From Fasciola hepatica (taxonomy: Eukaryota; Platyhelminthes; Trematoda; Plagiorchiida; Fasciolidae), in contig CANUEZ040000020.1 of the NCBI GenBank assembly GCA_948099385.1, positions 2,574,501-2,638,500 of the forward strand: DNA of 64,000 nucleotides, in the 5' to 3' direction. The notes beneath the pieces were generated by a model that was not told where the DNA came from, did no database searches, and saw only the letters and a program-made list of their open reading frames with translations. Both the position numbers and the translations under genes were made by a program. Below are positions 1-64,000 of the stretch, one piece after another; the first letter of the stretch is position 1; the number at the start of each line of letters is the position of its first letter.

Positions 1-266
1 ACGCTGACGTAAAGCAGGATTTCAGAGGACAGTTTTCTCGTATCTATAAAAAGGAGACATGAACATTGTCTTGTGAGATTCAAAATCAGAATTCGACGAA
101 CCGCATATGAGTTTTGCATAGAATTCAATGAATGGCTCCAACATTATCTATTAATATTGATAACGAAAGTCATTTTTAGTTGTTTAGTGTTTTTCTTATC
201 TCTGGTGTTTTTCATTCAAATTGTCTTCATGTTACATTTCCAAAACCGACTGGATTTTACTTGCAG
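1..266 (+). other. sequence upstream of first recognised exon
   Basis: An AT-rich stretch ends in a pyrimidine-rich tract and an acceptor-like ttgcag at 261-266. A reading frame continues upstream of it to an ATG at 180 (in frame with exon 1), so either a start codon at 180 or 303, or splicing at 266, could define the 5' end. The earlier small frame at 73-315 has no supporting signal. Confidence 0.4.
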
Positions 267-968
267 CTTGGAAACAAGGCTCGTAAAGCGTACCATGGAT
301 CCATGCCAAATTTAACGGAAACGTGGACAAAAAAACATAGTGCCTGCTATCCCACCTCAATCGAAGGCGGATGTGACTTTTCTCTACCATCTAAGGAGGT
401 GCAACTTCGCATACCTCAAGACCAAAAGAGAAAAAAGTTTTTGAATCCGCAGAAAACCATGCCTCGAACTAGGTCGTATAACTTTCAAACCACATTGGAG
501 CAAAATTCTTCTATTTCCCAAGTACCGGATATACGATGGAAAACAGAACAAGATGTCGGTCGATTTAGAAACGAAGAGTATGTTACCAAAAAGGTTTATC
601 CACGCTCTCCGGGTGACGTCCCAGGTCCGCTGATGTATGATGGTACTGAAATAGAATCAGTTGTATCAGAGGGGATGGAAAATGAGACTCTCCCTTTAAC
701 GTTCACTCAAGCAACAAATGCACTAAATAATTTGCAACTAGAGAACGATAGACCGACGCCACCTCTTCGTCGTTACAGTGGAGCTAGGAGTGCAGAGTCT
801 CTGTACGACGGTGACGATACGCTGATTGAAGACAGCGACTTGAACTTCAGATATGAGAAATTATGTGAGGCTGAACTGCATGAACAAAATGTCCTATTGA
901 GGCTAATGCGAATGGAACAAAGAAGCTGGGAAGGACGCATTGAGAATTTGCTGCAATACCGAAATGAG
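267..968 (+). CDS. host gene exon 1: disordered region ending in coiled coil
   Basis: The exon is open in one frame and ends at an excellent donor, gag|gtacgt, in phase 0. Its start is set at the acceptor ttgcag|CTT; an ATG at 303 (MPNLTETW) could instead be the true start. The first about 190 codons are polar, Pro/Ser/Arg-rich and probably disordered. The last about 45 codons (from about 835) are rich in E, L, R and Q with heptad-like spacing (YEKLCEAELHEQN, LLRLMRMEQ), predicting a coiled coil that continues in the next exon. I do not recognise the family. Role unknown; a coiled coil suggests a protein-protein contact. Confidence 0.68.
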
Positions 969-988
969 GTACGTTTGTATCAAATAGA

Positions 989-993
<5 letters not shown>

Positions 994-1035
<42 letters not shown>
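994..1035. repeat. (TA)n microsatellite
   Basis: About 21 uninterrupted TA units lie 25 bp downstream of the exon 1 donor, inside intron 1. A longer TA tract occurs at 63,318, so this is a generally expandable motif in this genome. Confidence 0.97.
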
Positions 1036-1037
<2 letters not shown>

Positions 1038-1899
1038 GACACTAATTGAACTGTTCTCGTGATAATCATCCATGCACTTTTGAGACTTGCTCGTGGCACA
1101 TGCTTTTCGTATGTACGTGCCCGATACCTTTCTGTGCCGTATGCACCCCTACTCCAGTCGGCGCATGTGCGGGAATGCAGTTATGACACGGGTACTGATG
1201 GTCTTTTGTTTCATATTATTCGTCATACGGCTGCACTTATTCTTCAGTGCATTTCCTGTTTCATAAACACTCGTTCGTGCGTTTTTACTTTGGCGGATTC
1301 ACAGCACAACGCCGCAATAACCGGTATGATTGTTTTTGGTCGTCTTGCGCACTTAACATGTCTTCTGATTCATAAAAGAAGTAGGATGTATATTTCCGAG
1401 ATCGCATCTAAATTGCTGATAAGCTGTTGGAACACTGGAAATGTAAATGTTACGTCTAAACCATGAAAGTTCTTGCATTTAATATGTGTGATAAGTTTGC
1501 TTTGAAGAGTGCTTGATCCTGCATTTTACCGCGCCCTGGGTACTCCGAGAAACATGTCCTAACGTTCTGTATAACGGATTGCTAGAAATATGATCTTAAC
1601 TCTTGAAATAGTGGTATACATACTGTCTGAAAATGTATCTGGATAAAACGGTATTTTATTCTTATCCACTCTACAAGAGAATCGGTAAGGTGTTAGATGA
1701 TAATACAAAAAAATGAACCTCAAACCAGGCACTTTACCGGCACCCGTCGTTCTGACCTACTGAATCACTTCGTAAGTTTAAACCTTATCAGGATGTTCAT
1801 AGCTATCGCAAGTTCTCTGAGGAGCACGGCAGATAAGGACAGCACCAGCTGTTCTTCATCTAACCGGAACTTGACCGAACTACTTTCAGGGACAAATTA
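1036..1899. other. intron 1 sequence, no feature seen
   Basis: There is a 135-codon open frame at 1059-1466, but its composition (many C, H and short hydrophobic runs) and lack of splice signals or a recognisable motif argue against coding. Nothing else was identified before the LINE 3' tail. Confidence 0.5.
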
Positions 1900-2049
1900 G
1901 CACTGTTCTGTTCTGTTCAGACAACCATTAACCATGCACTAGGTACGGTGGCTTTGGTTGCTATCTCCTAGCAGCAATCTCAAAAGAAGAAAGTTTGTGG
2001 ATGCAAGAGGGTCACTGATCGCGGCATCTGGCCATATCCCCAAACGTGT

Positions 2050-3480
2050 CTAACCATTGAGTGGGAGGGTCTCTTGGACCCCACTCAGGAAGTCTAACAC
2101 TCCTACATGACGAAGTCCGCTGGTTAGGCTTTTCATACCTTTCTTCCATGTCATGGACTGACCACCTCTACTCATTTTCCAACCGGTACCCGCCTCAGCA
2201 AATATAGCACTCCGAGGAATTCTATCAGGAGACATGCGTGACACATGTCCCAGCCGTCTTATCCTGGTGAACTTAAATGTTTCATCTAGTGATTTGATCC
2301 TTGAACCTAAGACTTCGCGCCGAACCACAGCATGGTTCACACGGTGTTCCCACCAGATTCGAGCAATACTACGAAGACATCGATGTTCAAATACCAACAA
2401 TCTTCGTATGTCCTCCACCCACAATGGCCATGTCTCTAAACCATACAGAAGCACGGGCCTGACTGCTGCGGCGTACACTCGGCCTTTGATAGGTAAACGA
2501 ATTTCATGTCGACGCCACAGGTGACTCAGGTTGGCAAATCCCAACAGAGTCTTCTGTATACGCAGGGACACCTCATCCGATATCCGGGTGAGATGCAGCT
2601 CCCCAGAAAACAGAACATGTCTTTGGCCTTTATAGTCTCCTCAGACACTAACAAAGTTTGGCGTTGGACCAACCCGATCCTGCAACAGTATCTTGCACTC
2701 CGAAGGTGCAAAACGCACACGGAACATTGCTACGCAATCCGTCAAGCTGTCTAGAAAAACTTGCAACTTACCTGGATCTTCACTTAAGAGGCCTATGTCG
2801 TCCGCATACTCAAGGTCTAATACCTTTCCACCCGGTAAAAGTTCAATGCCGCTATCCTCACCTTGCAAAAGTGCGGTCTCTAGGACCACGTCAACCACAA
2901 AGTTAAAGAGGAAAGGAGACAGAGGCAACTCTGAAGTACACCACTTCTCGCGGTGAGCACGATTGAAAGATGATTCTAAGCCCGAACTCGGCTTCGGCAA
3001 TTAAAGTAGAGATACTCTACGATGGAAATGAATTCCTCTGATACACCCTTCAACAAGAAGCTGCGCAGGAGAACTGTGCGGTCAACTGAGTCAAAGGCCA
3101 CTTTGAGATCAAGAAAAACGAAGATAGTTGGTCTATGGAAGATGTGTCTATGTTCTAAAATTTGTCGAAAAGTGAAGATGTGATCAATACAACCTCGACC
3201 AAGTCTAAACCCAGCTTGATTTTCGCAAGAGCACTGTTCGCGAGCGCGGATAATAATACCAGCGAGCAGTTTGGGTGCCATGCTGACCAGACTTGTTCCC
3301 CTGTGGTTTTCACAAGAGGATCTGTTGCTTATAAATCGGTATGACCACCAATTCACACGTTCCCATATCAAACCGAAGAGTTTCGTCAACTCCATCAAAA
3401 TTGCTGGGCCACCGTCTTTGAAAATAGACGGAGGCAACCCATCCTGTCCAGCAGTCTTATGTCGTTTAATATAGCTTATT
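2050..3480 (-). pseudogene. LINE A reverse transcriptase and C-terminal region, broken
   Basis: Three overlapping minus-strand frames carry the RT blocks: FVFLDLKVAFDSVDRT (motif A) near 3,100, LSPFLFNFVVD near 2,905, and LEYADDIGLL near 2,810 with the catalytic YADD intact. The C-terminal frame (2,571-2,050) has the RVYAAAVRPVLLYG block, EHRCLRSIARI, RRLGHVSRM and RGGQSMTWKKGM, as in other fluke LINEs. Frame changes at about 2,990 and 2,620 and lost segments (the SGVRQG block before LSPFL is garbled) make it inactive. Confidence 0.8.
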
Positions 3481-3689
3481 TCACGATCAGCCTATGCTCC
3501 TGACGGGGGATCGGTGTCTATAACAAGAGCTGTACCCATTGCGCTAGTGAGCAAACATGGCAAGGGTAAAGGCCAACGAAGCTACATCTAGTACTGCTCC
3601 GCCCAACGGACTAGACGACGCTCCTGAGTGTGAATCAATGAGCCGTTCGCCTCTTTGATCAGTCCTCTAAAGCCTGACTTTAGTGGACC

Positions 3690-4893
3690 GGTTTGTCCAG
3701 TCAGACAAAAAGGTTGTGGCTGTTTTCAATCGCCACAGCTTTTTCCATCTCCCTACACTTCGCAATCCACCACTGCTCACGGTAATTTCTCAGTTTCCGA
3801 ATCAGTTGGCATCTAAGGCATCTTCGTGCCTCATCGTATCTGGAATCCGGAGAAATCAATTTGCGAGCATCTAACAGTGCAACTGAGGATGCAGATATCC
3901 GTCGTTGTTGTTGGACTTTGGGTAGCCTCAGTATCCGCACGTAGAGTCTGTTTGATCTCTGTCCATTGCTCTTCTGGATCCTGAGCATTTGACTGTCTAG
4001 ATAACCTGGTGGTTAATCCTGTTCGGAAAGCAGACCTTTGGTTATCGTCCAGTAGCAGCTGCGGGGGACGGTTGGCTTTGGTATAGCTTCGGCCACTGAC
4101 AAGGCGTAAGCTGGAATGCACGCGGACAACGGCGTGATCAGTGTCTACAGAAGTGGAACAAAATGATCGGCAGTCTTGAATTGATCCGCGCCAGCGGTAA
4201 CCGACGGTAATATGGTCGATCTGAGTCCAACGCTGTGAAGGAGCAGGAGGACGCCAGGTTAGCCGGTGTTGCTTTTTGTGCGAGAAATTTGTACTCGCTA
4301 GGAAAAGTCTATGGTCAGAAAATAATTGAATGAGTCGATCACCGTTATCAGTTCTATCGGCCGGAACGCCAGATCGGCATCCCATATTCCTCTCCGTCTC
4401 GTCTAGGCTTCTGACTTGATCATTGAAATCACCAGCAAAAACAGCGATGTCCATGGAACGCACGCTGCGGAGCAGTTAAGACGAATCCTGATAGAATGTG
4501 TTTTTAGCCTGAGGAGAGCTACAGTCAGTTGGGGCACACACAGAAACAACAAACACGCATCTGCCCTTCACTCTAGTGCTCTTGACCTGCACAGAACCAT
4601 TCAACCGAACTGCACACAAACGACTGCTGACTGGTATCCATTCGAGCAGTGCACGCTCAGAGTGATGCAAACGACAGCCTGACCACGAGCGCTAGACACC
4701 GAATCACCCGACACCCGTGAGATTCTCTTTTTTCTCCTGTTTCGTATTTGCTACCCTTTCCGACAGCTACAGTTTCACAATCACCACTCATTATCCCTAT
4801 TAGTCCGTCTTTAGAATTGAAACGTAAAGGATGAATAGCAGAGAGATAAGGAATATTTCCCGATTGACCGCGGGAGATTTCTGGGCACATCAT
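3690..4893 (-). pseudogene. LINE A AP-like endonuclease, broken
   Basis: Reading leftwards, the frames give a leader near 4,890, the block LLEWIPVSSRLCAVRL near 4,640, FVVSVCAPTDCSSPQ near 4,550, then AVFAGDFNDQV near 4,440 and QIDHITVGYRWRGSIQDCR near 4,200, ending in DTDHAVVRV near 4,140. These match the phosphodiesterase-fold endonuclease of non-LTR elements (GDFN, the H-I/D-H block). Several frameshifts separate the parts. It is the 5' coding part of the same dead element as the RT to its left. Confidence 0.75.
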
Positions 4894-5330
4894 ACTTCAC
4901 GGTTGCCCACATTGTGTAAAGTATTTCGCTTTGGGAACCCTAATCGGAACCTTTGACTCAAAAGTCTGACCCAAAAGGCAGTGGGGTATTAACCCAGCAT
5001 GGGAACATGACCGAAGCGCCCGTGAAGTTACTTCTGATCTGTCATGTTAAATCTAATTTTTTTGTCTATCCCATCTTGTTTTCACTGGTACTGTTATCGA
5101 TCCGCTTTTCCGATTCAGTCCTTAACCCCATGCACCCAATGGAACAAACGAAGCGTGGACGGGGCAGCATCTTTTGGGCTGGGAGCTGCCCAGCTTAGGC
5201 GGGCGGTAGCTGCCCAATGAGGTGCGATGACCTCTCCCACGGTCGAGAGAAATCCCAGTTACTCCACTCCAACGTCCATCTAGTTATGTTTTTAGACCGG
5301 TAAAATGCTCTCTGTGACTACTCGCTAGAG

Positions 5331-5759
5331 TGTCCTCTCCAGGGGCATGATGGTTATAACCAGATGTTGCCCATCAACTGGTTCTGAGACCGGACTTCGT
5401 CTGGCCTCTACTCATCTACCTGTCAGGCATGATTGCACCTCTGGTTTAAGGAAGCCATCCTGCGTAGCTCATAGAGTCACACAAGCACACAAGACTTCAC
5501 ACACCAAGGTGCAGTCTCGTCGTGATGGGGACAAATTACTGACTAGATAAGAGTATCCAAGCGATGCACTAATGTGGGGAGATATGTGAAAATCCTGGAT
5601 CAGAAGGTATAAAAAACTGGAAATAACAGCGCTGTCTATCTATAGCGAATTTGCAAAATGTGCACGTCATGTCAGCTCATCTTATTTACGCACTGAGTTC
5701 AGTTTTGTGAGACTTTTTCCCACTGGACGATAAGACGGCTTGAGGAATATCTGGTATCA
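5331..5759. other. intron 1 sequence between two LINEs
   Basis: No open frame, repeat or splice-supported exon was recognised between the two LINE copies. Confidence 0.5.
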
Positions 5760-5823
5760 TAGCTGACCGTGCACGGCGGGTGGAAGCGGGTTCGGTGCCG
5801 ATTGCGATCCAGTTTTTCTACCC

Positions 5824-7283
5824 TTGACGGACATCAAAGACCGACCGCAGGCCTACTCATTCTACGTTATTTTCGGCAATACTGATCCAATTTTTGAGCT
5901 GGCTATCACGACGGCAGCCTCATCCAGGACAGGGTTAGGGATATGGTGTTTATTTGGGCAGTCGACGGCATTGGAGGATGACGGGGAGTTCATTGATTTC
6001 GCAGTATCGTCTCCTTACTTCGTTGTTGAATACGCTGTCAAGCCGGTTTACTTTTGAAATACGACGCAAATACCATTGCCATGCACCTCCAACTTTCTGG
6101 TATCTTTGACTCTCAGTGACCAGGTTTCACAGCCGTAGCTGATTACGGGGCGTTTAGTGGCACGGTAGATAAGTACCTTTTTCGAGAGGCTGATTTCACT
6201 GTGGGTCCACAGCACCCGTCATAGCTGGAGCGATGCTTTAATGGAGTTTTCGATTTGCAATCTATTCATCCCTCGCCTGACCGTTCGGAAGCAATGCAGG
6301 TCCTAGGTTCTTGAATGGTTGAATGCATTTGATCAAGTAATCACTCGCGGTCAGCTTTTGAACCTATGGCCCTGGGTGAACTGCCAAAACTTTAGTTTTG
6401 CTGAATTTACTGCTTGCTCGATGGACTTCCTGAAAAAATCCAATCAACCGAGGACTGGTTGAGACGTGGCAGGGGAGTCTCCTAGCACGACAGAGACATC
6501 CTCGAACTCCAGTTTCGAGATGCGCATCTACTGACAGCTTGACACCAGGGTACTCGGTCAGTGCCAGACTCATTGTTCAATCGATTGAAAAGAGCAGTCC
6601 TGTCTGACTCCGGTACTGAATGTGAACTCCGTGGATTCTTCGTCATACATACGGACCCGCGCCCTAGTATGCCAACAGTATCCTTGCAGAGGTCTTGCAA
6701 GTTTATCTGGCATTCCGTCGGATTCTACTATTCCCCAGTAACACTCCCGGTTAAGCAAGTTAAAAACGACCCGATAGTCAATGAAATAGGCAATGGTTGA
6801 TTGCTGAAACTTGTAGTGGTGCATATTGAACATTTGACCCACGCAATGTTCACCATGACGGAAACCCCATTGATTCGGTCGATTGCGGCGGTCTCTCGCA
6901 GTAGAGAAAAGATCGAGCAGCAGCGAGCAGATAGTCTTTGCAGCCCGTCAATTAGGCTGACCTCGTCATTGTTCTTGTACACTGATTTATACCGTTTTTG
7001 GAGGTTGGGCATCAGAATAGACTTTTCCCAGTCAGTCGGGAAGACGCTTTTTCCAAGTGGAACCAAACAAGGTGTATAGCTTGTCAATTAGTGACGATAG
7101 GCAGGATTTGTAGACCGCCGGCGGTTCGCTATTTTGTCCTACGGCTTTCTTGTTATTTATCTGGTCGATAACCGTGATGATTCTATCATAACCGATATGG
7201 TTCGGCTCTACGAGGGCTGAGGATTGTAATTTCATCGAGTGGTCTGAAAGTCGATTGAACAACTGATCGAAGTCCTCTGTCAA
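5824..7283 (-). pseudogene. LINE B reverse transcriptase remnant
   Basis: Minus-strand frames contain INNKKAVGQNSEPPAVYKSCL near 7,170, DWEKSILMPNLQKRYKS near 7,030, YFIDYRVVFNLLNRECYWGI near 6,770, TEFTFSTGVRQDC near 6,615 and SFQSIEQ just after it. The catalytic FADD segment near 6,500 reads LEFEDVSVVLGDSPA, so the second catalytic aspartate pair is gone. The C-terminal part (about 6,250-5,950) shows LIYRATKRPVISYGCETW in a third frame. It is clearly dead. Confidence 0.72.
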
Positions 7284-7561
7284 TCGTCAGACTTTTCCTT
7301 TTTGCCCAGGTATGAGCTGACTGGATGCATCACGCAGGAGTGACTCGTGCTTGCAGCGTCTATCCGATACGTCGCGAATGAGTTGGATTAGCTTGCCAAA
7401 GGCATCAGTATTGAAGCGATCTCTATTTTTCAACTACTTCTACTATGTACTGCTTTCGATCAGCCCTAGCTGAGCGTATGGTCCTCCGTTACAGTGTACA
7501 GCGTTCTTTGCTTCCTGATAGCCGAGCTTCATATGCTTTGACTGACAATTAAAATGCGCTG

Positions 7562-8560
7562 TCAGAGATTCAGTTCTTTTGACGTCTTTTGGTTTTCCCC
7601 AATTGTTTCAAAGCGGCTGCTCCAATCGCTGATTTGATCATCGTCCACTGTTCTATCGGAGTAGCATGTGATTTTACGTTGGTTAAGGTGAGTAGTAGGG
7701 TGGCGATCGTGCGTCACAACGTTTGGCGTTTTTGCAAAGTTTTCATTGCTGTGACGTTTATTCAGATCGGTGGTGATACTGTGGCGCGTGGATAGATGAA
7801 TTCTGAAGCGTTCACGCGGGCGAATCTGGCCTGTACCGTTTGTGTTTCCCTTCGAGACACAGATGAAGGACGACGAGACCTCCATAAGATATGGTCGATT
7901 TGATGTGAAGTGCAACCGTCGTGTGAGTATTACGTCAGTAAGTGCCTTTGGGCGGTGTAATCGTGTGCTGCAGAGGATCATTCTGTCGGAGTCTATCAAA
8001 ATGATCATGCAATCGCCATTGGTATAGCATTGACCAGGCCGAATTTTCCCAAGATGTATCATATTGACTTATATAAGAGACCGCGAGTGTTCCAGCCTCC
8101 GGCAAAAAACGGAGTGTCACGTTTCCATATCCCATAGAATAATTCTTGAGGACTGTCGCAGAACTGGTCTTTTGTTTCGTGGTCTGCCGCATTAGTACGG
8201 GCGCAGAACACAATCCCCAGCAAGTTCTGCGGGGAGCTCCTGAGGCGGTCCGAAACAAGTCTTGCGGAAATTGGCTCCCAAGTCATCATTGCGCTATTAG
8301 CCTTACTGCTGAGGTTGAATGGGATGCTGTGGAGTATAGGGTTGTCTGTCGGGCCGCTATGATAAGGCCTGTAAGCCCTCTCTTCGTCTGAGACTCTTAC
8401 ACGTCGAGTGCCAGTGCTGAGTCGGCGGATTTCCGAGAGGCAATCTATGTCGATGTTGTAGTTGCGGCGTGTCCCCTTTGTGAGGATTTGGCTACCTAAG
8501 TTTAGTAACGTTCCTACATTCCAACAAGCTATATATGCTTATTTTCTACAGTTGAGTGTT
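7562..8560 (-). pseudogene. LINE B endonuclease remnant
   Basis: The frames read TWEPISARLVSDRLRSSPQN, CARTNAADHETKDQF and IWKRDTPFFAGGWN (decayed GD/GN catalytic block) from 8,289 to 8,090. They continue into a frame with LHRPKALTDVILTRRLHFTSNR near 7,930, the Y/T-DH block region of LINE endonucleases. The N-terminal ACWNVGTLL block lies at about 8,540. At least two frameshifts separate the parts. Confidence 0.7.
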
Positions 8561-9818
8561 CCAGCTCGTTGATATGGCACCGACCGCTGTATCACAAGGC
8601 TCTTTGCTTGCCATAAAGGCCTTAGTATGATAAAAGCGCATGTTACCAGAATTATTCATGAAAATTCTCGGGAATATGTTATGAGGCGGTGTCTTCAGCA
8701 CCGTTCCGGAGTGTTGTACTGGTCCGTCGCCCAGTACAGAGTAATAGGTCAGTTAGAGGTACCGCATCCGACCTTTTCGTTCTTGAGTGCACCTTCAGCC
8801 TTTGTATGCCGAAGTACAGTCTGTGAAACAGTGGAATTATTTCAGAGACACCGGTGGCTTATTGTGCACTTTCTTCGACTCCTCCGGAAAGCCTTATCGG
8901 GTAGATGGATCATGACAAGGTGCTATGACCGTTGCCACATCACAGTACTGTCCACGGAGTTATGCGGTGCTTTATGGTGGAGAATACCTGCCAGGCAAAA
9001 ACCAACCACATCCCCGAGCTTTGCCGCTGATTGTCCATGACCACTTATTTAGTGGCCGTGGGTTCATCTTATTCGTAGATAACCGCCAAAATGGTGACCA
9101 ACCTTTATCCGCGACCCAGGGACGCATCCGGCGGCATACGGCTCTGCTGTTACCCGGGTTTCGGTCCGCGTGACTAATATAGGTTACTATTTTCTAAAGA
9201 GTTGTGTTGTGTTTAACTTCACTTTTATCACACACACGCACGTCCAGTGTGCCCCCATGTACATGACGGAATCTCGGCATCTGCACTGACTGACGCTATC
9301 AGATATATAACTGTGCTTCCATGGTAAAAAACTTTGTGTTTGCTTTATCATGAAGAAAGTTCCATTACTGGAGGTATAGTGTTGTGAGACATATTTGTGT
9401 GCCATTGAAAACCGCTCATGACTCGTCAATTTTGTTTTTCATTTGCCTATGTGTACTGTGCCCGTAATTGACACTACCGTGCGTTCGACCACCCTCTTGT
9501 GCTCCAGCTGATTTGCAGTACGAAAAATGAAAATATTGAGTATAAGTTGATTATGTAGCATTTTTTGACTGATGCAACGAATACATTTCTGAAGACTCGA
9601 TACCTTAGAGGTTTTTATCTTAAGCTGTAAGTGTATTGTTTATGCTACACACTATTTGAAGAATTTTAGCGCAATAATCACTGATTAGAATGAGATAATC
9701 CAGTTTTGAATGTATGTTTCCAAACTGTCTCTGAAAATCATTAATTGCATTGCACCAATTGATTGGCTGTATGCAAATTAAAGTTGCTGCAACTAACTAT
9801 TTATCTGTTTCTTTTCAG
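8561..9818. other. possible LINE B 5' UTR, then intron
   Basis: The 8,627-9,170 stretch holds open plus-strand frames without recognisable domains. It lies immediately 5' of the LINE B endonuclease start, so it may be LINE B 5' UTR seen in antisense. From 9,171 to 9,818 I see only intron-like AT-rich sequence ending in the polypyrimidine tract of exon 2. Confidence 0.4.
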
Positions 9819-9870
9819 TTGGAAAACAGACTGAGAATGCTACGTTATAATCGTCGACAAGCTCTGTGCA
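9819..9870 (+). CDS. host gene exon 2: coiled-coil continuation
   Basis: This is a 52-nt exon with acceptor ttcttttcag|TTG and donor tgca|gtaagt. It enters in phase 0, matching exon 1, and leaves in phase 1. It encodes LENRLRMLRYNRRQALC, which extends the Leu/Arg/Glu-rich coiled coil of exon 1 in register. It is too short to appear as an open frame by itself and was found from its splice sites and phase. Confidence 0.62.
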
Positions 9871-12800
9871 GTAAGTAAAACCGAATTCGAACCGGTATGA
9901 TATTATTGCAAACTTTATTTTCCATGTTCATCTCTCAAGTGACCATTAACTACGATAAGAAATCCAACGTCTAGTGATTCGTCTTTAGCAGATCAGGGTT
10001 ATCAAGATCATGCAGTGACATTTCGAAAACTACCTGCGATTCCGTTCATTATTCAGTTAGATCCAGATAAAACCATGAAAATATTACTTAGAACTCATCT
10101 AAATCCATTAGCTGATACATGATACCACACGTATTCAAGACGCCTCGTGTTATTTCTCGAGCATTTTTCAATATAAATTAGACTTAGTTGACCAAATAAT
10201 ATAACCGAAAAATGCTATATGAGGAAAACCGTCAGAGCTATCGTTTGCAATTCAGGTCCGTTTACCATTTGCTTAGAGTTGTAAGAAAACTGGTCCTTTT
10301 AGAGCGAAATGCAGTATTTATTTGAACGCTTTAAACGAAAGCAGCCGTTGAGTGCCAGTGTGTTAACCAATACTCATTGAAATGTTAGGTTTATTGATTG
10401 GAAGTGTTTGATAAGTCCCATTCTTCAAAATCGAAGAGGCGTAATTGTTATGACTTTTATTAATTAACTATAGAAAAATAAGGATCAAAATTTACGGTTT
10501 TCTGAAAGGCGAATCCCAATGGCTGTTGTAAACAGCTGACTGACAGTATGGATTGTTAACACTGCGAAACCTAATCAGCTATCAAAAGGCAGACGTGAAA
10601 CTTTCAAACTTGGACTATTTGGCTCATTAGATTTTTTTGTTCAAAAAGATTTTTGCACTTTGCCAGTCAAATCACCCATACAAACCCCTGAGCGTTTGGC
10701 CACTGTTCAATATTTTGTGAGTTCCGTTATGCCAATTCGAATTAGGTAAAACTCATACCGAATTGAATATGTCATCCTAACTCTGTGAGTGGTGCTTGTG
10801 AGTTCAAATTCATCTTGTAAGTTCTTTTTTGGAGATGCAAAATTCACTTTCCATCAAAGACAGCTATCCTCAGCAAAGTGAACAACAAATAGCAGTTTTT
10901 ACAATTTTTCACTCAAAAAGACTAAATTCATAAGTTTTGTGTCGAAGAAACGAGGACTGTAATAAGAGCATGACTTCAGCCACCCTAGATGAAATATTTT
11001 TTTCAAACACATGTTTATTAGGACTTTGACACATACAAAACATTTGAATGCTGCGTCCGATCCAAGTTGCTTGCTGCTGCCAAGATGCTTACTGGAAACC
11101 TAACTGAATCACTGTCAGCAGCCAATCGATTGTGCTTGAATGGTGAATTGTGCCAACGGTTTCATTTAATAGGTGAATCAATACAGCCCATCCATCTTTG
11201 TAGATCCAGCTGGTTATAGGTGGACCGTTGGAATAGCCAACTTGGTCGCGACCATATGCGAGATATTTTCCATACCAACGAGCGACCGAACGTTACTAAA
11301 TGTTTTTGGAATTCAGTTTATTTTCATTGTGGCTATCTTTTTCAGGATCCGAGCATACTCAGTCATGGTTTGAACTCCAGTTCACATTAATATGAGCAAC
11401 TTATTTTTAGCTGGCTCAGAGCTTTAGATCATCTTGCCATTTGCAGTGATATTTACCTCCTCCTGAACATTATTGTCTCAAACTGTTGGATGTTAATCCC
11501 AATTCATGAATAGAATACAAGTCAGCATGGCGATACTGATTTCGTGGTCCAATTATTCGTTGAGACGGTTTGAAATTCCTGAAACTTTTTTCCGCACATT
11601 TGTCCATTCTTCTCCTCATCTTACTTGGAAATGATCAAGACGAGGCAAATCGTTTCTGAAAGCTGTCTAAATCTCCAGAATGGGTGTAATTTGCTCTGCA
11701 GGTGCCATGTGATTGAAACTGATGCAATTGCCCGCAGGCTTCCACCCTAACCGGATGCTTTTTATTTTCATAGCGATTACTTTTGTAAATGCATGCAACA
11801 CTAAAAGAAATTCGCTCAGACCTAGAGATTTCAGCGGATAATAATTATTCTTTTTGAGGTCAGATTAAATACTTTTCAAGAAAAACACTTATAATACCTT
11901 ATATCCCCGTAAATACGTTTTCATCTTGTGTAGACTACGAAAGAGAAGATAGCGGAGTAAAATATTTATAATCATATTCATATTCGTGATGATAACCATA
12001 ATCATAACCTGGGTGTTCCTTTACCGATACTTTATAAAGGAAACTAGTTTGGCTTATTTCTTTTGGAAGTAAAATAAGGACGGGGATTGTGTTAAGGTAT
12101 CTACCGCACCAGCCTGAATTTGGCGGAGACCGCAGCAAGGTATTTGGTTGGCATAAATACACACTAAGAGAAAAAGATTGATCATCATGTAGGCTAGTTA
12201 CCATTGTGCATCCGCATCGTGGGTCAGACGCATCTCACCTCCGGTATTCGTAGTTTGACTAGCATGACAAGGTTGATTACGGACGAAGTTATACTGCTGC
12301 TCCTTTAATGGCAGTGTGCGCGATAGCGCTACGTGTTCGACGCCACCTAATGGACTGTGCCTGGTCGGCTCAGAGGCTTGGGTTTGTGCAGTTAATTCAG
12401 ACATGCAATTGTCCGAGCCGATTGAGGCCTACTTGAGGCCTGTCACCGGAGCATTTTACCGATGTACCTGACATTACGGTATAATGAACTTGACTGAGAA
12501 AAACCATAGATATACTCCTGACCTATCCTGTCCCCTGAGATGCGCCGGTCGATACGAACGTCCGTGATTCGTTTCCGGCATTGATTCGCACAATTGCACC
12601 AAATACTAAGCGAAACGTTCGATGGTAAACACGTATTACATGAATTTCCCAACGGAATAGTCCCACCCGAAGTAGCAGCTATGCATGAGGCATGTGATAG
12701 TTCAACAGAAGTTTATGCAGTTGAGTTACTACGTACTCGATGTTCACTCAACATGAAACAGAAAACATCTCCTGTTGTTTGGCAGACTTTGTCGGAGCTC

Positions 12801-13283
12801 CGGTGACAGATTGCTGTCTACAGATTATTCCACTCTGTTTAGTTCACGCTTCATGTCTATAAAAACATCATGCTGCGCATTATAATTTATGGATAAATTA
12901 TTCTGGAAGAATTGGCTTCCCTTTCATCATCCTACAAAAATACTCTAAATTTAGGACTTCATCTCTCCCAAATCCACGACTTACCTCCAAATTCAACGGT
13001 TTGGACAATACAAACGGTTGAAAAACGAAAACGTTTCGCAAAACAATCAATAGACAAGACAACATTCTCTATTCTGACTTCTGTACCGCTTAAGGATCCT
13101 TAAATAAGCTGTGAACTGTGACGACGTTACCTCGGATGACAAAATTCATACTTTTATGCAAATGCTTAATATTAAAAAACAATGTTATTGGGAGAACTAT
13201 TAATCCACCGAGGTTTTGGCTACCACGACTAACCGACCTGCGATCCAAACATTGACCTGCTCTGCTATTGCATGTTTTATAAG
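9871..13283. other. intron 2, weak exon candidates only
   Basis: The sequence is mostly AT-rich with no clear element. A 70-codon plus frame at 12,594-12,806 (with HEFPNGIVPPEVAAMHEAC) ends at ctccg|gtgaca and looks more coding than its surroundings. Its exit phase (2) does not fit exon 3, so I leave it as a candidate. A stretch at 12,199-12,238 resembles one at 43,763-43,801. Confidence 0.4.
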
Positions 13284-13703
13284 GTTCAAATGGTTACCAA
13301 GAAACGAAAATTCCATTCGTTCATTCAGAGTCACCTTATCGGCTGCCCTACATTCGCCACCGATTACCAGCTGTCAATCTTCCGAATACTGGACAGCGTA
13401 AATGCCTCACTTCTGCTGGTTCCACCGTGTGGTCTGCTCCAAAGCCTTTGATGGCGGAATACACGCACTGGAGTTCTCCAAACCGTCGACATCCCATAGG
13501 TTTTCCTCAGTATGTATCTGGATCAATGGACTCAATCGATGATTTGGGTCGAAGTCCCTTAATCTCACCGGAAGAAACGGAAAGGCCCGGCGGTCAGTTG
13601 CGAACAATGATTCAACATCATGACTTGCACAATGAATACGGAATGCAAATGACTGAATTTGAACAGGACAGACCTCCATTCCTAACTACAGTCGAGAGCG
13701 AAG
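13284..13703 (+). CDS. host gene exon 3: Pro/Ser-rich segment
   Basis: This exon has 420 nt, phase 1 to phase 1, acceptor tttataag|GTT and donor gcgaag|gtaaat. Both ends fit exon 2 (exit phase 1) and exon 4 (entry phase 1). The open frame begins just inside the acceptor, after a stop at 13,280. The product is polar and Pro/Ser/His-rich (SMDSIDDLGRSPLISPEE), with no recognised fold. The SP motifs suggest a disordered, possibly phosphorylated linker. Confidence 0.6.
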
Positions 13704-14157
13704 GTAAATTATCATTTTTCACATTGATTTGATAAAAGCAGGAAATCGCAGTGTTAATTCAACGTTGTCATTGTTTCAACCCCTTTTTCTGTCGTACACC
13801 AAGTAAAACATTTATAAGGGGTCATAAAGGGATTGGTAGAACTTTATTTTTTTAATAACACAGCGTAGTCGAAATCGTTGGTAGGTTGTCGACGTTTCGG
13901 TCACCACAGGTAACCTTTTTCAAGACTGGTTTTACAACCGAATGAAACTGGGAACCAGAATCTTAAGATTTTTTTTCAGTAGAATAGTAAAATTAACAGG
14001 GAACGGTAGAAGAAGACAGGAAGAACATTGATAAGCGGATTTGGTAAGACAGTCGGTTCTTCATACAGTTATAAATGAGATGAACACCTCAAATTTGCAT
14101 CAGTGGTGATTCTTAAATATTTGACAGAATCTACTCTAACTAACAGTTCTGTGGAAA

Positions 14158-14697
14158 TTACAGATATATCACAAGGATAAGCTGATCCAGAAAGTGTGAA
14201 TATGCATCCAAAGCACCGGACAAATTCAAAGTGAAGCCGGATCGGACAGAAAAATCATAAATAGGGAACAGATTACTGGAAATTTCAATAAAATTCTGTA
14301 TTGCAGAAACAGCTTGACAAAAGGCCACATCATCAACACATTTAAATAAATGTGCAGGTGACCCGGATGAAAGACCACTAATGTAGGGGGGAACAAATGA
14401 CAAGAAAGGACAGTTCCCTGAAGCAATCCTGAATTATTCACCAAAGGTTTGGATGTTTTAAAACCTAGACATGTGCACTGATTTCTGTTGGTAAAAAAGT
14501 CCGACAACCATGCCAATATAGGTGAAGGATAGCCAAATACTTCCAGTTTACAAAGAAGAGGTGGCGGAATAGAACCAAAAGCAGATGAGTGGTCTAGAAA
14601 AACATCGTACAGACTTCGTTGATCCCATCCAAGGATTCGGTTATATGGTGGACTAAAGAAGCAATAGCATCCACAGTTGATCTGTTCGTTTCATAGG
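14158..14697 (-). pseudogene. CR1-like reverse transcriptase, C-terminal half
   Basis: The frames read YETNRSTVDAIASLVHH near 14,690, FLDHSSAFGSIPPPLL (motif A) near 14,605, AWLSDFFTNRNQCTCLGFK near 14,510, NNSGLLQGTVLSC near 14,430 and HLFKCVDDVAFC near 14,340. The order is that of a CR1-type RT. Two or more frameshifts occur. Continuity with the fragment to the right of the insertion (FADDSS then FAYETN) proves both halves belong to one copy. Confidence 0.72.
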
Positions 14698-14710
14698 CAA
14701 ACTATGAGGA
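14698..14710. repeat. 13-bp target-site duplication, left copy
   Basis: caaactatgagga occurs here and again at 15,463-15,475, exactly bracketing the palindromic insertion. Removing the insertion and one copy restores a continuous CR1 RT reading across the site. Confidence 0.85.
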
Positions 14711-14942
14711 ACAAGAAACAACCTTTCTCCGTTACAAATTTGAAAACAGAAGTCAAAAACATAGATTGCACGATGTATCCTGGATCATTTGGCTGCATCT
14801 TTACAAAGTGCATACTGCAGTCGAAGTGATTATTTTTATAGCAAAATAAATGAACGAAATGTTTATAAACAAAGGCAAAATCACATGACGCACACATTCA
14901 CACATGTCTATTGGATGATCACACAACAATTATCACACCTCA

Positions 14943-15098
14943 TTACCACGACAATGATAAATTGATCACAAGTTCGCGTTGTTTGCAAAGTTCAGGTTTG
15001 TGTGCACGGATCGACAGGGCCTCCATGTATCTTAATAGTTTGGTGCTGGTGGTCGAGTTGATCACTTTGAACGCTTGACTTGCATTGACGCAATGTTT
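14943..15098 (-). pseudogene. GIY-YIG endonuclease C-terminus, left arm
   Basis: This is the mirror copy of the right-arm frame, on the minus strand. It differs by one silent change and one Tyr-to-Asn change in the VIYSTTSTK segment. It ends at the same stop after LVINLSLSW. The coding piece starts at the palindrome centre, so there is no start codon or GIY motif. Confidence 0.7.
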
Positions 15099-15106
15099 AG
15101 TCTCGT

Positions 15107-15262
15107 AAACATTGCGTCAACGCAAGTCAAGCGTTCAAAGTGATCTACTCGACCACCAGCACCAAACTATTAAGATACATGGAGGCCCTGTCGATCCGTG
15201 CACACAAACCTGAACTTTGCAAACAACGCGAACTTGTGATCAATTTATCATTGTCGTGGTAA
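15107..15262 (+). pseudogene. GIY-YIG endonuclease C-terminus, right arm
   Basis: The open frame reads KHCVNASQAFKVIYSTTSTK, LLRYMEALSIRAHKPELCK and QRELVINLSLSW, then stop. The pattern (F-K/S-V-Y, RILR-x-EAL-IR, KPxLC-QKELV-x-L-L-W, stop) is the typical end of GIY-YIG endonuclease domains carried by fluke Penelope-like or related retroelements. It is truncated upstream at the centre of the palindrome. Confidence 0.7.
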
Positions 15263-15462
15263 TGAGGTGTGATAATTGTTGTGTGATCATCCAATAGACA
15301 TGTGTGAATGTGTGCGTCATGTGATTTTGCCTTTGTTTATAAACATTTCGTTCATTTATTTTGCTATAAAAATAATCACTTCGACTGCAGTATGCACTTT
15401 GTAAAGATGCAGCCAAATGATCCAGGATACATCGTGCAATCTATGTTTTTGACTTCTGTTTT

Positions 15463-15475
15463 CAAACTATGAGGA
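15463..15475. repeat. 13-bp target-site duplication, right copy
   Basis: This is the second copy of caaactatgagga. It partly overlaps the last four bases of the palindromic pairing (to 15,466). See the left copy at 14,698. Confidence 0.85.
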
Positions 15476-16025
15476 GTCGTCTGCAAAGTTTACGGAAGAA
15501 TCCAAATGTTCAAGAATGGCACGCGCTGTAGGTTTGAGATCAGATGAGGTTAGAGCAATGGGAAAAAAGCGTTTAGCTAGGACACTAGAATCACAAGGTT
15601 TGGGTATCAGGAAAATAGTGACGGGTTTCAGCAGTGGGGAGTAGGATACAAATACAGAGATTTGATTAAATTTGAAGTAAATACATCGGTCAGAGCAACA
15701 GCACTATGTCTCAAAAGTGATGACTACGGGCCATCAGGACCAATACCTAAGGTTATTTTGGAAATACGAAGAAGCTTAAATACTTCTGTAGCGAAGGGAG
15801 TTACGTGCACACTTTCTGAGATGAATGCAATCGGAGAGTCATTTGATTGGTGGATGAATGCACTGGTAATACTGTCAACGTCCGACGCAAAGTTCACTTA
15901 CTTCGTTTTCGTTCTACACAGAAGACGAATACCTTGCCATAATCGGTTACTGCTGTGGATACATGGGAGTTGACTAGCATTAGGCGAGTCAGTTCGTTTG
16001 ATTTTTCTCCTTCCCTTAAGGAGGA
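15476..16025 (-). pseudogene. CR1-like RT N-terminal half
   Basis: Minus frames read TPFATEVFKLLRISKITLGIG near 15,760, then LGIGPDGP (the SPGPDG block, decayed), FLIPKP near 15,610, FPIALTSSDLKPTARAILEHL near 15,540 and VNFADDSS near 15,480. These are RT fingers blocks in the usual order. Stops interrupt it. It joins the palm fragment across the insertion. Confidence 0.65.
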
Positions 16026-16494
16026 AGAAATCTTACTTTCGAATTACCCCGGGTTTCTTAGGAATATTCCTTCGAACATCTTAAGGATTTTGTTATATGA
16101 GAAGTGGCTGCATATGCCAAAAATTAAATTGACAGTCTCTACGAAAATCTTGACATTGCTACATAATGACGATTCGAAAGAAAACCACGGAGATGCATGA
16201 GAAAGGGTTTTCAATAGTAGAAGAATGTTGTCACATGAGAAAATTCACAGACGGATTTTTATTTGGCTGGTTTGCTTGAAAGAGTGGAAATCAGACCAGA
16301 AGTATTACTTAGGCCTCAACGGAAGTAGACAATGTTCACTAATTGAGGCAAGTGAACAAAACTAAAAGTAGAATAATTCTGGATGATTTGTGATAATCCT
16401 GTCTAAAACAGAATTGCCTTCGGTTGGAGAGACAGTGATCGGTTAGATCAAGCGCAATGGTGTGGGTGGGTTGAAGTATGATTGAAATCCCCTA

Positions 16495-16800
16495 CTATGA
16501 CGTGAAAGTTTTCATCTGACAAGGAAATAAGAAAGAGTAAAAAGAGCCATAGAATGATGAAATAGTGTTCTGTGTGTAAAACGGAGCTGCGTATTTGTTT
16601 GCTGTGATGATGCTCCTATAGAGTGGAAATTTCGAAACGCACTGTATGGTTAAACAATCAACACTGTTCGCTGAGTATCCATAATCTACTATAGACCTGC
16701 CACACCAGGTGGAGTTGACGTATGTGGCCACTCCGCCCCCAGTTTTCTTTCTGGTGGCATTCCTGTCTCGCTGGAGCGGTTTGAAGCCACCTATTGACAC
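16495..16800 (-). pseudogene. CR1-like endonuclease fragment
   Basis: The frame reads ATRKKTGGGVATYVNSTWC, NSVDCLTIQC and LYRSIITANKYAAPF, followed in another frame by NFHVIVGDFN near 16,480. The GGG-V block, the I-A-N-x-Y-x-P block and GDFN are endonuclease motifs of CR1-like LINEs. The residues between 16,800 and 17,150 (another minus frame) may be the remaining 5' part. Confidence 0.7.
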
Positions 16801-16890
16801 CAGTGAGTCACCAAAATGTGGGTTTTAACACGATTCTTCTATACAAGCCACACAAGTATGAAAATGAATGCGAGAACGAAGAACAACGGT

Positions 16891-17682
16891 TAGGTCCTAC
16901 ATTTTCGTGAACAGAGAACATGTGTTCGTACTGAACAGTGACGAGGTGGAAATTTTCGTTGGAAGGGTGCAATCAAGGGCAGTCTGCTAACCAGCGGGAA
17001 TGCATTTTTCGGGTCGAATGGGAACTCCTTAAAATATATGATCGGTAAACCTAAATGAGTGGAAAAAACAGTTGTCTGTTTGATTAGTATTTCTGACAGT
17101 GTGTAACGGCGTACAGCGCCATAGCTAGCACAGTCCTTTGATTCCACAAGGTGGTAAATGACACAGAAATGTGGCGCAGCCAGTCAAAGAGCGTATGTTG
17201 TTGTTGTTGTGAAACGTTCGAACAAGTAGTGGTGTGAACTTGTTGAAAAGAGACTATTACGAGACTGGAAGTGGAAGCAAATGCAACATTCTGTACAAGG
17301 GAATGGGGGCGGGAAGCGTTCGCCCCTCACGACCATAAGAAACTTGCAGGTTGCATCAGACTGTACTGCTTGCACAATTACGACTTCGAGGTTTTGAATG
17401 CCAAGGATTCAGATTTATTGAGAAGTCCTTCGCTTGGTCCTTTGCTGAGAGGCTTGAACGTGACCGTTAGCGTCTTTCATTCGGTCTTGAGGTTGGTTAT
17501 ACGCCCACTGTTGACCGAGTACTGTAGAACTTTACTTTTGCAAAGGACGACCGTACAATGTCCTGCGATCCCTTTGGACAAGTTTATTTGTGTACGTGTT
17601 ATACTGAACACTGAAAGTGCACGTAAAGAGGTAACCGAAAAACTGAAACTGTCAAGGCTACTTATCCTTGATTTAAAATAAA
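16891..17682. other. unresolved open frames beside CR1-like LINE
   Basis: A 136-codon plus frame (17,271-17,681) and a minus frame (16,890-17,147) are open, but I recognise no domain. Position suggests CR1-like 5' region or its target. The plus frame lacks convincing splice sites in the host gene's phase 1 requirement, so I do not call it an exon. Confidence 0.35.
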
Positions 17683-17858
17683 AAACATTCCTTTTATTTC
17701 TTTTTTATTCATGATATATCAAAATACAACAATTCACGAGGAAGACAGTGGCCAACGAAGTGCTGTCAAACGACTAAGTGACCGGGAATGGCGGGAGTCG
17801 AGCCCGGGCCGTTCTTGTTTATAGTCCACGGTGATAACCTCTTGGCCACCGCCAGTCT
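17683..17858 (-). mobile_element. tRNA-derived SINE, family 2, copy a
   Basis: Read on the minus strand it begins ctggcggtggccaagaggtt (A-box-like) and has ggctcgactcccgcc (B-box-like), giving an internal Pol III promoter. A unique body follows, ending in an aataaaaaagaaataaaagg-type tail. The same head, body (ttcgttggcc, then ttcct-gtg) and tail occur at 30,300-30,460 (minus) and 34,015-34,160 (plus). Confidence 0.72.
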
Positions 17859-18756
17859 GTGAACGTTTACGTATCTGATAAAATCCCGTTGTACACTATG
17901 CGCTTCCGCTGACAGTTGTTTCCCCAGAATAACCCAGTTATCATCATCTTTGAATGCAACTACGATAAACAATTCTTTCTTTTTACCCATGTGCACTTTA
18001 TCTTGGGCACAACTGGCGGTGATAAATCAACGAACAAGCGAATCAAGATATTTGTTTTTCGTCGAAATGTTTATCATGCACTCTAGTTTCTTGCCTAAAT
18101 TGTCTGGATTGCAGATATTCCTGACTCTATAGACTCGACCGCTTGCCATTTTCCGCTTGTAGCCGCAGCGGAGTGAAGCTGAGAATATGTGCATACCATT
18201 CTTCTCACGTGCTACTGTGGGAGACAATTATTTCGACTTGATCGTCGCGTGACCTCCTCACTTTAACATATAAAAATTTGCCCTTTTTAACATGCATTGT
18301 AAATTAAACTGATGAGTAAGCATTACTGAACTATTAAGTAAGTTTGCCATGGGTCTTTAACTGATCAGCTTTAGAATCAGTATCCTATATTTGAAACAAG
18401 TTATAATATTGGTTTTATACGCCGGTCGAATGAAACGCTAGCTTAAGCTAAACTGGCTCAGCTGATGAGAAAACATGAATGTTACGAAGTCATGAGCGCA
18501 TCTAGATAACTTTTTACTTCGAAATTTAGCGAGAAAAAATGTACAGTTATTTTCGTCCTACAAATAGATTTTGGATGGGTGAAGATAAAATTCTGAACTT
18601 TGACAGTGAAAAACATTCTTTAGAATCGCATAGATTAAGTAAATAATTAGAAAGTTTAGACGTTTTCGCCCTATCGCACATCTTTTTGTATGTAACCCAA
18701 AAGGGCACGTCGTCATTAATATTCAACTATTCCACTTTTTTCTCCCTTCGTGAAAG
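17859..18756. other. end of intron 3, no feature seen
   Basis: AT-rich intron sequence runs to the acceptor cttcgtgaaag before exon 4. A ctgatgag at 18,462 was considered as a hammerhead core and rejected. Confidence 0.5.
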
Positions 18757-19300
18757 GCGTTCCACGGAGGGAACTCATCAAACTTTCGAATGATCGGTAC
18801 TCTATGTTCGACGAGCCGCTTATTGACCCAACCCTAGTGTCCCCATTTCCTTATACTGGAGTTCATTCTAAACAGTGGTCACCACATTCTCCCGTTCAAT
18901 CTCCCGAAATTAAACTACCTCATCAGCGTCGTCAAGTGAAGAGTGTCTATGTGAAATCGCCCAGGAGGTTTCCGCAAACCACAGTTCTTCCTCAGGTAAT
19001 CAAACCGCCAAGCGAATCATACGAACCAGGAGAGCAGCACATAGAGGAAAAGAATAAAATCACATCCGACACATCAGAAGATCTGAGGACAAACTATTTG
19101 GATCATGTTTCACTTGCCGAGATTCGTCGACGAGTGCCAGAAGCAGAAAAACAACACCGTTATTCCCACAATCGCATGTCAGCTGAAAATAGTGATGTTC
19201 GCCGTCGTCAGTGCGTCCCCCGAGAACTACGAGAAAATCGTACAAGAAGATTCATCACAACACAAGAGATGGAAAATATGGAGTTATTCTTAGAACCCGA
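18757..19300 (+). CDS. host gene exon 4: Ser/Pro-rich and basic region
   Basis: This exon has 544 nt; it enters in phase 1 (gtgaaag|GC) and leaves in phase 2 (cccga|gtaagt). It encodes a polar segment with proline-directed serines (VSPFPYTG, SPHSPVQSPEIKLP) and then a charged, Arg/Glu-rich helix-like part (LAEIRRRVPEAEKQHRYS, VPRRELI at the start). The exon end falls in MELFLEPE. No domain is recognised. The unbroken 181-codon frame and perfect donor make this one of the surest exons. Confidence 0.76.
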
Positions 19301-19418
19301 GTAAGTTTGGTGGGCCAGCCAAGTTAGACGTTCAGTTTGGAGGGTAGTTTCAAAAAAATCTTTGGTGTATTATTAGGATAATCGCATTTTATATCCAAAT
19401 GTTTTTGGATTCATTTAG

Positions 19419-19910
19419 ATACTTGGCCAATAAGAATTCACCGTCAACACCACAGCACCGTCAGGTATCCACTGAAGCATCAGTGCACGATCCTAGGATC
19501 CCACCAACACAGTTGGAATATAAGGGTGCTAGTCAATTCCATTCAACAAACAGTCCGGTTGATCCCGTGGATTCAGACCCAAATGAACGCAGTTCATTAT
19601 ATGAACAACTTCAGTGTAGCCCAGAAATGCGATCGAACAAACCAATGCCGTCTGCTAAGAGTAATTCCATGTTTGATCCGCTGGTGGAACATTCCGAAGA
19701 GGACGGGGAATCTGTTCGCACCACTACACCGATGGGTGAACTGCCGAAAGATCAACCAGAATCAACTCCTGAGACGACCCCGTTTGGATTGAAGATCTCA
19801 TCAGCCCCCAACGAAGCACTACCGAATCGACTGCTTGCTCATTCATGTGCGTTTCCAGGTGACTCGCAGGAATCCGGGCGGAACACGGAAAAACCGGTTG
19901 ATGATCCTTC
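19419..19910 (+). CDS. host gene exon 5: acidic Ser/Pro-rich region
   Basis: This exon has 492 nt, phase 2 to 2, acceptor ttcatttag|A and donor ccttc|gtaggt. The intron before it is only 118 nt. Without splicing the frame would stop four bases later (tag inside the donor), so the donor removes that stop. The product is acidic and Pro/Ser/Thr-rich (HSEEDGESVRTTTPMGELP), likely disordered. Phase matches both neighbours exactly. Confidence 0.74.
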
Positions 19911-21056
19911 GTAGGTTAACTTGATATATACTATTGACTTTTATACTAATCACGAGTTGTCGTCTTGCTCACCGATTCCTGCACGACGGCTGTTTTCATC
20001 CTTCTTCAGTAACGTCTTTATGACACTCACTACTAGAAGTAATATCAAGTGGTGCAGCATTACCTTTCATGATCACGTTACTGACAACAAAATCCACAGC
20101 TTTCGGTTTCAAATACTTTTACACGAGCAAATAATGTATATTGTGTATAACGTAGTGAAGAGGACTGGTCGAATCCTAAATTATGTTTCTCTGAATGTTC
20201 CCGGTAATTTTGTTTAACACATTCCTGGAAAACTTATCAAAACAACAATAAGTAGGAGACACAGGTTCAGCAGATTGTTTTGAAATATTATCCCAAGTGA
20301 AATGAGATCATTGCTTTGGATGATCTCTTTGTCCTTCTGAGACTCAACCCGGGGTTAGATTTCTTTGCAAGCGGTTTGCAGAATAGTAACATTCCATCCA
20401 CAAAGTTTTCATCGTTTCCGGTTTGTTCACTCATTGGGTTGTTCTTGTTATTACTGCTATTAGGGTAATAATAATTCACCACAGAATGAAATCTGGTCAA
20501 ACACTTCTGTTCGAATGCAATAAACTGGCCGATATATTTTGGCACAAAAACTAAGCGTTATTTGCTTTTAGGAATTTTATCGCAGTTCATCATCGCTAAG
20601 GTGCATTTGCTACGAAAAAAAATCCAAATTAGTATCTGTAACATGTATCGTGTAAATCACAATACTCCTAGAATAGCAGTCTTCTGACTGGCACTGTGGA
20701 AGGTAGACGTTGCGTTTGTTAAGGTGGTTGCTTCTTTCGTAAGTAGAAATAATATTCGCCACTGAATTGTGTTACTGACTAGTGCTGTATTCTTATTGTT
20801 ATCACCTTACCCTTATTTCAGTTACACACCCGTGGATCACTAGTCACGAAAGACGAGTATTTTCTGTAGGCAACTAGTGACAGTTCGTAAATGCTATTTT
20901 ATGCCAAATAAATGAAAGGTGTGATCACAATCCACCCTGCTGTGAAGATAGTAGCGTGCTAATAATCATACGAGTTCAGTCGTTGTTTTTTTTGACATTG
21001 CTAGACACGCACGGCATGAAATTAAGAAAGCGATGCAGTTGAATCATCCTCGGTGT
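19911..21056. other. intron 5, first part
   Basis: A 98-codon plus frame follows exon 5 but has no splice support and reads as intron. No repeats were recognised. Confidence 0.5.
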
Positions 21057-21057
21057 A

Positions 21058-21270
21058 AAAAAACTTGTAACACGAAGAAATTTCTTTTCTATATATCACT
21101 TCAAGCATTGACACATATAATACTGGGTGAAAGAGAGTATATGCGCAGCTAAAGATAGCAGAGAGTGAGTAAATGTGCAACATATCCGGTAACTCGGCAA
21201 CATGCTTCAACTTGATGAATCTTGTTCGTTGTGTGAACGAAAAGAAATTCCTTCGTGTTACAAGTTTTTT
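21058..21270. repeat. inverted repeat, 32-bp arms
   Basis: Left arm 21,058-21,089 and right arm 21,239-21,270 (caagttttttc side) are reverse complements with about one mismatch, separated by about 149 bp. A related tcatcctc-gtgta segment lies outside each arm in direct orientation, suggesting a rearranged duplication rather than a transposon terminus. Confidence 0.7.
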
Positions 21271-21321
21271 CTTGAATTGATGGGCATATTCTATCATCCT
21301 CCGTGTATTAAACGTTCCATG

Positions 21322-21326
<5 letters not shown>

Positions 21327-21374
<48 letters not shown>
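21327..21374. repeat. (CA)n microsatellite
   Basis: About 24 CA units lie 60 bp beyond the inverted repeat in intron 5. Confidence 0.96.
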
Positions 21375-21378
<4 letters not shown>

Positions 21379-22639
21379 TCATCACGTGCTTAGAGGAACG
21401 AGTGCGCTCGTGTTTAATACCAAACAATGGCTGACTTTCACCTGCTTGTCATTGTGTGTATAGATCAGAAAAAAGGCTGTTACTCAGGACCTGAATTGAG
21501 CACGTCGCTGGTTTATAAACTTTCATAATACGCCTCTGGCAACAGTAGAACTCATTCTTTCTGTGCAATGCATTTCATCACACTGATTGTTTAAAATACG
21601 ATGAAATTGCTGATCAAATAAGCCTTACGAAAGCATGGCAGTCGACTGTAATTCATAGAGTAATCGAACAGCAGTCTTTGTCATTTCTCGTTGAATGCCA
21701 CAAATGAGACGGACTGTATGAATTTACCGAACACTTTTTTCTGAAGATGTCATTTGTAATTTAGAAAGGCTCACTGAGTTGAAAGTGTAACTGGCAGTTA
21801 CTCTGATTACTTGGCTCTTGGTGCACGTCTATTCAGGTGCATCATTTGGCACTAATGATCTCTGACAGGCTAGATGCTTAACCTAACGTGGGTGACGTTT
21901 TCTCCCAAGTAATTGGACTGTGGTTGGCTCGTGTCATGTAACACGGTTTGCCGCAATATGCTTGCACAGGACTATTGATAATCAAGTAAGTCTAGGTTAT
22001 AGCATTATTGGTAATTTTGCCTAATAGCGTCGTCAGTGAAGGCAAAGATTTTAGTCATATTATGTTAAAAAGTGTCAATGTTATCTATTGGTTTATTCAC
22101 TTCGTTCGAATGTTTACAAAGATGCCAGAAAATTATAACAAAATATCAACGGCTTTCTAATGCACATGAAGTACGGTAGACCAAAAACTACCCATGCTTG
22201 AATGTTCCTCGATAATTAGTGCTCAAAATGAGGGCAAATGAAGTAGAATTTTACTACCATCAAGGACCAGAATTACTGAATGAAAGTAATTTCCCTGCTA
22301 AGTGCATAGACATCAAATTTCAGTCAATGGAAAAATTCGTATTGCCCCGTCACTTTCATTCACTTTAACACTGAAAAGTAGTGTGATAACTACTGGCAAT
22401 TTTCTCCGAATATCTTCTTTCAGTGTAAGTTGATTTCCTAGAAGATCAAGGATTCACTAAATTTAAGGTCAACTAACAACCTCTGTTGAATGAAATTGCT
22501 GTAAATTACATTTAATGTTTGTTCAGCGCGACTGACAGATGTGCATAAAACTGATTCACGCAGTTTCAAAAAATGCTGGACGGCTTATTTGTGGGAGCCG
22601 AAGTACAACGAAGGACACTGTATCATGTATTGTATAAGT
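21375..22639. other. intron 5, no feature seen
   Basis: AT-rich non-coding sequence without recognisable elements. Confidence 0.5.
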
Positions 22640-22850
22640 TCAACAAACAGTTGAGAGCTAACCCGGATAGTTTTGTAGTTAATGTGTTCGACTCAGTCGT
22701 TCACCCCGGATTCGAGTCCCCGTTGGGGCTCGATGGATATGCACGGTTGATGATTCCTTACAAGGATAAAACAGCTGTACAGTTTTTGCATGGTTTTCGG
22801 TAGTTTGAACATTCACACTGCATGATGAATCATTATATTTTTGATACCTG
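22640..22850 (+). mobile_element. dispersed repeat with B-box-like motif, copy a
   Basis: It contains ggattcgagtccccg (B-box-like) at about 22,708 and shares its 3' part (atggttttcggt-gtttgaac, then cattcaca-tg-atgatgaatcat) with 41,530-41,575. The order (tRNA-like head, then shared tail) suggests a SINE, but an A box is not clear. Confidence 0.45.
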
Positions 22851-23039
22851 GTAATAATATTAGCATTATTTGAAGAACACACTGGTGAACAAACTCTTTT
22901 TCATTGATCCATACTCATGCCATTACATCACATTTTATTGCAGCAAGTTAGGAGGTTGGACCAATTAGACCGAAGGCGGAAGTGATAGAGATTAATGGTG
23001 GAAAAGCGGAAAGGAAAATTGTAATTCAGGCTCAACTGA

Positions 23040-23440
23040 AGACCGGATGTGGACTGTTTCTCGCGTATTGTGTCAGTTTTTTTCTGGTCTCTCGTCTATT
23101 GTGAGGTGGAGAGTGGGTCAGGGAGCCTGAGAGCACACAAATGGCTTTTGAGCACGCAGAGGGCTTGTGGATGGGGATACCAACAGCCTCAGTTGGGGCC
23201 AGGATGCGACATTTTGTTGATCTTGATTGTCGACCCCGGACTTTATGCAGGGCACGGAACGCCTCGGACACTTTTACTCTGTGATTAGATGGAGCAATGT
23301 GTGAAACCACGGCGCTTATGAGTGACTTAATTGCACTAGTGTTCAATCATGCAGGGTGGTGATCACGAATACTTTCAGAGAAACCCCTGGTCGTTCGGCC
23401 GACGTACATTGTTACACAGGAACAAATGAATGAGTACGCA
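23040..23440 (-). pseudogene. Penelope-like GIY-YIG endonuclease remnant
   Basis: The minus strand reads CVTMYVGRTTRGFSESIRDH near 23,400, then HPA, a TGA where Trp is usual, then LNTSAIKSLISAVVSHI, APSNHRVKVSEAFRAL and further homology in shifted frames (KPSAC, LTHSP) to about 23,040. YVGRTTR-x-x-x-RI-x-E/DH is the core of the GIY-YIG nuclease found in PLE-type retroelements. It is a different lineage from the fragments at 15.1 and 46.7 kb. Confidence 0.62.
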
Positions 23441-24138
23441 CAGAATGAGGTGGCATAATCGGATATTTTGTGTTAACTCCAAATGCACTGCTAGTCTTGC
23501 TGGGAACAACATCCGGGGATTAGCTAGGTGAACTGTTTTGCCGGTGACACCCGCTAATCTTCTCTGCGTAATCTCTGTCGAAGTATAACCTTTGAACGAT
23601 CCAATCCCTTGATTTGCTGTAATAAATCATGATGTAATGACATGAGTGTGAATCACCAAAAACGAGCTTTCTCGCCAGTCTGTGTTTTTAAAGTGTGCTC
23701 AGTGGGAATAATCGGACAATATTATTATTTATATTATTATTATTATTACGCCTACTTCACATTACATAACATTTGAACGCCTGCCATTACGGAGGCTGAA
23801 TAAAGTGCAGATATTTATCAGAATTTAAGATATAGTAAAGCTATAGCTATTTTCTTGAGTTCGTACTCACAAGCAGGGTGTACCATGGAGTTAAGGCGTT
23901 TACTGGAATGCAGGTTTTTGGTGATGTTTTTTTTGACATCAGTGGATATCACTGTCCTATAACTTTTAAGAATATCACTCATTCGCAAAAATACACTGTT
24001 ATCGATTCGCTAAAATAAGTGTTCAAACTGTGCAGCCCCACTAAGTAATTACACATCAGTGAATGTGAGGAACATTTTGTTTGTTGAAACAAGATTAAAT
24101 CAATACCAATAAAACTTTCTCGTTTTCTTCTGTGACAG
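23441..24138. other. end of intron 5 with short (ATT)n tract
   Basis: A small attatt tract lies at about 23,718-23,748. Sequence right of the GIY-YIG fragment (to about 23,640) may be more of the same element. The rest reads as intron, ending in a pyrimidine tract and tgtgacag. Confidence 0.5.
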
Positions 24139-24610
24139 TGGCCAGCTGAAAGGAGTACCGCCACTTATTGTGCTGCCATCTTCAGCTGACTCGCCGGAGA
24201 ATGGGCGGACTCTTGAAAATGAACATGATGCAACAGCGTCTGTTCAGAATAAGGCATGGACCTCCTTCGTATATCATCCGGCCGATGAGTTTGTTTCTAA
24301 TGTCTTTAAAAATCACACTTCTTCCAAAACTAGTTCAATGTCAGGGACTTCTAAAGTAGTACCTTTCGAAATGAGAACCGCATTGTGTATCGGAGACGAT
24401 AGGATTCGTATTCGGAAAAACGCTCAGAAGATCATTTCTGTCAACCAACCCGTGCGACTCATCTGTTTGGGTCCATTCGATGGGCGCGAAGTGGAGTATC
24501 ATTTTCTTACCTTGCAAACCGGAGATACTATTAACCCACCAAGAACAAGGCCACCAAGCTGGATTGGTTTGTGTTTTGGAAATTGCAATGTATCCGTGTA
24601 TGACATAGAA
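24139..24610 (+). CDS. host gene exon 6: possible start of folded region
   Basis: This exon has 472 nt, phase 2 to 0, acceptor ctgtgacag|T and donor atagaa|gtaagt. The first third is polar; the second half has alternating hydrophobic/polar residues (RTALCIGDDRIRIRKNAQ, QPVRLICLGPFDGREVEYHF, WIGLCFGNCNVSVYDIE) that look like beta strands of a folded domain. I do not recognise the fold. Codon choice and length make it a secure exon. Confidence 0.75.
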
Positions 24611-26864
24611 GTAAGTTTATTTCTTTACTTTATGAAGAATTACTAGGTAGTTATACAATGCACAGTAAATAGGTATTTCAAAAAATAAGCCACTTCGCAC
24701 CTATGATTATACTCAGAGGAATTTAGTTCTGTTTTGTGATGATATCTAAACTACTTTGTTTGTACTGCTCCGTTTTGTCTGGGTTATTTGAATAACGTTG
24801 GTCCACTGGTTTGTGCATAAAACTGGATTATTCATAATCAGACCGTCAAGCACCAAATGGTATAAGTAACGTTAGTGTCAGAAATCGAATAAAAGGTGTT
24901 TCCTTCGTTATGGCGTGTTTTCCCCCATTTTTTAGGTTACGCTACACAAACGTCGAAAATATAAAGTTCTGCATGACATAATATTGTTTACGATAGATCT
25001 GTAATGTGCTCTGGGAGGTTCAGGTCGCGTGACCTTGGTAAACCTGATAAATTTGCCTCAAGATTGTAAAACCGAATTAAACAAACGGTCAAATTTTAAT
25101 GTTTTTTTAAACTTCGAAGGTCAGGTTCACTATAGGTGGTTTCAGTTACTGATAAATAAATGCTAGTTATGCCAGGAGCAGTCCTGTCTGCTTAAGTGTC
25201 GAAAATAATTGTGCTAAACGGAAAGGACCAGAGATTATTAAAACAAATTTGAAAAATGCTGTATCATCTCGCGAATCAATAGCGATTTCGCGGTTCACGG
25301 TAGGTTCACGAGAAAGTTCGTTGGTATATTTGCAATGCATGACCTTGAAATTAACGTCTCACGTCGGAGTCCGTTACACATTCATCCCCACCCGCCCCAA
25401 TGATAGAAAAATGAACTCCCACAACTGGAACATCTCACTGCTTTACTAAAGATAGGGATAAAGTTGATTACGCATATTTTTCAAATATTTCTATGAACTT
25501 TTCCGCAAATGCATAGACGTCTTCATATCATTCATGTAGAACATGGTGTCGAAACAAGACGCACTGGGGAAAACTAAACACACTCGATTTGGGTAGTGAT
25601 ACTCTCGGCATTTTGATAAAGAAAAGAACCTTCAAAGAGCAACAAATATATCCAGAGAGAATATTTCTCTCAGTTCCCATATGCCATTACGAAGAACGAT
25701 GAGGCGAAGTAAATGCTTCGCCGTTTTACCGATCTATAGTCCGCATCATATGTCCTTCGAAGGTGGTCATTTTTGTGACTGCGAAGAAATCAAAATTCCA
25801 ACCTTATTTGGTCTGGCTATCAGTTAACTTTCCGTGCTCTATGATAAGATTCTGGGCCCATAGAAACGTGGCCCATGATAAGAAATTCTCAGGGGAAATC
25901 ATTGCAGTGACTTCGAGGTCTTGGAACTCTGCGATTTCCCGATTAACCTTGTTGGTCAATGCAAAACTTATAGGAACCAAAAAATAAATGTTTCCAGTCT
26001 GGCTGATTAGAAGTTGTTTTTTGGAGAATACTTTGCTGCCTAATAATGTTCCAGGTCATGCCTCACATGAGGAAGTTCATCTTATAACCATGGGCATATC
26101 TATCTATTATTTATATGCATTTACTGTAGCGAAACTATGGACACTTTGATAGTTATAATGCCACAACTGCCATATTACATCTCTGACTTGACTGTGATGG
26201 AGAATTAATTTTCAATGTTTGAGTTATTGCACTTTCATCGCATTGCACTACGGAGGCAAAAACATTGCACGTGAGGAAGCACAGGATAACTAGCGATATC
26301 GAGGCTCTGTTGGTAAACTCAGCAGGTGTTGTCGGACTTCGCTAGATAGATTTTTTCAACGTGTTTAATTCTTCTTTCTTGAACTTTCCGTAGTATATCG
26401 CAACGCAAGGTTGGAATGTAAAATTTAGAACTTGATTTTATTCACGTTATTTATGCTGCGGCCCCTTTGACGACGGAAACTGTATGATCTTTGTCACCAT
26501 AACAAACTTGTTTGAGGTCGGAAATCAGTTAGATGTAAAATGTGTCTTATTTTTAAACCGATGAAGGTAAAATTCACTATGAATGGTTTTCATCGCTGTG
26601 AAATAAATGTCTATCTTACTGAGTGGTTCTTTTTTCTGGAGACTGCCATCTTTCTCCCTGACAATAGAAAGCAAAAGCAGAGAGAACATATTTGAAGAAT
26701 ATTGTGTTGTCTGGCGGTTTGACAACCAACTCACGGTAAATGGTAGCCTCGCCGGAGGATAACTTTTGGTTTATTTTGAATGCGTGATCTGGATTTCAAG
26801 GTCGTACTAGCGCGACCCGTTAACCATCCATTTTGTTTTCGCTACGTTGACGGAATGTAATGTG
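24611..26864. other. intron 6, no feature seen
   Basis: AT-rich sequence; small frames at 25,249, 25,763 and 26,525 have no motif or splice support. Confidence 0.5.
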
Positions 26865-27368
26865 CGACACCAGTGATCTTCCGTAGGGGTTGCAAGCATC
26901 CAGTCTGCGAGGACATTAAGAAAAAGGCGCTGAGCCGAAGCCTATTAAGCAGACCAATAGAAACTTGCACTCACATCAATCGAACAGCAATATGGCTGCC
27001 TACATCCTGCTCACTACACCGCTCACCCCTCCCTAACGAAAGAACACTGCCGCAGTGTTCTGTACTCCCACACTACACACCAGGAGTACTCACTTCCTCG
27101 TGACCACACTTCGGGCAGGCAATACCACGAGACCTCTCCTGGGCCACATCAAAACCATGTATCAATTCACAATTTTATCCTCGGCCCATATCAAGTTTAT
27201 CCCTGAAGCCTCTCGTTCCGCTTGGTCTTTCCATGGGCGCCAAAAATATAATATGCGAGACCAGTGCTCCTTCTTGTGTATTGCACACGTCCAATCTGCG
27301 AAAACAACAAGAAAAACTCTTTGAACCGAATCCCAGTAATTGAATTAGCAGGATCCTACACTTACATC
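26865..27368. repeat. diverged direct duplication
   Basis: 26,865-26,976 and 27,255-27,368 align with roughly two-thirds identity by eye: ccagtgatcttccgt against ccagtgctccttctt, tccagtctgcgaggac against tccaatctgcgaaaac, and a shared cac-tcacat end. It may be two copies of one unknown repeat or an old tandem duplication with a period near 390 bp. Confidence 0.5.
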
Positions 27369-28147
27369 TCGGTGGTCCAAAGATCTCCGGGGAGCGCTCA
27401 ATTTCGCGGGTGTTTACGGTAACCCTTCCAGAGCACTCCAGGGGTTTTTCATATTCCCGTGCTTTATCCCACTCTATCCTGTTTGCCAGTGGCTTTTGCA
27501 CTACCACCCAAAATCCCGTCCGAGCATTCACCGACAATGTTCCTCATCACACCATTACCTCATTGTTTCGCCGTCCTGTGTGCTTGTGTGCACTTGGATT
27601 TGAACACCATCGTTGTCTGGCGAGCGAAAAATAAAGTCCTTCCAGTGATTCCAAGAACTGTAAAATAAGTGCTCCCCGAAAGATTAAATCGTTTATCCTG
27701 GATCTTTATTTTTATACGGGTTGGCTTCATCCCACTTCTTCTTTGCTACTTATAGTCCTCCAATTTTATTCAGTCCCATCTTGTTCACCATATCTCGGAG
27801 ATCGCCTATCGTGCCTCAAAGCAAATCTGTTGAATATTTAGCTCACAAAACTAGTTTTTTTCCCTTCCATTGTTGTAAACTGTGTTAATCTCATTTTGAA
27901 TCGTGAGGAGCGTGCATGGACGAAGAGTCCGTTTGCAAAATCACAAGGTGATTCGTGAAAAACCAGCTGTAGAGCACCCAAGTATGGGATTGATTTGGTA
28001 GGACAATACCGGGTACATATAACTGAAGATCCGCTATAACCGCAAAACTAGTCGTGTGCTTACGGGGAAATTTTGTCGTGACATCCATGTGCAATACTAC
28101 TTATACCGAAAATCACCGTTCCTTCTCAGAACCGCAAACAACCTACC
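27369..28147. other. intron 6, no feature seen
   Basis: Two overlapping plus frames near 27,410-27,670 are open but motif-free and unsupported by splice phase. Otherwise unremarkable. Confidence 0.45.
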
Positions 28148-28238
28148 ATTTTTCTTTTTTTTCGTTTGATTGACTGTCATTTTGGACTCCACGTTTCACG
28201 CGCAAACCTCAGGTCATCCGACCAACCTGCACTCGGAA

Positions 28239-28283
28239 GCACCAGACTCGAGTTTCGCTCTTGTTAGAGCTCATCAGTGGTGC
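28239..28283 (-). ncRNA. hammerhead ribozyme, short stem III
   Basis: All conserved core elements are present on the minus strand. Stem I is GCACCA paired with UGGUGC (6 bp, perfect). The core CUGAUGA is followed by stem II GCUC-UAACAA-GAGC (4 bp, 6-nt loop), then GAAA. Stem III is the self-complementary ACUCGAGU, followed by the cleavage-site C (GUC). Stem III is so short that it can scarcely form a hairpin. Such minimal type-I hammerheads are known from newt satellite DNA, Penelope elements and retrozymes, often acting as dimers. Self-cleavage is inferred, not tested. Confidence 0.85.
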
Positions 28284-28287
28284 ATAT

Positions 28288-28364
28288 CCTCCGCCACACC
28301 CAGGGTTTGAACCCGGGCCCTCCCATCTCGAAGGCGTGTGATACCACTGCGCCACCCCGCTCCC
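28288..28364 (-). promoter_or_regulatory. tRNA-like Pol III promoter (A and B boxes)
   Basis: The minus strand reads gggagcggggtggcgcagtg then gtatcac (A-box TGGCGCAGTGG) and ccgggttcaaaccctgg (B-box in a 5-bp T-stem with a TTCAAAC loop). The T arm folds well; the anticodon arm is degenerate. It lies immediately 5' of the hammerhead, so a Pol III transcript from here would include the ribozyme. Confidence 0.7.
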
Positions 28365-28560
28365 GTTCGAGCTGATCCGAATCACCAAGTTAAGCTCGTA
28401 CAGATGTCGACCTCTATGACAGCCAGAATTGCCCGACAGCTTTCAAATGGAGACACGGTTCCGGACCTAGTTAACTCCAAGCGAATGTATCCCACCGATC
28501 AGGTCTTCTCCACAGGATGAGGGCAACGGACCCACATTTTTAAACCTGCTTCGCGTTTTT

Positions 28561-28710
28561 TGGTACATATATCACGCAATTACTCGCGAGAAGTGTGGGA
28601 TTGTTTAATTTTCGTTTCATTGACTGTCCTTTTGGACTCCACGTTTCACGCGCAAACGAAAATTAAACAATCCTACACTACTCGCAAGTAATTGCGTGAT
28701 ATATGTACCA
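28561..28710. repeat. 150-bp hairpin with SINE segment as loop
   Basis: Arms 28,561-28,617 and 28,654-28,710 (57 bp each, about 3 mismatches) begin and end with tggtacatatatcacgcaat and its complement. The 36-nt loop and inner arm (tgactgtccttttggactcc and acgtttcacgcg) match the 3' segment of the hammerhead SINE at 28,163-28,207 with one or two changes. No obvious target duplication was seen. Confidence 0.85.
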
Positions 28711-29338
28711 TTTTTTTCTCACTTTTGAATAACCTCTCCCAAGAAAAGCATCAGTAAAGTGCGTTTAGTATAGATGGTTGCCCCACCCCTATTTTAAAGC
28801 AATTCGCTTAGACAATGTGAGTTTACCGGGAAGATATAAATACACCATCTTGCGTGGTTGAGGAAAGGAGCAACGAAAGCCATTCGAAGCTCCTTTGTCG
28901 ACACGGGACATTCAGTGGATATCGATATGCCATCTACCGAGCTGTGATCAGTCTTTCGAATCACGTCAGAAGAGTCATTTCGCATATACCTCCGAGACAG
29001 TGGCCATGTGCATCCACCACCTGTAACTTTACATGGAAAATTGGCTTCCCCATGATCGGAAGCTGCTATGACTATGAAGTACGACCTAGTCAAAGGCCTG
29101 ATGAGCAGCCTAATCGCTTACAAAAGAATGCCATCATACCGACAACGAGATTCAGATTTAACCTACATCACGGAACATTTACCCTCCTCACACTTTTACC
29201 TTTACATGTAGGAGTAACTGTTTACATCACTGGCTTCATCCGTCTTTTCAACTGATCTAACTTTTCTACGGTATGTCACATTTATTCTCTTATTATAAGA
29301 AGACCATGAAACTTACTGTCACGTATCTAATATCAAAG
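28711..29338. other. end of intron 6
   Basis: Opposed open frames at 28,794-29,093 (minus) and 28,854-29,255 (plus) are motif-free. Sequence ends in tatcaaag before exon 7. Confidence 0.45.
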
Positions 29339-29566
29339 GTATCAGTGTGTGGTAATGTATTCAAAAAACCGTTGCTAACTTTGGTCGAGTTGCACAACAA
29401 TGGTCAGCGTCTCTCAGACTTCATACCCGAAGACCAACGCTTTCCAACTAACGAGAAAATATCTGAGCGACCGTGTAATTTCACCGGGCAATCAACTGCA
29501 CAAACCAATCAAATGACGACTCATCGTTCTTGCTACAGTCAGCTCAAATATACTGATCACAAGGCA
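29339..29566 (+). CDS. host gene exon 7
   Basis: This exon has 228 nt, phase 0 to 0, acceptor atatcaaag|GTA (weak tract) and donor aaggca|gtatgt. It starts VSVCGNVFKKPLLTLVE, continuing the strand-like pattern of exon 6, then becomes polar (Gln/Thr/Ser-rich). Phase matches exon 6 and exon 8. The acceptor is the weakest signal. Confidence 0.58.
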
Positions 29567-30299
29567 GTATGTTTTTGGTTTCCGATAATGTTTTAGTTAA
29601 TTTATTGTTGCTCAGTTCAACGAATGTCACAATCACAAGTGAACAGAATTATCGCAACATAGTGTTCTCAAAAGTTACGGATCTGTTTAATAATTACCCT
29701 GACCTGGGAAATCGAAATCTTGAATGATCTGTGTGACCAGTTATCTCCCCTATTGTGAGCTTTTTCACGTTACTTAGTTGATTACTAAGCATAAGTAAAT
29801 GACCTTTTAATCTCCTAGTTATGTCTCTATAAGCAGTCTGCATAACTGCTAAATAACAGAACGTGAAATCAATATAGGATGTCAAATTATTTTAGTTTTT
29901 ATTCAGTGGAACTCACCGTGGGGATTTTCGTCTCACAGATGGTTTAACCTGTACTGGTTGGCTTCGCTGCCCGTGACTTGGCAAACGGAGTATGACATCT
30001 GCTCTCTGGCTCTCTGGCTTTTATCGGTCATTAACTGCATTTACTCGCTGTTTAGGTAATAAAGTTCAGAGTCACTGACGGGTGAGTCGGTCTTCTGTTA
30101 TGCATTTGTGGTGTGAAATGAAGTTGAGAACGAGCACGCATAACTGAATGATTACCGTAAGGGAAACACAATCGTGCACGCAGAGTTTCCAGCTCTCCAC
30201 AAGACTCTGTGGATGTGCCTTGACTGTGGGTTTAAAGTAGGAAATCTATGATAATAATAACAATAATAGTACTTAGAATAATAGTACTCTCTTTACTTC
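29567..30299. other. intron 7, first part
   Basis: AT-rich sequence with no recognised element until the SINE. Confidence 0.5.
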
Positions 30300-30460
30300 C
30301 CTTTTTATTTATTATGCAACAATGTACAAAAGCTCAGGAAGTGTGCCGAGGCCAATGAAAGGCTTCCAAATGGGAAATTGACCGGCGGCGGCGGGAATCG
30401 AACCCGGGTCTTTATTGTCTAAATTCCACGACGAGAACAGCTTGACCACCGCCGGTGTAG
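30300..30460 (-). mobile_element. tRNA-derived SINE, family 2, copy b
   Basis: On the minus strand the head is ccggcggtggtcaagctgtt and the B-box is cccgggttcgattcccgcc. The body has ttcattggcc and ttcctgagc, and the tail is gcataataaataaaaaggga. It is the best-preserved Pol III promoter among the three copies of this family. Confidence 0.78.
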
Positions 30461-31469
30461 TGTTGGTGATGGTACTGGGTATTTTGTTGACATCTATCTT
30501 TGATACTGCATTTGGAATCGTTATATAACAAGCCAGTAGTAAAAAAAACTTTGAAACCACAAATAATGTCTGAGGCACGACAAACTGTAATCCTTCTGAT
30601 GTTTAAAACAATGAATCATCTGACTATCCGACTATTTCATGGAAAGAGTGCAGTACACCGAGTCAATCAAGAAATCCTTTAATTTCCTAATCAACAACTT
30701 CGGAGACCTCCGGGGCAATGGTCTTCCCCCTTATCTTCCATTTCAGTGATCTATCCGCCATTTCTTTCTCAGATGTTGTTCTGCGTCAAACTATATGCAG
30801 TTTTTCTGATTTCAATACATTCCGGGAAAATAGGTCAAGCACTGTACTATTCCAATCAACCAGAGACCTCGTCGAACCCATCTAAATTTTCGGAGTGCAC
30901 CTTTACTCTCATGTTTATTTTTCCCTGCAGACAACGTAACAGTTAACAAAAGTACTCTAAAGCTGATTCTCAAATACCCATAAATCACCAAAACTAGCGG
31001 CTTTCGATGGTCACCACATCCTCATTTGTGCGTTGGAAAGCTACGGCATTTGTCTTTGCGCATTCGTAAGCTTAGTCAACTTCAGACCCCATGAACAATC
31101 ATGTCCCATTGAGTATATCATTATGTTTCCCCTATTTTACTTTATTTTTCTCCCTGGCCTTCCGCCTGGTGTGGTCCGATGATAAGTGATCGCCCTCCCT
31201 AATCCACGTTGAAGAAGTGATCTTTTACCCTATCAACAGACACAAGGAATTGTACATCAGCTTTGTCCATAACATGCTTTTGAACGAAATTTACTCGTTG
31301 CAAGCCGGTTTTTATCGTTCCACTCTCGCCCGAAAACATGTTCTAGTTTTTGATGTGCCTCCTTGTAAAAATATTTGTGAGGATTCCTCTATCCCGTACT
31401 TGACTTGCATAACAACAAACAAAAATAAAGTGGTGGTTGAATCATGCTCTAGTCTCAGTGCAATTCACC
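30461..31469. other. intron 7, no feature seen
   Basis: A 90-codon plus frame at 31,217-31,489 lacks splice support. Nothing else was recognised. Confidence 0.45.
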
Positions 31470-33130
31470 GGTCAAAAAATCTCCACTAGATGGACGTAGG
31501 AATGGAGTTCCTGTGGGAGAAATCATCGCACATCACTAGGCAGCTATTGCTCGCTTAAGCTGGGCAGCCCCCAGCCCAAATGTTTCTGCTCCATCCACAT
31601 TTCGCTTGCTCCATTGGGTACATAGGGCTAGGCTCTTAATCCGAAAGAGAATCGATAACAAAGCACCAGTAAAGACAAGAAAGGATGCGCACCACAATCA
31701 AGTATAACATGACAGACCAGAAGAAGTAACTTCACAGGTGCTTCGGCCACGTTGTCGAGGTGGGTCAAGGGCTCTGATTAGGGTCCCAAAGAAAAACTTC
31801 AATGGTGCGGTCAACCGCGAAGTATGATAAGCCCAGAAACCTTCAGCACCCTTCGTGTAAAGGGCTTTACTGATTTCTCCTCCTTTACTTTAACATCCAT
31901 GCAAGACTCCACGGGCTATTGTGGCTCTGAAGTAAGGAATAGTTCAGGAGTTGGAGGTAAATCAAGCACAATTCTTACGGATACATGTTTGCATCATGTG
32001 ACTGCCCTCGAGTGTTGTCACACTATGTCAGATAGGGCAACAAACTGTCCTCGATAGAATTCTTGCAACTTTCAACCTAGATGTATGTTGTGTCTCTGAA
32101 ACGCGCAAACAAGATTCCACTCCAGTGATCACTTCTCTCACCACAGTTGCAACCTGATTCTCTCGTCTTACACGGCGCCTGTCTGGTGGCCCGAAGTCTA
32201 GTGCTCGTGGTCAAGCTTGCAATGGGATTGCTTTGAGCACGAGAGCTGAGGATGCACTTCTGAACTGGATTCCAGTCAACAGCCATTTGTGTGCAGTCTG
32301 GTTGGGTGGTTCTGTGCGCGTCAGTAGAAACAAATAGGAACTTTACGTTTGTTCGTCGTGTCTGTGTACGCACCTGCTCATTGCAGTTCCTCTGAGTCCA
32401 AGGATGAATTCTATCCGGATTTGTCCCAGCTGCTTCGAAGAATCCGCTCAAATTACATGGTGGTGATTGCTGGAGATTTCGACGCCAAAGTTCGATATTT
32501 GTTCCGAAAGGCATACGGGAGGCCCTTTTCCTATCTCGGCCGATCGCAGTGACAACGGTGATTGTCCCATCCGCCTGTTCTCTGACTCCAGACTGTTTCT
32601 TGCGAATACGAACTTCTGCCAAAGGAAGCGGCATGGACTCACAAAGCGTCCTCTTACGTCTTCACAAAATCGAACTCAGATTTACCAAATTTTCACTGGT
32701 CACCTCTGGTGTGGATCAGCTGAAGATTGTATTTCAGTTTTGTCCACGATTGTGGACTCAGATAATGCATTGGGAGGTTTAAGCTTCTTTTTCCGTCTCC
32801 TCCGTGGTTGGCTTACTGATTCACTCTCCGGAAATGTGAAGGGTCCTTTTTTGACAGCCACAGAGGGAATAGCTTGGTAAGTATCTCACCTAAACTGTTC
32901 ACCAGATGTGTCAGACTTCCGGGTTTGGGTACACAAGACTCGCCCACCAGATGGTTGGAGACGTTAAGAAACATGGCTAGGTGTCGCATTCAGTGACGTA
33001 GTTGCATTCGAGTTGTTTCTCTGGCTTCGTGATTTCCGCCTATTACTGGATTTTAGGTTGTGTTTCACTTCACTCTGCCCTCAGATGAACGATGCTCCGA
33101 GGTACCAACCAAAACCAGAGCACAGAAGTG
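31470..33130 (+). mobile_element. LINE family A copy with RT deleted
   Basis: The 5' UTR (31,470-31,850: ggtcaaaaa, agatggacgt, aagctgggcagc, ccattgggt-cat) matches the reverse complement of 4,890-5,306. Endonuclease frames follow at about 32,250-32,790: LDSSQQPFVCSLVG-like, VVSVYAPAHCSSSESKDEF, VVIAGDFDAKV, RTQIYQIFTGHLWCGSAEDC, DSDNALGG. After about 32,870 the sequence jumps to the extreme C-terminus (DSPTRWLETLRNMARCRIQ in a broken frame) and the family 3' tail ending in cgaggtaccaaccaaaacc at about 33,110. The whole RT is missing. Confidence 0.72.
32250..32880 (+). pseudogene. LINE A endonuclease remnant
   Basis: The catalytic GDFD/GDFN block (VVIAGDFDAKV at about 32,465) is kept with a D for N change. 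The SDSRLFLANTNFCQRKRH block follows at about 32,580, and the conserved H-DH block near 32,760 has decayed to DSDNAL. Frames change at about 32,470. No reverse transcriptase follows. Confidence 0.7.
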
Positions 33131-34009
33131 CAAGGTGAATGGTTGAATAAACCGAACTGAGCTATTCTCAATGCATGAGTTTCATTCCCTTCGGTTAGTT
33201 GCATCCTATGACCATTTTTCATTATATTTAATGTTTTTTATGCAACACGAACATGATGGCTTTTGGGGGCAACGTTTTAATAGTAAGGTTAGTACAAAAG
33301 CCTACGAAAGTCATAAAAAAATTAATTTCTCATCATAATTTTTAATCTGATGTGGTCCATCATAATAAATACTCTTGGCAGGGAAGAACAACCCCAGGCT
33401 AAATAGTCCAAGGTATCAAGTGGTGACTGCCTGTATCCTGAAGCACTTAAAATTCACAGAATTTAGCAGCCTGACAAAGCACTTTTAGAGGTAAACAACG
33501 GCAGTCCGTGGACTGTTTGTGTAATCCAGCAGGTAATTCTCGTGATAGAAGCACTTCGAATGTGAAGTTACAACTAATTGGAAGGCCAACGAAGTAGTCT
33601 CGGCGGTATTCTTGAAACTCTTCTCAGCTCCAACGAAAATCCGGGAACAATCAACTTCGAAATCATCCCACATATATCTCTACTTTTGTATCCTTCTTTG
33701 GCAGTCGGAAAAAAAGAGGAAAAATCCGTATGTGTTGGTTTCTACCACCTCGTTAGCGGGCACGACGATGTTTGAGGGACTAAAGTTGAGGAATAAAAAC
33801 ATCTGTTTAGTTGATTTTGACATTGTCGAGTGACCATTTCATAGCCGGAATACGTGATAAAGACATTTTTTTATTTCAGTTTTGCTCCAGTAAAGCACAA
33901 AGTCGAATTTTTCGAGACCACACTACTCATCTGATAAAAACATTTTTACACGTATATTCTTAGGGATAAATGCATTTTCCGCCCAAAACGTTTGTGGCTA
34001 AAGAGTATC
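33131..34009. other. intron 7, no feature seen
   Basis: Short unsupported frames only. Confidence 0.45.
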
Positions 34010-34165
34010 GATCGGCATTGGCCAGACGGTAATCATGGTGAGCTTTATACCCTTTTGTCGCGGGTTTGAATCCTACCATCGCCGGTTACTTTTCTCTAAT
34101 TGGCAGCGGCCCCTTGAAATATTGTACCATTATTGAGCAATAAAAAGAAAATAAATAGAAGAATG
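34010..34165 (+). mobile_element. tRNA-derived SINE, family 2, copy c
   Basis: The plus strand reads attggccagacggtaatcatg (decayed A box), gcgggtttgaatcctacc (B box), then cgccggttac, taattggcagcggcc and a tail gcaataaaaagaaaataaat. It has the same layout as 17,683 and 30,300, with the opposite orientation. Confidence 0.72.
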
Positions 34166-34539
34166 GTATCACCTTTATCGAAATGCATACAACCTACCGT
34201 GGAAAAGTCGGTTCTGAATGGTGAACTGCAGTTTACAGTCCTTTCATTTCTCCGGAATTGGTGACTATATCACCAATTTATTCCAAGATTGACTTAATTT
34301 ACCTATACTCACGACGCTGCCGAAACCGTCATTTTCTCGACTGGTGCACGTCATGTTCCGTGGATAACAGAACCGCTCGATACGTCTCCATATCCGTAGT
34401 CATCAGGTTTTCCAACTCATTTACGAGTGCATATCTACAGTGAGATAAACGCGCCAACTTATGCCTCCTCTTGGTTCTGAAAAACAATGTACAAACTATT
34501 CAATCTGGGGATAACTGCGACGGAACGATAGTTTCTCAG
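34166..34539. other. end of intron 7
   Basis: A 61-codon frame at 34,258-34,443 ends at a donor-like gtgaga, but its exit phase (2) does not fit exon 8, so I leave it out. Confidence 0.4.
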
Positions 34540-34712
34540 TCAGCCATTGGGTTACATTCATGGGAAACGACGTATTGTAAATGTGGTATTTTGAAGAATT
34601 ATTCTAAATCCAGTGTTACCATCGCTTGCATCACAGACAATCCAAAATTCCTAACACATCAAAGAATCAACAACGATCTTCCACTTACCGCTTCCCTGTT
34701 ACGGTCAGTCAG
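34540..34712 (+). CDS. host gene exon 8: Cys-containing segment
   Basis: This exon has 173 nt, phase 0 to 2, acceptor gtttctcag|TCA and donor gtcag|gtatga. It encodes SAIGLHSWETTYCKCGIL, then SVTIACITDNPKFLTH and LPLTASLLRSVR. Alternating hydrophobic residues suggest beta strands. The CKC pair plus a later Cys is not enough to call a metal site. Phase fits exon 7 and a short candidate exon 9. Confidence 0.55.
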
Positions 34713-34770
34713 GTATGAATAATGCAAGTGAATATCCACTGATGCGAAAACCACTATTCCAATTTTACAG

Positions 34771-34824
34771 TGCAATTGTACGGGTCTCAATCATTGGACT
34801 AGCCTCGTCGCCCACTTCCCAATG
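34771..34824 (+). CDS. host gene exon 9 candidate
   Basis: The acceptor ccaattttacag|T supplies the one base needed after exon 8 and opens SAIVRVSIIGLASSPTSQ. The end is uncertain. A donor at 34,825 (caatg|gtatga) leaves phase 2, which does not match exon 10. A donor inside the SINE-like sequence (cagctg|gtaggt, about 34,931) would leave phase 1 and fit exon 10. The intron before would be only 58 nt. Confidence 0.35.
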
Positions 34825-34913
34825 GTATGAACAGCACACGGTTGAACGAGATCCAAAGGAAATTTTAATAAATTTGTGGAATTTATTGATGGCACGAGGA
34901 GCCGATTGGTCGT

Positions 34914-34990
34914 GCCGCGATTGCTCAGCTGGTAGGTCATCTGCCCGGTAATCGGAAGATCACTGGTTTGATTCCGGTTTGCGGAGCCGA
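34914..34990 (+). repeat. tRNA-like sequence (SINE head, another family)
   Basis: gccgcgattgctcagctggt (A box GCTCAGCTGGT) and actggtttgattccggttt (B box) are spaced as in a tRNA, with a poor anticodon arm. No CCA end or good acceptor stem, so I take it as a SINE head rather than a working tRNA gene. Confidence 0.6.
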
Positions 34991-36000
34991 AATTTCGGGT
35001 GCAAAAATGCGAACGGATTTCTCATTACTTACATCCTTCTGGCTCCTCACGTTAACAATCAATTCTACAAATAGTATTTTTATTACGAAGAATACCGAAG
35101 AGCGAACGAGCGTTTTAATTGTTACATAATCTTTTGCATGCGCATCATGTGATAACAGTGCATCTGATTGACTATAAGCTGGGTTAGGGGTCATTCTTAC
35201 AATGGGTAGGGTGGATTTTTTCAGTTAGTATCCTGACGAAGATTCGCCTCGCCTGAGATTCGGAAGTGCCTAGACTGGTCGTCTTTGTGCACGCAGATCC
35301 CATCTTTTTAGACGTATAGCGATTCTCCTTAGTCGTCGCCAGGGACGGAGTCGGATCACCTCTGATTGGTTGGGCAGAGAGACAATACACAACGCTGAAT
35401 GAGTCATTGGGATCGGTCTAATGACTGCTATTGAGTGTAGGTTATCGGGGATAGGCCTGTCGTTTTCGTCTGTCTTACCATGGTGCAGTCACTTCGGGTG
35501 ATGGTCGTTGAGATAGTCGGCTGGTCATCCGACATGCATAGAATGCTCCACAAATGCCCTTAAACGAATGGATAATCATGGATGAGGTCAGATAAGGCAA
35601 CTTATCTCTCCATTGAAAAATAGATCAACCCAGCCCACGGCCAGAAAAATGCACTATTGTCACTTATGTGACCTATAAGAGCAAGATTGGGATTCAACAA
35701 AAACAACTGACCGCTCTCCAGTGCTACTGTATTCTAATATGACGATGAGATCATTTCAGATATTGGTAATGCAGTCCAACTCGTCGCAAAACGTCACCTC
35801 AGGAAGAAGAAGGTCAAAATAACGGATTAATTCATACGTTTGTTCCCATTTTGTTAGGATAAAATCGATCAACTAGCAATTGTTTGCTCGAAAGTCGATC
35901 ATTGCAGCACACTATCATTGCTCAGGTCAAACAGAAACTCACGGTCCGATATTATATCTTCCAACGGTGCGTAACATTTTCGAAGTGACCTAAATGTTAA
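34991..36000. other. intron, no feature seen
   Basis: A minus frame at 35,184-35,390 has no recognised domain. The flanking sequence may include the body of the SINE at 34,914. Confidence 0.45.
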
Positions 36001-36094
36001 ACGCCTCTGACTCTGGCAGGATTCGAACCCACATGTGGTTGCCACGGAGGCTTCAGTACCACGTGTGCTCCACCAGCTGAGCTACGAGACCAGG
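36001..36094 (-). repeat. tRNA-derived SINE, family 3, copy a
   Basis: The minus strand reads tctcgtagctcagctggtgg (A box) and tgtgggttcgaatcctgcc (B box), followed by gaggcgtttaacatttaggt. This downstream stretch matches the plus copy at 36,368-36,400 (gacgtttaacatttgggtcg), so the two are inverted relatives. Confidence 0.7.
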
Positions 36095-36284
36095 CCGAAG
36101 GGCTTCTGACTTGTTAAATCTTCCAAACCCTAATACATAACCAAACATGCCCAATTTTCTGAACCGGTGCACGCCGGTTAGCACGTACGAAAATCTTGCA
36201 GAAGCAGTCAAAGTTCAAGTTAGTTCGATGTGGCAGATACCGTGTGCTACTGTAGTTTCGGTGGGTAAATTATGTGAACCATTA

Positions 36285-36410
36285 GTTAGAAGCTCCTCGG
36301 CGTGGCGGAGGACACGCGGCACTAAAGCGTGGGTAGAGACTGCGTGGGTTCAATTACAGCCAGGGGCAAAGACGTTTAACATTTGGGTCGCTTCAAAAAT
36401 CTATCCAATT
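36285..36410 (+). repeat. tRNA-derived SINE, family 3, decayed copy b
   Basis: agctcctcggcgtggcggag aligns with the A-box region of copy a, tgcgtgggttcaattacagc with its B box, and gacgtttaacatttgggtcg with its body. It is inverted relative to copy a, about 190 bp away. Confidence 0.6.
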
Positions 36411-36989
36411 TGCCAACCCCCAATGCTTAAAATATGTGAACCATTTATCAGTCCATCCGCTATTCTCACAGTTCTTGCTTAAGCAAGCAGTAGTTCTCAT
36501 TCACACTCCGATAAAGCAGCTCTTTGGGTTGCGAGTTATATGTACTACAAATATGGGAATAAAGAGGTACTCCTGAACTCAATCCACAGGAACTCTTGTT
36601 AAGTCGTTACAATTCACCAAAAATAATATATTAAAAATATTGATTTTGTTGGCCATTTCATTGTAAGGCGATAATTGACAAAGGAGATACGTCGTTTTTG
36701 AACTTGGATTCACAAAACGATGCACGGTAGCTGTAGCTTTAACTCGCGTATTTTCAGCAACAATCATTTAAATGTTTTCTAGATGATTTTGAAAATGGGG
36801 ACATTTTCAAATGGACTGGATGAAACAATAAAACCGTATTTTACTGCAGCTTGATATCCGTTGATTTGTTTCTACTTCTGGTGTTTGTTTTTTTAAACAC
36901 TTTATGTCAATAGTCCCACAGATGCATCGTTCAATGCGAGGATCATGTGCGACGGTCTCAAAGTCGTGTGCTTGCTTTGCTGCCTCTAG

Positions 36990-37099
36990 TCTCACAGTGT
37001 TCATCGACTAGAAGCTCACCTGAATCACCTAACAGACTCACCTCCGGGTTGCTGTGTGTCGTACAAGAAGATGGTAATATGACCATTTACAATGTGGCG
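36990..37099 (+). CDS. host gene exon 10: first propeller-like strand
   Basis: The acceptor ctgcctctag|TC gives phase 1 (an alternative ctcacag at 36,997 gives phase 0). The donor is gtggcg|gtaagc, phase 0. It encodes a polar run, then LTSGLLCVVQEDGNMTIYNVA. The pattern hhhhxxEDGxhxIYxh is that of a WD/beta-propeller blade (inner strands ending in a G-N/D hairpin). This begins the second block of phase-consistent exons. Confidence 0.55.
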
Positions 37100-37134
37100 G
37101 TAAGCAACTCGCTCTCTTTTCAGTGTGGTCTCAG
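37100..37134 (+). other. 35-nt micro-intron
   Basis: gtaagc at the 5' end and gtctcag at the 3' end bound a 35-nt intron. Removing it joins two good reading frames in phase 0 (IYNVA and LYFPAGFGC). The exon after it is open for 70 codons only in the spliced frame. Micro-introns of this size are known in flatworm genes. Confidence 0.6.
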
Positions 37135-37343
37135 TTGTATTTCCCTGCTGGTTTCGGCTGTCCTAAGCTTAAGCTCGGTGAAAGCAAAATACAGCGATCG
37201 GGTTTCATCTATCCGGAATCATACTCAGAGCTTGGTCTTGCTGCAAATCAGCAGTTCCCGGTGCGATTAGCGACCCGTCTTAAAAATCGAATGGTCTTTT
37301 GGTGGCTTCCTGCTATCAATAGTTGTAGCTTTCGTCATGGCGA
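37135..37343 (+). CDS. host gene exon 11
   Basis: This exon has 209 nt, phase 0 to 2, donor ggcga|gtaacg. It encodes LYFPAGFGCPKLKLGESKIQ, YPESYSELGLAANQQFPVRL and NRMVFWWLPAINSCSF. It is rich in aromatic and hydrophobic residues with hairpin-like turns, consistent with more of a propeller fold. The frame would stop one base later without the donor. Confidence 0.62.
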
Positions 37344-40300
37344 GTAACGGAATAAGATTTGATTGTCTAATTCTGTCAGTGATATTGCTTTCAATGAAGC
37401 AAAACGCAAAATTTGCCCACTAGATTTTATGATTATGTAGACTACTTTATTAACCAAAACCATGTTGAAAACATTCGCATTCATCTCGTATAAGTTGATT
37501 ATTGATGTTCATTCACTGAAAGGACACAAAATGAGTGGAAACTGAGCCAATATCACACACCCATACATCCACATTTATACATCTATATCTGTGTTTATTG
37601 GCATGGTGACACTACTACAGTAAAAACTAAGAGTAAAAAATGTGACAGTTATATATATAATAATAATATTCTAGAGTAGAATTATTATGACAGATTATGA
37701 AGCTGGTATGTGTTTTGTATTGCATTGTCAGGCTTGCATTCCAGCAACAAAATGGTTCACCAGTTCATTGTGATGCAGCAAAGTAATGTGAGCGTTACGA
37801 AAGCATTTATAGAAAAACAATAAGATTCCAAGGAGGTTCGTAGACACTTCGAAATTGACCTGATCTGTGTTCACCAGTACACGATCGAGTTATCACAGGG
37901 GGTAATTTTTATTTTGCTGAAAATAATACGGGGTCATCTAGAATATACAACAAGAATTGTGTTCATGATGTTTCGGAAGTATTCATGCAATTCAAACCGT
38001 GACTAATCAGGTTTTATCCGGAAATTCAAACAAACATTGGCATCGACTTGCCCACTGCTCATATCCAAATAATAACCATGGTGTGCATATTGGTTATAAC
38101 GGAATTCCTAAGTTAGACTCGGTCCTCTACGGAGAAGTCGTTCATCAAAGAAGTCCCACAACGGGTTGTAGTATGACAAAATTCAGCGATCGAGGGGGGC
38201 TATATTAGTAAACCGTTGAGAGCCAGCACGGATTGCTTGATCGTTAGTGCTCGAATCATAGTTATTCACTTGGGGTTCGATTTTCAGTGAGGAGTCAGTT
38301 GACGCGCACCGTTGATGATTGTTAACAAAGACGAACCAGCTATACAGTGTGTGTACCCGGCGGTGAAACCACCCCTGGAAATTTGAATTTCTATATAGAC
38401 CGTTGGAAACGATGACAGTAGTTAGATCTTGACATTTTGTGATATCAGGCGAGAGAAAAATACGCCAGATTGTCCGCATGAGAACACGATGAACGATACT
38501 GAGATTTACTAATTATAACTTTGAAAGTACTATGTTTAACCACAGAATGATCGTGCACAACTACCAACGTAATACGGAGTTACCAATATGACTCGCTTGT
38601 TGTGACTAACCTGACATGTTAGTCAAGCTGGTAGACGCGGGAAATTCATGCAGTATATTTTCAATGGTATCTTTTCCATGAGCACAGCCTATATGGACTA
38701 CCCATCGCGATTTAAACTCGCATATTCAGTTTGGTTCCCTGAATGTGAGAGTTCCGCGAAGCTGAATCAGCTGGAACAGCCATCAGAGTTCAGTGATTGC
38801 CGCTGTTCTCTGGTTGCTACTTCGCCGCAGCAGCGTAACTCGGAAACCAAAACAATCACAAGTATGAAAAGTACAGAGCGAATTATAAATCGTAGTGTCA
38901 GGTCTAAGAATAAATGGAGCAACACAAGAGCGTCAATTTTCATGACACGTAGTCATATCTTCCTGTCTATAATTACTGATTGCTTGGATCTCGTAGAACC
39001 CACCATGGAAACCTGACACACCCTAAATGTCAAGTGCAATGGTCCGACTTTTGGGCTGACCAATCAGCTGTGCTTACCCTGTCGAGGTTTATATAGTTTT
39101 TAATGAATGGCATATTATTATTTACCCAAATCAACGTTATCAATTTGACTATGGGTCAAATCTATGTATTATACTCAGTCTAATGATTACTAGATGGCAA
39201 TGAAACAAATTGCTGTACGTTAACACATTGTCAGCTTCATTGCATGAACTTCATTCGAAAGCTTTATCAGACCATCAAGTATGGATGAAAGACAATCACG
39301 TTAGCCCATTCTGGTGGAACACACAGCACCTGCAATCACTATGTGCACGATCATTTCTGCCTATAGTTTATCCTTGTAAAAGCTTTGTGTGATCTGTTGA
39401 TTGAGGAAGTCCCCGATCGTTACAGTTAAAAAGCATATCAAGCAACTTCGGAGAATGTTGGACATGTTGGTAAATCCCATTTCACTTCATTTCACAAAGG
39501 CAAAATAAATGGCGACCAATTTAAGTTAAAAACAAACAGTTGCCGAGATTTCTGGTTGACAACGTTATTCTGTATCTTTTGAAACTCAGTCACCTTGTTA
39601 AAAGTACGGATTGTATAATGCATGGAGTGTGTTTTTCAATAATGTCACAGCTCGTGAATTATTAGTGAGTTTTGAAATACGTTGTTAATCAAGCTACTAT
39701 TTACACCCATTCATCTCAATGTATAAACAGTACAGATTATACTGCTATAATATAAACTGGACTGAAGTAGGATAAAATGAGCGAGAGACAATGCTGCTTC
39801 AACACTGAAGTGACTGGGAAATAAGGCTAGTTGATCAGCTGTGAGACAAGGGTCCACAGTTTGTTATCGGTTTTTTCATCCACTGTATTCCAATCCTAAT
39901 CGAAATAACTAGCTAGTATTTTTTTATCATCCTGAATCTTTTCGCACACATCTGATCAATGCATATATGTGACGTGCTGTAACTTCCGTACTTTGTGTTT
40001 AATTTTCCCCACGGGTGGCCCTAGTAAACGATCTCCGTTTGAAATTCCTACCGCGGCAAATCAGAACGCGCCAACAGCATGCAAAACTGTCGGTATATTG
40101 ATAGGTACAGAGCACATTTCTTAAGCTACAAACGGAACCACCCATAAACACACAAGCGTCCACTCGGACTGCATTGCTTTTCTTGACTTAGTAAACCGCG
40201 AAGGCATCGGTAAACGTGGTTGGTTGATCGACTGGTTTCCCCTCCTTTTATGGGCTGACGTCGAATGCCCTATCGTGAGTTGAACTTGAGACTCAACATT

Positions 40301-40397
40301 TTTGTGTAGAGGCAAATCGGTTGGGCGGCTTGGCATGGCATAGGATCAACCCGACTATGAATCGATTAGTTCGTCGTTGGTACTTTTCTTGTCACAG
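37344..40397. other. intron 11, no feature seen
   Basis: About 3 kb of AT-rich sequence with unsupported frames (38,183 minus; 38,648 plus). No retroelement domain or SINE recognised. Confidence 0.5.
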
Positions 40398-40614
40398 CAA
40401 CTACGGTGGTCAGCGCGCCCAGTCGACTCGACCTCCTGCATCCACACAGGTCCTTCTATTCACATTTGCCGAGACTTCATCTAAACCACGGTGCGAGACA
40501 AGACTTCGTGATCAGGCAACTAGTTTCCGCTGCTATGTCAATCATTTGTCAGTGTTTGAAGATAAGTGTGATTGGTGGTCTGATCTGAAGCTACTTAGGA
40601 TTCACGGGAAGTTA
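40398..40614 (+). CDS. host gene exon 12
   Basis: This exon has 217 nt, phase 2 to 0, acceptor ttgtcacag|C and donor aagtta|gtatga. It encodes a polar start, then STQVLLFTFAETSSKP, FRCYVNHLSVFEDKCDWW and SDLKLLRIHGKL. Strand-like hydrophobic runs with acidic turns fit a repeat propeller. Phases match exons 11 and 13. Confidence 0.6.
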
Positions 40615-40722
40615 GTATGACATAGTATCTTTGTCTCAGTCAACTCCCTTGCGTAGTGTTTGGACAATGCTTAGTTTTCATGTAACGCTTTATCTCAACT
40701 TTGTGCCAAATCTCTCCTCCAG

Positions 40723-40959
40723 AATCAAAAGGTTTCCGGTCAGATGACCATAAACCAAAAAATCAGTTTTGCTGCTTTAGTTCCCCAGCCGCGAATCATC
40801 CAGAACTGTCTTACACAGCTCATATTTGCAGTCACTGCCACAGGACATTTAGTATGCGTACAGTGGAACCTAACTGGATACTTGAAAGAGCAAGATGGTT
40901 CGCGTCATCCTCAATGGGAAGCGGAGAATCATGAATTGGGGATAAATATATTCGATCGG
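40723..40959 (+). CDS. host gene exon 13: propeller blade
   Basis: This exon has 237 nt, phase 0 to 0, after a 108-nt intron; acceptor ctctcctccag|AAT, donor gatcgg|gtaagt. It contains LTQLIFAVTATGHLVCVQW followed by NLTGYLKEQDG. The hhhAVTxxGxhxCVQW pattern is a strong WD-like blade. Acidic, Trp-containing residues follow (HPQWEAENHELG). Confidence 0.7.
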
Positions 40960-41439
40960 GTAAGTCTTCGTTTTCTTTACAATGTAACATATAATCGTAT
41001 TTATGTGACTGTCAACTGTCCGATGCACTCTCCATAAAGATATCGACCGTCCTGAGAATAATAAATGCAACCGAATGATCTCGACTTCCGTACCTTCGCA
41101 GTGGTTACTAGTGTCTACCAAATGCAGCTCTTTTGTGAGAACTAACCCTTTACTGTGAAACGTTTACTTGGAAATTGACTGAAATAAAAACAAACTTATC
41201 ACAAAAACTACTACTATTAGGACTTCATATTTTGATTGCACGCCTAGTAAAGAGTATGCTTCTCAAGAGGTAAAAACCATTAACGAGCAATCCCATTGAA
41301 CCGTCGGGAAAAATCAGCAACCAGATCGCTGTGACTCAGAATGGAGACCCGCTTGATTGTCCGTTGTGTCTGTCAGACTTACGAGCTAGTGAAACGATAT
41401 CGGAACAGCCTCCCCCCCCCACTCCATAATAAAAGGCTT

Positions 41440-41590
41440 TGATGGAGTTCAAACCTTGTGTCGCAGTTTAAGTAGCCTGTGATGCATACCCAACCCAACA
41501 CACTAGCGATCCACACAATAGAAATTCGCCATGATTTTCGGTGGTTTGAACGTTCACATTGTATGATGAATCATACGCAAAAATCTAACC
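41440..41590 (+). repeat. dispersed repeat with B-box-like motif, copy b
   Basis: gatggagttcaaaccttgtg (B-box-like) precedes atgattttcggtggtttgaa and cgttcacattgtatgatgaa, which match 22,790-22,840. It lies in the intron between exons 13 and 14, which also has a C9-10 run near 41,414. Confidence 0.5.
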
Positions 41591-41703
41591 TTCTACCACT
41601 CAGACTGAATTTTCTATACAACAATAGACGTTTTCATACTGACTACCCGTTCCATTTGTATTTCACTTATAAACGATGTTTCTTTCGCTTACTTTTTTCC
41701 CAG

Positions 41704-42069
41704 CTAAACGATGATGGTTGCAGGATACCGCACGTCTGTTGTGTTGCACCACAACAACTGTCCGGTTCCAGCTCAAATACCGGATCTCGTTCTCCACAGA
41801 GTCCTTTAACAAACGAGAAAGAACTGTCGATTGGTTACTTTAGCTTTCTCGCTGCTTCCCTGGTCAATTCGGATAAAAAGAACGTGACTACTGTTCGGTT
41901 ATGTCGCTGGGTCTCGAGAATATCTCAGCTCAAACTGGCCTTGTGCGTGGACAAAACGCTACACTGCGAACCTGATGGTAGTCTTGTTGGAATTACTTAT
42001 GCGGAGATTGGCGGTGCACCAAGCATTTGTCTTTGCTTGACAAGAAATGTCTTTTGGTTTAGTTTCAGA
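41704..42069 (+). CDS. host gene exon 14
   Basis: This exon has 366 nt, phase 0 to 0, acceptor ttttttcccag|CTA and donor ttcaga|gtgagt. It encodes LNDDGCRIPHVCCVAPQQL, a Ser-rich insert, then LSIGYFSFLAASLVNSDKKN, VTTVRLCRWVSRISQLKLA and GSLVGITYAEIGGAPSICL. This gives several hydrophobic strands with the W of a possible WD-type blade. Cys are frequent but not in a finger pattern. Confidence 0.66.
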
Positions 42070-45000
42070 GTGAGTTTTTTTTGTGCTTTCCGCCGTGTTT
42101 TTGCCGACGTCCCTCCATCGTTTCTTTAGTGCATTTCCATGAACAAAATAACCACGAAATACCGCTTCACTAGTAAAATTGTCTAGTTCCAGTGGTTTTA
42201 TGCAGTCTCACAACAAAGAAATCGTAAACTGCTATCAGTCGATCTTCATTCATACTTCTAACTTGTGCACGTACAGAATATTTCTTTTTCTATTATCGAC
42301 TGGTTTTGGTCTGGTGGTGCAAGTTTTTGCCATCTCGGAGCTAAAAGTTTCAAATTCCGCCACCGTAGGTCACTTCGTTATCCGTCGGTTCGTTACCACG
42401 CTTGATCTATCAAGACTTTATATGGTGCTCCAGTCCGAGTCTAACGAACAGGTTGCCGGTTAACTCTTATAGCGAAGTAGGTCTTCAGGACTGTGGCGTA
42501 CACTTCCTTCACTGCACTCATGACCAAGTATGCCGAAAAGCATCTAGAATTCAACTTGTGATATTGTATTTCTACTCATACTATTTTTATTTTTCTTCCG
42601 GAAGACCAATGTCTTTTTGTCTCATGATACAAGGAGCTATTGTCTGACTCTGTTGGATGTTCTCGGATCTGTGTTTCCGGAAATCAGATAGGACAATAAA
42701 TTCACGCCTCAACCAAGAACTGAGTAGGAACTTAAAAATACTGTTTTTATCGCTGATTGCAGCACATGCGAGTGAAGTGTTCATTTAAACTTAGCACCCA
42801 CTGATGCAACCGTAAAAGCCCGTTGTGGAACACTTTGTATTCCAAAGCAAACCGGTCGTCTTGCGGGAAAAGGGAGTTACGCGAGCAGCACACGCATAAT
42901 AATACAAGTGGAAAGCACTTCTCTATTGTTATATACTGTACCAGTGATATTAAGCGGGAGGTTGCACGTGTTCGATCAGAAACCACAAAAACACTGAGAA
43001 CATCATGAGCCTAGCTTAGTAAGTGTATCGTCTAGTTCCCACACTTGCACTCATCACTTATATGGCGGCTTATAGATTGACTCTTAAATTATCAGAGGGA
43101 GACTACCCTTAAGAATGGCTATTTTAAACAACTGTGCTTTGTTGAATCAATCATTCAAGAAAGCTGAACCACAAAAAGCAGTTTTTGCAACTCACTTACC
43201 ATGAAATAGGGAATGATCGAGTCCTATTTGGTTGCTGAATTTGTCTGATTATGTGATTTTACAATATGTAAAATGGTTGCCCCTGCAGTTTTAACAGCCT
43301 CACCGACTGAGAAAAGTCGCGCAAGTTCATCGATCGCCGCACTCATCAGGGAAAGATGGGACTACCCCTGGGCCAGACAAAAAATATATCCAGGAGAAAC
43401 AAGCGAATAACAGTATATCCCTGGTCGACAGTTGGATCACTCAGAGGGAGTTACATCTTAGTTTTATCAGACTTGTTCTTCATATTGTGAAGCCACCTTT
43501 GCTCTTCTGGTAACCTGCGGATGAACCCCAATCGGCCCGGCCAACTTAGTTCACCTGGATGTTCTGCTCTAAGAACAACATCTATTACACAGACCAGAAG
43601 CCGCAGCCCTTTGGGAAATTGTTACGCGTAACGTTTTTCTTGTATTGGTTTCCGTTGAAACAGTTTGATTGAAGCCAGAAAGTGGGGCGAGATTGTTCCT
43701 GACCAAGACTTCCAACCGAAATACATACCGTGTGAAAAAGATTGATTGCAGTGCTGGTTACTTACCATTGCACACCCGCATCCTAGAACGGAGACATCTT
43801 TCCGTGGCTTGGTTACAGTGAGAACATTGACCAAATAGAAAATTTTGCGACAGCTGAGCCACCGGATGTAAGCGCGGCAATGTGCAGGATTCAGGTCTGT
43901 GCGCATTGTATGATGTTTCCAATACCGTGGTGGTTGCCAGCTCTCAGCTCGACTCCTTCGGTCTTCATCGGATCTGGTGACGCTGGGGCTACGGTTGGGG
44001 AGACTAGTTTGTGTGCGCATCCAGTAGCTGGTCGGCGGGCCCGACGCAGGTGGAGTGCTTTGGTCGGATCCACAATTAGTTTACCAACAGGGCTCTCGGA
44101 CCCCTTTGCTGCTAACGTCACTGAAGCTGGACGTGGGAATTTATCGTCTTCTGAAGGTTCAACATGGTAGTCGCAGGTCGATTCCGGGTGACGTTTAATG
44201 TTTTTTGTCGGTCAACTAGCCGGAGGCTTCTTGTCCTGAGTTTCAAGACAGGCTAGACCAAGATCGTTCCCTGCTGTGATTCTAAATATATCAGCTCTTT
44301 CCACAGTTAAAGAAGAGGCTGTGGCTAACTGTTTTCGGTTGATTATGGTTTTTCATCTAGGAAGGCGTCAGGAGCCCAATAAGCCACAATCTCCTAAGGT
44401 CATCCTGAGCACAGTGATTGCAGTCTGGGCGGTTCTTCACCGTGATCACATGCAAAATGGTGAGCCGGTGTGTACTCTGTGTGGAATCTCTCTTGGAGAG
44501 TGACTATAGCTGAAATCGGTTATCATGAAGCTACAAAAACGTCGGCCGAAGGGTGAAACCCACCTATTTATTTGGGATTTTCGGATTCGAGAGTTGAGAT
44601 CAGTACTATGCTTGGCACCTATAATTATGTGAGTCATGCCCATGCGCCTACCGACCCGGTTCTAAGAGCACAGAGCAATTCCGGGAGTGGTGTGTCAATG
44701 GCATTGCAAAGTTTTGGGCGAACGACTATCCCGCTGTCCAGTTTTCCTTAACTCTTGAGCAAAACAGATGAACTGGAGTCCTTGGTAGCGGAAGTATCTC
44801 GTACGGTCATCGCCCTCTCTGAAATCTCGATGTTCTGGGTGTTGAGGTATCACTAGCGGGATACACCTTATTTAGAGTTGATCGTAGTGCTCCAAGAATG
44901 ATCTTTGGTGTGGCGAACATTTTGTCATTCAACGACAGCGCTCTCTTGTATGGTCATGGCAACGTTTTTCTCTGCGGTAGAATGTTCCTTGTTGTGACTC

Positions 45001-46209
45001 TGATCCATTTCGATAAGCAGACGGTAAGCAAAATTGATTGTGTGGGATTCCGGCCAGAAATATCATGACGCATCAGCTATTGTATGACTGTAAAAGGAGC
45101 AAGAACTGAAATACTATGTAACCCTGTCGTAGCAAAGTCGGATATAATTCAGTGCATTACACGCTACGTGATAAGTTGCTACAGGATATCAACATGTTTA
45201 ATTCCGTTCAATGCTCCGGATGAATGGAAAGCCAGCTTTCAGGTTTATGGTTCTAGCGCAGTGTTAAATTCGTTCACGTGATGGATGGATAGGCTGTACT
45301 GAGAAAGATATTCAATTGTTCACCTGTTGATAGTGGCCGTTTTCAGGTTGTTTGTCGGTATATTCATGCTTAATGGGATACAAATGGGGCTTCATTATTC
45401 AGCAGTTTAGCTGCAGCGTTGATGAACACCTACCCAGTACTACTTTCAATATTTCATTACAACAGCCTGTTCATCAGTTCAGCTAAAAATCTAACAGTTT
45501 TACAGGAGGAAAAACATCTTCATGTAGTAGTGATTGAAGCTCGAATAGAATGACAGTTGTTCAGTAAGGAACATATGCACATAGAAATAAAAGCCAAAAC
45601 GCAAAACAAAAGGTAGGACAGAACCACAGGCACCGCGAATTACCACTATGAATGCTGTGTTCCGTAGTCGCACGAAGTTTGGCCTTCGAATCCAAACATG
45701 GAATGAGACATCCCCGAAATCCAAGTCAGGTCGTTTGTTGGACAAAACAACATATGAATAGATGTTTCTAACTGCAAAAACTGAGTGTGGCAACCGTGAA
45801 CATTAAGTACTAAATAATCCGCTCTTTATTCGCGCTATTCAAAGTCTGACACAAATGGCCTTGTTAATTCATGCAAAATAAAGGAAAGGGGCCATAATGG
45901 GCGAGCAAGTGAGTGTCAGAAATGTCCGTGAGCGGGGAAGAAGAAATAAATTTAAAAAAAAAACAGAAAGCTGGATGTTTCACACTATTTCATAACTTTT
46001 TAGTCCTAAAGGGCAAAAACAGCTTCGAAATCGCCAGTACTGTTTCGGAGAACCCGGTCATTCTCCTGAAATATATCCCCAAAGCCCACGATTACATACT
46101 TAAGTCATACCTTCAGAATGTCAGGGCCGAACGAGGTTCGGAATGTATCGGAAAACCAATGCCCCACACGATGTGTTAAACTAGATGTAATGTCAGTAAC
46201 ACGGCGTTG
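42070..46209. other. intron 14, first part; possible unknown repeat
   Basis: Within about 43,600-44,500 several opposed open frames and higher GC suggest an old element. A 40-bp stretch at 43,763 resembles 12,199. No protein domain was recognised, and nothing was seen in the rest. Confidence 0.4.
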
Positions 46210-46756
46210 TCGGTGGAAAATTATAAGCCGATGTTTCGGTTACCGTGGGCAACCTTTCTCAGGGCAGTTTTACAATCAGATGACTGAAGAATCTGCAACC
46301 AGTCAACAATACGTGTGTGTGTGTGTGTGTGTGTGTGTGGTAGTTCGTTCGTCGATTAGATTGGTCGAATTTTAGTCACACCGATTCCCATTATCCGAGG
46401 CCGTGGTGACGAGGCCAAATGTCGATGTGACCTTTGGGCTGCTTATGTGTTAGTGATGTCAGTGCGGTCCAAATTCCGGGGCTCTCTGACCCATCATTTC
46501 GGTTGACGCATGCAGGGTGGGTGCTAATTGCCAGAGCTTCGGCATAAAAACGCTCAGTGCATGTTTTCAGTCCGTGTTTGAGGATTTTTATGTGCCCCTC
46601 GGCTATGGCGTGAACAGCGATCGCTGAATCCCGCTCCAGTTTCGCTAAGGCTGTCATGTTGGAGGACTTGTATTTATCTTTTCTTTTGTGTTCCATTAAT
46701 CTAGTCTTAAGTTGTCTAGATGTTTGTGCAACCTCAAAGAAAAACTTCGAAAACAA
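46210..46756 (-). pseudogene. Penelope-like GIY-YIG domain and 3' UTR
   Basis: The minus strand reads FFEVAQTSRQLKTRLMEHKR (GIY-YIG core; the YIG/YVG is changed to VAQ), SNMTALAKLERDSAIAVHAI, EGHIKILKHGLKTCTERFYA and EALAISTHP, and then stops. A (TG)n tract at 46,314-46,338 follows. A 3' motif tgcccacggtaaccgaaaca (46,221-46,250) is of the type found after such ORFs. It is head-to-head with the RT fragment to its right. Confidence 0.72.
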
Positions 46757-47680
46757 TTATGGTTTGGTCTGGCATCCAAAACGAATAGGCCTGGGAGACT
46801 TTATGGGTTACCAAAGACCCATAAACCAAACAGACCTATTCGCCTGATTGGAGACTACACACCATGTGGAAACTACAGGTTAACAAATATCTCAGTTCTC
46901 TGTTAAAACCGTATCAAAAATGGTGGTAAGTCACATTGATGACGCTTTCGAGTTGGTCCGTAATGTAATAAAACATTGAACTAACGAGTGATGCCGTTGC
47001 AGTGAGCTTTGATGTAATCTCGTTATATACAAGTATCCCCATTAAAGACAGCCTAGATTATTTATATTTCTTATTGACCTCTGATGCTTCCTTAGAAACC
47101 CGGTGTCCACTATCACCTTCTGAAATTATTACTGGTTTAGATCTCTGTCATACTTCAACTTACTTCACCTTCAAACAAGAGCTATACAGACAAACCGATG
47201 GTGAGGCCATGAGACCTTCTGTCTCCCAGTTGCTGACACTCTTTTTCTACATTCAATCGAATCCAAAGCCTTAACTGCTTCCAAAACTCCCCCACGTTTA
47301 TATGTGAAATATATGTTGACGAAAGTTTTGTAGTTATCAATTCCAAAAAAAGGATGAATTCCTTCAATGCCTTAATGAGCAATGCAACTCTAGTAACTCT
47401 ACGATTGAGACAGAAAATACTGACAGAGTATTAAGTTTTCTAGACTGCCGTCTGAAAGTGAATGACTCCCAAAAAATCACCACCGGTATTCATCGAGAAC
47501 CAACATACTCGGATAAATATTTACATTTCGATTCAGCTCACCCTAATTGCGTAAAACGAACGCCTATCTCGTCGTTAGCTAACAGAGTTGAAAAACTCTG
47601 TAATGAGGATATCAATCGTGAAGAACAAATGAGACGCTCAAGCCAAGTCCTTCGCGACAGTCACTACCCGCGTCACACGC
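46735..47680 (+). pseudogene. Penelope-like reverse transcriptase fragment
   Basis: The frames read ASKTNRPGRLYGLPKTHKPN (the PLE-specific YGLPKxHK block) near 46,765, SHIDDAFELVRNVIK near 46,930, then VSFDVISLYTSIPIKDSL near 47,005. TYFTFKQELYRQTDGEAM follows near 47,160, YVDESFVVINSKK near 47,312 (catalytic YVDD changed to YVDE), and LSFLDCRLKVNDSQKITTGI near 47,430. At least three frameshifts occur. The last part (from 47,404) runs open into the LINE RT. Confidence 0.75.
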
Positions 47681-48858
47681 ACCGCCGACCAACAATAATG
47701 ATTTTCTTAGACCTGAAAGGCGCCTTCGATTCAGTTGATCGAACATCGCTTTTCAGTACTCTTCATCGAAAAGGTATGCCCCAGAAGTTCGTGAACCTAA
47801 TGAGATCATTGTATTCTCATACTTCTGGCCGCGTAAGGGTTTACGGTGAACTATCCGGTCGGTTCGAAACGACCAGTGGTGTTCGGCAGGGATGCCCTTT
47901 GTCTCCATTCCTTTTTAACTTCGTCATGGACGAAATAATGGAGAGTGCGCTGCAAAATCTTCAGGATGTAGGCGTCGAACTAGGAGATAGTGAAAAGCTA
48001 TGTGACCTGGATTACGCAGACGACGTTGTCTGCTTGTTCGAATCCACGGAACATGCTCAGCGTGCACTAGATAATCTCGCAAGAGCTGTAGCTCCATTCG
48101 GTATGCGTATTGCACCTTCAAAGTGCAAGATGATGTTACAAGACTGGACGTCAACGATTCCGAGCTTGATGCTCGACGGGGAGGTGCTGGCAGTTGTCGA
48201 TCACTTCACCTACCTCGGTAGCTGCGTGACGACAGATGGTAGCACAGTAGTAGAGGTGAGCAAGCGGATATCCAAGGCTCGAGCGGCGTACGCTGGACTG
48301 AAACACTTGTGGCGCCGATCCGATATTTCACTGAAGTTGAAAGGTCGGGTGTACTGTGCCGCAGTGCGTTCAGTTTTGTTGTATGGTTGCGAAACTTGGA
48401 GTCTGCGTGCAGAAGATATTCGTCGTCTTGAGGTTTTCGACCATCGATGTTTACGTAGTATCGCTAGGATTGGGTGGAATAGCCGAGTAAGCAACGATGA
48501 GGTAAGAAAGCGAGTATTGGGTACTAATTCAGAGAACGTTTTGTCACAGCGTATCCAACTTAGTAGACTTCGTTGGTTGGGACACGTGTTACGTATGGCA
48601 AACACACGTCTACCGTACCGTGTCCTATTCTCCGCCCCTCCTAGGGAGTGGAAGAGACCACGTGGAGGTCAACAGATGACGTGGCAGCGAGGAATGAGGA
48701 GATGTACAGCAGACTTAGGAAAAGTAGGTGCTTCACGTCTTCGTGGTTGGGGTCCAAAAGATCCGTCCACCAGTTGGCTGGAGACACTGAAGGATATGGC
48801 TGCGAACCGCGAACAGTGGAGATCGTGTTGTCACTTTCTATCGAATCAGAATGTTTGA
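47458..48858 (+). CDS. 466-codon chimeric ORF: PLE RT tail fused to LINE RT
   Basis: Residues 1 to about 72 are the end of the PLE RT (IHREPTYSDKYLHFDSAHP, VEKLCNEDI, VLRDSHYPRH). From about residue 76 the frame is a LINE RT: IFLDLKGAFDSVDRT (motif A), TSGVRQGCPLSPFLFNFVMD, LDYADDVVCLFE (YADD at residues 186-189, codons 48,013-48,024), then RVYCAAVRSVLLYGCETW and RLRWLGHVLRM near 376. The join near 47,675-47,690 is in frame. It is the least decayed RT in the window, but it lacks the LINE endonuclease and RT fingers, so activity is unlikely. Confidence 0.75.
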   Translation: MNDSQKITTGIHREPTYSDKYLHFDSAHPNCVKRTPISSLANRVEKLCNEDINREEQMRRSSQVLRDSHYPRHTHRRPTIMIFLDLKGAFDSVDRTSLFSTLHRKGMPQKFVNLMRSLYSHTSGRVRVYGELSGRFETTSGVRQGCPLSPFLFNFVMDEIMESALQNLQDVGVELGDSEKLCDLDYADDVVCLFESTEHAQRALDNLARAVAPFGMRIAPSKCKMMLQDWTSTIPSLMLDGEVLAVVDHFTYLGSCVTTDGSTVVEVSKRISKARAAYAGLKHLWRRSDISLKLKGRVYCAAVRSVLLYGCETWSLRAEDIRRLEVFDHRCLRSIARIGWNSRVSNDEVRKRVLGTNSENVLSQRIQLSRLRWLGHVLRMANTRLPYRVLFSAPPREWKRPRGGQQMTWQRGMRRCTADLGKVGASRLRGWGPKDPSTSWLETLKDMAANREQWRSCCHFLSNQNV

Positions 48859-49070
48859 TCGGTGTACGTTTGTACAGTTAGACTGTGTATTCCGTGTGTT
48901 GGCTACTAGGGCATTCTTTTCTTTTCCCACCCATATAGGTCCACTCCCTGTCCATCTTGTATATTCATACTTTTTAATTCAACGTGCAACATGGTGAGAA
49001 AGGCAGTGGTCAGTGGGGCTTGCCCTACTGTTTAACGCTGTACGATGATGATGATGATGATGATGAAGCA
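47685..49070 (+). mobile_element. LINE family C, 5'-truncated, (ATG)n tail
   Basis: The element begins in RT motif A and continues through the C-terminal region to the stop at 48,858. Its 3' UTR (aacatggtgagaaaggcagt, ttaacgctgtacg) ends in a (ATG)7-type repeat at 49,044-49,066. The same UTR and repeat end the minus copy at 55,822. A 5'-truncated insertion into the PLE explains the chimera. Endings in short tandem repeats are usual for RTE-type LINEs. Confidence 0.75.
49044..49066 (+). repeat. (GAT)n tract at LINE C 3' end
   Basis: About seven GAT units follow the conserved tacag/tacgat end of the UTR. The counterpart (ATC)n tract is at 55,826-55,847. Confidence 0.9.
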
Positions 49071-49295
49071 TGTAGGCTTTTTCCTTTCGCCTCCTCAGGG
49101 ACTTTAACGGTGCAGAAGCTCTCCTGCCGCAATTAGAAGAAAAACCATTCCCATGGGACAACCCAGTCGAGTAATGCATTCAGTGTAATTATAAATAGCT
49201 TCGGGAGGTGAAGGGAACATTCAAACAAGATCCACGAAAACACAGTGCATCTCATATCGAATTTCACTTGTGAGTTGAACTTTGACCGGTTCATT

Positions 49296-50095
49296 TCATT
49301 CAACTAATAACCTCACACGTGTGCTCCGGTTTTGGTTGCCACCTCGCAGCATCGTTGAGTCAAGGGCAGAAAAAATAATGGAAGCGTAGAGTGAGACAGA
49401 GCCGAAAACAAAGTAATGAACGGAAATCATGAGGAAAAAGAGATCGACTGCAACTAAGCCACTGACTGTTACAGCTAGCCCTATCACCTAATGTTTTCAG
49501 CTATTTAGTAGGCGAGTATCGCGGACCCCAACCCGGAAGTCTCACAAGTCCTACTTGTCAAAGTTCTCTGGTCAAGGTTTGATGTGCTTGTTCCGTGTTA
49601 TTTACTGACCACCTCGACCTACTTTCCAACCAACAACTGCTTCAGAGAACAGAGTACGCCGAGGAAGTCTATCTATGGGCATGTTTAACACATGTCCCAG
49701 CCATCTTAACCTGTTTAGATTCACTACTTAATCCGAAAACTGATCTCTGGTTCCCAACACTCCACGTCTTATTTCAGCATTGCTGATACGGTGTTCCAGC
49801 TATATTCGAACAGTGCTACGGAAACATCGATGCTCTAACACCAACAGTCTTAGCCCGTCTATTATCCTTAAGGACCGTTGCATTGTACACTGGACCCTGA
49901 ACAGACAGTTGGATGTCGCGCCGGCACCACAGATGGCTCAGACTGACAGAACTCAGTCGATTATTTTGTATGGGTAATGGCACCTCATCCACTATCTGAT
50001 CACCTTGCGCTGTGTAACTGCCCAGGTGACATAACCTATCTACTTCAGCTAGAGCTTCGCCTCCCAAAGTCCTTCAGCAACATTATTCAGGAAGT
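49296..50095 (-). mobile_element. LINE family A 3' fragment
   Basis: The minus strand reads EALAEVDRLCHLGSYTAQGD near 50,055, VSLSHLWCRRDIQLSVQGP near 49,940 and decayed C-terminal blocks, then the family 3' tail (gctgcgaggtggcaaccaaa) ending near 49,310. It sits in intron 14, just left of exon 15. Confidence 0.68.
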
Positions 50096-50264
50096 CCCAG
50101 ATTGTCACTGTGGTTTGTAATTCATCTGCTTTCTGCATTGTATTCTCGCTTAATTTTAGTCACTTTTGAAAGCACCAGTGTTTTTATACATTTGCGAAAA
50201 TGGATGACAATGTATCAACTAACTGTTTCTTCAAATGCTGGATTGGTGTGTTCCTTTTATTTAG

Positions 50265-50546
50265 TCGGCCGATTTGGTTTCTTCTATGAGGTTACCTACG
50301 TGCGTCCAACCGGCCACATTATTGCCTTCAGTATGGCCGTATAAATTCTTTGGGTCGTGTTTGGAAAGCAAGTCTAGCGGACGCCTCTGGGCAGCAATGT
50401 GCGGCAGACATCTACTCGAACTGTCCGCTTTCGACAGTCAGCGGCGTCGCGATAGCAGTGATCGGGGCAGCCTTGCACTGCTCTATGTCTATCCGTCGGA
50501 TTCACAAATCACCACTCTGGTCTCGACTTTTTACGAGGAAGAAGTC
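50265..50546 (+). CDS. host gene exon 15: propeller continuation
   Basis: This exon has 282 nt, phase 0 to 0, acceptor ccttttatttag|TCG and donor gaagtc|gtaaga. It encodes MRLPTCVQPATLLPSVW, GRLWAAMCGRHLLELSAF and GSLALLYVYPSDSQITTL, then VSTFYEEEV. The LLYVYPSDS and TLVSTFYEEE pattern is a WD/propeller blade that runs straight into exon 16. The 8-kb intron before it is filled with PLE and LINE copies. Confidence 0.66.
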
Positions 50547-51650
50547 GTAAGAAAATTTTTTTGGTTCGTCGCATCTGCTTAATAGAGTAGCAAACCATGT
50601 TTCTGTGAATATTTCACAGAAGCCAACCTCAAAATGTTTTGTGATAACCTAGGTATTTCAGATTGCTGTGTTAGTAAAATGTGGCCAATTTTGAGACACG
50701 AACATGTGATCCGTCTTCTCTGTGTTTTGCTAGCTTAGTTAAAAGGATGCAGTCTTGAATGTTTGTATTATAAGGCTCAAATAAGAGACGAAAGCAATCC
50801 AGATTTACTTCCTTGTTCAACTACTTAAGTTCCTTGGCTACACCCTTGTAGCACACTACCGGGATGAACCATCCGGAAAGTTTCCGAAATTCGACGGATG
50901 AAATATTCAATACTGAAAAAGATATTTGAACAGTAGCTGATAAGTATGCGGGGATTATTACTTGCGACTAGCTGGAGGAAGTAATAAGGAGGAAGATGGA
51001 TGAAAACAGTTTGCAGGAGTGTGGTCTATCGTTGAGCGGTTTAGACGACCCGGTCTGATTCGACAACGAGTTATTGGCTGGCCCTAAAAAACTTGTAGGT
51101 TTTTAGTAATTCCCGAGAAATCGCGGGAAATTTTTTCCGAAGATTACCGGAGACGATGGTATGCGGGGCACTAATTAAGGCTTATATTCGTATATGCAGT
51201 CGGCAAGGTCAATAGATGTGCCGTGATAATCGCGTAGACCTTTTTATGCTGTACAAACTCTGTGTGAATTGAGCGTTAAATGCTTGTTCATGGAGTACAT
51301 TCTTGTTTCCTAATATACAACTTACTACTACACCTTATTTCGTCCTCCGCCTGTCATTCATCTATACGAACATTTTAGTAAGAGATTATGACCAAGCTCC
51401 AATAATTAGCAGTTAAGCGTGTCTTTTTTCCTGAATATGTCTGTAGTTAGTTGAAAGAAACCAGTATACGTTTCATGGAATGAAAAGGACTCGAACGTTT
51501 GTGATTGGGGAAGCAAGGTCCCAGAAACACCATGTTTATGGTACTGCTAGTACTTACCCTAAATGAAAAGTGTAATCAGCTAAAAATATGCTGTTCTCAG
51601 TCAGTGCCAGTCGAATGAAATTATTCTAGTCTACCTGCTTTTCGTTTTAG
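50547..51650. other. intron 15, no feature seen
   Basis: AT-rich sequence without recognised elements, ending in ttttcgttttag. Confidence 0.5.
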
Positions 51651-51719
51651 GTGATTGTTGGAACTGACAAGGGACAAGTACACTTCATTCCAGTGACAAG
51701 TGACTTTTACGTGTGCCAG
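51651..51719 (+). CDS. host gene exon 16: propeller strand into zinc finger
   Basis: This is a 69-nt exon, phase 0 to 0, acceptor ttcgttttag|GTG and donor gccag|gtatgt. It encodes VIVGTDKGQVHFIPV (a WD-like strand pair: hIVGTDxGxhxFIP) and then TSDFYVCQ, whose Cys is the first ligand of the C2H2 finger completed in exon 17. Confidence 0.66.
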
Positions 51720-54508
51720 GTATGTACCGTTGGTGATGTGTGTGATACCACAGTGAATAGTTTTCAAAACGTGAAAAATGACAGGAAAGAACTAAGTCAG
51801 ACAACTGGAAATCGTTTCAGTCTAATAGTACCGACTTTGACGGCTTTCACAGTGCAAAGTCACGAGTTGTGTTACATCCCATGGGTGATTAAATGTACAC
51901 AATGCACATCGTTTGTCTTTCATACTTGGTTCGACTGTCATCAGCTTTTAAACTCCAAGGGGTATATAGTGACGGGTTTTCACTCTCATGTGGATATTGT
52001 AGATATGCCTAAATGGCATTGTTTGACGCAACTATGAATTGTGAATAAATCCTACCAAGCGCAACCTTTGTGTCTGTGTACTCGTGATACTTTAACAACT
52101 GATAGATTTACTCAGCTTATTCTTTGATGCTCGAAACACACGAATCTAGAGGACTTCTTTATTCTTAAAAGTTAATTCATCTCAACTTTGGTATCTTAGT
52201 ACATAGCGATGACGAATTACTGCACAAAACAATTGATATCTGGATTTGAAATCAATGAATAATGTCGGTGCGTCTGATGGTTTTCTTCCTATTTTCCTCA
52301 ATCGTTCATTTTTACATCCATGCGGCCCTCCGCATTGTTGTCAATATTGATGACCTAGCTTTCTCAGTGTTATAATGTCGTAGCAAACACTTAAGCTCAC
52401 CTAGTCCGTCAAAACCTTTTTGACTTCAGTTGACCATGCTTTTGAAAGTTCGTCGGCAGAATCTATGCCCGTTGAAACTGAGTGAGACCAGTGATGTTTA
52501 GCAAGCTATTGAAACGTCATTTACTCGGCATGCCTTTACTCACTTATATTGGACTCTTCGATGTCAAAAATGTAAGTGGATTTCTCATTCCATGGGATTC
52601 AGGCTCTTCATGCCAACCAATACATTCTGTGAATATAGTAGAAGTCCTTATCTTCTTATTAGTGTTGTTTATCACCAACAGGGTCACCTTTTTCCATGCT
52701 GGAGGAATCTAATAGTGTAACGAGAAGGTGATTTTGAGAAAACATAACTATATTCACTGATCAAGACGGTGGAGAGCGAACTGATGTTTCCCATAAATCC
52801 TATTCGTGCTCTTACAATTCATATGCTCTCGAGTCAAGACCACAAGCCACAGATCGCCGACCCAAACCCCGAAAACCCACCATCGATTATCACGCGTGAC
52901 TTTGGCAGCTTACCTTTCCCAAACCACACACACAATGGAGATCTTTTCTCCCCATGTCCCTCCCTCAATTTAAAATGCTACCACAAGTAAAGCAAATTCA
53001 TGTATACCCTTCATTTTTATCCGAAAAAGGTTTATTTTCATCAGCTACATGCTCTGGCAGTGGTAATAAAAATTTGACTAAAGAAATGACAATAAGTAAA
53101 TCAGTACGCCGTGTTCGTTAATGAAGAACCAGATGGAGAATAGACAATCGCGATTAGATGTGATTTTCTCCTTATTCGTTCACAAGGCGTTCTTTAGAAA
53201 CCAGCAGCCTAGCTAGAGGTGGAATATCCGAGTTATAAGACGTTGTCGTTCGGGAATATATCAGTTCAAATTTACTGGAAGAAATACTGCCCACAGGGAG
53301 ATGAGTACAGCGGATGTGTCATCAGGAAATATAGTACTGCACAATCATTCCTGTGCATGAAAATGGATTTTTTCAGCTCGAAATTTAATAATTCAGAGTA
53401 GGATATGCTACTGCACCTAAAATGCATTTAAGGGTGCGTTTGACCGAAACAAAGTCTTTGACAAGCAAACTAGGGGAGAAGTATAATCAGTGACGACACA
53501 TAAGAATAAATAAACTCAGGAACTATGTGAGTAGAGAAACGTAGAGACGTAAGATGTTATCCTTCTTACCCTTAAATAAGTATACAGCATATGATAGATC
53601 TGATGACGTAAGTACGCCAAGCTATTTATAACCTTTACGCCTGCCAACGGTCAAAGCATTCCACTGCCAGCTCATCCATATGAATTGTAAGATCACATAA
53701 GATTCATTGAGTACAATTGTTCGCTCTTCAGCGTCTTGATCTTAATGTGAACATGACCATGAGACTGACTGTTCAGACTGCATTTATTGATACAGACATT
53801 TCCAAATGGCAATTCCCCTGTGCGGCTGTTTAAATAGATCTGATTTTTCATGCCCCCACACCTCATCAAGGTCAATGATCCTCCTGTTAATTGTGCATTT
53901 CGGATTCCGTCTGGTCATGTGCCTGTGGGAATTGACCTTTTCTTATGCGCACTATTCCTGCCATGTTGGCTGGACTTTCCCTGTTGACGTCTTAATCTAG
54001 AGCTCTTATCTCGGGTTATATTGTTGCTTGCCGGGGTTTTAATGAGATCCACTTGTTTGTCGGTAGAATCTATTTTGTCTGTCACAAGCGGCTTTCCAGT
54101 TTATAACCTCGTCTTCTTCTACTTACGGCTACTGGTTGATTGGAGTGATTGGCTCCATGACTGCCCATTTCTGTTGCCCCAGGAGTCTCCACTACAGTAA
54201 GACTATGATGATAAATGCGTCAATTGTCACGTTTCTTGCTTCATTGAATGATGCATATATGCATAACGCGAAAATTATAATTTCCGCCACTTAGTGAACT
54301 GAAATGCCGTGGTCTATAGTGGATTCTGCTCGTCCCTTCTGTAATTTCAACTCCATGGTTAATACAGTAAATCACCTGTACTTATCAAATCTACGATTTT
54401 CGTTCCATTAGCCGGAAACGAAGCGGTGCGAACTTATTTGTTCATCTTCAAAAAGTCACCTTTTTAATGAGGACACCACAAAATCATTCTGCACTGTTCT
54501 GCTTACAG
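51720..54508. other. intron 16, no feature seen
   Basis: Reading through the donor gives a longer frame to 52,037, but this is probably intron. No repeats or mobile elements recognised. Confidence 0.5.
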
Positions 54509-54676
54509 GTGCCCGATTGTGTGCTGGGTTTTTGCTGCAAAGAGGATTTGGTTTTCCATATCGTGCGTGACCATTACTATGCAGATTGCCCCACCACAGT
54601 CGGAGAAGTTGCCGTTTGCCCTTGGCCCAGTTGCGACCAAGTCATTAAAAATGTACAAGAAAGAATGAATTATGTG
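54509..54676 (+). CDS. host gene exon 17: C2H2 zinc finger
   Basis: This exon has 168 nt, phase 0 to 0, acceptor ctgcttacag|GTG and donor tatgtg|gtaagt. With the end of exon 16 the protein reads CQVPDC, 12 residues, HIVRDH: C-x4-C-x12-H-x4-H, a Gli-like C2H2 finger. A second knuckle starts at VCPWPSCDQVIKN (C-x4-C with the W typical of that class); its histidines would be in the next exon, not found. A finger following a propeller suggests nucleic-acid or protein binding, but I do not know a family with this layout. Confidence 0.72.
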
Positions 54677-55821
54677 GTAAGTAACTCACCTATTGTATTG
54701 AGGCATGAGAACATTTACCACTTAGCAACCCTCTCACGACACTAACGTTTGCGGGTTCGAGTGAGCGGAAGCGTTTTTTGTTTTCAAATATCGCAGTCTA
54801 TTGAATTGATTGCTCATTGAAGTGAGATTTTTGTTCGCTATGTCAATCAAAACGATAGTCGTTCATGGCGGATTGAAAGCTCTCAAAGAATTGAAGTGTT
54901 CGAGACTACCGTGAAATCACAGTCAAGGTATTTTACGAAATACATTGCATTGCAAGGAATTTTTTGATGCTGCAGACGTTTAATAACTTGGACGGTTTAC
55001 GGGGAGTTTGGTATACTCGTCCTTCATTCTTTCGCCGCCCCGCCCCACCCCGTCCCACACAGGCTTGACAACAAGTTCACTCTAAGAATGTTTATCACCT
55101 TTTGTTCCACTGGTAATCCTCAACTATATCCAGTAAACTTGCAAACGAATCTCGTTACTGTATTGAAAGACTGGCAGTAAATTTCCACTCGTTTTGTTTC
55201 TTAGCAAAGAAAATAGCATTCATCATTTCACTGAATGAAAATCTATTTCATGTACGATGCTAGGTTGTGGTACTTGGAGATTATGGAAGGGAAACGACTG
55301 TAGTCGTTTCAGTAATTTGACCAAAGATTTGTCTTACAAAAACGGATCAATTGAAGACGAAAACATCCAGTATAGGCGGAACCAACATTCACTGTGAGGC
55401 ATAAGACCTTTGCTGGAATTATGTAAAGATTTTTTATGAAACGCACAAGTTGTAGCGTGTTTTCAGTGTTCTCTCTTACTCGCCTCCAGTCGACTGACGT
55501 CCCTATAGGTAATCGTAATTCTGATCCGCTTGTGTTGTTATCATTCCAATAAAATGAAAAAAATTCTTATTTGTCGAATAAACAGCCCACTAACGTGAAG
55601 CTTTTAGGTTAAAATAAAATAGACGTGCTTCTCCTTAAAATCTAGTCATTGTTGCATTCCAGAAATCTATAATTTCCACCGACAAAAAGGTGTTATCCTC
55701 CTACAAATTTTCTGTTGAATGGGGTTAGTGTGAAGGTGTAAGATTTGTTGCTATCTGTTTTACTGATGGCGGTGGGACATCCTCTCGCTGCTGCTGGATC
55801 TACTAATCTGTTTATTTATCA
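54677..55821. other. intron 17, first part
   Basis: No element recognised; a ccccgccccaccccgtccc tract lies near 55,035. Confidence 0.5.
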
Positions 55822-57205
55822 TGTTCATCATCATTATCATCATCGTACAGAGTTAAACAGCAGGGAAAAACCTACTGACCGCCGCCTTTCTCACCATGTT
55901 TCCCGTAAAAATAGAAAGAATGAATGTACAGGATGGACGAGGAGTGGACCTACAGGGATAGGAAAAGAAAAGAAAACCGTAGTAGCCAACACACAGAATA
56001 CAGTCTAACTGTACAAACAGGTTGATTATTCATTCTGATTTGACAGAAAGTGTTAACACGATGGCCACTGTTCACTGTTCGCTGCCATATCCTTCAGTGT
56101 CTCCAGCCAACTGGTTGTGGAATCTTTTGGACCCCAACCACGAAGACATGAGACACCTACTTTTCCTAAGTTCGCTGTACATTTTCTCATTCCCCTCTGT
56201 CACGTCATCTGTTGACCTCCTCGTGGCTTCTTCCACTCCTTGAGGGGAACGCAGAACAGGGCATGGTACGGTAGGCGTGTGCTCGTCGTATGCAAAACGA
56301 ACCGCAACCAACGAAGTCTACTAATCGAGATACACTGTGATAGAACATTCTCTGAACTAGTATCAAATGCTGGATTTCTGACCTGAGCATTGTTTACTCG
56401 GTCATTCCATCCAACCTTAACGATACTGCGCAAACACCGATGGTCGAAAACCTCAAGAAGACGAATATCTTCCGCACGCAGACCCTGGTTCACAACTACA
56501 CCACAAAACTGAGCGCACTGCAGCACAGTATACACGGCCTTTCCACTTCAGTGGATTATCAGGTCGGCGCCACAAATTTGCTAACTTGTGCATTAAAGTC
56601 ACCAGTTGGCACTAAAATGTCAGAGCCTTTGCTCCCGTGAAAGTGAGTGGCGAGTTCATCATAGAACTCATCCTTCGGTGTGTCAGAGCTGCAGTCTGTT
56701 GGAACGTATGCCGAGATTACAAACGAGTTGCGCTTAACACAGCTATCCTTTCGAACGCCAATCGACTCCTGGAGTCTTACAGTACTTAACGATTATTAAT
56801 CAGTATCCGGTCTAAAAGGGCAGCCTTAGTCTTTTCAGTCAAGATTATCCCTAAACCACGTGGACCCGCAGCTCTAGTTGCTTCGTCTCCTGAATTTCGC
56901 AGTAAATACCTCGATGAGATACCAGGAACAGTTCATTGAATCTCACTGCTGGAATCCTGGATACGGGTTTCACTTGAGCAGCAGACATCAATCTTTAGAG
57001 AGTCTATTTTGAGTGCTAGTCAAGCCTGCTGACAGGCCTGCATAAGTGTATGCGCATTAAGTGAGGTGAAATTCAGAGGCTGACGAGGCTTGAGAAAATG
57101 TAAATCGCAAGATAGAGGGTTATTTACGACACTATCTGACAATGAACCATTAAGAATATAGGGCGTGTTATCAGTGGGAACAATACAGGCGGATGGAGGG
57201 GGCAA
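55822..57205 (-). mobile_element. LINE family C copy with RT deleted
   Basis: Minus strand: N-terminal leader (LKPRQPLNFTSLNAHTLMQ) near 57,110, endonuclease blocks DSLKIDVCCSSETRIQDSS near 56,990, VISAYVPTDCSSDTPKDEF near 56,720 and VPTGDFNAQV near 56,610. Then comes an abrupt jump to the C-terminal region (GLRAEDIRLLEVFDHRCLRS near 56,480, KPRGGQQMT near 56,210), and UTR with the (ATC)n end at 55,826. The RT between GDFN and the C-terminal block is missing. Confidence 0.74.
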
Positions 57206-57975
57206 AGAGAGGTGGTTGGGGAAGGAAGATAATGTTCATTTGCTAAACGAAAACTGTTTTTCATTTACAATTATTGTGTCACCACTGCCTGAGGTCATGA
57301 CTCTTCGTATGCCTTAACCAGCCCCTTCTGGGGACAACAAACACAATCAGAATCGCATCTCTAAATTGTATTGGGACCCAGCTGTTTATTCCAGTGCTTT
57401 GTGAACCATTTGTTAATTTATAGATTTTTCTCAATTACCAAGCCAAAAGATATGCTGTTCATGAATGTGGAAATACGTTAGACTAATTTCCAGTTATACA
57501 CTGCGACCATCGATTGCCTTCGAATTTTCATTTTCCGGCCTGCGTCTCACAGCTGTACCATCCCACAGATATCCGAGCATAAGTCAAATACAATGAGCAA
57601 GCGATATTATGAAAGTGCAAAACTGAATTGACAACCGTAGATGGTGAAATGTTATGTGCTGCCTTCGAAAGTTATCACTACTTCTTGACTAATTTAGGCC
57701 ACTGAGCTCACCGAATAACGAACTTTGCACTCACCGCTCCGGTCAAATATGTGCCATATTTCACGTTTTCATTGGAAGGTGGAATATCACAAGTTGAAAC
57801 AGCGTATTTCACTGCCATGTGGCACCAGGCATTTTTTGAAAGGTCAGTTCCATTCATCTTACGGAATCTATTATTATTCCAGAGTGGATTTAATCAGCTA
57901 GTACCTAGCGACGGTAGTGCACGCTGATGCTGCTGAGCTATGATCGGTTTTTCCGTTAAATTCTTTTTCTCATAG
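57206..57975. other. intron 17, last part
   Basis: No feature seen before the acceptor ctttttctcatag. Confidence 0.45.
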
Positions 57976-58127
57976 ATTTCATGGTAGACAAACTCGCCAC
58001 ACACCAAATTCCTCTAAAAATCTGCATGAAGCAGACGTCAGCAGAGTTTCCCATGTTATCTTGCAATTGTGAAATTATTGATCTGGAACATTTTAGTTTC
58101 TTTACAGTGTCCGAACTCAGAAGCCAG
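57976..58127 (+). CDS. host gene candidate exon 18
   Basis: The acceptor ttctcatag|AT (phase 1) and donor agccag|gtaaaa (phase 0) are good and the frame reads MVDKLATHQIPLKICMKQ, FPMLSCNCEIIDLEHFSFF, TVSELRSQ. Entry phase 1 does not follow exon 17 (exit phase 0), so at least one exon between them is missing or this exon starts elsewhere. It could belong to the same gene or a neighbour. Confidence 0.45.
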
Positions 58128-58261
58128 GTAAAAGCCACCTTCATAAGTAGGAAGGTCAATCATCTCATCTCATTCCCGAATAGTAAAATGATAGTGAATG
58201 TATAGTTTCTAGGCTAGAAAATGAATTTTTTACCTACTCCGGTGTTGCAATATCAGAGGGC

Positions 58262-58945
58262 CCGACTTTGGCGTGATTTCCTTTTGTCCCTCAAGGGCCG
58301 ATTTTACGCCGCGGCCGTGAGGCCAGTCACCCTGTGCACCCCAGGAAATTGAGAATTACGATGAAGTGATAACTGCATTCTGTCGATGTTTGAGCACCGA
58401 TACCTTCACAGCCTTACTCAAATTTAGTGAGAAAACCATATCAACAGTGTCAAGGCTAAGTGTTGGGTGATGATCAGAGGTTGGTTTTTGAAAACGTTCT
58501 TAGTCCTAATAGGTAACATTGGTTGGGTCACACGATACACGTGCCCACAGATACACTCTCAGCACGTACTGTTCTCTGAGATAGATGACGGTTGGTGGCT
58601 ATGTGGAAACAGTCAGTCCATGATGCAGCTTTGGATTGGACGTGTGTCTCATGCTAGACTTTCATGTTTTAGTTCCGTAACTCCGAGTACCAGTTGAATT
58701 GATCGTGCAGAGTGTGTTAAGCTTCCCTGATGGGGTCCAAGAGATTCTCCCACTCAGTGGCTAAAAACACTGAAAGATATAGCTGCGCGGCGATCAGCGA
58801 CATTCTGGTATTCACAGACTTGCTTCTTTTGTTTATTTAATTATGTTTAGTCATCTTCTTACTCAATTCACACAACTGATTGTCTGATTTCCCAGTGAGG
58901 TTTCTGCATAGAGGTGGCAAACAGAGCCCAGTGCATGGTTATTAG
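58262..58945 (+). mobile_element. LINE family A 3' fragment
   Basis: The plus strand reads LKGRFYAAAVRPVTLC near 58,287, then decayed blocks, GNIGWVTRYT near 58,510 (for LGHVxRM) and DSPTQWLKTLKDIAARR near 58,745. The tail aggtggcaaacagagcccag lies near 58,912. This matches the 3' part of the copies at 1.9 and 49.3 kb. Confidence 0.65.
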
Positions 58946-61129
58946 TTGCTTAAACTCAAAGTGGACAACCGAATAGACCTGCCAGGTGACATAGCTCAGT
59001 CGCAATTTGTGGCGTGCTCGCTCTTGAACTCCATTTTCGTTTTCGTTAACCTACGCTCGAACTATTCTATTGCTTACTTTTTGTGCTTCTTATGCTTTTT
59101 TACCTGTTTCACTTCTGACTGGGCTATGCTACGGGTCCTCAACTAAGTCCAGAGCATGCAATGGCGAGGTTACTGGATTGACAAATATAATTTGTTCATA
59201 CGGTTGAAACAGATTTTGACTAGGACTTACGCGCTTCTCAAAATTTCAAATAATCACCCTATAGCAAAAGTATTTGAATGATATGCACATCTGCTACCTT
59301 CCTGCGTAATTTCAATACACCACCCCTTTGTCGTTTTCCTTTCTCTCAAAGCATGTGGAAAAACACGCGATGCAGCACGCTTATGAACCATGAAATCAAA
59401 GTTTCGGACACCCGGGAGATTACTCGTGGTGAGCACAATATCGCGCCAATTTCTTCTATCGAGCTAAGAAATGATCTCATTGACGTTACCCTCATTGAAA
59501 GATGAAAAAGATTGTCGAAATCCTCAGGTCTCAGTAAATCATCAGAATACAAATGAAGATACTTGTTGTTACTTATCATTCGTGAATTGACTTTTCCAGT
59601 GAGATACTGACATCTTTCACTTTTTCGAACTTAATATTTTCTGTTTTCAGCGGTTTCGCTCTCACATGACGGCATCATTGAGCCTGTTTAATAATTCTGC
59701 CCACTGCGCATCTGTGGATAGAGATGCAACCTGGGAATAAATCCACAGAAACTTTTTATGCACAAACTCAGAACGATAGGATTATGAATGTGTTCACTCA
59801 AATTTGCCGTTTGTTCTGACAACCAAATGTATTATCTTTCATTGTACACTCCACGCTAGCATTTGTTCAAACCGTGGACAAGGACTGTTGTCTGAATGAG
59901 TTCAAACCGGTGAATCGCTTTCCGTGTTCGTAACTTTCAGTGCAGCATGTCCCACTGTGTTAGGAATCCTTAATCTACTGTATGAAATTATACTTTCACA
60001 TCTCACATCGGTCAATAAAAATATCGCTAAATACACTTGTCGTATGGACGCTAACACTATGGAGAGAAAATTCCCGGCCGACTGTAGCTCTAGACGGCCA
60101 CAGAACTATTTTTAAAATGATACTGTTCGCAAGTACCGAGCAACTAAATAAAAATGAGAATAGCTATGGATAAGGAAACCTGTATTTTGAATATAAAAAA
60201 TACTAAAATGTTAGTGCAAGGTACAAAACAGCGCATCAGAATGGGTAATGAGATTTCACGAATGAAAAACGTAACTTTAAGTATTTATGAACGTGGGGAA
60301 AATTCACGCCACATGCTATACAGTATTTCATTTAAAGCATCAGTCCCCTACTTATCCATCTATGGCCTTCAGTATATTCTTTATGCACCCAATGGTGGAT
60401 ATTCATCAGCTACATGATCACTTCAGAATATAAAATAAGAGTGCATAAAATGAGTGAATTATAATGGCAACCGGTCACTAAGCTTAATTCCATAGTGCCC
60501 GCTTCAGGATTAGGAAAAAAACGGCGGGATATGGTACCGTCGAGGACTTATGGGGTTTTGCGTTGGCAAACTAACGTTCACAGTGGGTTTTCATGGATGA
60601 TGTCAAAATAAATTTAGTGAGGTTGACGCAAGAGGAGTGCGATTGGTCGACCAGTATCCTACGGGGAATCTTCACACGTGAATTGTGATGTTGAGATATT
60701 ATAATGTGGGTTAGGTAATTGCTGAGTGTGTCAACAGTAAATGGATATTTCAGAAGTCGAACGATCATCCTAAGGCCTTTAACAAGTAATCCAGGGAATA
60801 CATCAGGGAGGCGTAGACTCAGTGAGGTAGGATGTAAAACGCAAACAACAATGTAAATGGGGTATATCTTGCAAAAACATCTTTACTCTCTGCAGAGACA
60901 CTTACGTTGACATTCTCGCCGCACACACGTTGTTTATTCAGATCCCACACCTCATACATTTTCACATCCTTAGGAAACTGCCGTTTACCGTACTTGCGGT
61001 AGTGTCTCTGAGGGAAGCCCTGTTCTTGTTCTCTCGCGTCCTCCGTCTAGTGTCCAAGTCTCACCAAATCCGTATCCGTCAGCTGATGCTCATCCTTGCC
61101 CTTGACATCTTTTTAAACTGGCCACCTTA
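58946..61129. other. non-coding stretch with weak 3' exon candidate
   Basis: At 59,941 an acceptor (gtaactttcag) opens a 57-codon frame to a stop at 60,115, followed by aataaaa at 60,147. It could be a terminal exon and polyadenylation signal, but the entry phase (2) matches no neighbour. A second frame at 60,154-60,416 has no motif. Confidence 0.3.
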
Positions 61130-63310
61130 GTGAGCGAACACTGGTGCGTACAGTAAAATGGGCGTGTTTAGCTCGTACGTTGGAGACCCTCGCCGTCGAC
61201 GTGTTTCATCGGACAGACTCTTATCGAAAACTCCAGCTCTGTCGTTCGACGGATGCCGTCATCCAGCCTTTCTGTGAAGCTTCACTTTCGCTTGTCTGAG
61301 GATCCTGAAGCTGTGGCTTCCGGTTTTGCTGGAGTAGGCGTAGCTCTCAGTGAGAGGGTTGAGGCTGCGCCACTTGAATGGATCCCAGTTGACAGTCGGT
61401 TGTTTGCAATGGGACTTAAAGGCTCGTGCAAAGTAAGCAAGCACCGTACCGATAGACGCAATTTATTTGTTTTCTGGACTTATGTCCCTACAGATTGCAG
61501 CCGAGAGGAAATCAGAGATATCTTCTAACAAACTTTACGTAACCTCATTTGTAAAGCAACGCTGAATGGTGTCGTGGGATTTTAGTAAGAGACATGAATG
61601 CTAGAATAAATCGACTGTCCTCAAAAGAGGCGCATTTGGGAGCTCTTTCGTCCTTCATTCCTATCGTTTAGAAAACTTAGAATGGTTGTTGGCTCTGTAT
61701 TCAGATCATCGCCTATTTCTCTTCAGTAAGAACTTCGGACGTTCTAACCACCAGTGAACCACCTGGCATCGACCCACTTCGAGTCAGCTATGGACGGTTA
61801 GCTACAAATGGCGGGGCTGCATACAAGACTGTCGGTCATACTGGAGCACTCACCTTGACTCCGATTTAGCGGTACTGTGCGCTAAGCTATAGATGTAATT
61901 AGGTGGAGGTCCCAAACTTACGATGCAGCAGCGGTTAAACTGCGACACTATCTGGTCCGTCTTGCCTCTCAACTTTCCGAAAGGCGCCAGCTAAAATCCT
62001 AGAATCAACGCCACCAGATAACATCAATCAGCGCTGGTGAGTTATTAATAATACTTTGTATTCTGCTGGTGAGGTGAGTTGTAACCTGACTCGTCGTGTC
62101 GGGATACCCGGGATTTCTGCTGAGTCTCTGTGCCTTTTTGATGCACGCCAGTCCATCCCTACTGGTAGTGAGCGTAATGAAGCATGACTCACAACGAGAC
62201 GTGAAGTCAAAGCAAGTATTTCTAGGGATCGCGAAATCTGTCGGTCTCAAAAGGCATTAGAGATGAAACATGCAGCTGCTTCGGGAAACTCCCGCAAGCT
62301 GTTTCATCCCATCTTATTTACTGGCAAGAAGACACCGGGTGCGAACGAAACGATCTGTGAGGCTTGTTCGCCTATGCAGAGTCTATAGCGATAACGTGTA
62401 CTCTGCGCGGAGCACTCTGAAGCACAGTTTATTGAGCCTCTAGCGTCAGCCTCTTCCATAGCTGTTCAGGCACATGTCCCGTGGTCTGCTTCGACAGATC
62501 CACCTACTGCGACGGTGACCTGCAAGGGAATCCAAGCTCTAGGACGTCACAAAGCGCCAGGCTCCGGTAACCTTTCCCCAGTACTACTTAAAGATGGTAG
62601 AATGGAGCTTGTTAGAGAACTTCAAGTAGTGATTTCCAAGATGCGGCACTCTGAGAGAGTTTCCTCCTTGTTGATCGCTGTCCCCATCTTCAAGAAGGGC
62701 TCGCGCAGTGACTGCGCTAGCCATAGGGTATTAGCCTAAACCCAATAGCGTCTAAGATGCTAGCCTTTGCCATAATTCTCAGGTTTCCCAGATGCGTGAA
62801 AAGCAGATTCGCGAGGAACGGGCTTGGCCTTGTACCGGTCACGGATAAAACGATCAAATCTTCACTCTTCGACCGTTGTAAGAACAACTTTACCCTACCC
62901 AGTGGCCAATGACCATTGTGTTTTTAGACATTCGCTCGGCCTTCGACTCCAGCGGTAGGTCCGCACTACGGCACTGCTTGTTGAGGACTGGTGAATTCGA
63001 GGATTGTATCGGCCCTTCAAGAGTTGCATCGTTATACTGCAGGCCAGCTTTGGGGTTATCGCCAGCTTTCGTCGTCTCCAGCGGAGTACGACTATGTTGC
63101 CCTATATCCCCGTCTCTTTCCAACGTTCCCCTAGAGGATGTACGACAGAAAGCTTCATCTGATCTAGCAAACATTGGGGTTGAACTCCTCCCAGGGCACA
63201 GAGTTTTTGACTTGGAGTATGCTGATGGTATCGCCTTGATGAACAACAATGCCCAGCCAGTTCAACACACGCTGGACCGGTTGGCGATTGCGGTGTCCGC
63301 ATACGGTATG

Positions 63311-63317
<7 letters not shown>
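61130..63317 (+). mobile_element. LINE family A/C-like copy cut by (TA)n
   Basis: Plus strand: LRLSEDPEAVASGFAGVGVAL near 61,280, PLEWIPVDSRLFAMGLKGS near 61,370, TYVPTDCSREEIRDIF near 61,485, then decayed endonuclease, IQALGRHKAPGSGNLSP near 62,525, and VPIFKKGSRSDC near 62,680. TIVFLDIRSAFDSSGRSAL follows near 62,910, SGVRLCCPISP near 63,080 and DLEYADGIALM near 63,210 (YADD changed to YADG). The element stops abruptly at the (TA)n tract, without the C-terminal region. Confidence 0.75.
62909..63317 (+). pseudogene. LINE RT palm fragment, YADG
   Basis: A long open frame with motif A (FLDIRSAFDSS), LSPAFVVSSGVRL and LLPGHRVFDLEYADGIALM. The second catalytic Asp of YADD is Gly, and TSGVRQG is SSGVRLC, so it is inactive. 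It ends in the TA tract at HTVCA-equivalent sequence. Confidence 0.7.

Positions 63318-63376
<59 letters not shown>
63318..63376. repeat. (TA)n microsatellite at LINE junction
   Basis: About 29 uninterrupted TA units directly follow the RT fragment; about 100 bp further on an opposite-strand LINE fragment begins. Confidence 0.97.
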
Positions 63377-63382
<6 letters not shown>

Positions 63383-63477
63383 CACAAGCTTAAGAACATG
63401 CCAGGTGCCAATCAAACAACAAGTGAGAAAAATTACAAAGCGGGGAATATGTGGGGTTAGCATCTAAATAGGAACCG

Positions 63478-64000
63478 GGAAAAGGAAATTTTGTAGTATT
63501 ATTGAAGAACAGGATGTCGACAGACAGTCCATAGAGCATTTGCGCCACTGAATTCAACTCTGAACCATATCCCTCTACCCAAACACAATCCTTATCTCTT
63601 GAACTCCGACCAGGAAGGCGGAAAGCCCCAACCGAAGCTAACTTCTTCATGCCCTTGCGCCCAGTCATAGCCTGACCACCTCATCGCTTCTTCCAGCCTT
63701 GCTCAGTACCTACAAAAAGAGAAGGAAAGAGTAAGCCGTGGGCAGGTACACGCAAAAAATGCCTGGACCATCAGAAGCGGTTCAGAGATTATCTCGGCCA
63801 GAGAGCGACTATCAGCACCGAACACATGACGACAAACCTCGTCATTGCTCACCCGATGTTCCTACCAGACACGAGCAATGCTTAGTAGGTATCAGTGGTC
63901 AAATACAGAAAGTCGCCAAGCATCCTCAACACGAAGCGGCCAGGTCTCTTAATCGTAAAGAAGAACACCAAGAACATGGAGGCACCTTGGGTGACACAGG
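63478..64000 (-). mobile_element. LINE C-terminal fragment
   Basis: The minus strand shows decayed C-terminal blocks: near 63,870 an RxCSCLVGT-like stretch, GGQAMTGRKGMKKLASVGAF near 63,640, RLPGRSSRDKDCVWVEGYG near 63,590, and VAQMLYGLSVD near 63,530 (for the AVNRSQWRSC end). It continues beyond the window edge. Confidence 0.6.

Follow-up and report, generated by a model that had tools for sequence, protein, structure and literature searches.

We read the repeat described here, on the minus strand of a 64,000-nt stretch of fluke DNA (hereafter the window), as a dispersed copy of a 451-bp non-coding tandem repeat with a predicted Pol III promoter and a predicted self-cleaving type I hammerhead ribozyme, which likely inserts by means of the reverse transcriptase (RT) and GIY-YIG endonuclease of a Penelope-like element (PLE). 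We give this reading as a whole a probability of about three in four. The strongest single fact behind it is that inverted copies of the repeat end at two different fixed sites, one at each end, together with the target duplications that flank them. The fluke setting, which the initial annotation had recognized, is well supported, because the animal names among 120 listed relatives (of 1,321 matches) of the 512-aa RT frame in the window are all those of trematodes (Schistosoma, Dicrocoelium, Opisthorchis, Paragonimus, Trichobilharzia and Heterobilharzia among the relatives listed); many of the 120 rows are nameless and a few carry a bacterial label.

Structure of the insertion and of its repeat unit

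The window copy is a 552-nt insertion at 28154-28705, which lies between two exact copies of AAAAATGGTA and starts with an inverted segment. The initial annotation had placed a SINE at 28148-28364, with A and B boxes, a minimal hammerhead and an A-rich tail; the boxes and the hammerhead were confirmed on the minus strand, whereas the boundaries proved too small, the A-rich tail did not hold and the word "minimal" became doubtful. The first sign of wrong boundaries was that segment 28159-28207 is repeated at 28609-28657 (96% over 49 nt), inside a 150-nt palindrome, and this second copy is the only match of the element's tail within the window. In unit numbering from GTTTGCGCG, the boxes fall at 303 (A) and 346 (B), the hammerhead occupies 376-420 and cleavage is predicted after 414. 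The features are as follows, T1 and T2 being the two end sites treated below.

28706-28715, minus strand: target-site duplication, first copy (AAAAATGGTA, minus-strand reading); exact 10-nt match to 28144-28153, with 0/40 displaced controls as long
28654-28705, minus strand: inverted 5' segment, the reverse complement of unit positions ~45-92, with its outer end at T2
28561-28710, no strand: 150-nt palindrome, the inverted segment opposite the T1-T2 region of the unit; takes in 5 nt of the duplication
28208-28657, minus strand: full repeat unit, positions 1-451; 96.5% identity to the array unit; 28654-28657 overlap the inverted segment
28344-28354, minus strand: A-box match TGGCGCAGTGG, predicted internal Pol III promoter; same match in the array unit
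28303-28313, minus strand: B-box match GGTTCAAACCC, predicted; same match in the array unit
28235-28289, minus strand: hammerhead with outer GGA/UCC stem I extension and 5' bulge, alternative pairing CGGAG/UUCCG; from the fold, the HH9 alignment and the pair count
28239-28283, minus strand: type I hammerhead ribozyme; RF00163 at 35.3 bits and covariation with family 2
28159-28207, minus strand: start of the next unit, positions 1-49, to site T1; ends 86 nt downstream of the predicted cleavage
28154-28158, minus strand: five extra bases AAAAG, from T1 to the duplication
28144-28153, minus strand: target-site duplication, second copy
22705-22789, plus strand: decayed family-2 copy, a B-box-like part and a hammerhead with broken core; alignment score 42

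The inverted 5' segment was delimited by its 57-nt arms (95% complementary), by alignment to the unit and by the end at 92 after correction for the target-site duplication. The palindrome at 28561-28710 belongs to the element, because its arms are an inverted piece of the unit, and a MITE at this position was rejected on the same ground. More generally, a foldback or MITE-like DNA element, with the palindrome as a transposon that captured a SINE tail, would account for the 95% complementary arms and for the flanking duplications. Both arms, however, consist of repeat-unit sequence, in opposite orientations, and the inversion point varies among copies, and we regard such an origin as extremely improbable.

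The A and B boxes were matched to the A-box and B-box consensus sequences. No tRNA was found by ARAGORN, thus the label "tRNA-like" rests on the two boxes and on the copies. Array units continue from AAACGAAAA into TTAAACAATCC, i.e., an A tail is not encoded by the element; the A-rich stretch of the window copy consists of the AAACGAAAA site, the five extra bases and the target duplication. As far as the arrays and the window show, the element thus differs from a tRNA-derived SINE, whose 3' tail is A-rich or derived from a LINE, and resembles one in the internal A and B boxes present in both families. A rod-like circular RNA was rejected, since shuffled sequences fold as well as the circular unit does (-136.5 for the unit vs. 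-140.0 ± 9.9), and so was Pol III readthrough argued from a missing TTTT, because chance alone readily explains its absence (P = 0.43); in family 2 the motif occurs once.

The element is the unit of 451-bp tandem arrays and is also dispersed through the genome, as was directly observed for the unit, the arrays and the copy number. In the 1.50-Gb assembly (656 contigs), a 33-nt ribozyme core with at most two mismatches gave 4,152 matches (1908 + 2244), and the reversed-pattern control gave 0. A search with 28100-28400 (40 of 726 candidates scored) returned at least 41 matches, mostly at 98% over the first 242 nt, and many of the matches listed are spaced 451 bp apart. One array (L009), bounded by assembly gaps, has a 451-bp period and 16.6 copies at 99% according to Tandem Repeats Finder. 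Pattern scans of IMG/VR for relatives gave 0 hits, and the phage collection gave just two short matches, at chance level.

Other repeats were observed in the window. A near-perfect palindrome at 14700-15475 has 361-nt arms that are 99% complementary with 6 nt between them, is flanked by an exact 11-nt repeat (AACTATGAGGA, at 14700-14710 and 15465-15475) and is 30 nt longer at one end, i.e., it shares the tail-at-one-end layout of the inverted copies treated below; an Rfam hammerhead was not found in it, and it did not clearly match the PLE unit. A tRNA-like repeat without a hammerhead forms an inverted pair at 35976-36032 and 36344-36400 (arms 81% complementary, 311 nt apart) and may be another SINE of similar layout. 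A sub-threshold tRNA match at 34914-34986 on the plus strand (24.6 bits vs. 29) is possibly another tRNA-derived repeat head.

The hammerhead and a second ribozyme family

The hammerhead scores 35.3 bits over the full model (1-45) of Rfam RF00163 (Hammerhead_1), for which the gathering cut-off is 34; E is 4e-05 across the window, and no other hit within the 64 kb reaches the gathering level. Its core is intact, the parts of the ribozyme being GCACCA/UGGUGC, CUGAUGA, GCUC/GAGC, GAAA, ACUCGAGU and GUC, and cleavage is predicted after the GUC on the minus strand, between 28245 and 28244. In the fold, stem I can extend beyond the 5' bulge through CGGAG/UUCCG. The model Hammerhead_HH9 (RF02275) aligns over its full length, with its extended and bulged stem I, at 37 bits; since this is below the gathering score of 52, the hammerhead is not an HH9 member. 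Because of the extension in the fold and in the HH9 alignment, the description of the ribozyme as minimal is not secure.

A decayed relative was recognized in the window at 22705-22789. Its score of 42 to the head and hammerhead was reached by 0/60 and 1/703 Markov-resampled windows, and its core is broken, with UUGAUGA and with AAAA in place of GAAA. No hammerhead was found in Rfam scans of 22600-22900 and 41350-41650, thus the decayed copy rests on alignment and not on the model. It was assigned to a family via two loci (L034 and L069), of which L034 contains an intact relative at 28.8 bits, below gathering, and led to a tandem family with a 401-bp unit (family 2; 40 of 562 candidates scored) with places across ~29 kb on contig C67. 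Family 2 has its own A and B boxes. A 45-nt repeat (89%) occurs at 22789-22833, after the decayed family-2 hammerhead, and at 41530-41574, where there is no recognizable head, and probably represents the family-2 tail.

Between the two families, 6 of the 17 pairs are changed on both sides, with changes in stems I, II and III, a result equaled in 1/500 shuffles in a comparison of three sequences, two of them from one family. Stem III changes from ACUCGAGU to ACAGCUGU in family 2 and is palindromic in both. These compensatory changes support both the predicted ribozyme and pairing between two molecules, and the 8-nt palindromic stem III favors a hammerhead acting as a dimer, as the initial annotation had supposed. 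The use of such stem III palindromes in dimers has been proposed for other hammerheads (PMC3088659).

Furthermore, an Rfam hammerhead search of the genome was made, in which 74 of 288,504 candidates were scored and ten of the 38 listed hits were retrieved. All ten belong to family 1 (the 451-bp family) or family 2, stem III is palindromic in 9/10, and in 9/10 a tRNA-like head lies upstream (by inspection, with an A- or B-box pattern in all nine). Head and hammerhead thus occur together in other copies and the stem pairing covaries rather than decaying at random, the opposite of the first two outcomes that the initial annotation had named as counting against it.

Insertion ends and target duplications

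The ends of family-1 copies were mapped in 30 pattern loci, the first listed of the 4,152 and all on contigs C2 and C3, and in earlier loci from the best-match search, which makes the sample not a random one. Before the ends were counted, 16 clusters truncated by an assembly gap or by the edge of their locus were set aside, as were second entries for a place already included and clusters shorter than 120 nt. Inverted copies make up 18 of the 26 complete clusters, and these dispersed copies share one order, namely an inverted segment, a variable junction and one or more forward units. In 16/18, one end lies at unit position 37-52 (T1) and the other at 86-100 (T2), the two sites being ~42 nt apart; no inverted copy has two like ends (0/18). 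The two remaining loci, L039 (188/78) and L062 (422/101), stayed unassigned and are possible exceptions. If the two sites were picked independently and equally, unlike ends in 16/16 would have a probability of 1.5e-05.

Of the 16 inverted copies whose ends are unlike, 12 lie between exact duplications of 10-14 nt; three others (L045, L061 and L068) are without a duplication of 10 nt, and one (L057) is too near the locus edge for the test. When the first nine inverted copies were compared with 40 displaced positions each, 0/40 were as long for eight of them and 5/40 for L007. Duplications of at least 10 nt were found in 0/8 non-inverted clusters (L041 has one of 8 nt and L063 one of 9 nt), the 3' ends of which are at 53, 47, 52, 47, 51, 100, 37 and 49. 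The inversion junctions of the 16 copies share 1-5 nt in 11 cases and none in 2, and are gapped in 3. The layout of a PLE insertion, i.e., an inverted 5' segment, a tail at one inverted end and a target duplication, is therefore present in family 1, and its ends, inverted segments and duplications are direct observations. In one old copy (79%; L032:6489-6641), the inverted T1-T2 piece is joined straight to the hammerhead and tail, which shows that older copies have the pattern as well.

Family 2 has the same anatomy. Seven loci were mapped, of which L075 is not inverted (AT repeats) and L074 is all array; in the 5/5 inverted copies, counted from the cleavage site, an end at 93-98 is paired with one at 56-68 (39 in L071). 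Exact duplications of 14, 12 and 12 nt flank three of them, and just 7 and 5 nt the other two. The T regions of the two families have ACTACTC and AATTGC in common, and 55/2000 shuffles were as good.

These ends bear on an alternative in which the repeat is a Smα-type SINE of the classical, tRNA-derived kind and is mobilized by a LINE, with the inversions produced by LINE twin priming and the arrays secondary. Such an element is suggested by the A and B boxes, by the LINE-type RT frames in the window and by the term SINE-like used for Smα and Sjα (PMC2770079, in the passages drawn on here). The A tail, however, is not encoded, and both ends of the inverted copies lie on two fixed sites in 16/18. 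LINE twin priming gives one fixed 3' end and a variable internal second site, therefore two fixed ends count against it, and we consider a LINE-moved SINE unlikely. What the initial annotation made of the element is thus upheld in part: the fluke setting, the Smα-like architecture of head and type I hammerhead and the co-occurrence of both in other copies are supported, and the classical SINE with an A tail gives way to a 451-bp array unit whose insertions are inverted and end at two fixed sites.

Satellite DNA with a fossil hammerhead, spreading only through unequal exchange or DNA circles, would fit the long homogeneous arrays (99% in L009, and ~29 kb of family 2 on C67). Nevertheless, dispersed copies carry exact 10-14-nt duplications and fixed ends, compensatory changes separate the families in all three stems, and an identical 55-nt ribozyme region was found in 55 of 72 distinct sampled places, and we hold this explanation to be very unlikely. 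An array (L010) of about seven units has an inverted T2 end, a T1 end and a 12-nt duplication, and reads as one insertion. As the arrays in L010 and L057 themselves bear T1/T2 ends, whole arrays may enter as single events. Array growth could also occur by unequal crossing-over instead of circle copying.

Penelope-like elements and known hammerhead repeats

Under the preferred reading, insertion would depend on PLE enzymes. A frame at 46391-46756 on the minus strand of the window, which we take to be a Penelope-like endonuclease piece, had no hit in Pfam; through its 2,307 candidate relatives in the genome (150 scored), a PLE was reached whose domains are RVT_1 (E = 1.5e-10) and GIY-YIG (9.3e-06). 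Another frame, at 47320-48858 on the plus strand and presumably a Penelope-type RT thumb piece, continues into a LINE-type RT. The genome PLE is inverted in 7 of 10 loci, with ends at unit positions 2748-2752 and 2686-2689 in 7/7 and duplications of 12-16 nt; one of the three non-inverted loci has a 12-nt duplication. PLE unit positions are counted on a sequence trimmed at one insertion end (L029); the duplications agree with the end positions given here. The insertion anatomy of family 1 is thus found both in family 2 and in a PLE of the same genome.

This anatomy agrees with published accounts of endonuclease-bearing PLEs, in the passages drawn on here. Such elements are described as having their 5' pLTR inverted, 31 bp of tail on one inverted end and target-site duplications of 8-10 bp, and trans-mobilization of an unrelated gene between pLTRs has been reported (PMC3846280). 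A PLE protein cuts and extends both strands and begins copying at two adjacent internal sites, which define the tail, and figures in the same source put the PLE start 85-92 nt past the hammerhead cut (PMC11167929). In family 1, T1 lies 86 nt after the predicted cut, by arithmetic on unit positions. The element thus resembles these PLEs in the inverted 5' segment, the tail that makes one end longer, the duplications, the tandem copies (PMC3846280, PMC11167929) and the start site ~86 nt after the predicted cut. It differs in encoding no protein and in its length (451 bp vs. 2752 bp for the examined PLE), and the examined genome PLE in turn has no hammerhead core (no CTGANGA).

The weakest link of the PLE reading is the partner PLE. 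When 19 PLE start regions were compared with the T regions of families 1 and 2, none matched convincingly (best of 38 comparisons equaled in 5/300 shuffles). Free local alignment of the T region to the examined PLE, a young one, was at chance level (875/1000 shuffles). An alignment anchored at T2 was equaled in 4/500 shuffles, yet 46 of 2746 PLE windows did equally well, which makes it suggestive only. Of the 18 PLE start regions retrieved, one (L092) is directly preceded by the decayed head and hammerhead of a family-2 copy; the family-2 piece (L092:26-160 on C135; 77% over 91 nt, E = 1e-14) adjoins the PLE start region, with inverted PLE start sequence separating the two. Because of this inverted piece in between, a hammerhead belonging to the PLE was rejected and the locus was read as a PLE inserted beside a family-2 retrozyme copy; it looks like a nested insertion or a joined product.

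Hammerhead repeats in newts and schistosomes have been known for decades. In the listed titles and abstract beginnings of CC0, CC BY and CC BY-SA papers, no report was found of a T1/T2 insertion signature in a hammerhead SINE or retrozyme. In architecture the element is close to Smα and Sjα of Schistosoma, also trematode repeats with a tRNA-related head, a type I hammerhead and thousands of copies (PMC2770079), and a 335-bp W36.2 element is described as similar to SMalpha (PMC8490949). Compared by description only, the fluke units differ in length (451 and 401 bp) and in the letters of the hammerhead, and the passages on Smα drawn on here mention neither two fixed ends nor an inverted segment nor a link to PLEs (PMC2770079, PMC8490949). 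Metazoan non-LTR retrozymes (Cervera and de la Peña 2020), as far as described in the passages used, are short tandem repeats of ~150-450 bp that carry type I hammerheads and whose target duplications, where they occur, exceed 4 bp; the units of 451 and 401 bp and the 10-14-nt duplications correspond to this description, and PLEs were named as strong candidates for moving them, on the basis of shared type I hammerheads, tandem copies and co-existence (PMC7229834). Unlike these retrozymes as described there, the fluke element has a Pol III-type head, a G+C content of 51.9% in the 451-bp unit where <50% is stated (PMC7229834), and PLE-type insertion ends. The element is accordingly Smα-like and retrozyme-like, and the new part is the insertion evidence on what moves such repeats; it is likely a Smα-like retrozyme with a Pol III head, moved by PLE enzymes.

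We infer transcription, cleavage, circle formation and the use of a PLE enzyme, in steps that would run as follows. Arrays would be transcribed into multimers, whose hammerheads may dimerize via the palindromic stem III and thereby release unit-length RNA, and a host ligase would close the monomers into circles. The PLE enzyme would then nick both target strands, ~12 nt apart, with one strand priming copying at T1 and the other at T2. Copying of the circle over several rounds would give multi-unit insertions, and the two opposed cDNAs would be joined internally, often at a few shared bases. By a bolder version, which we favor by a narrow measure over its being wrong, there is in flukes a "SINE of Penelope", a circular RNA driven by Pol III and processed by its hammerhead, in which only a promoter, a ribozyme and a two-site RT start are left. 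A dimer of the PLE enzyme would copy it in both directions, always one strand per start site, such that one event could yield a multi-unit array.

The "one end each" rule, found in two ribozyme families and one PLE, bears on how PLEs handle the two target strands. If the mechanism is true, PLEs would be what moves animal retrozymes, an agent long sought, and would also give rise directly to ribozyme satellite DNA, and the question of a PLE mover becomes directly testable, namely by whether a PLE protein starts copying at T1 and T2.
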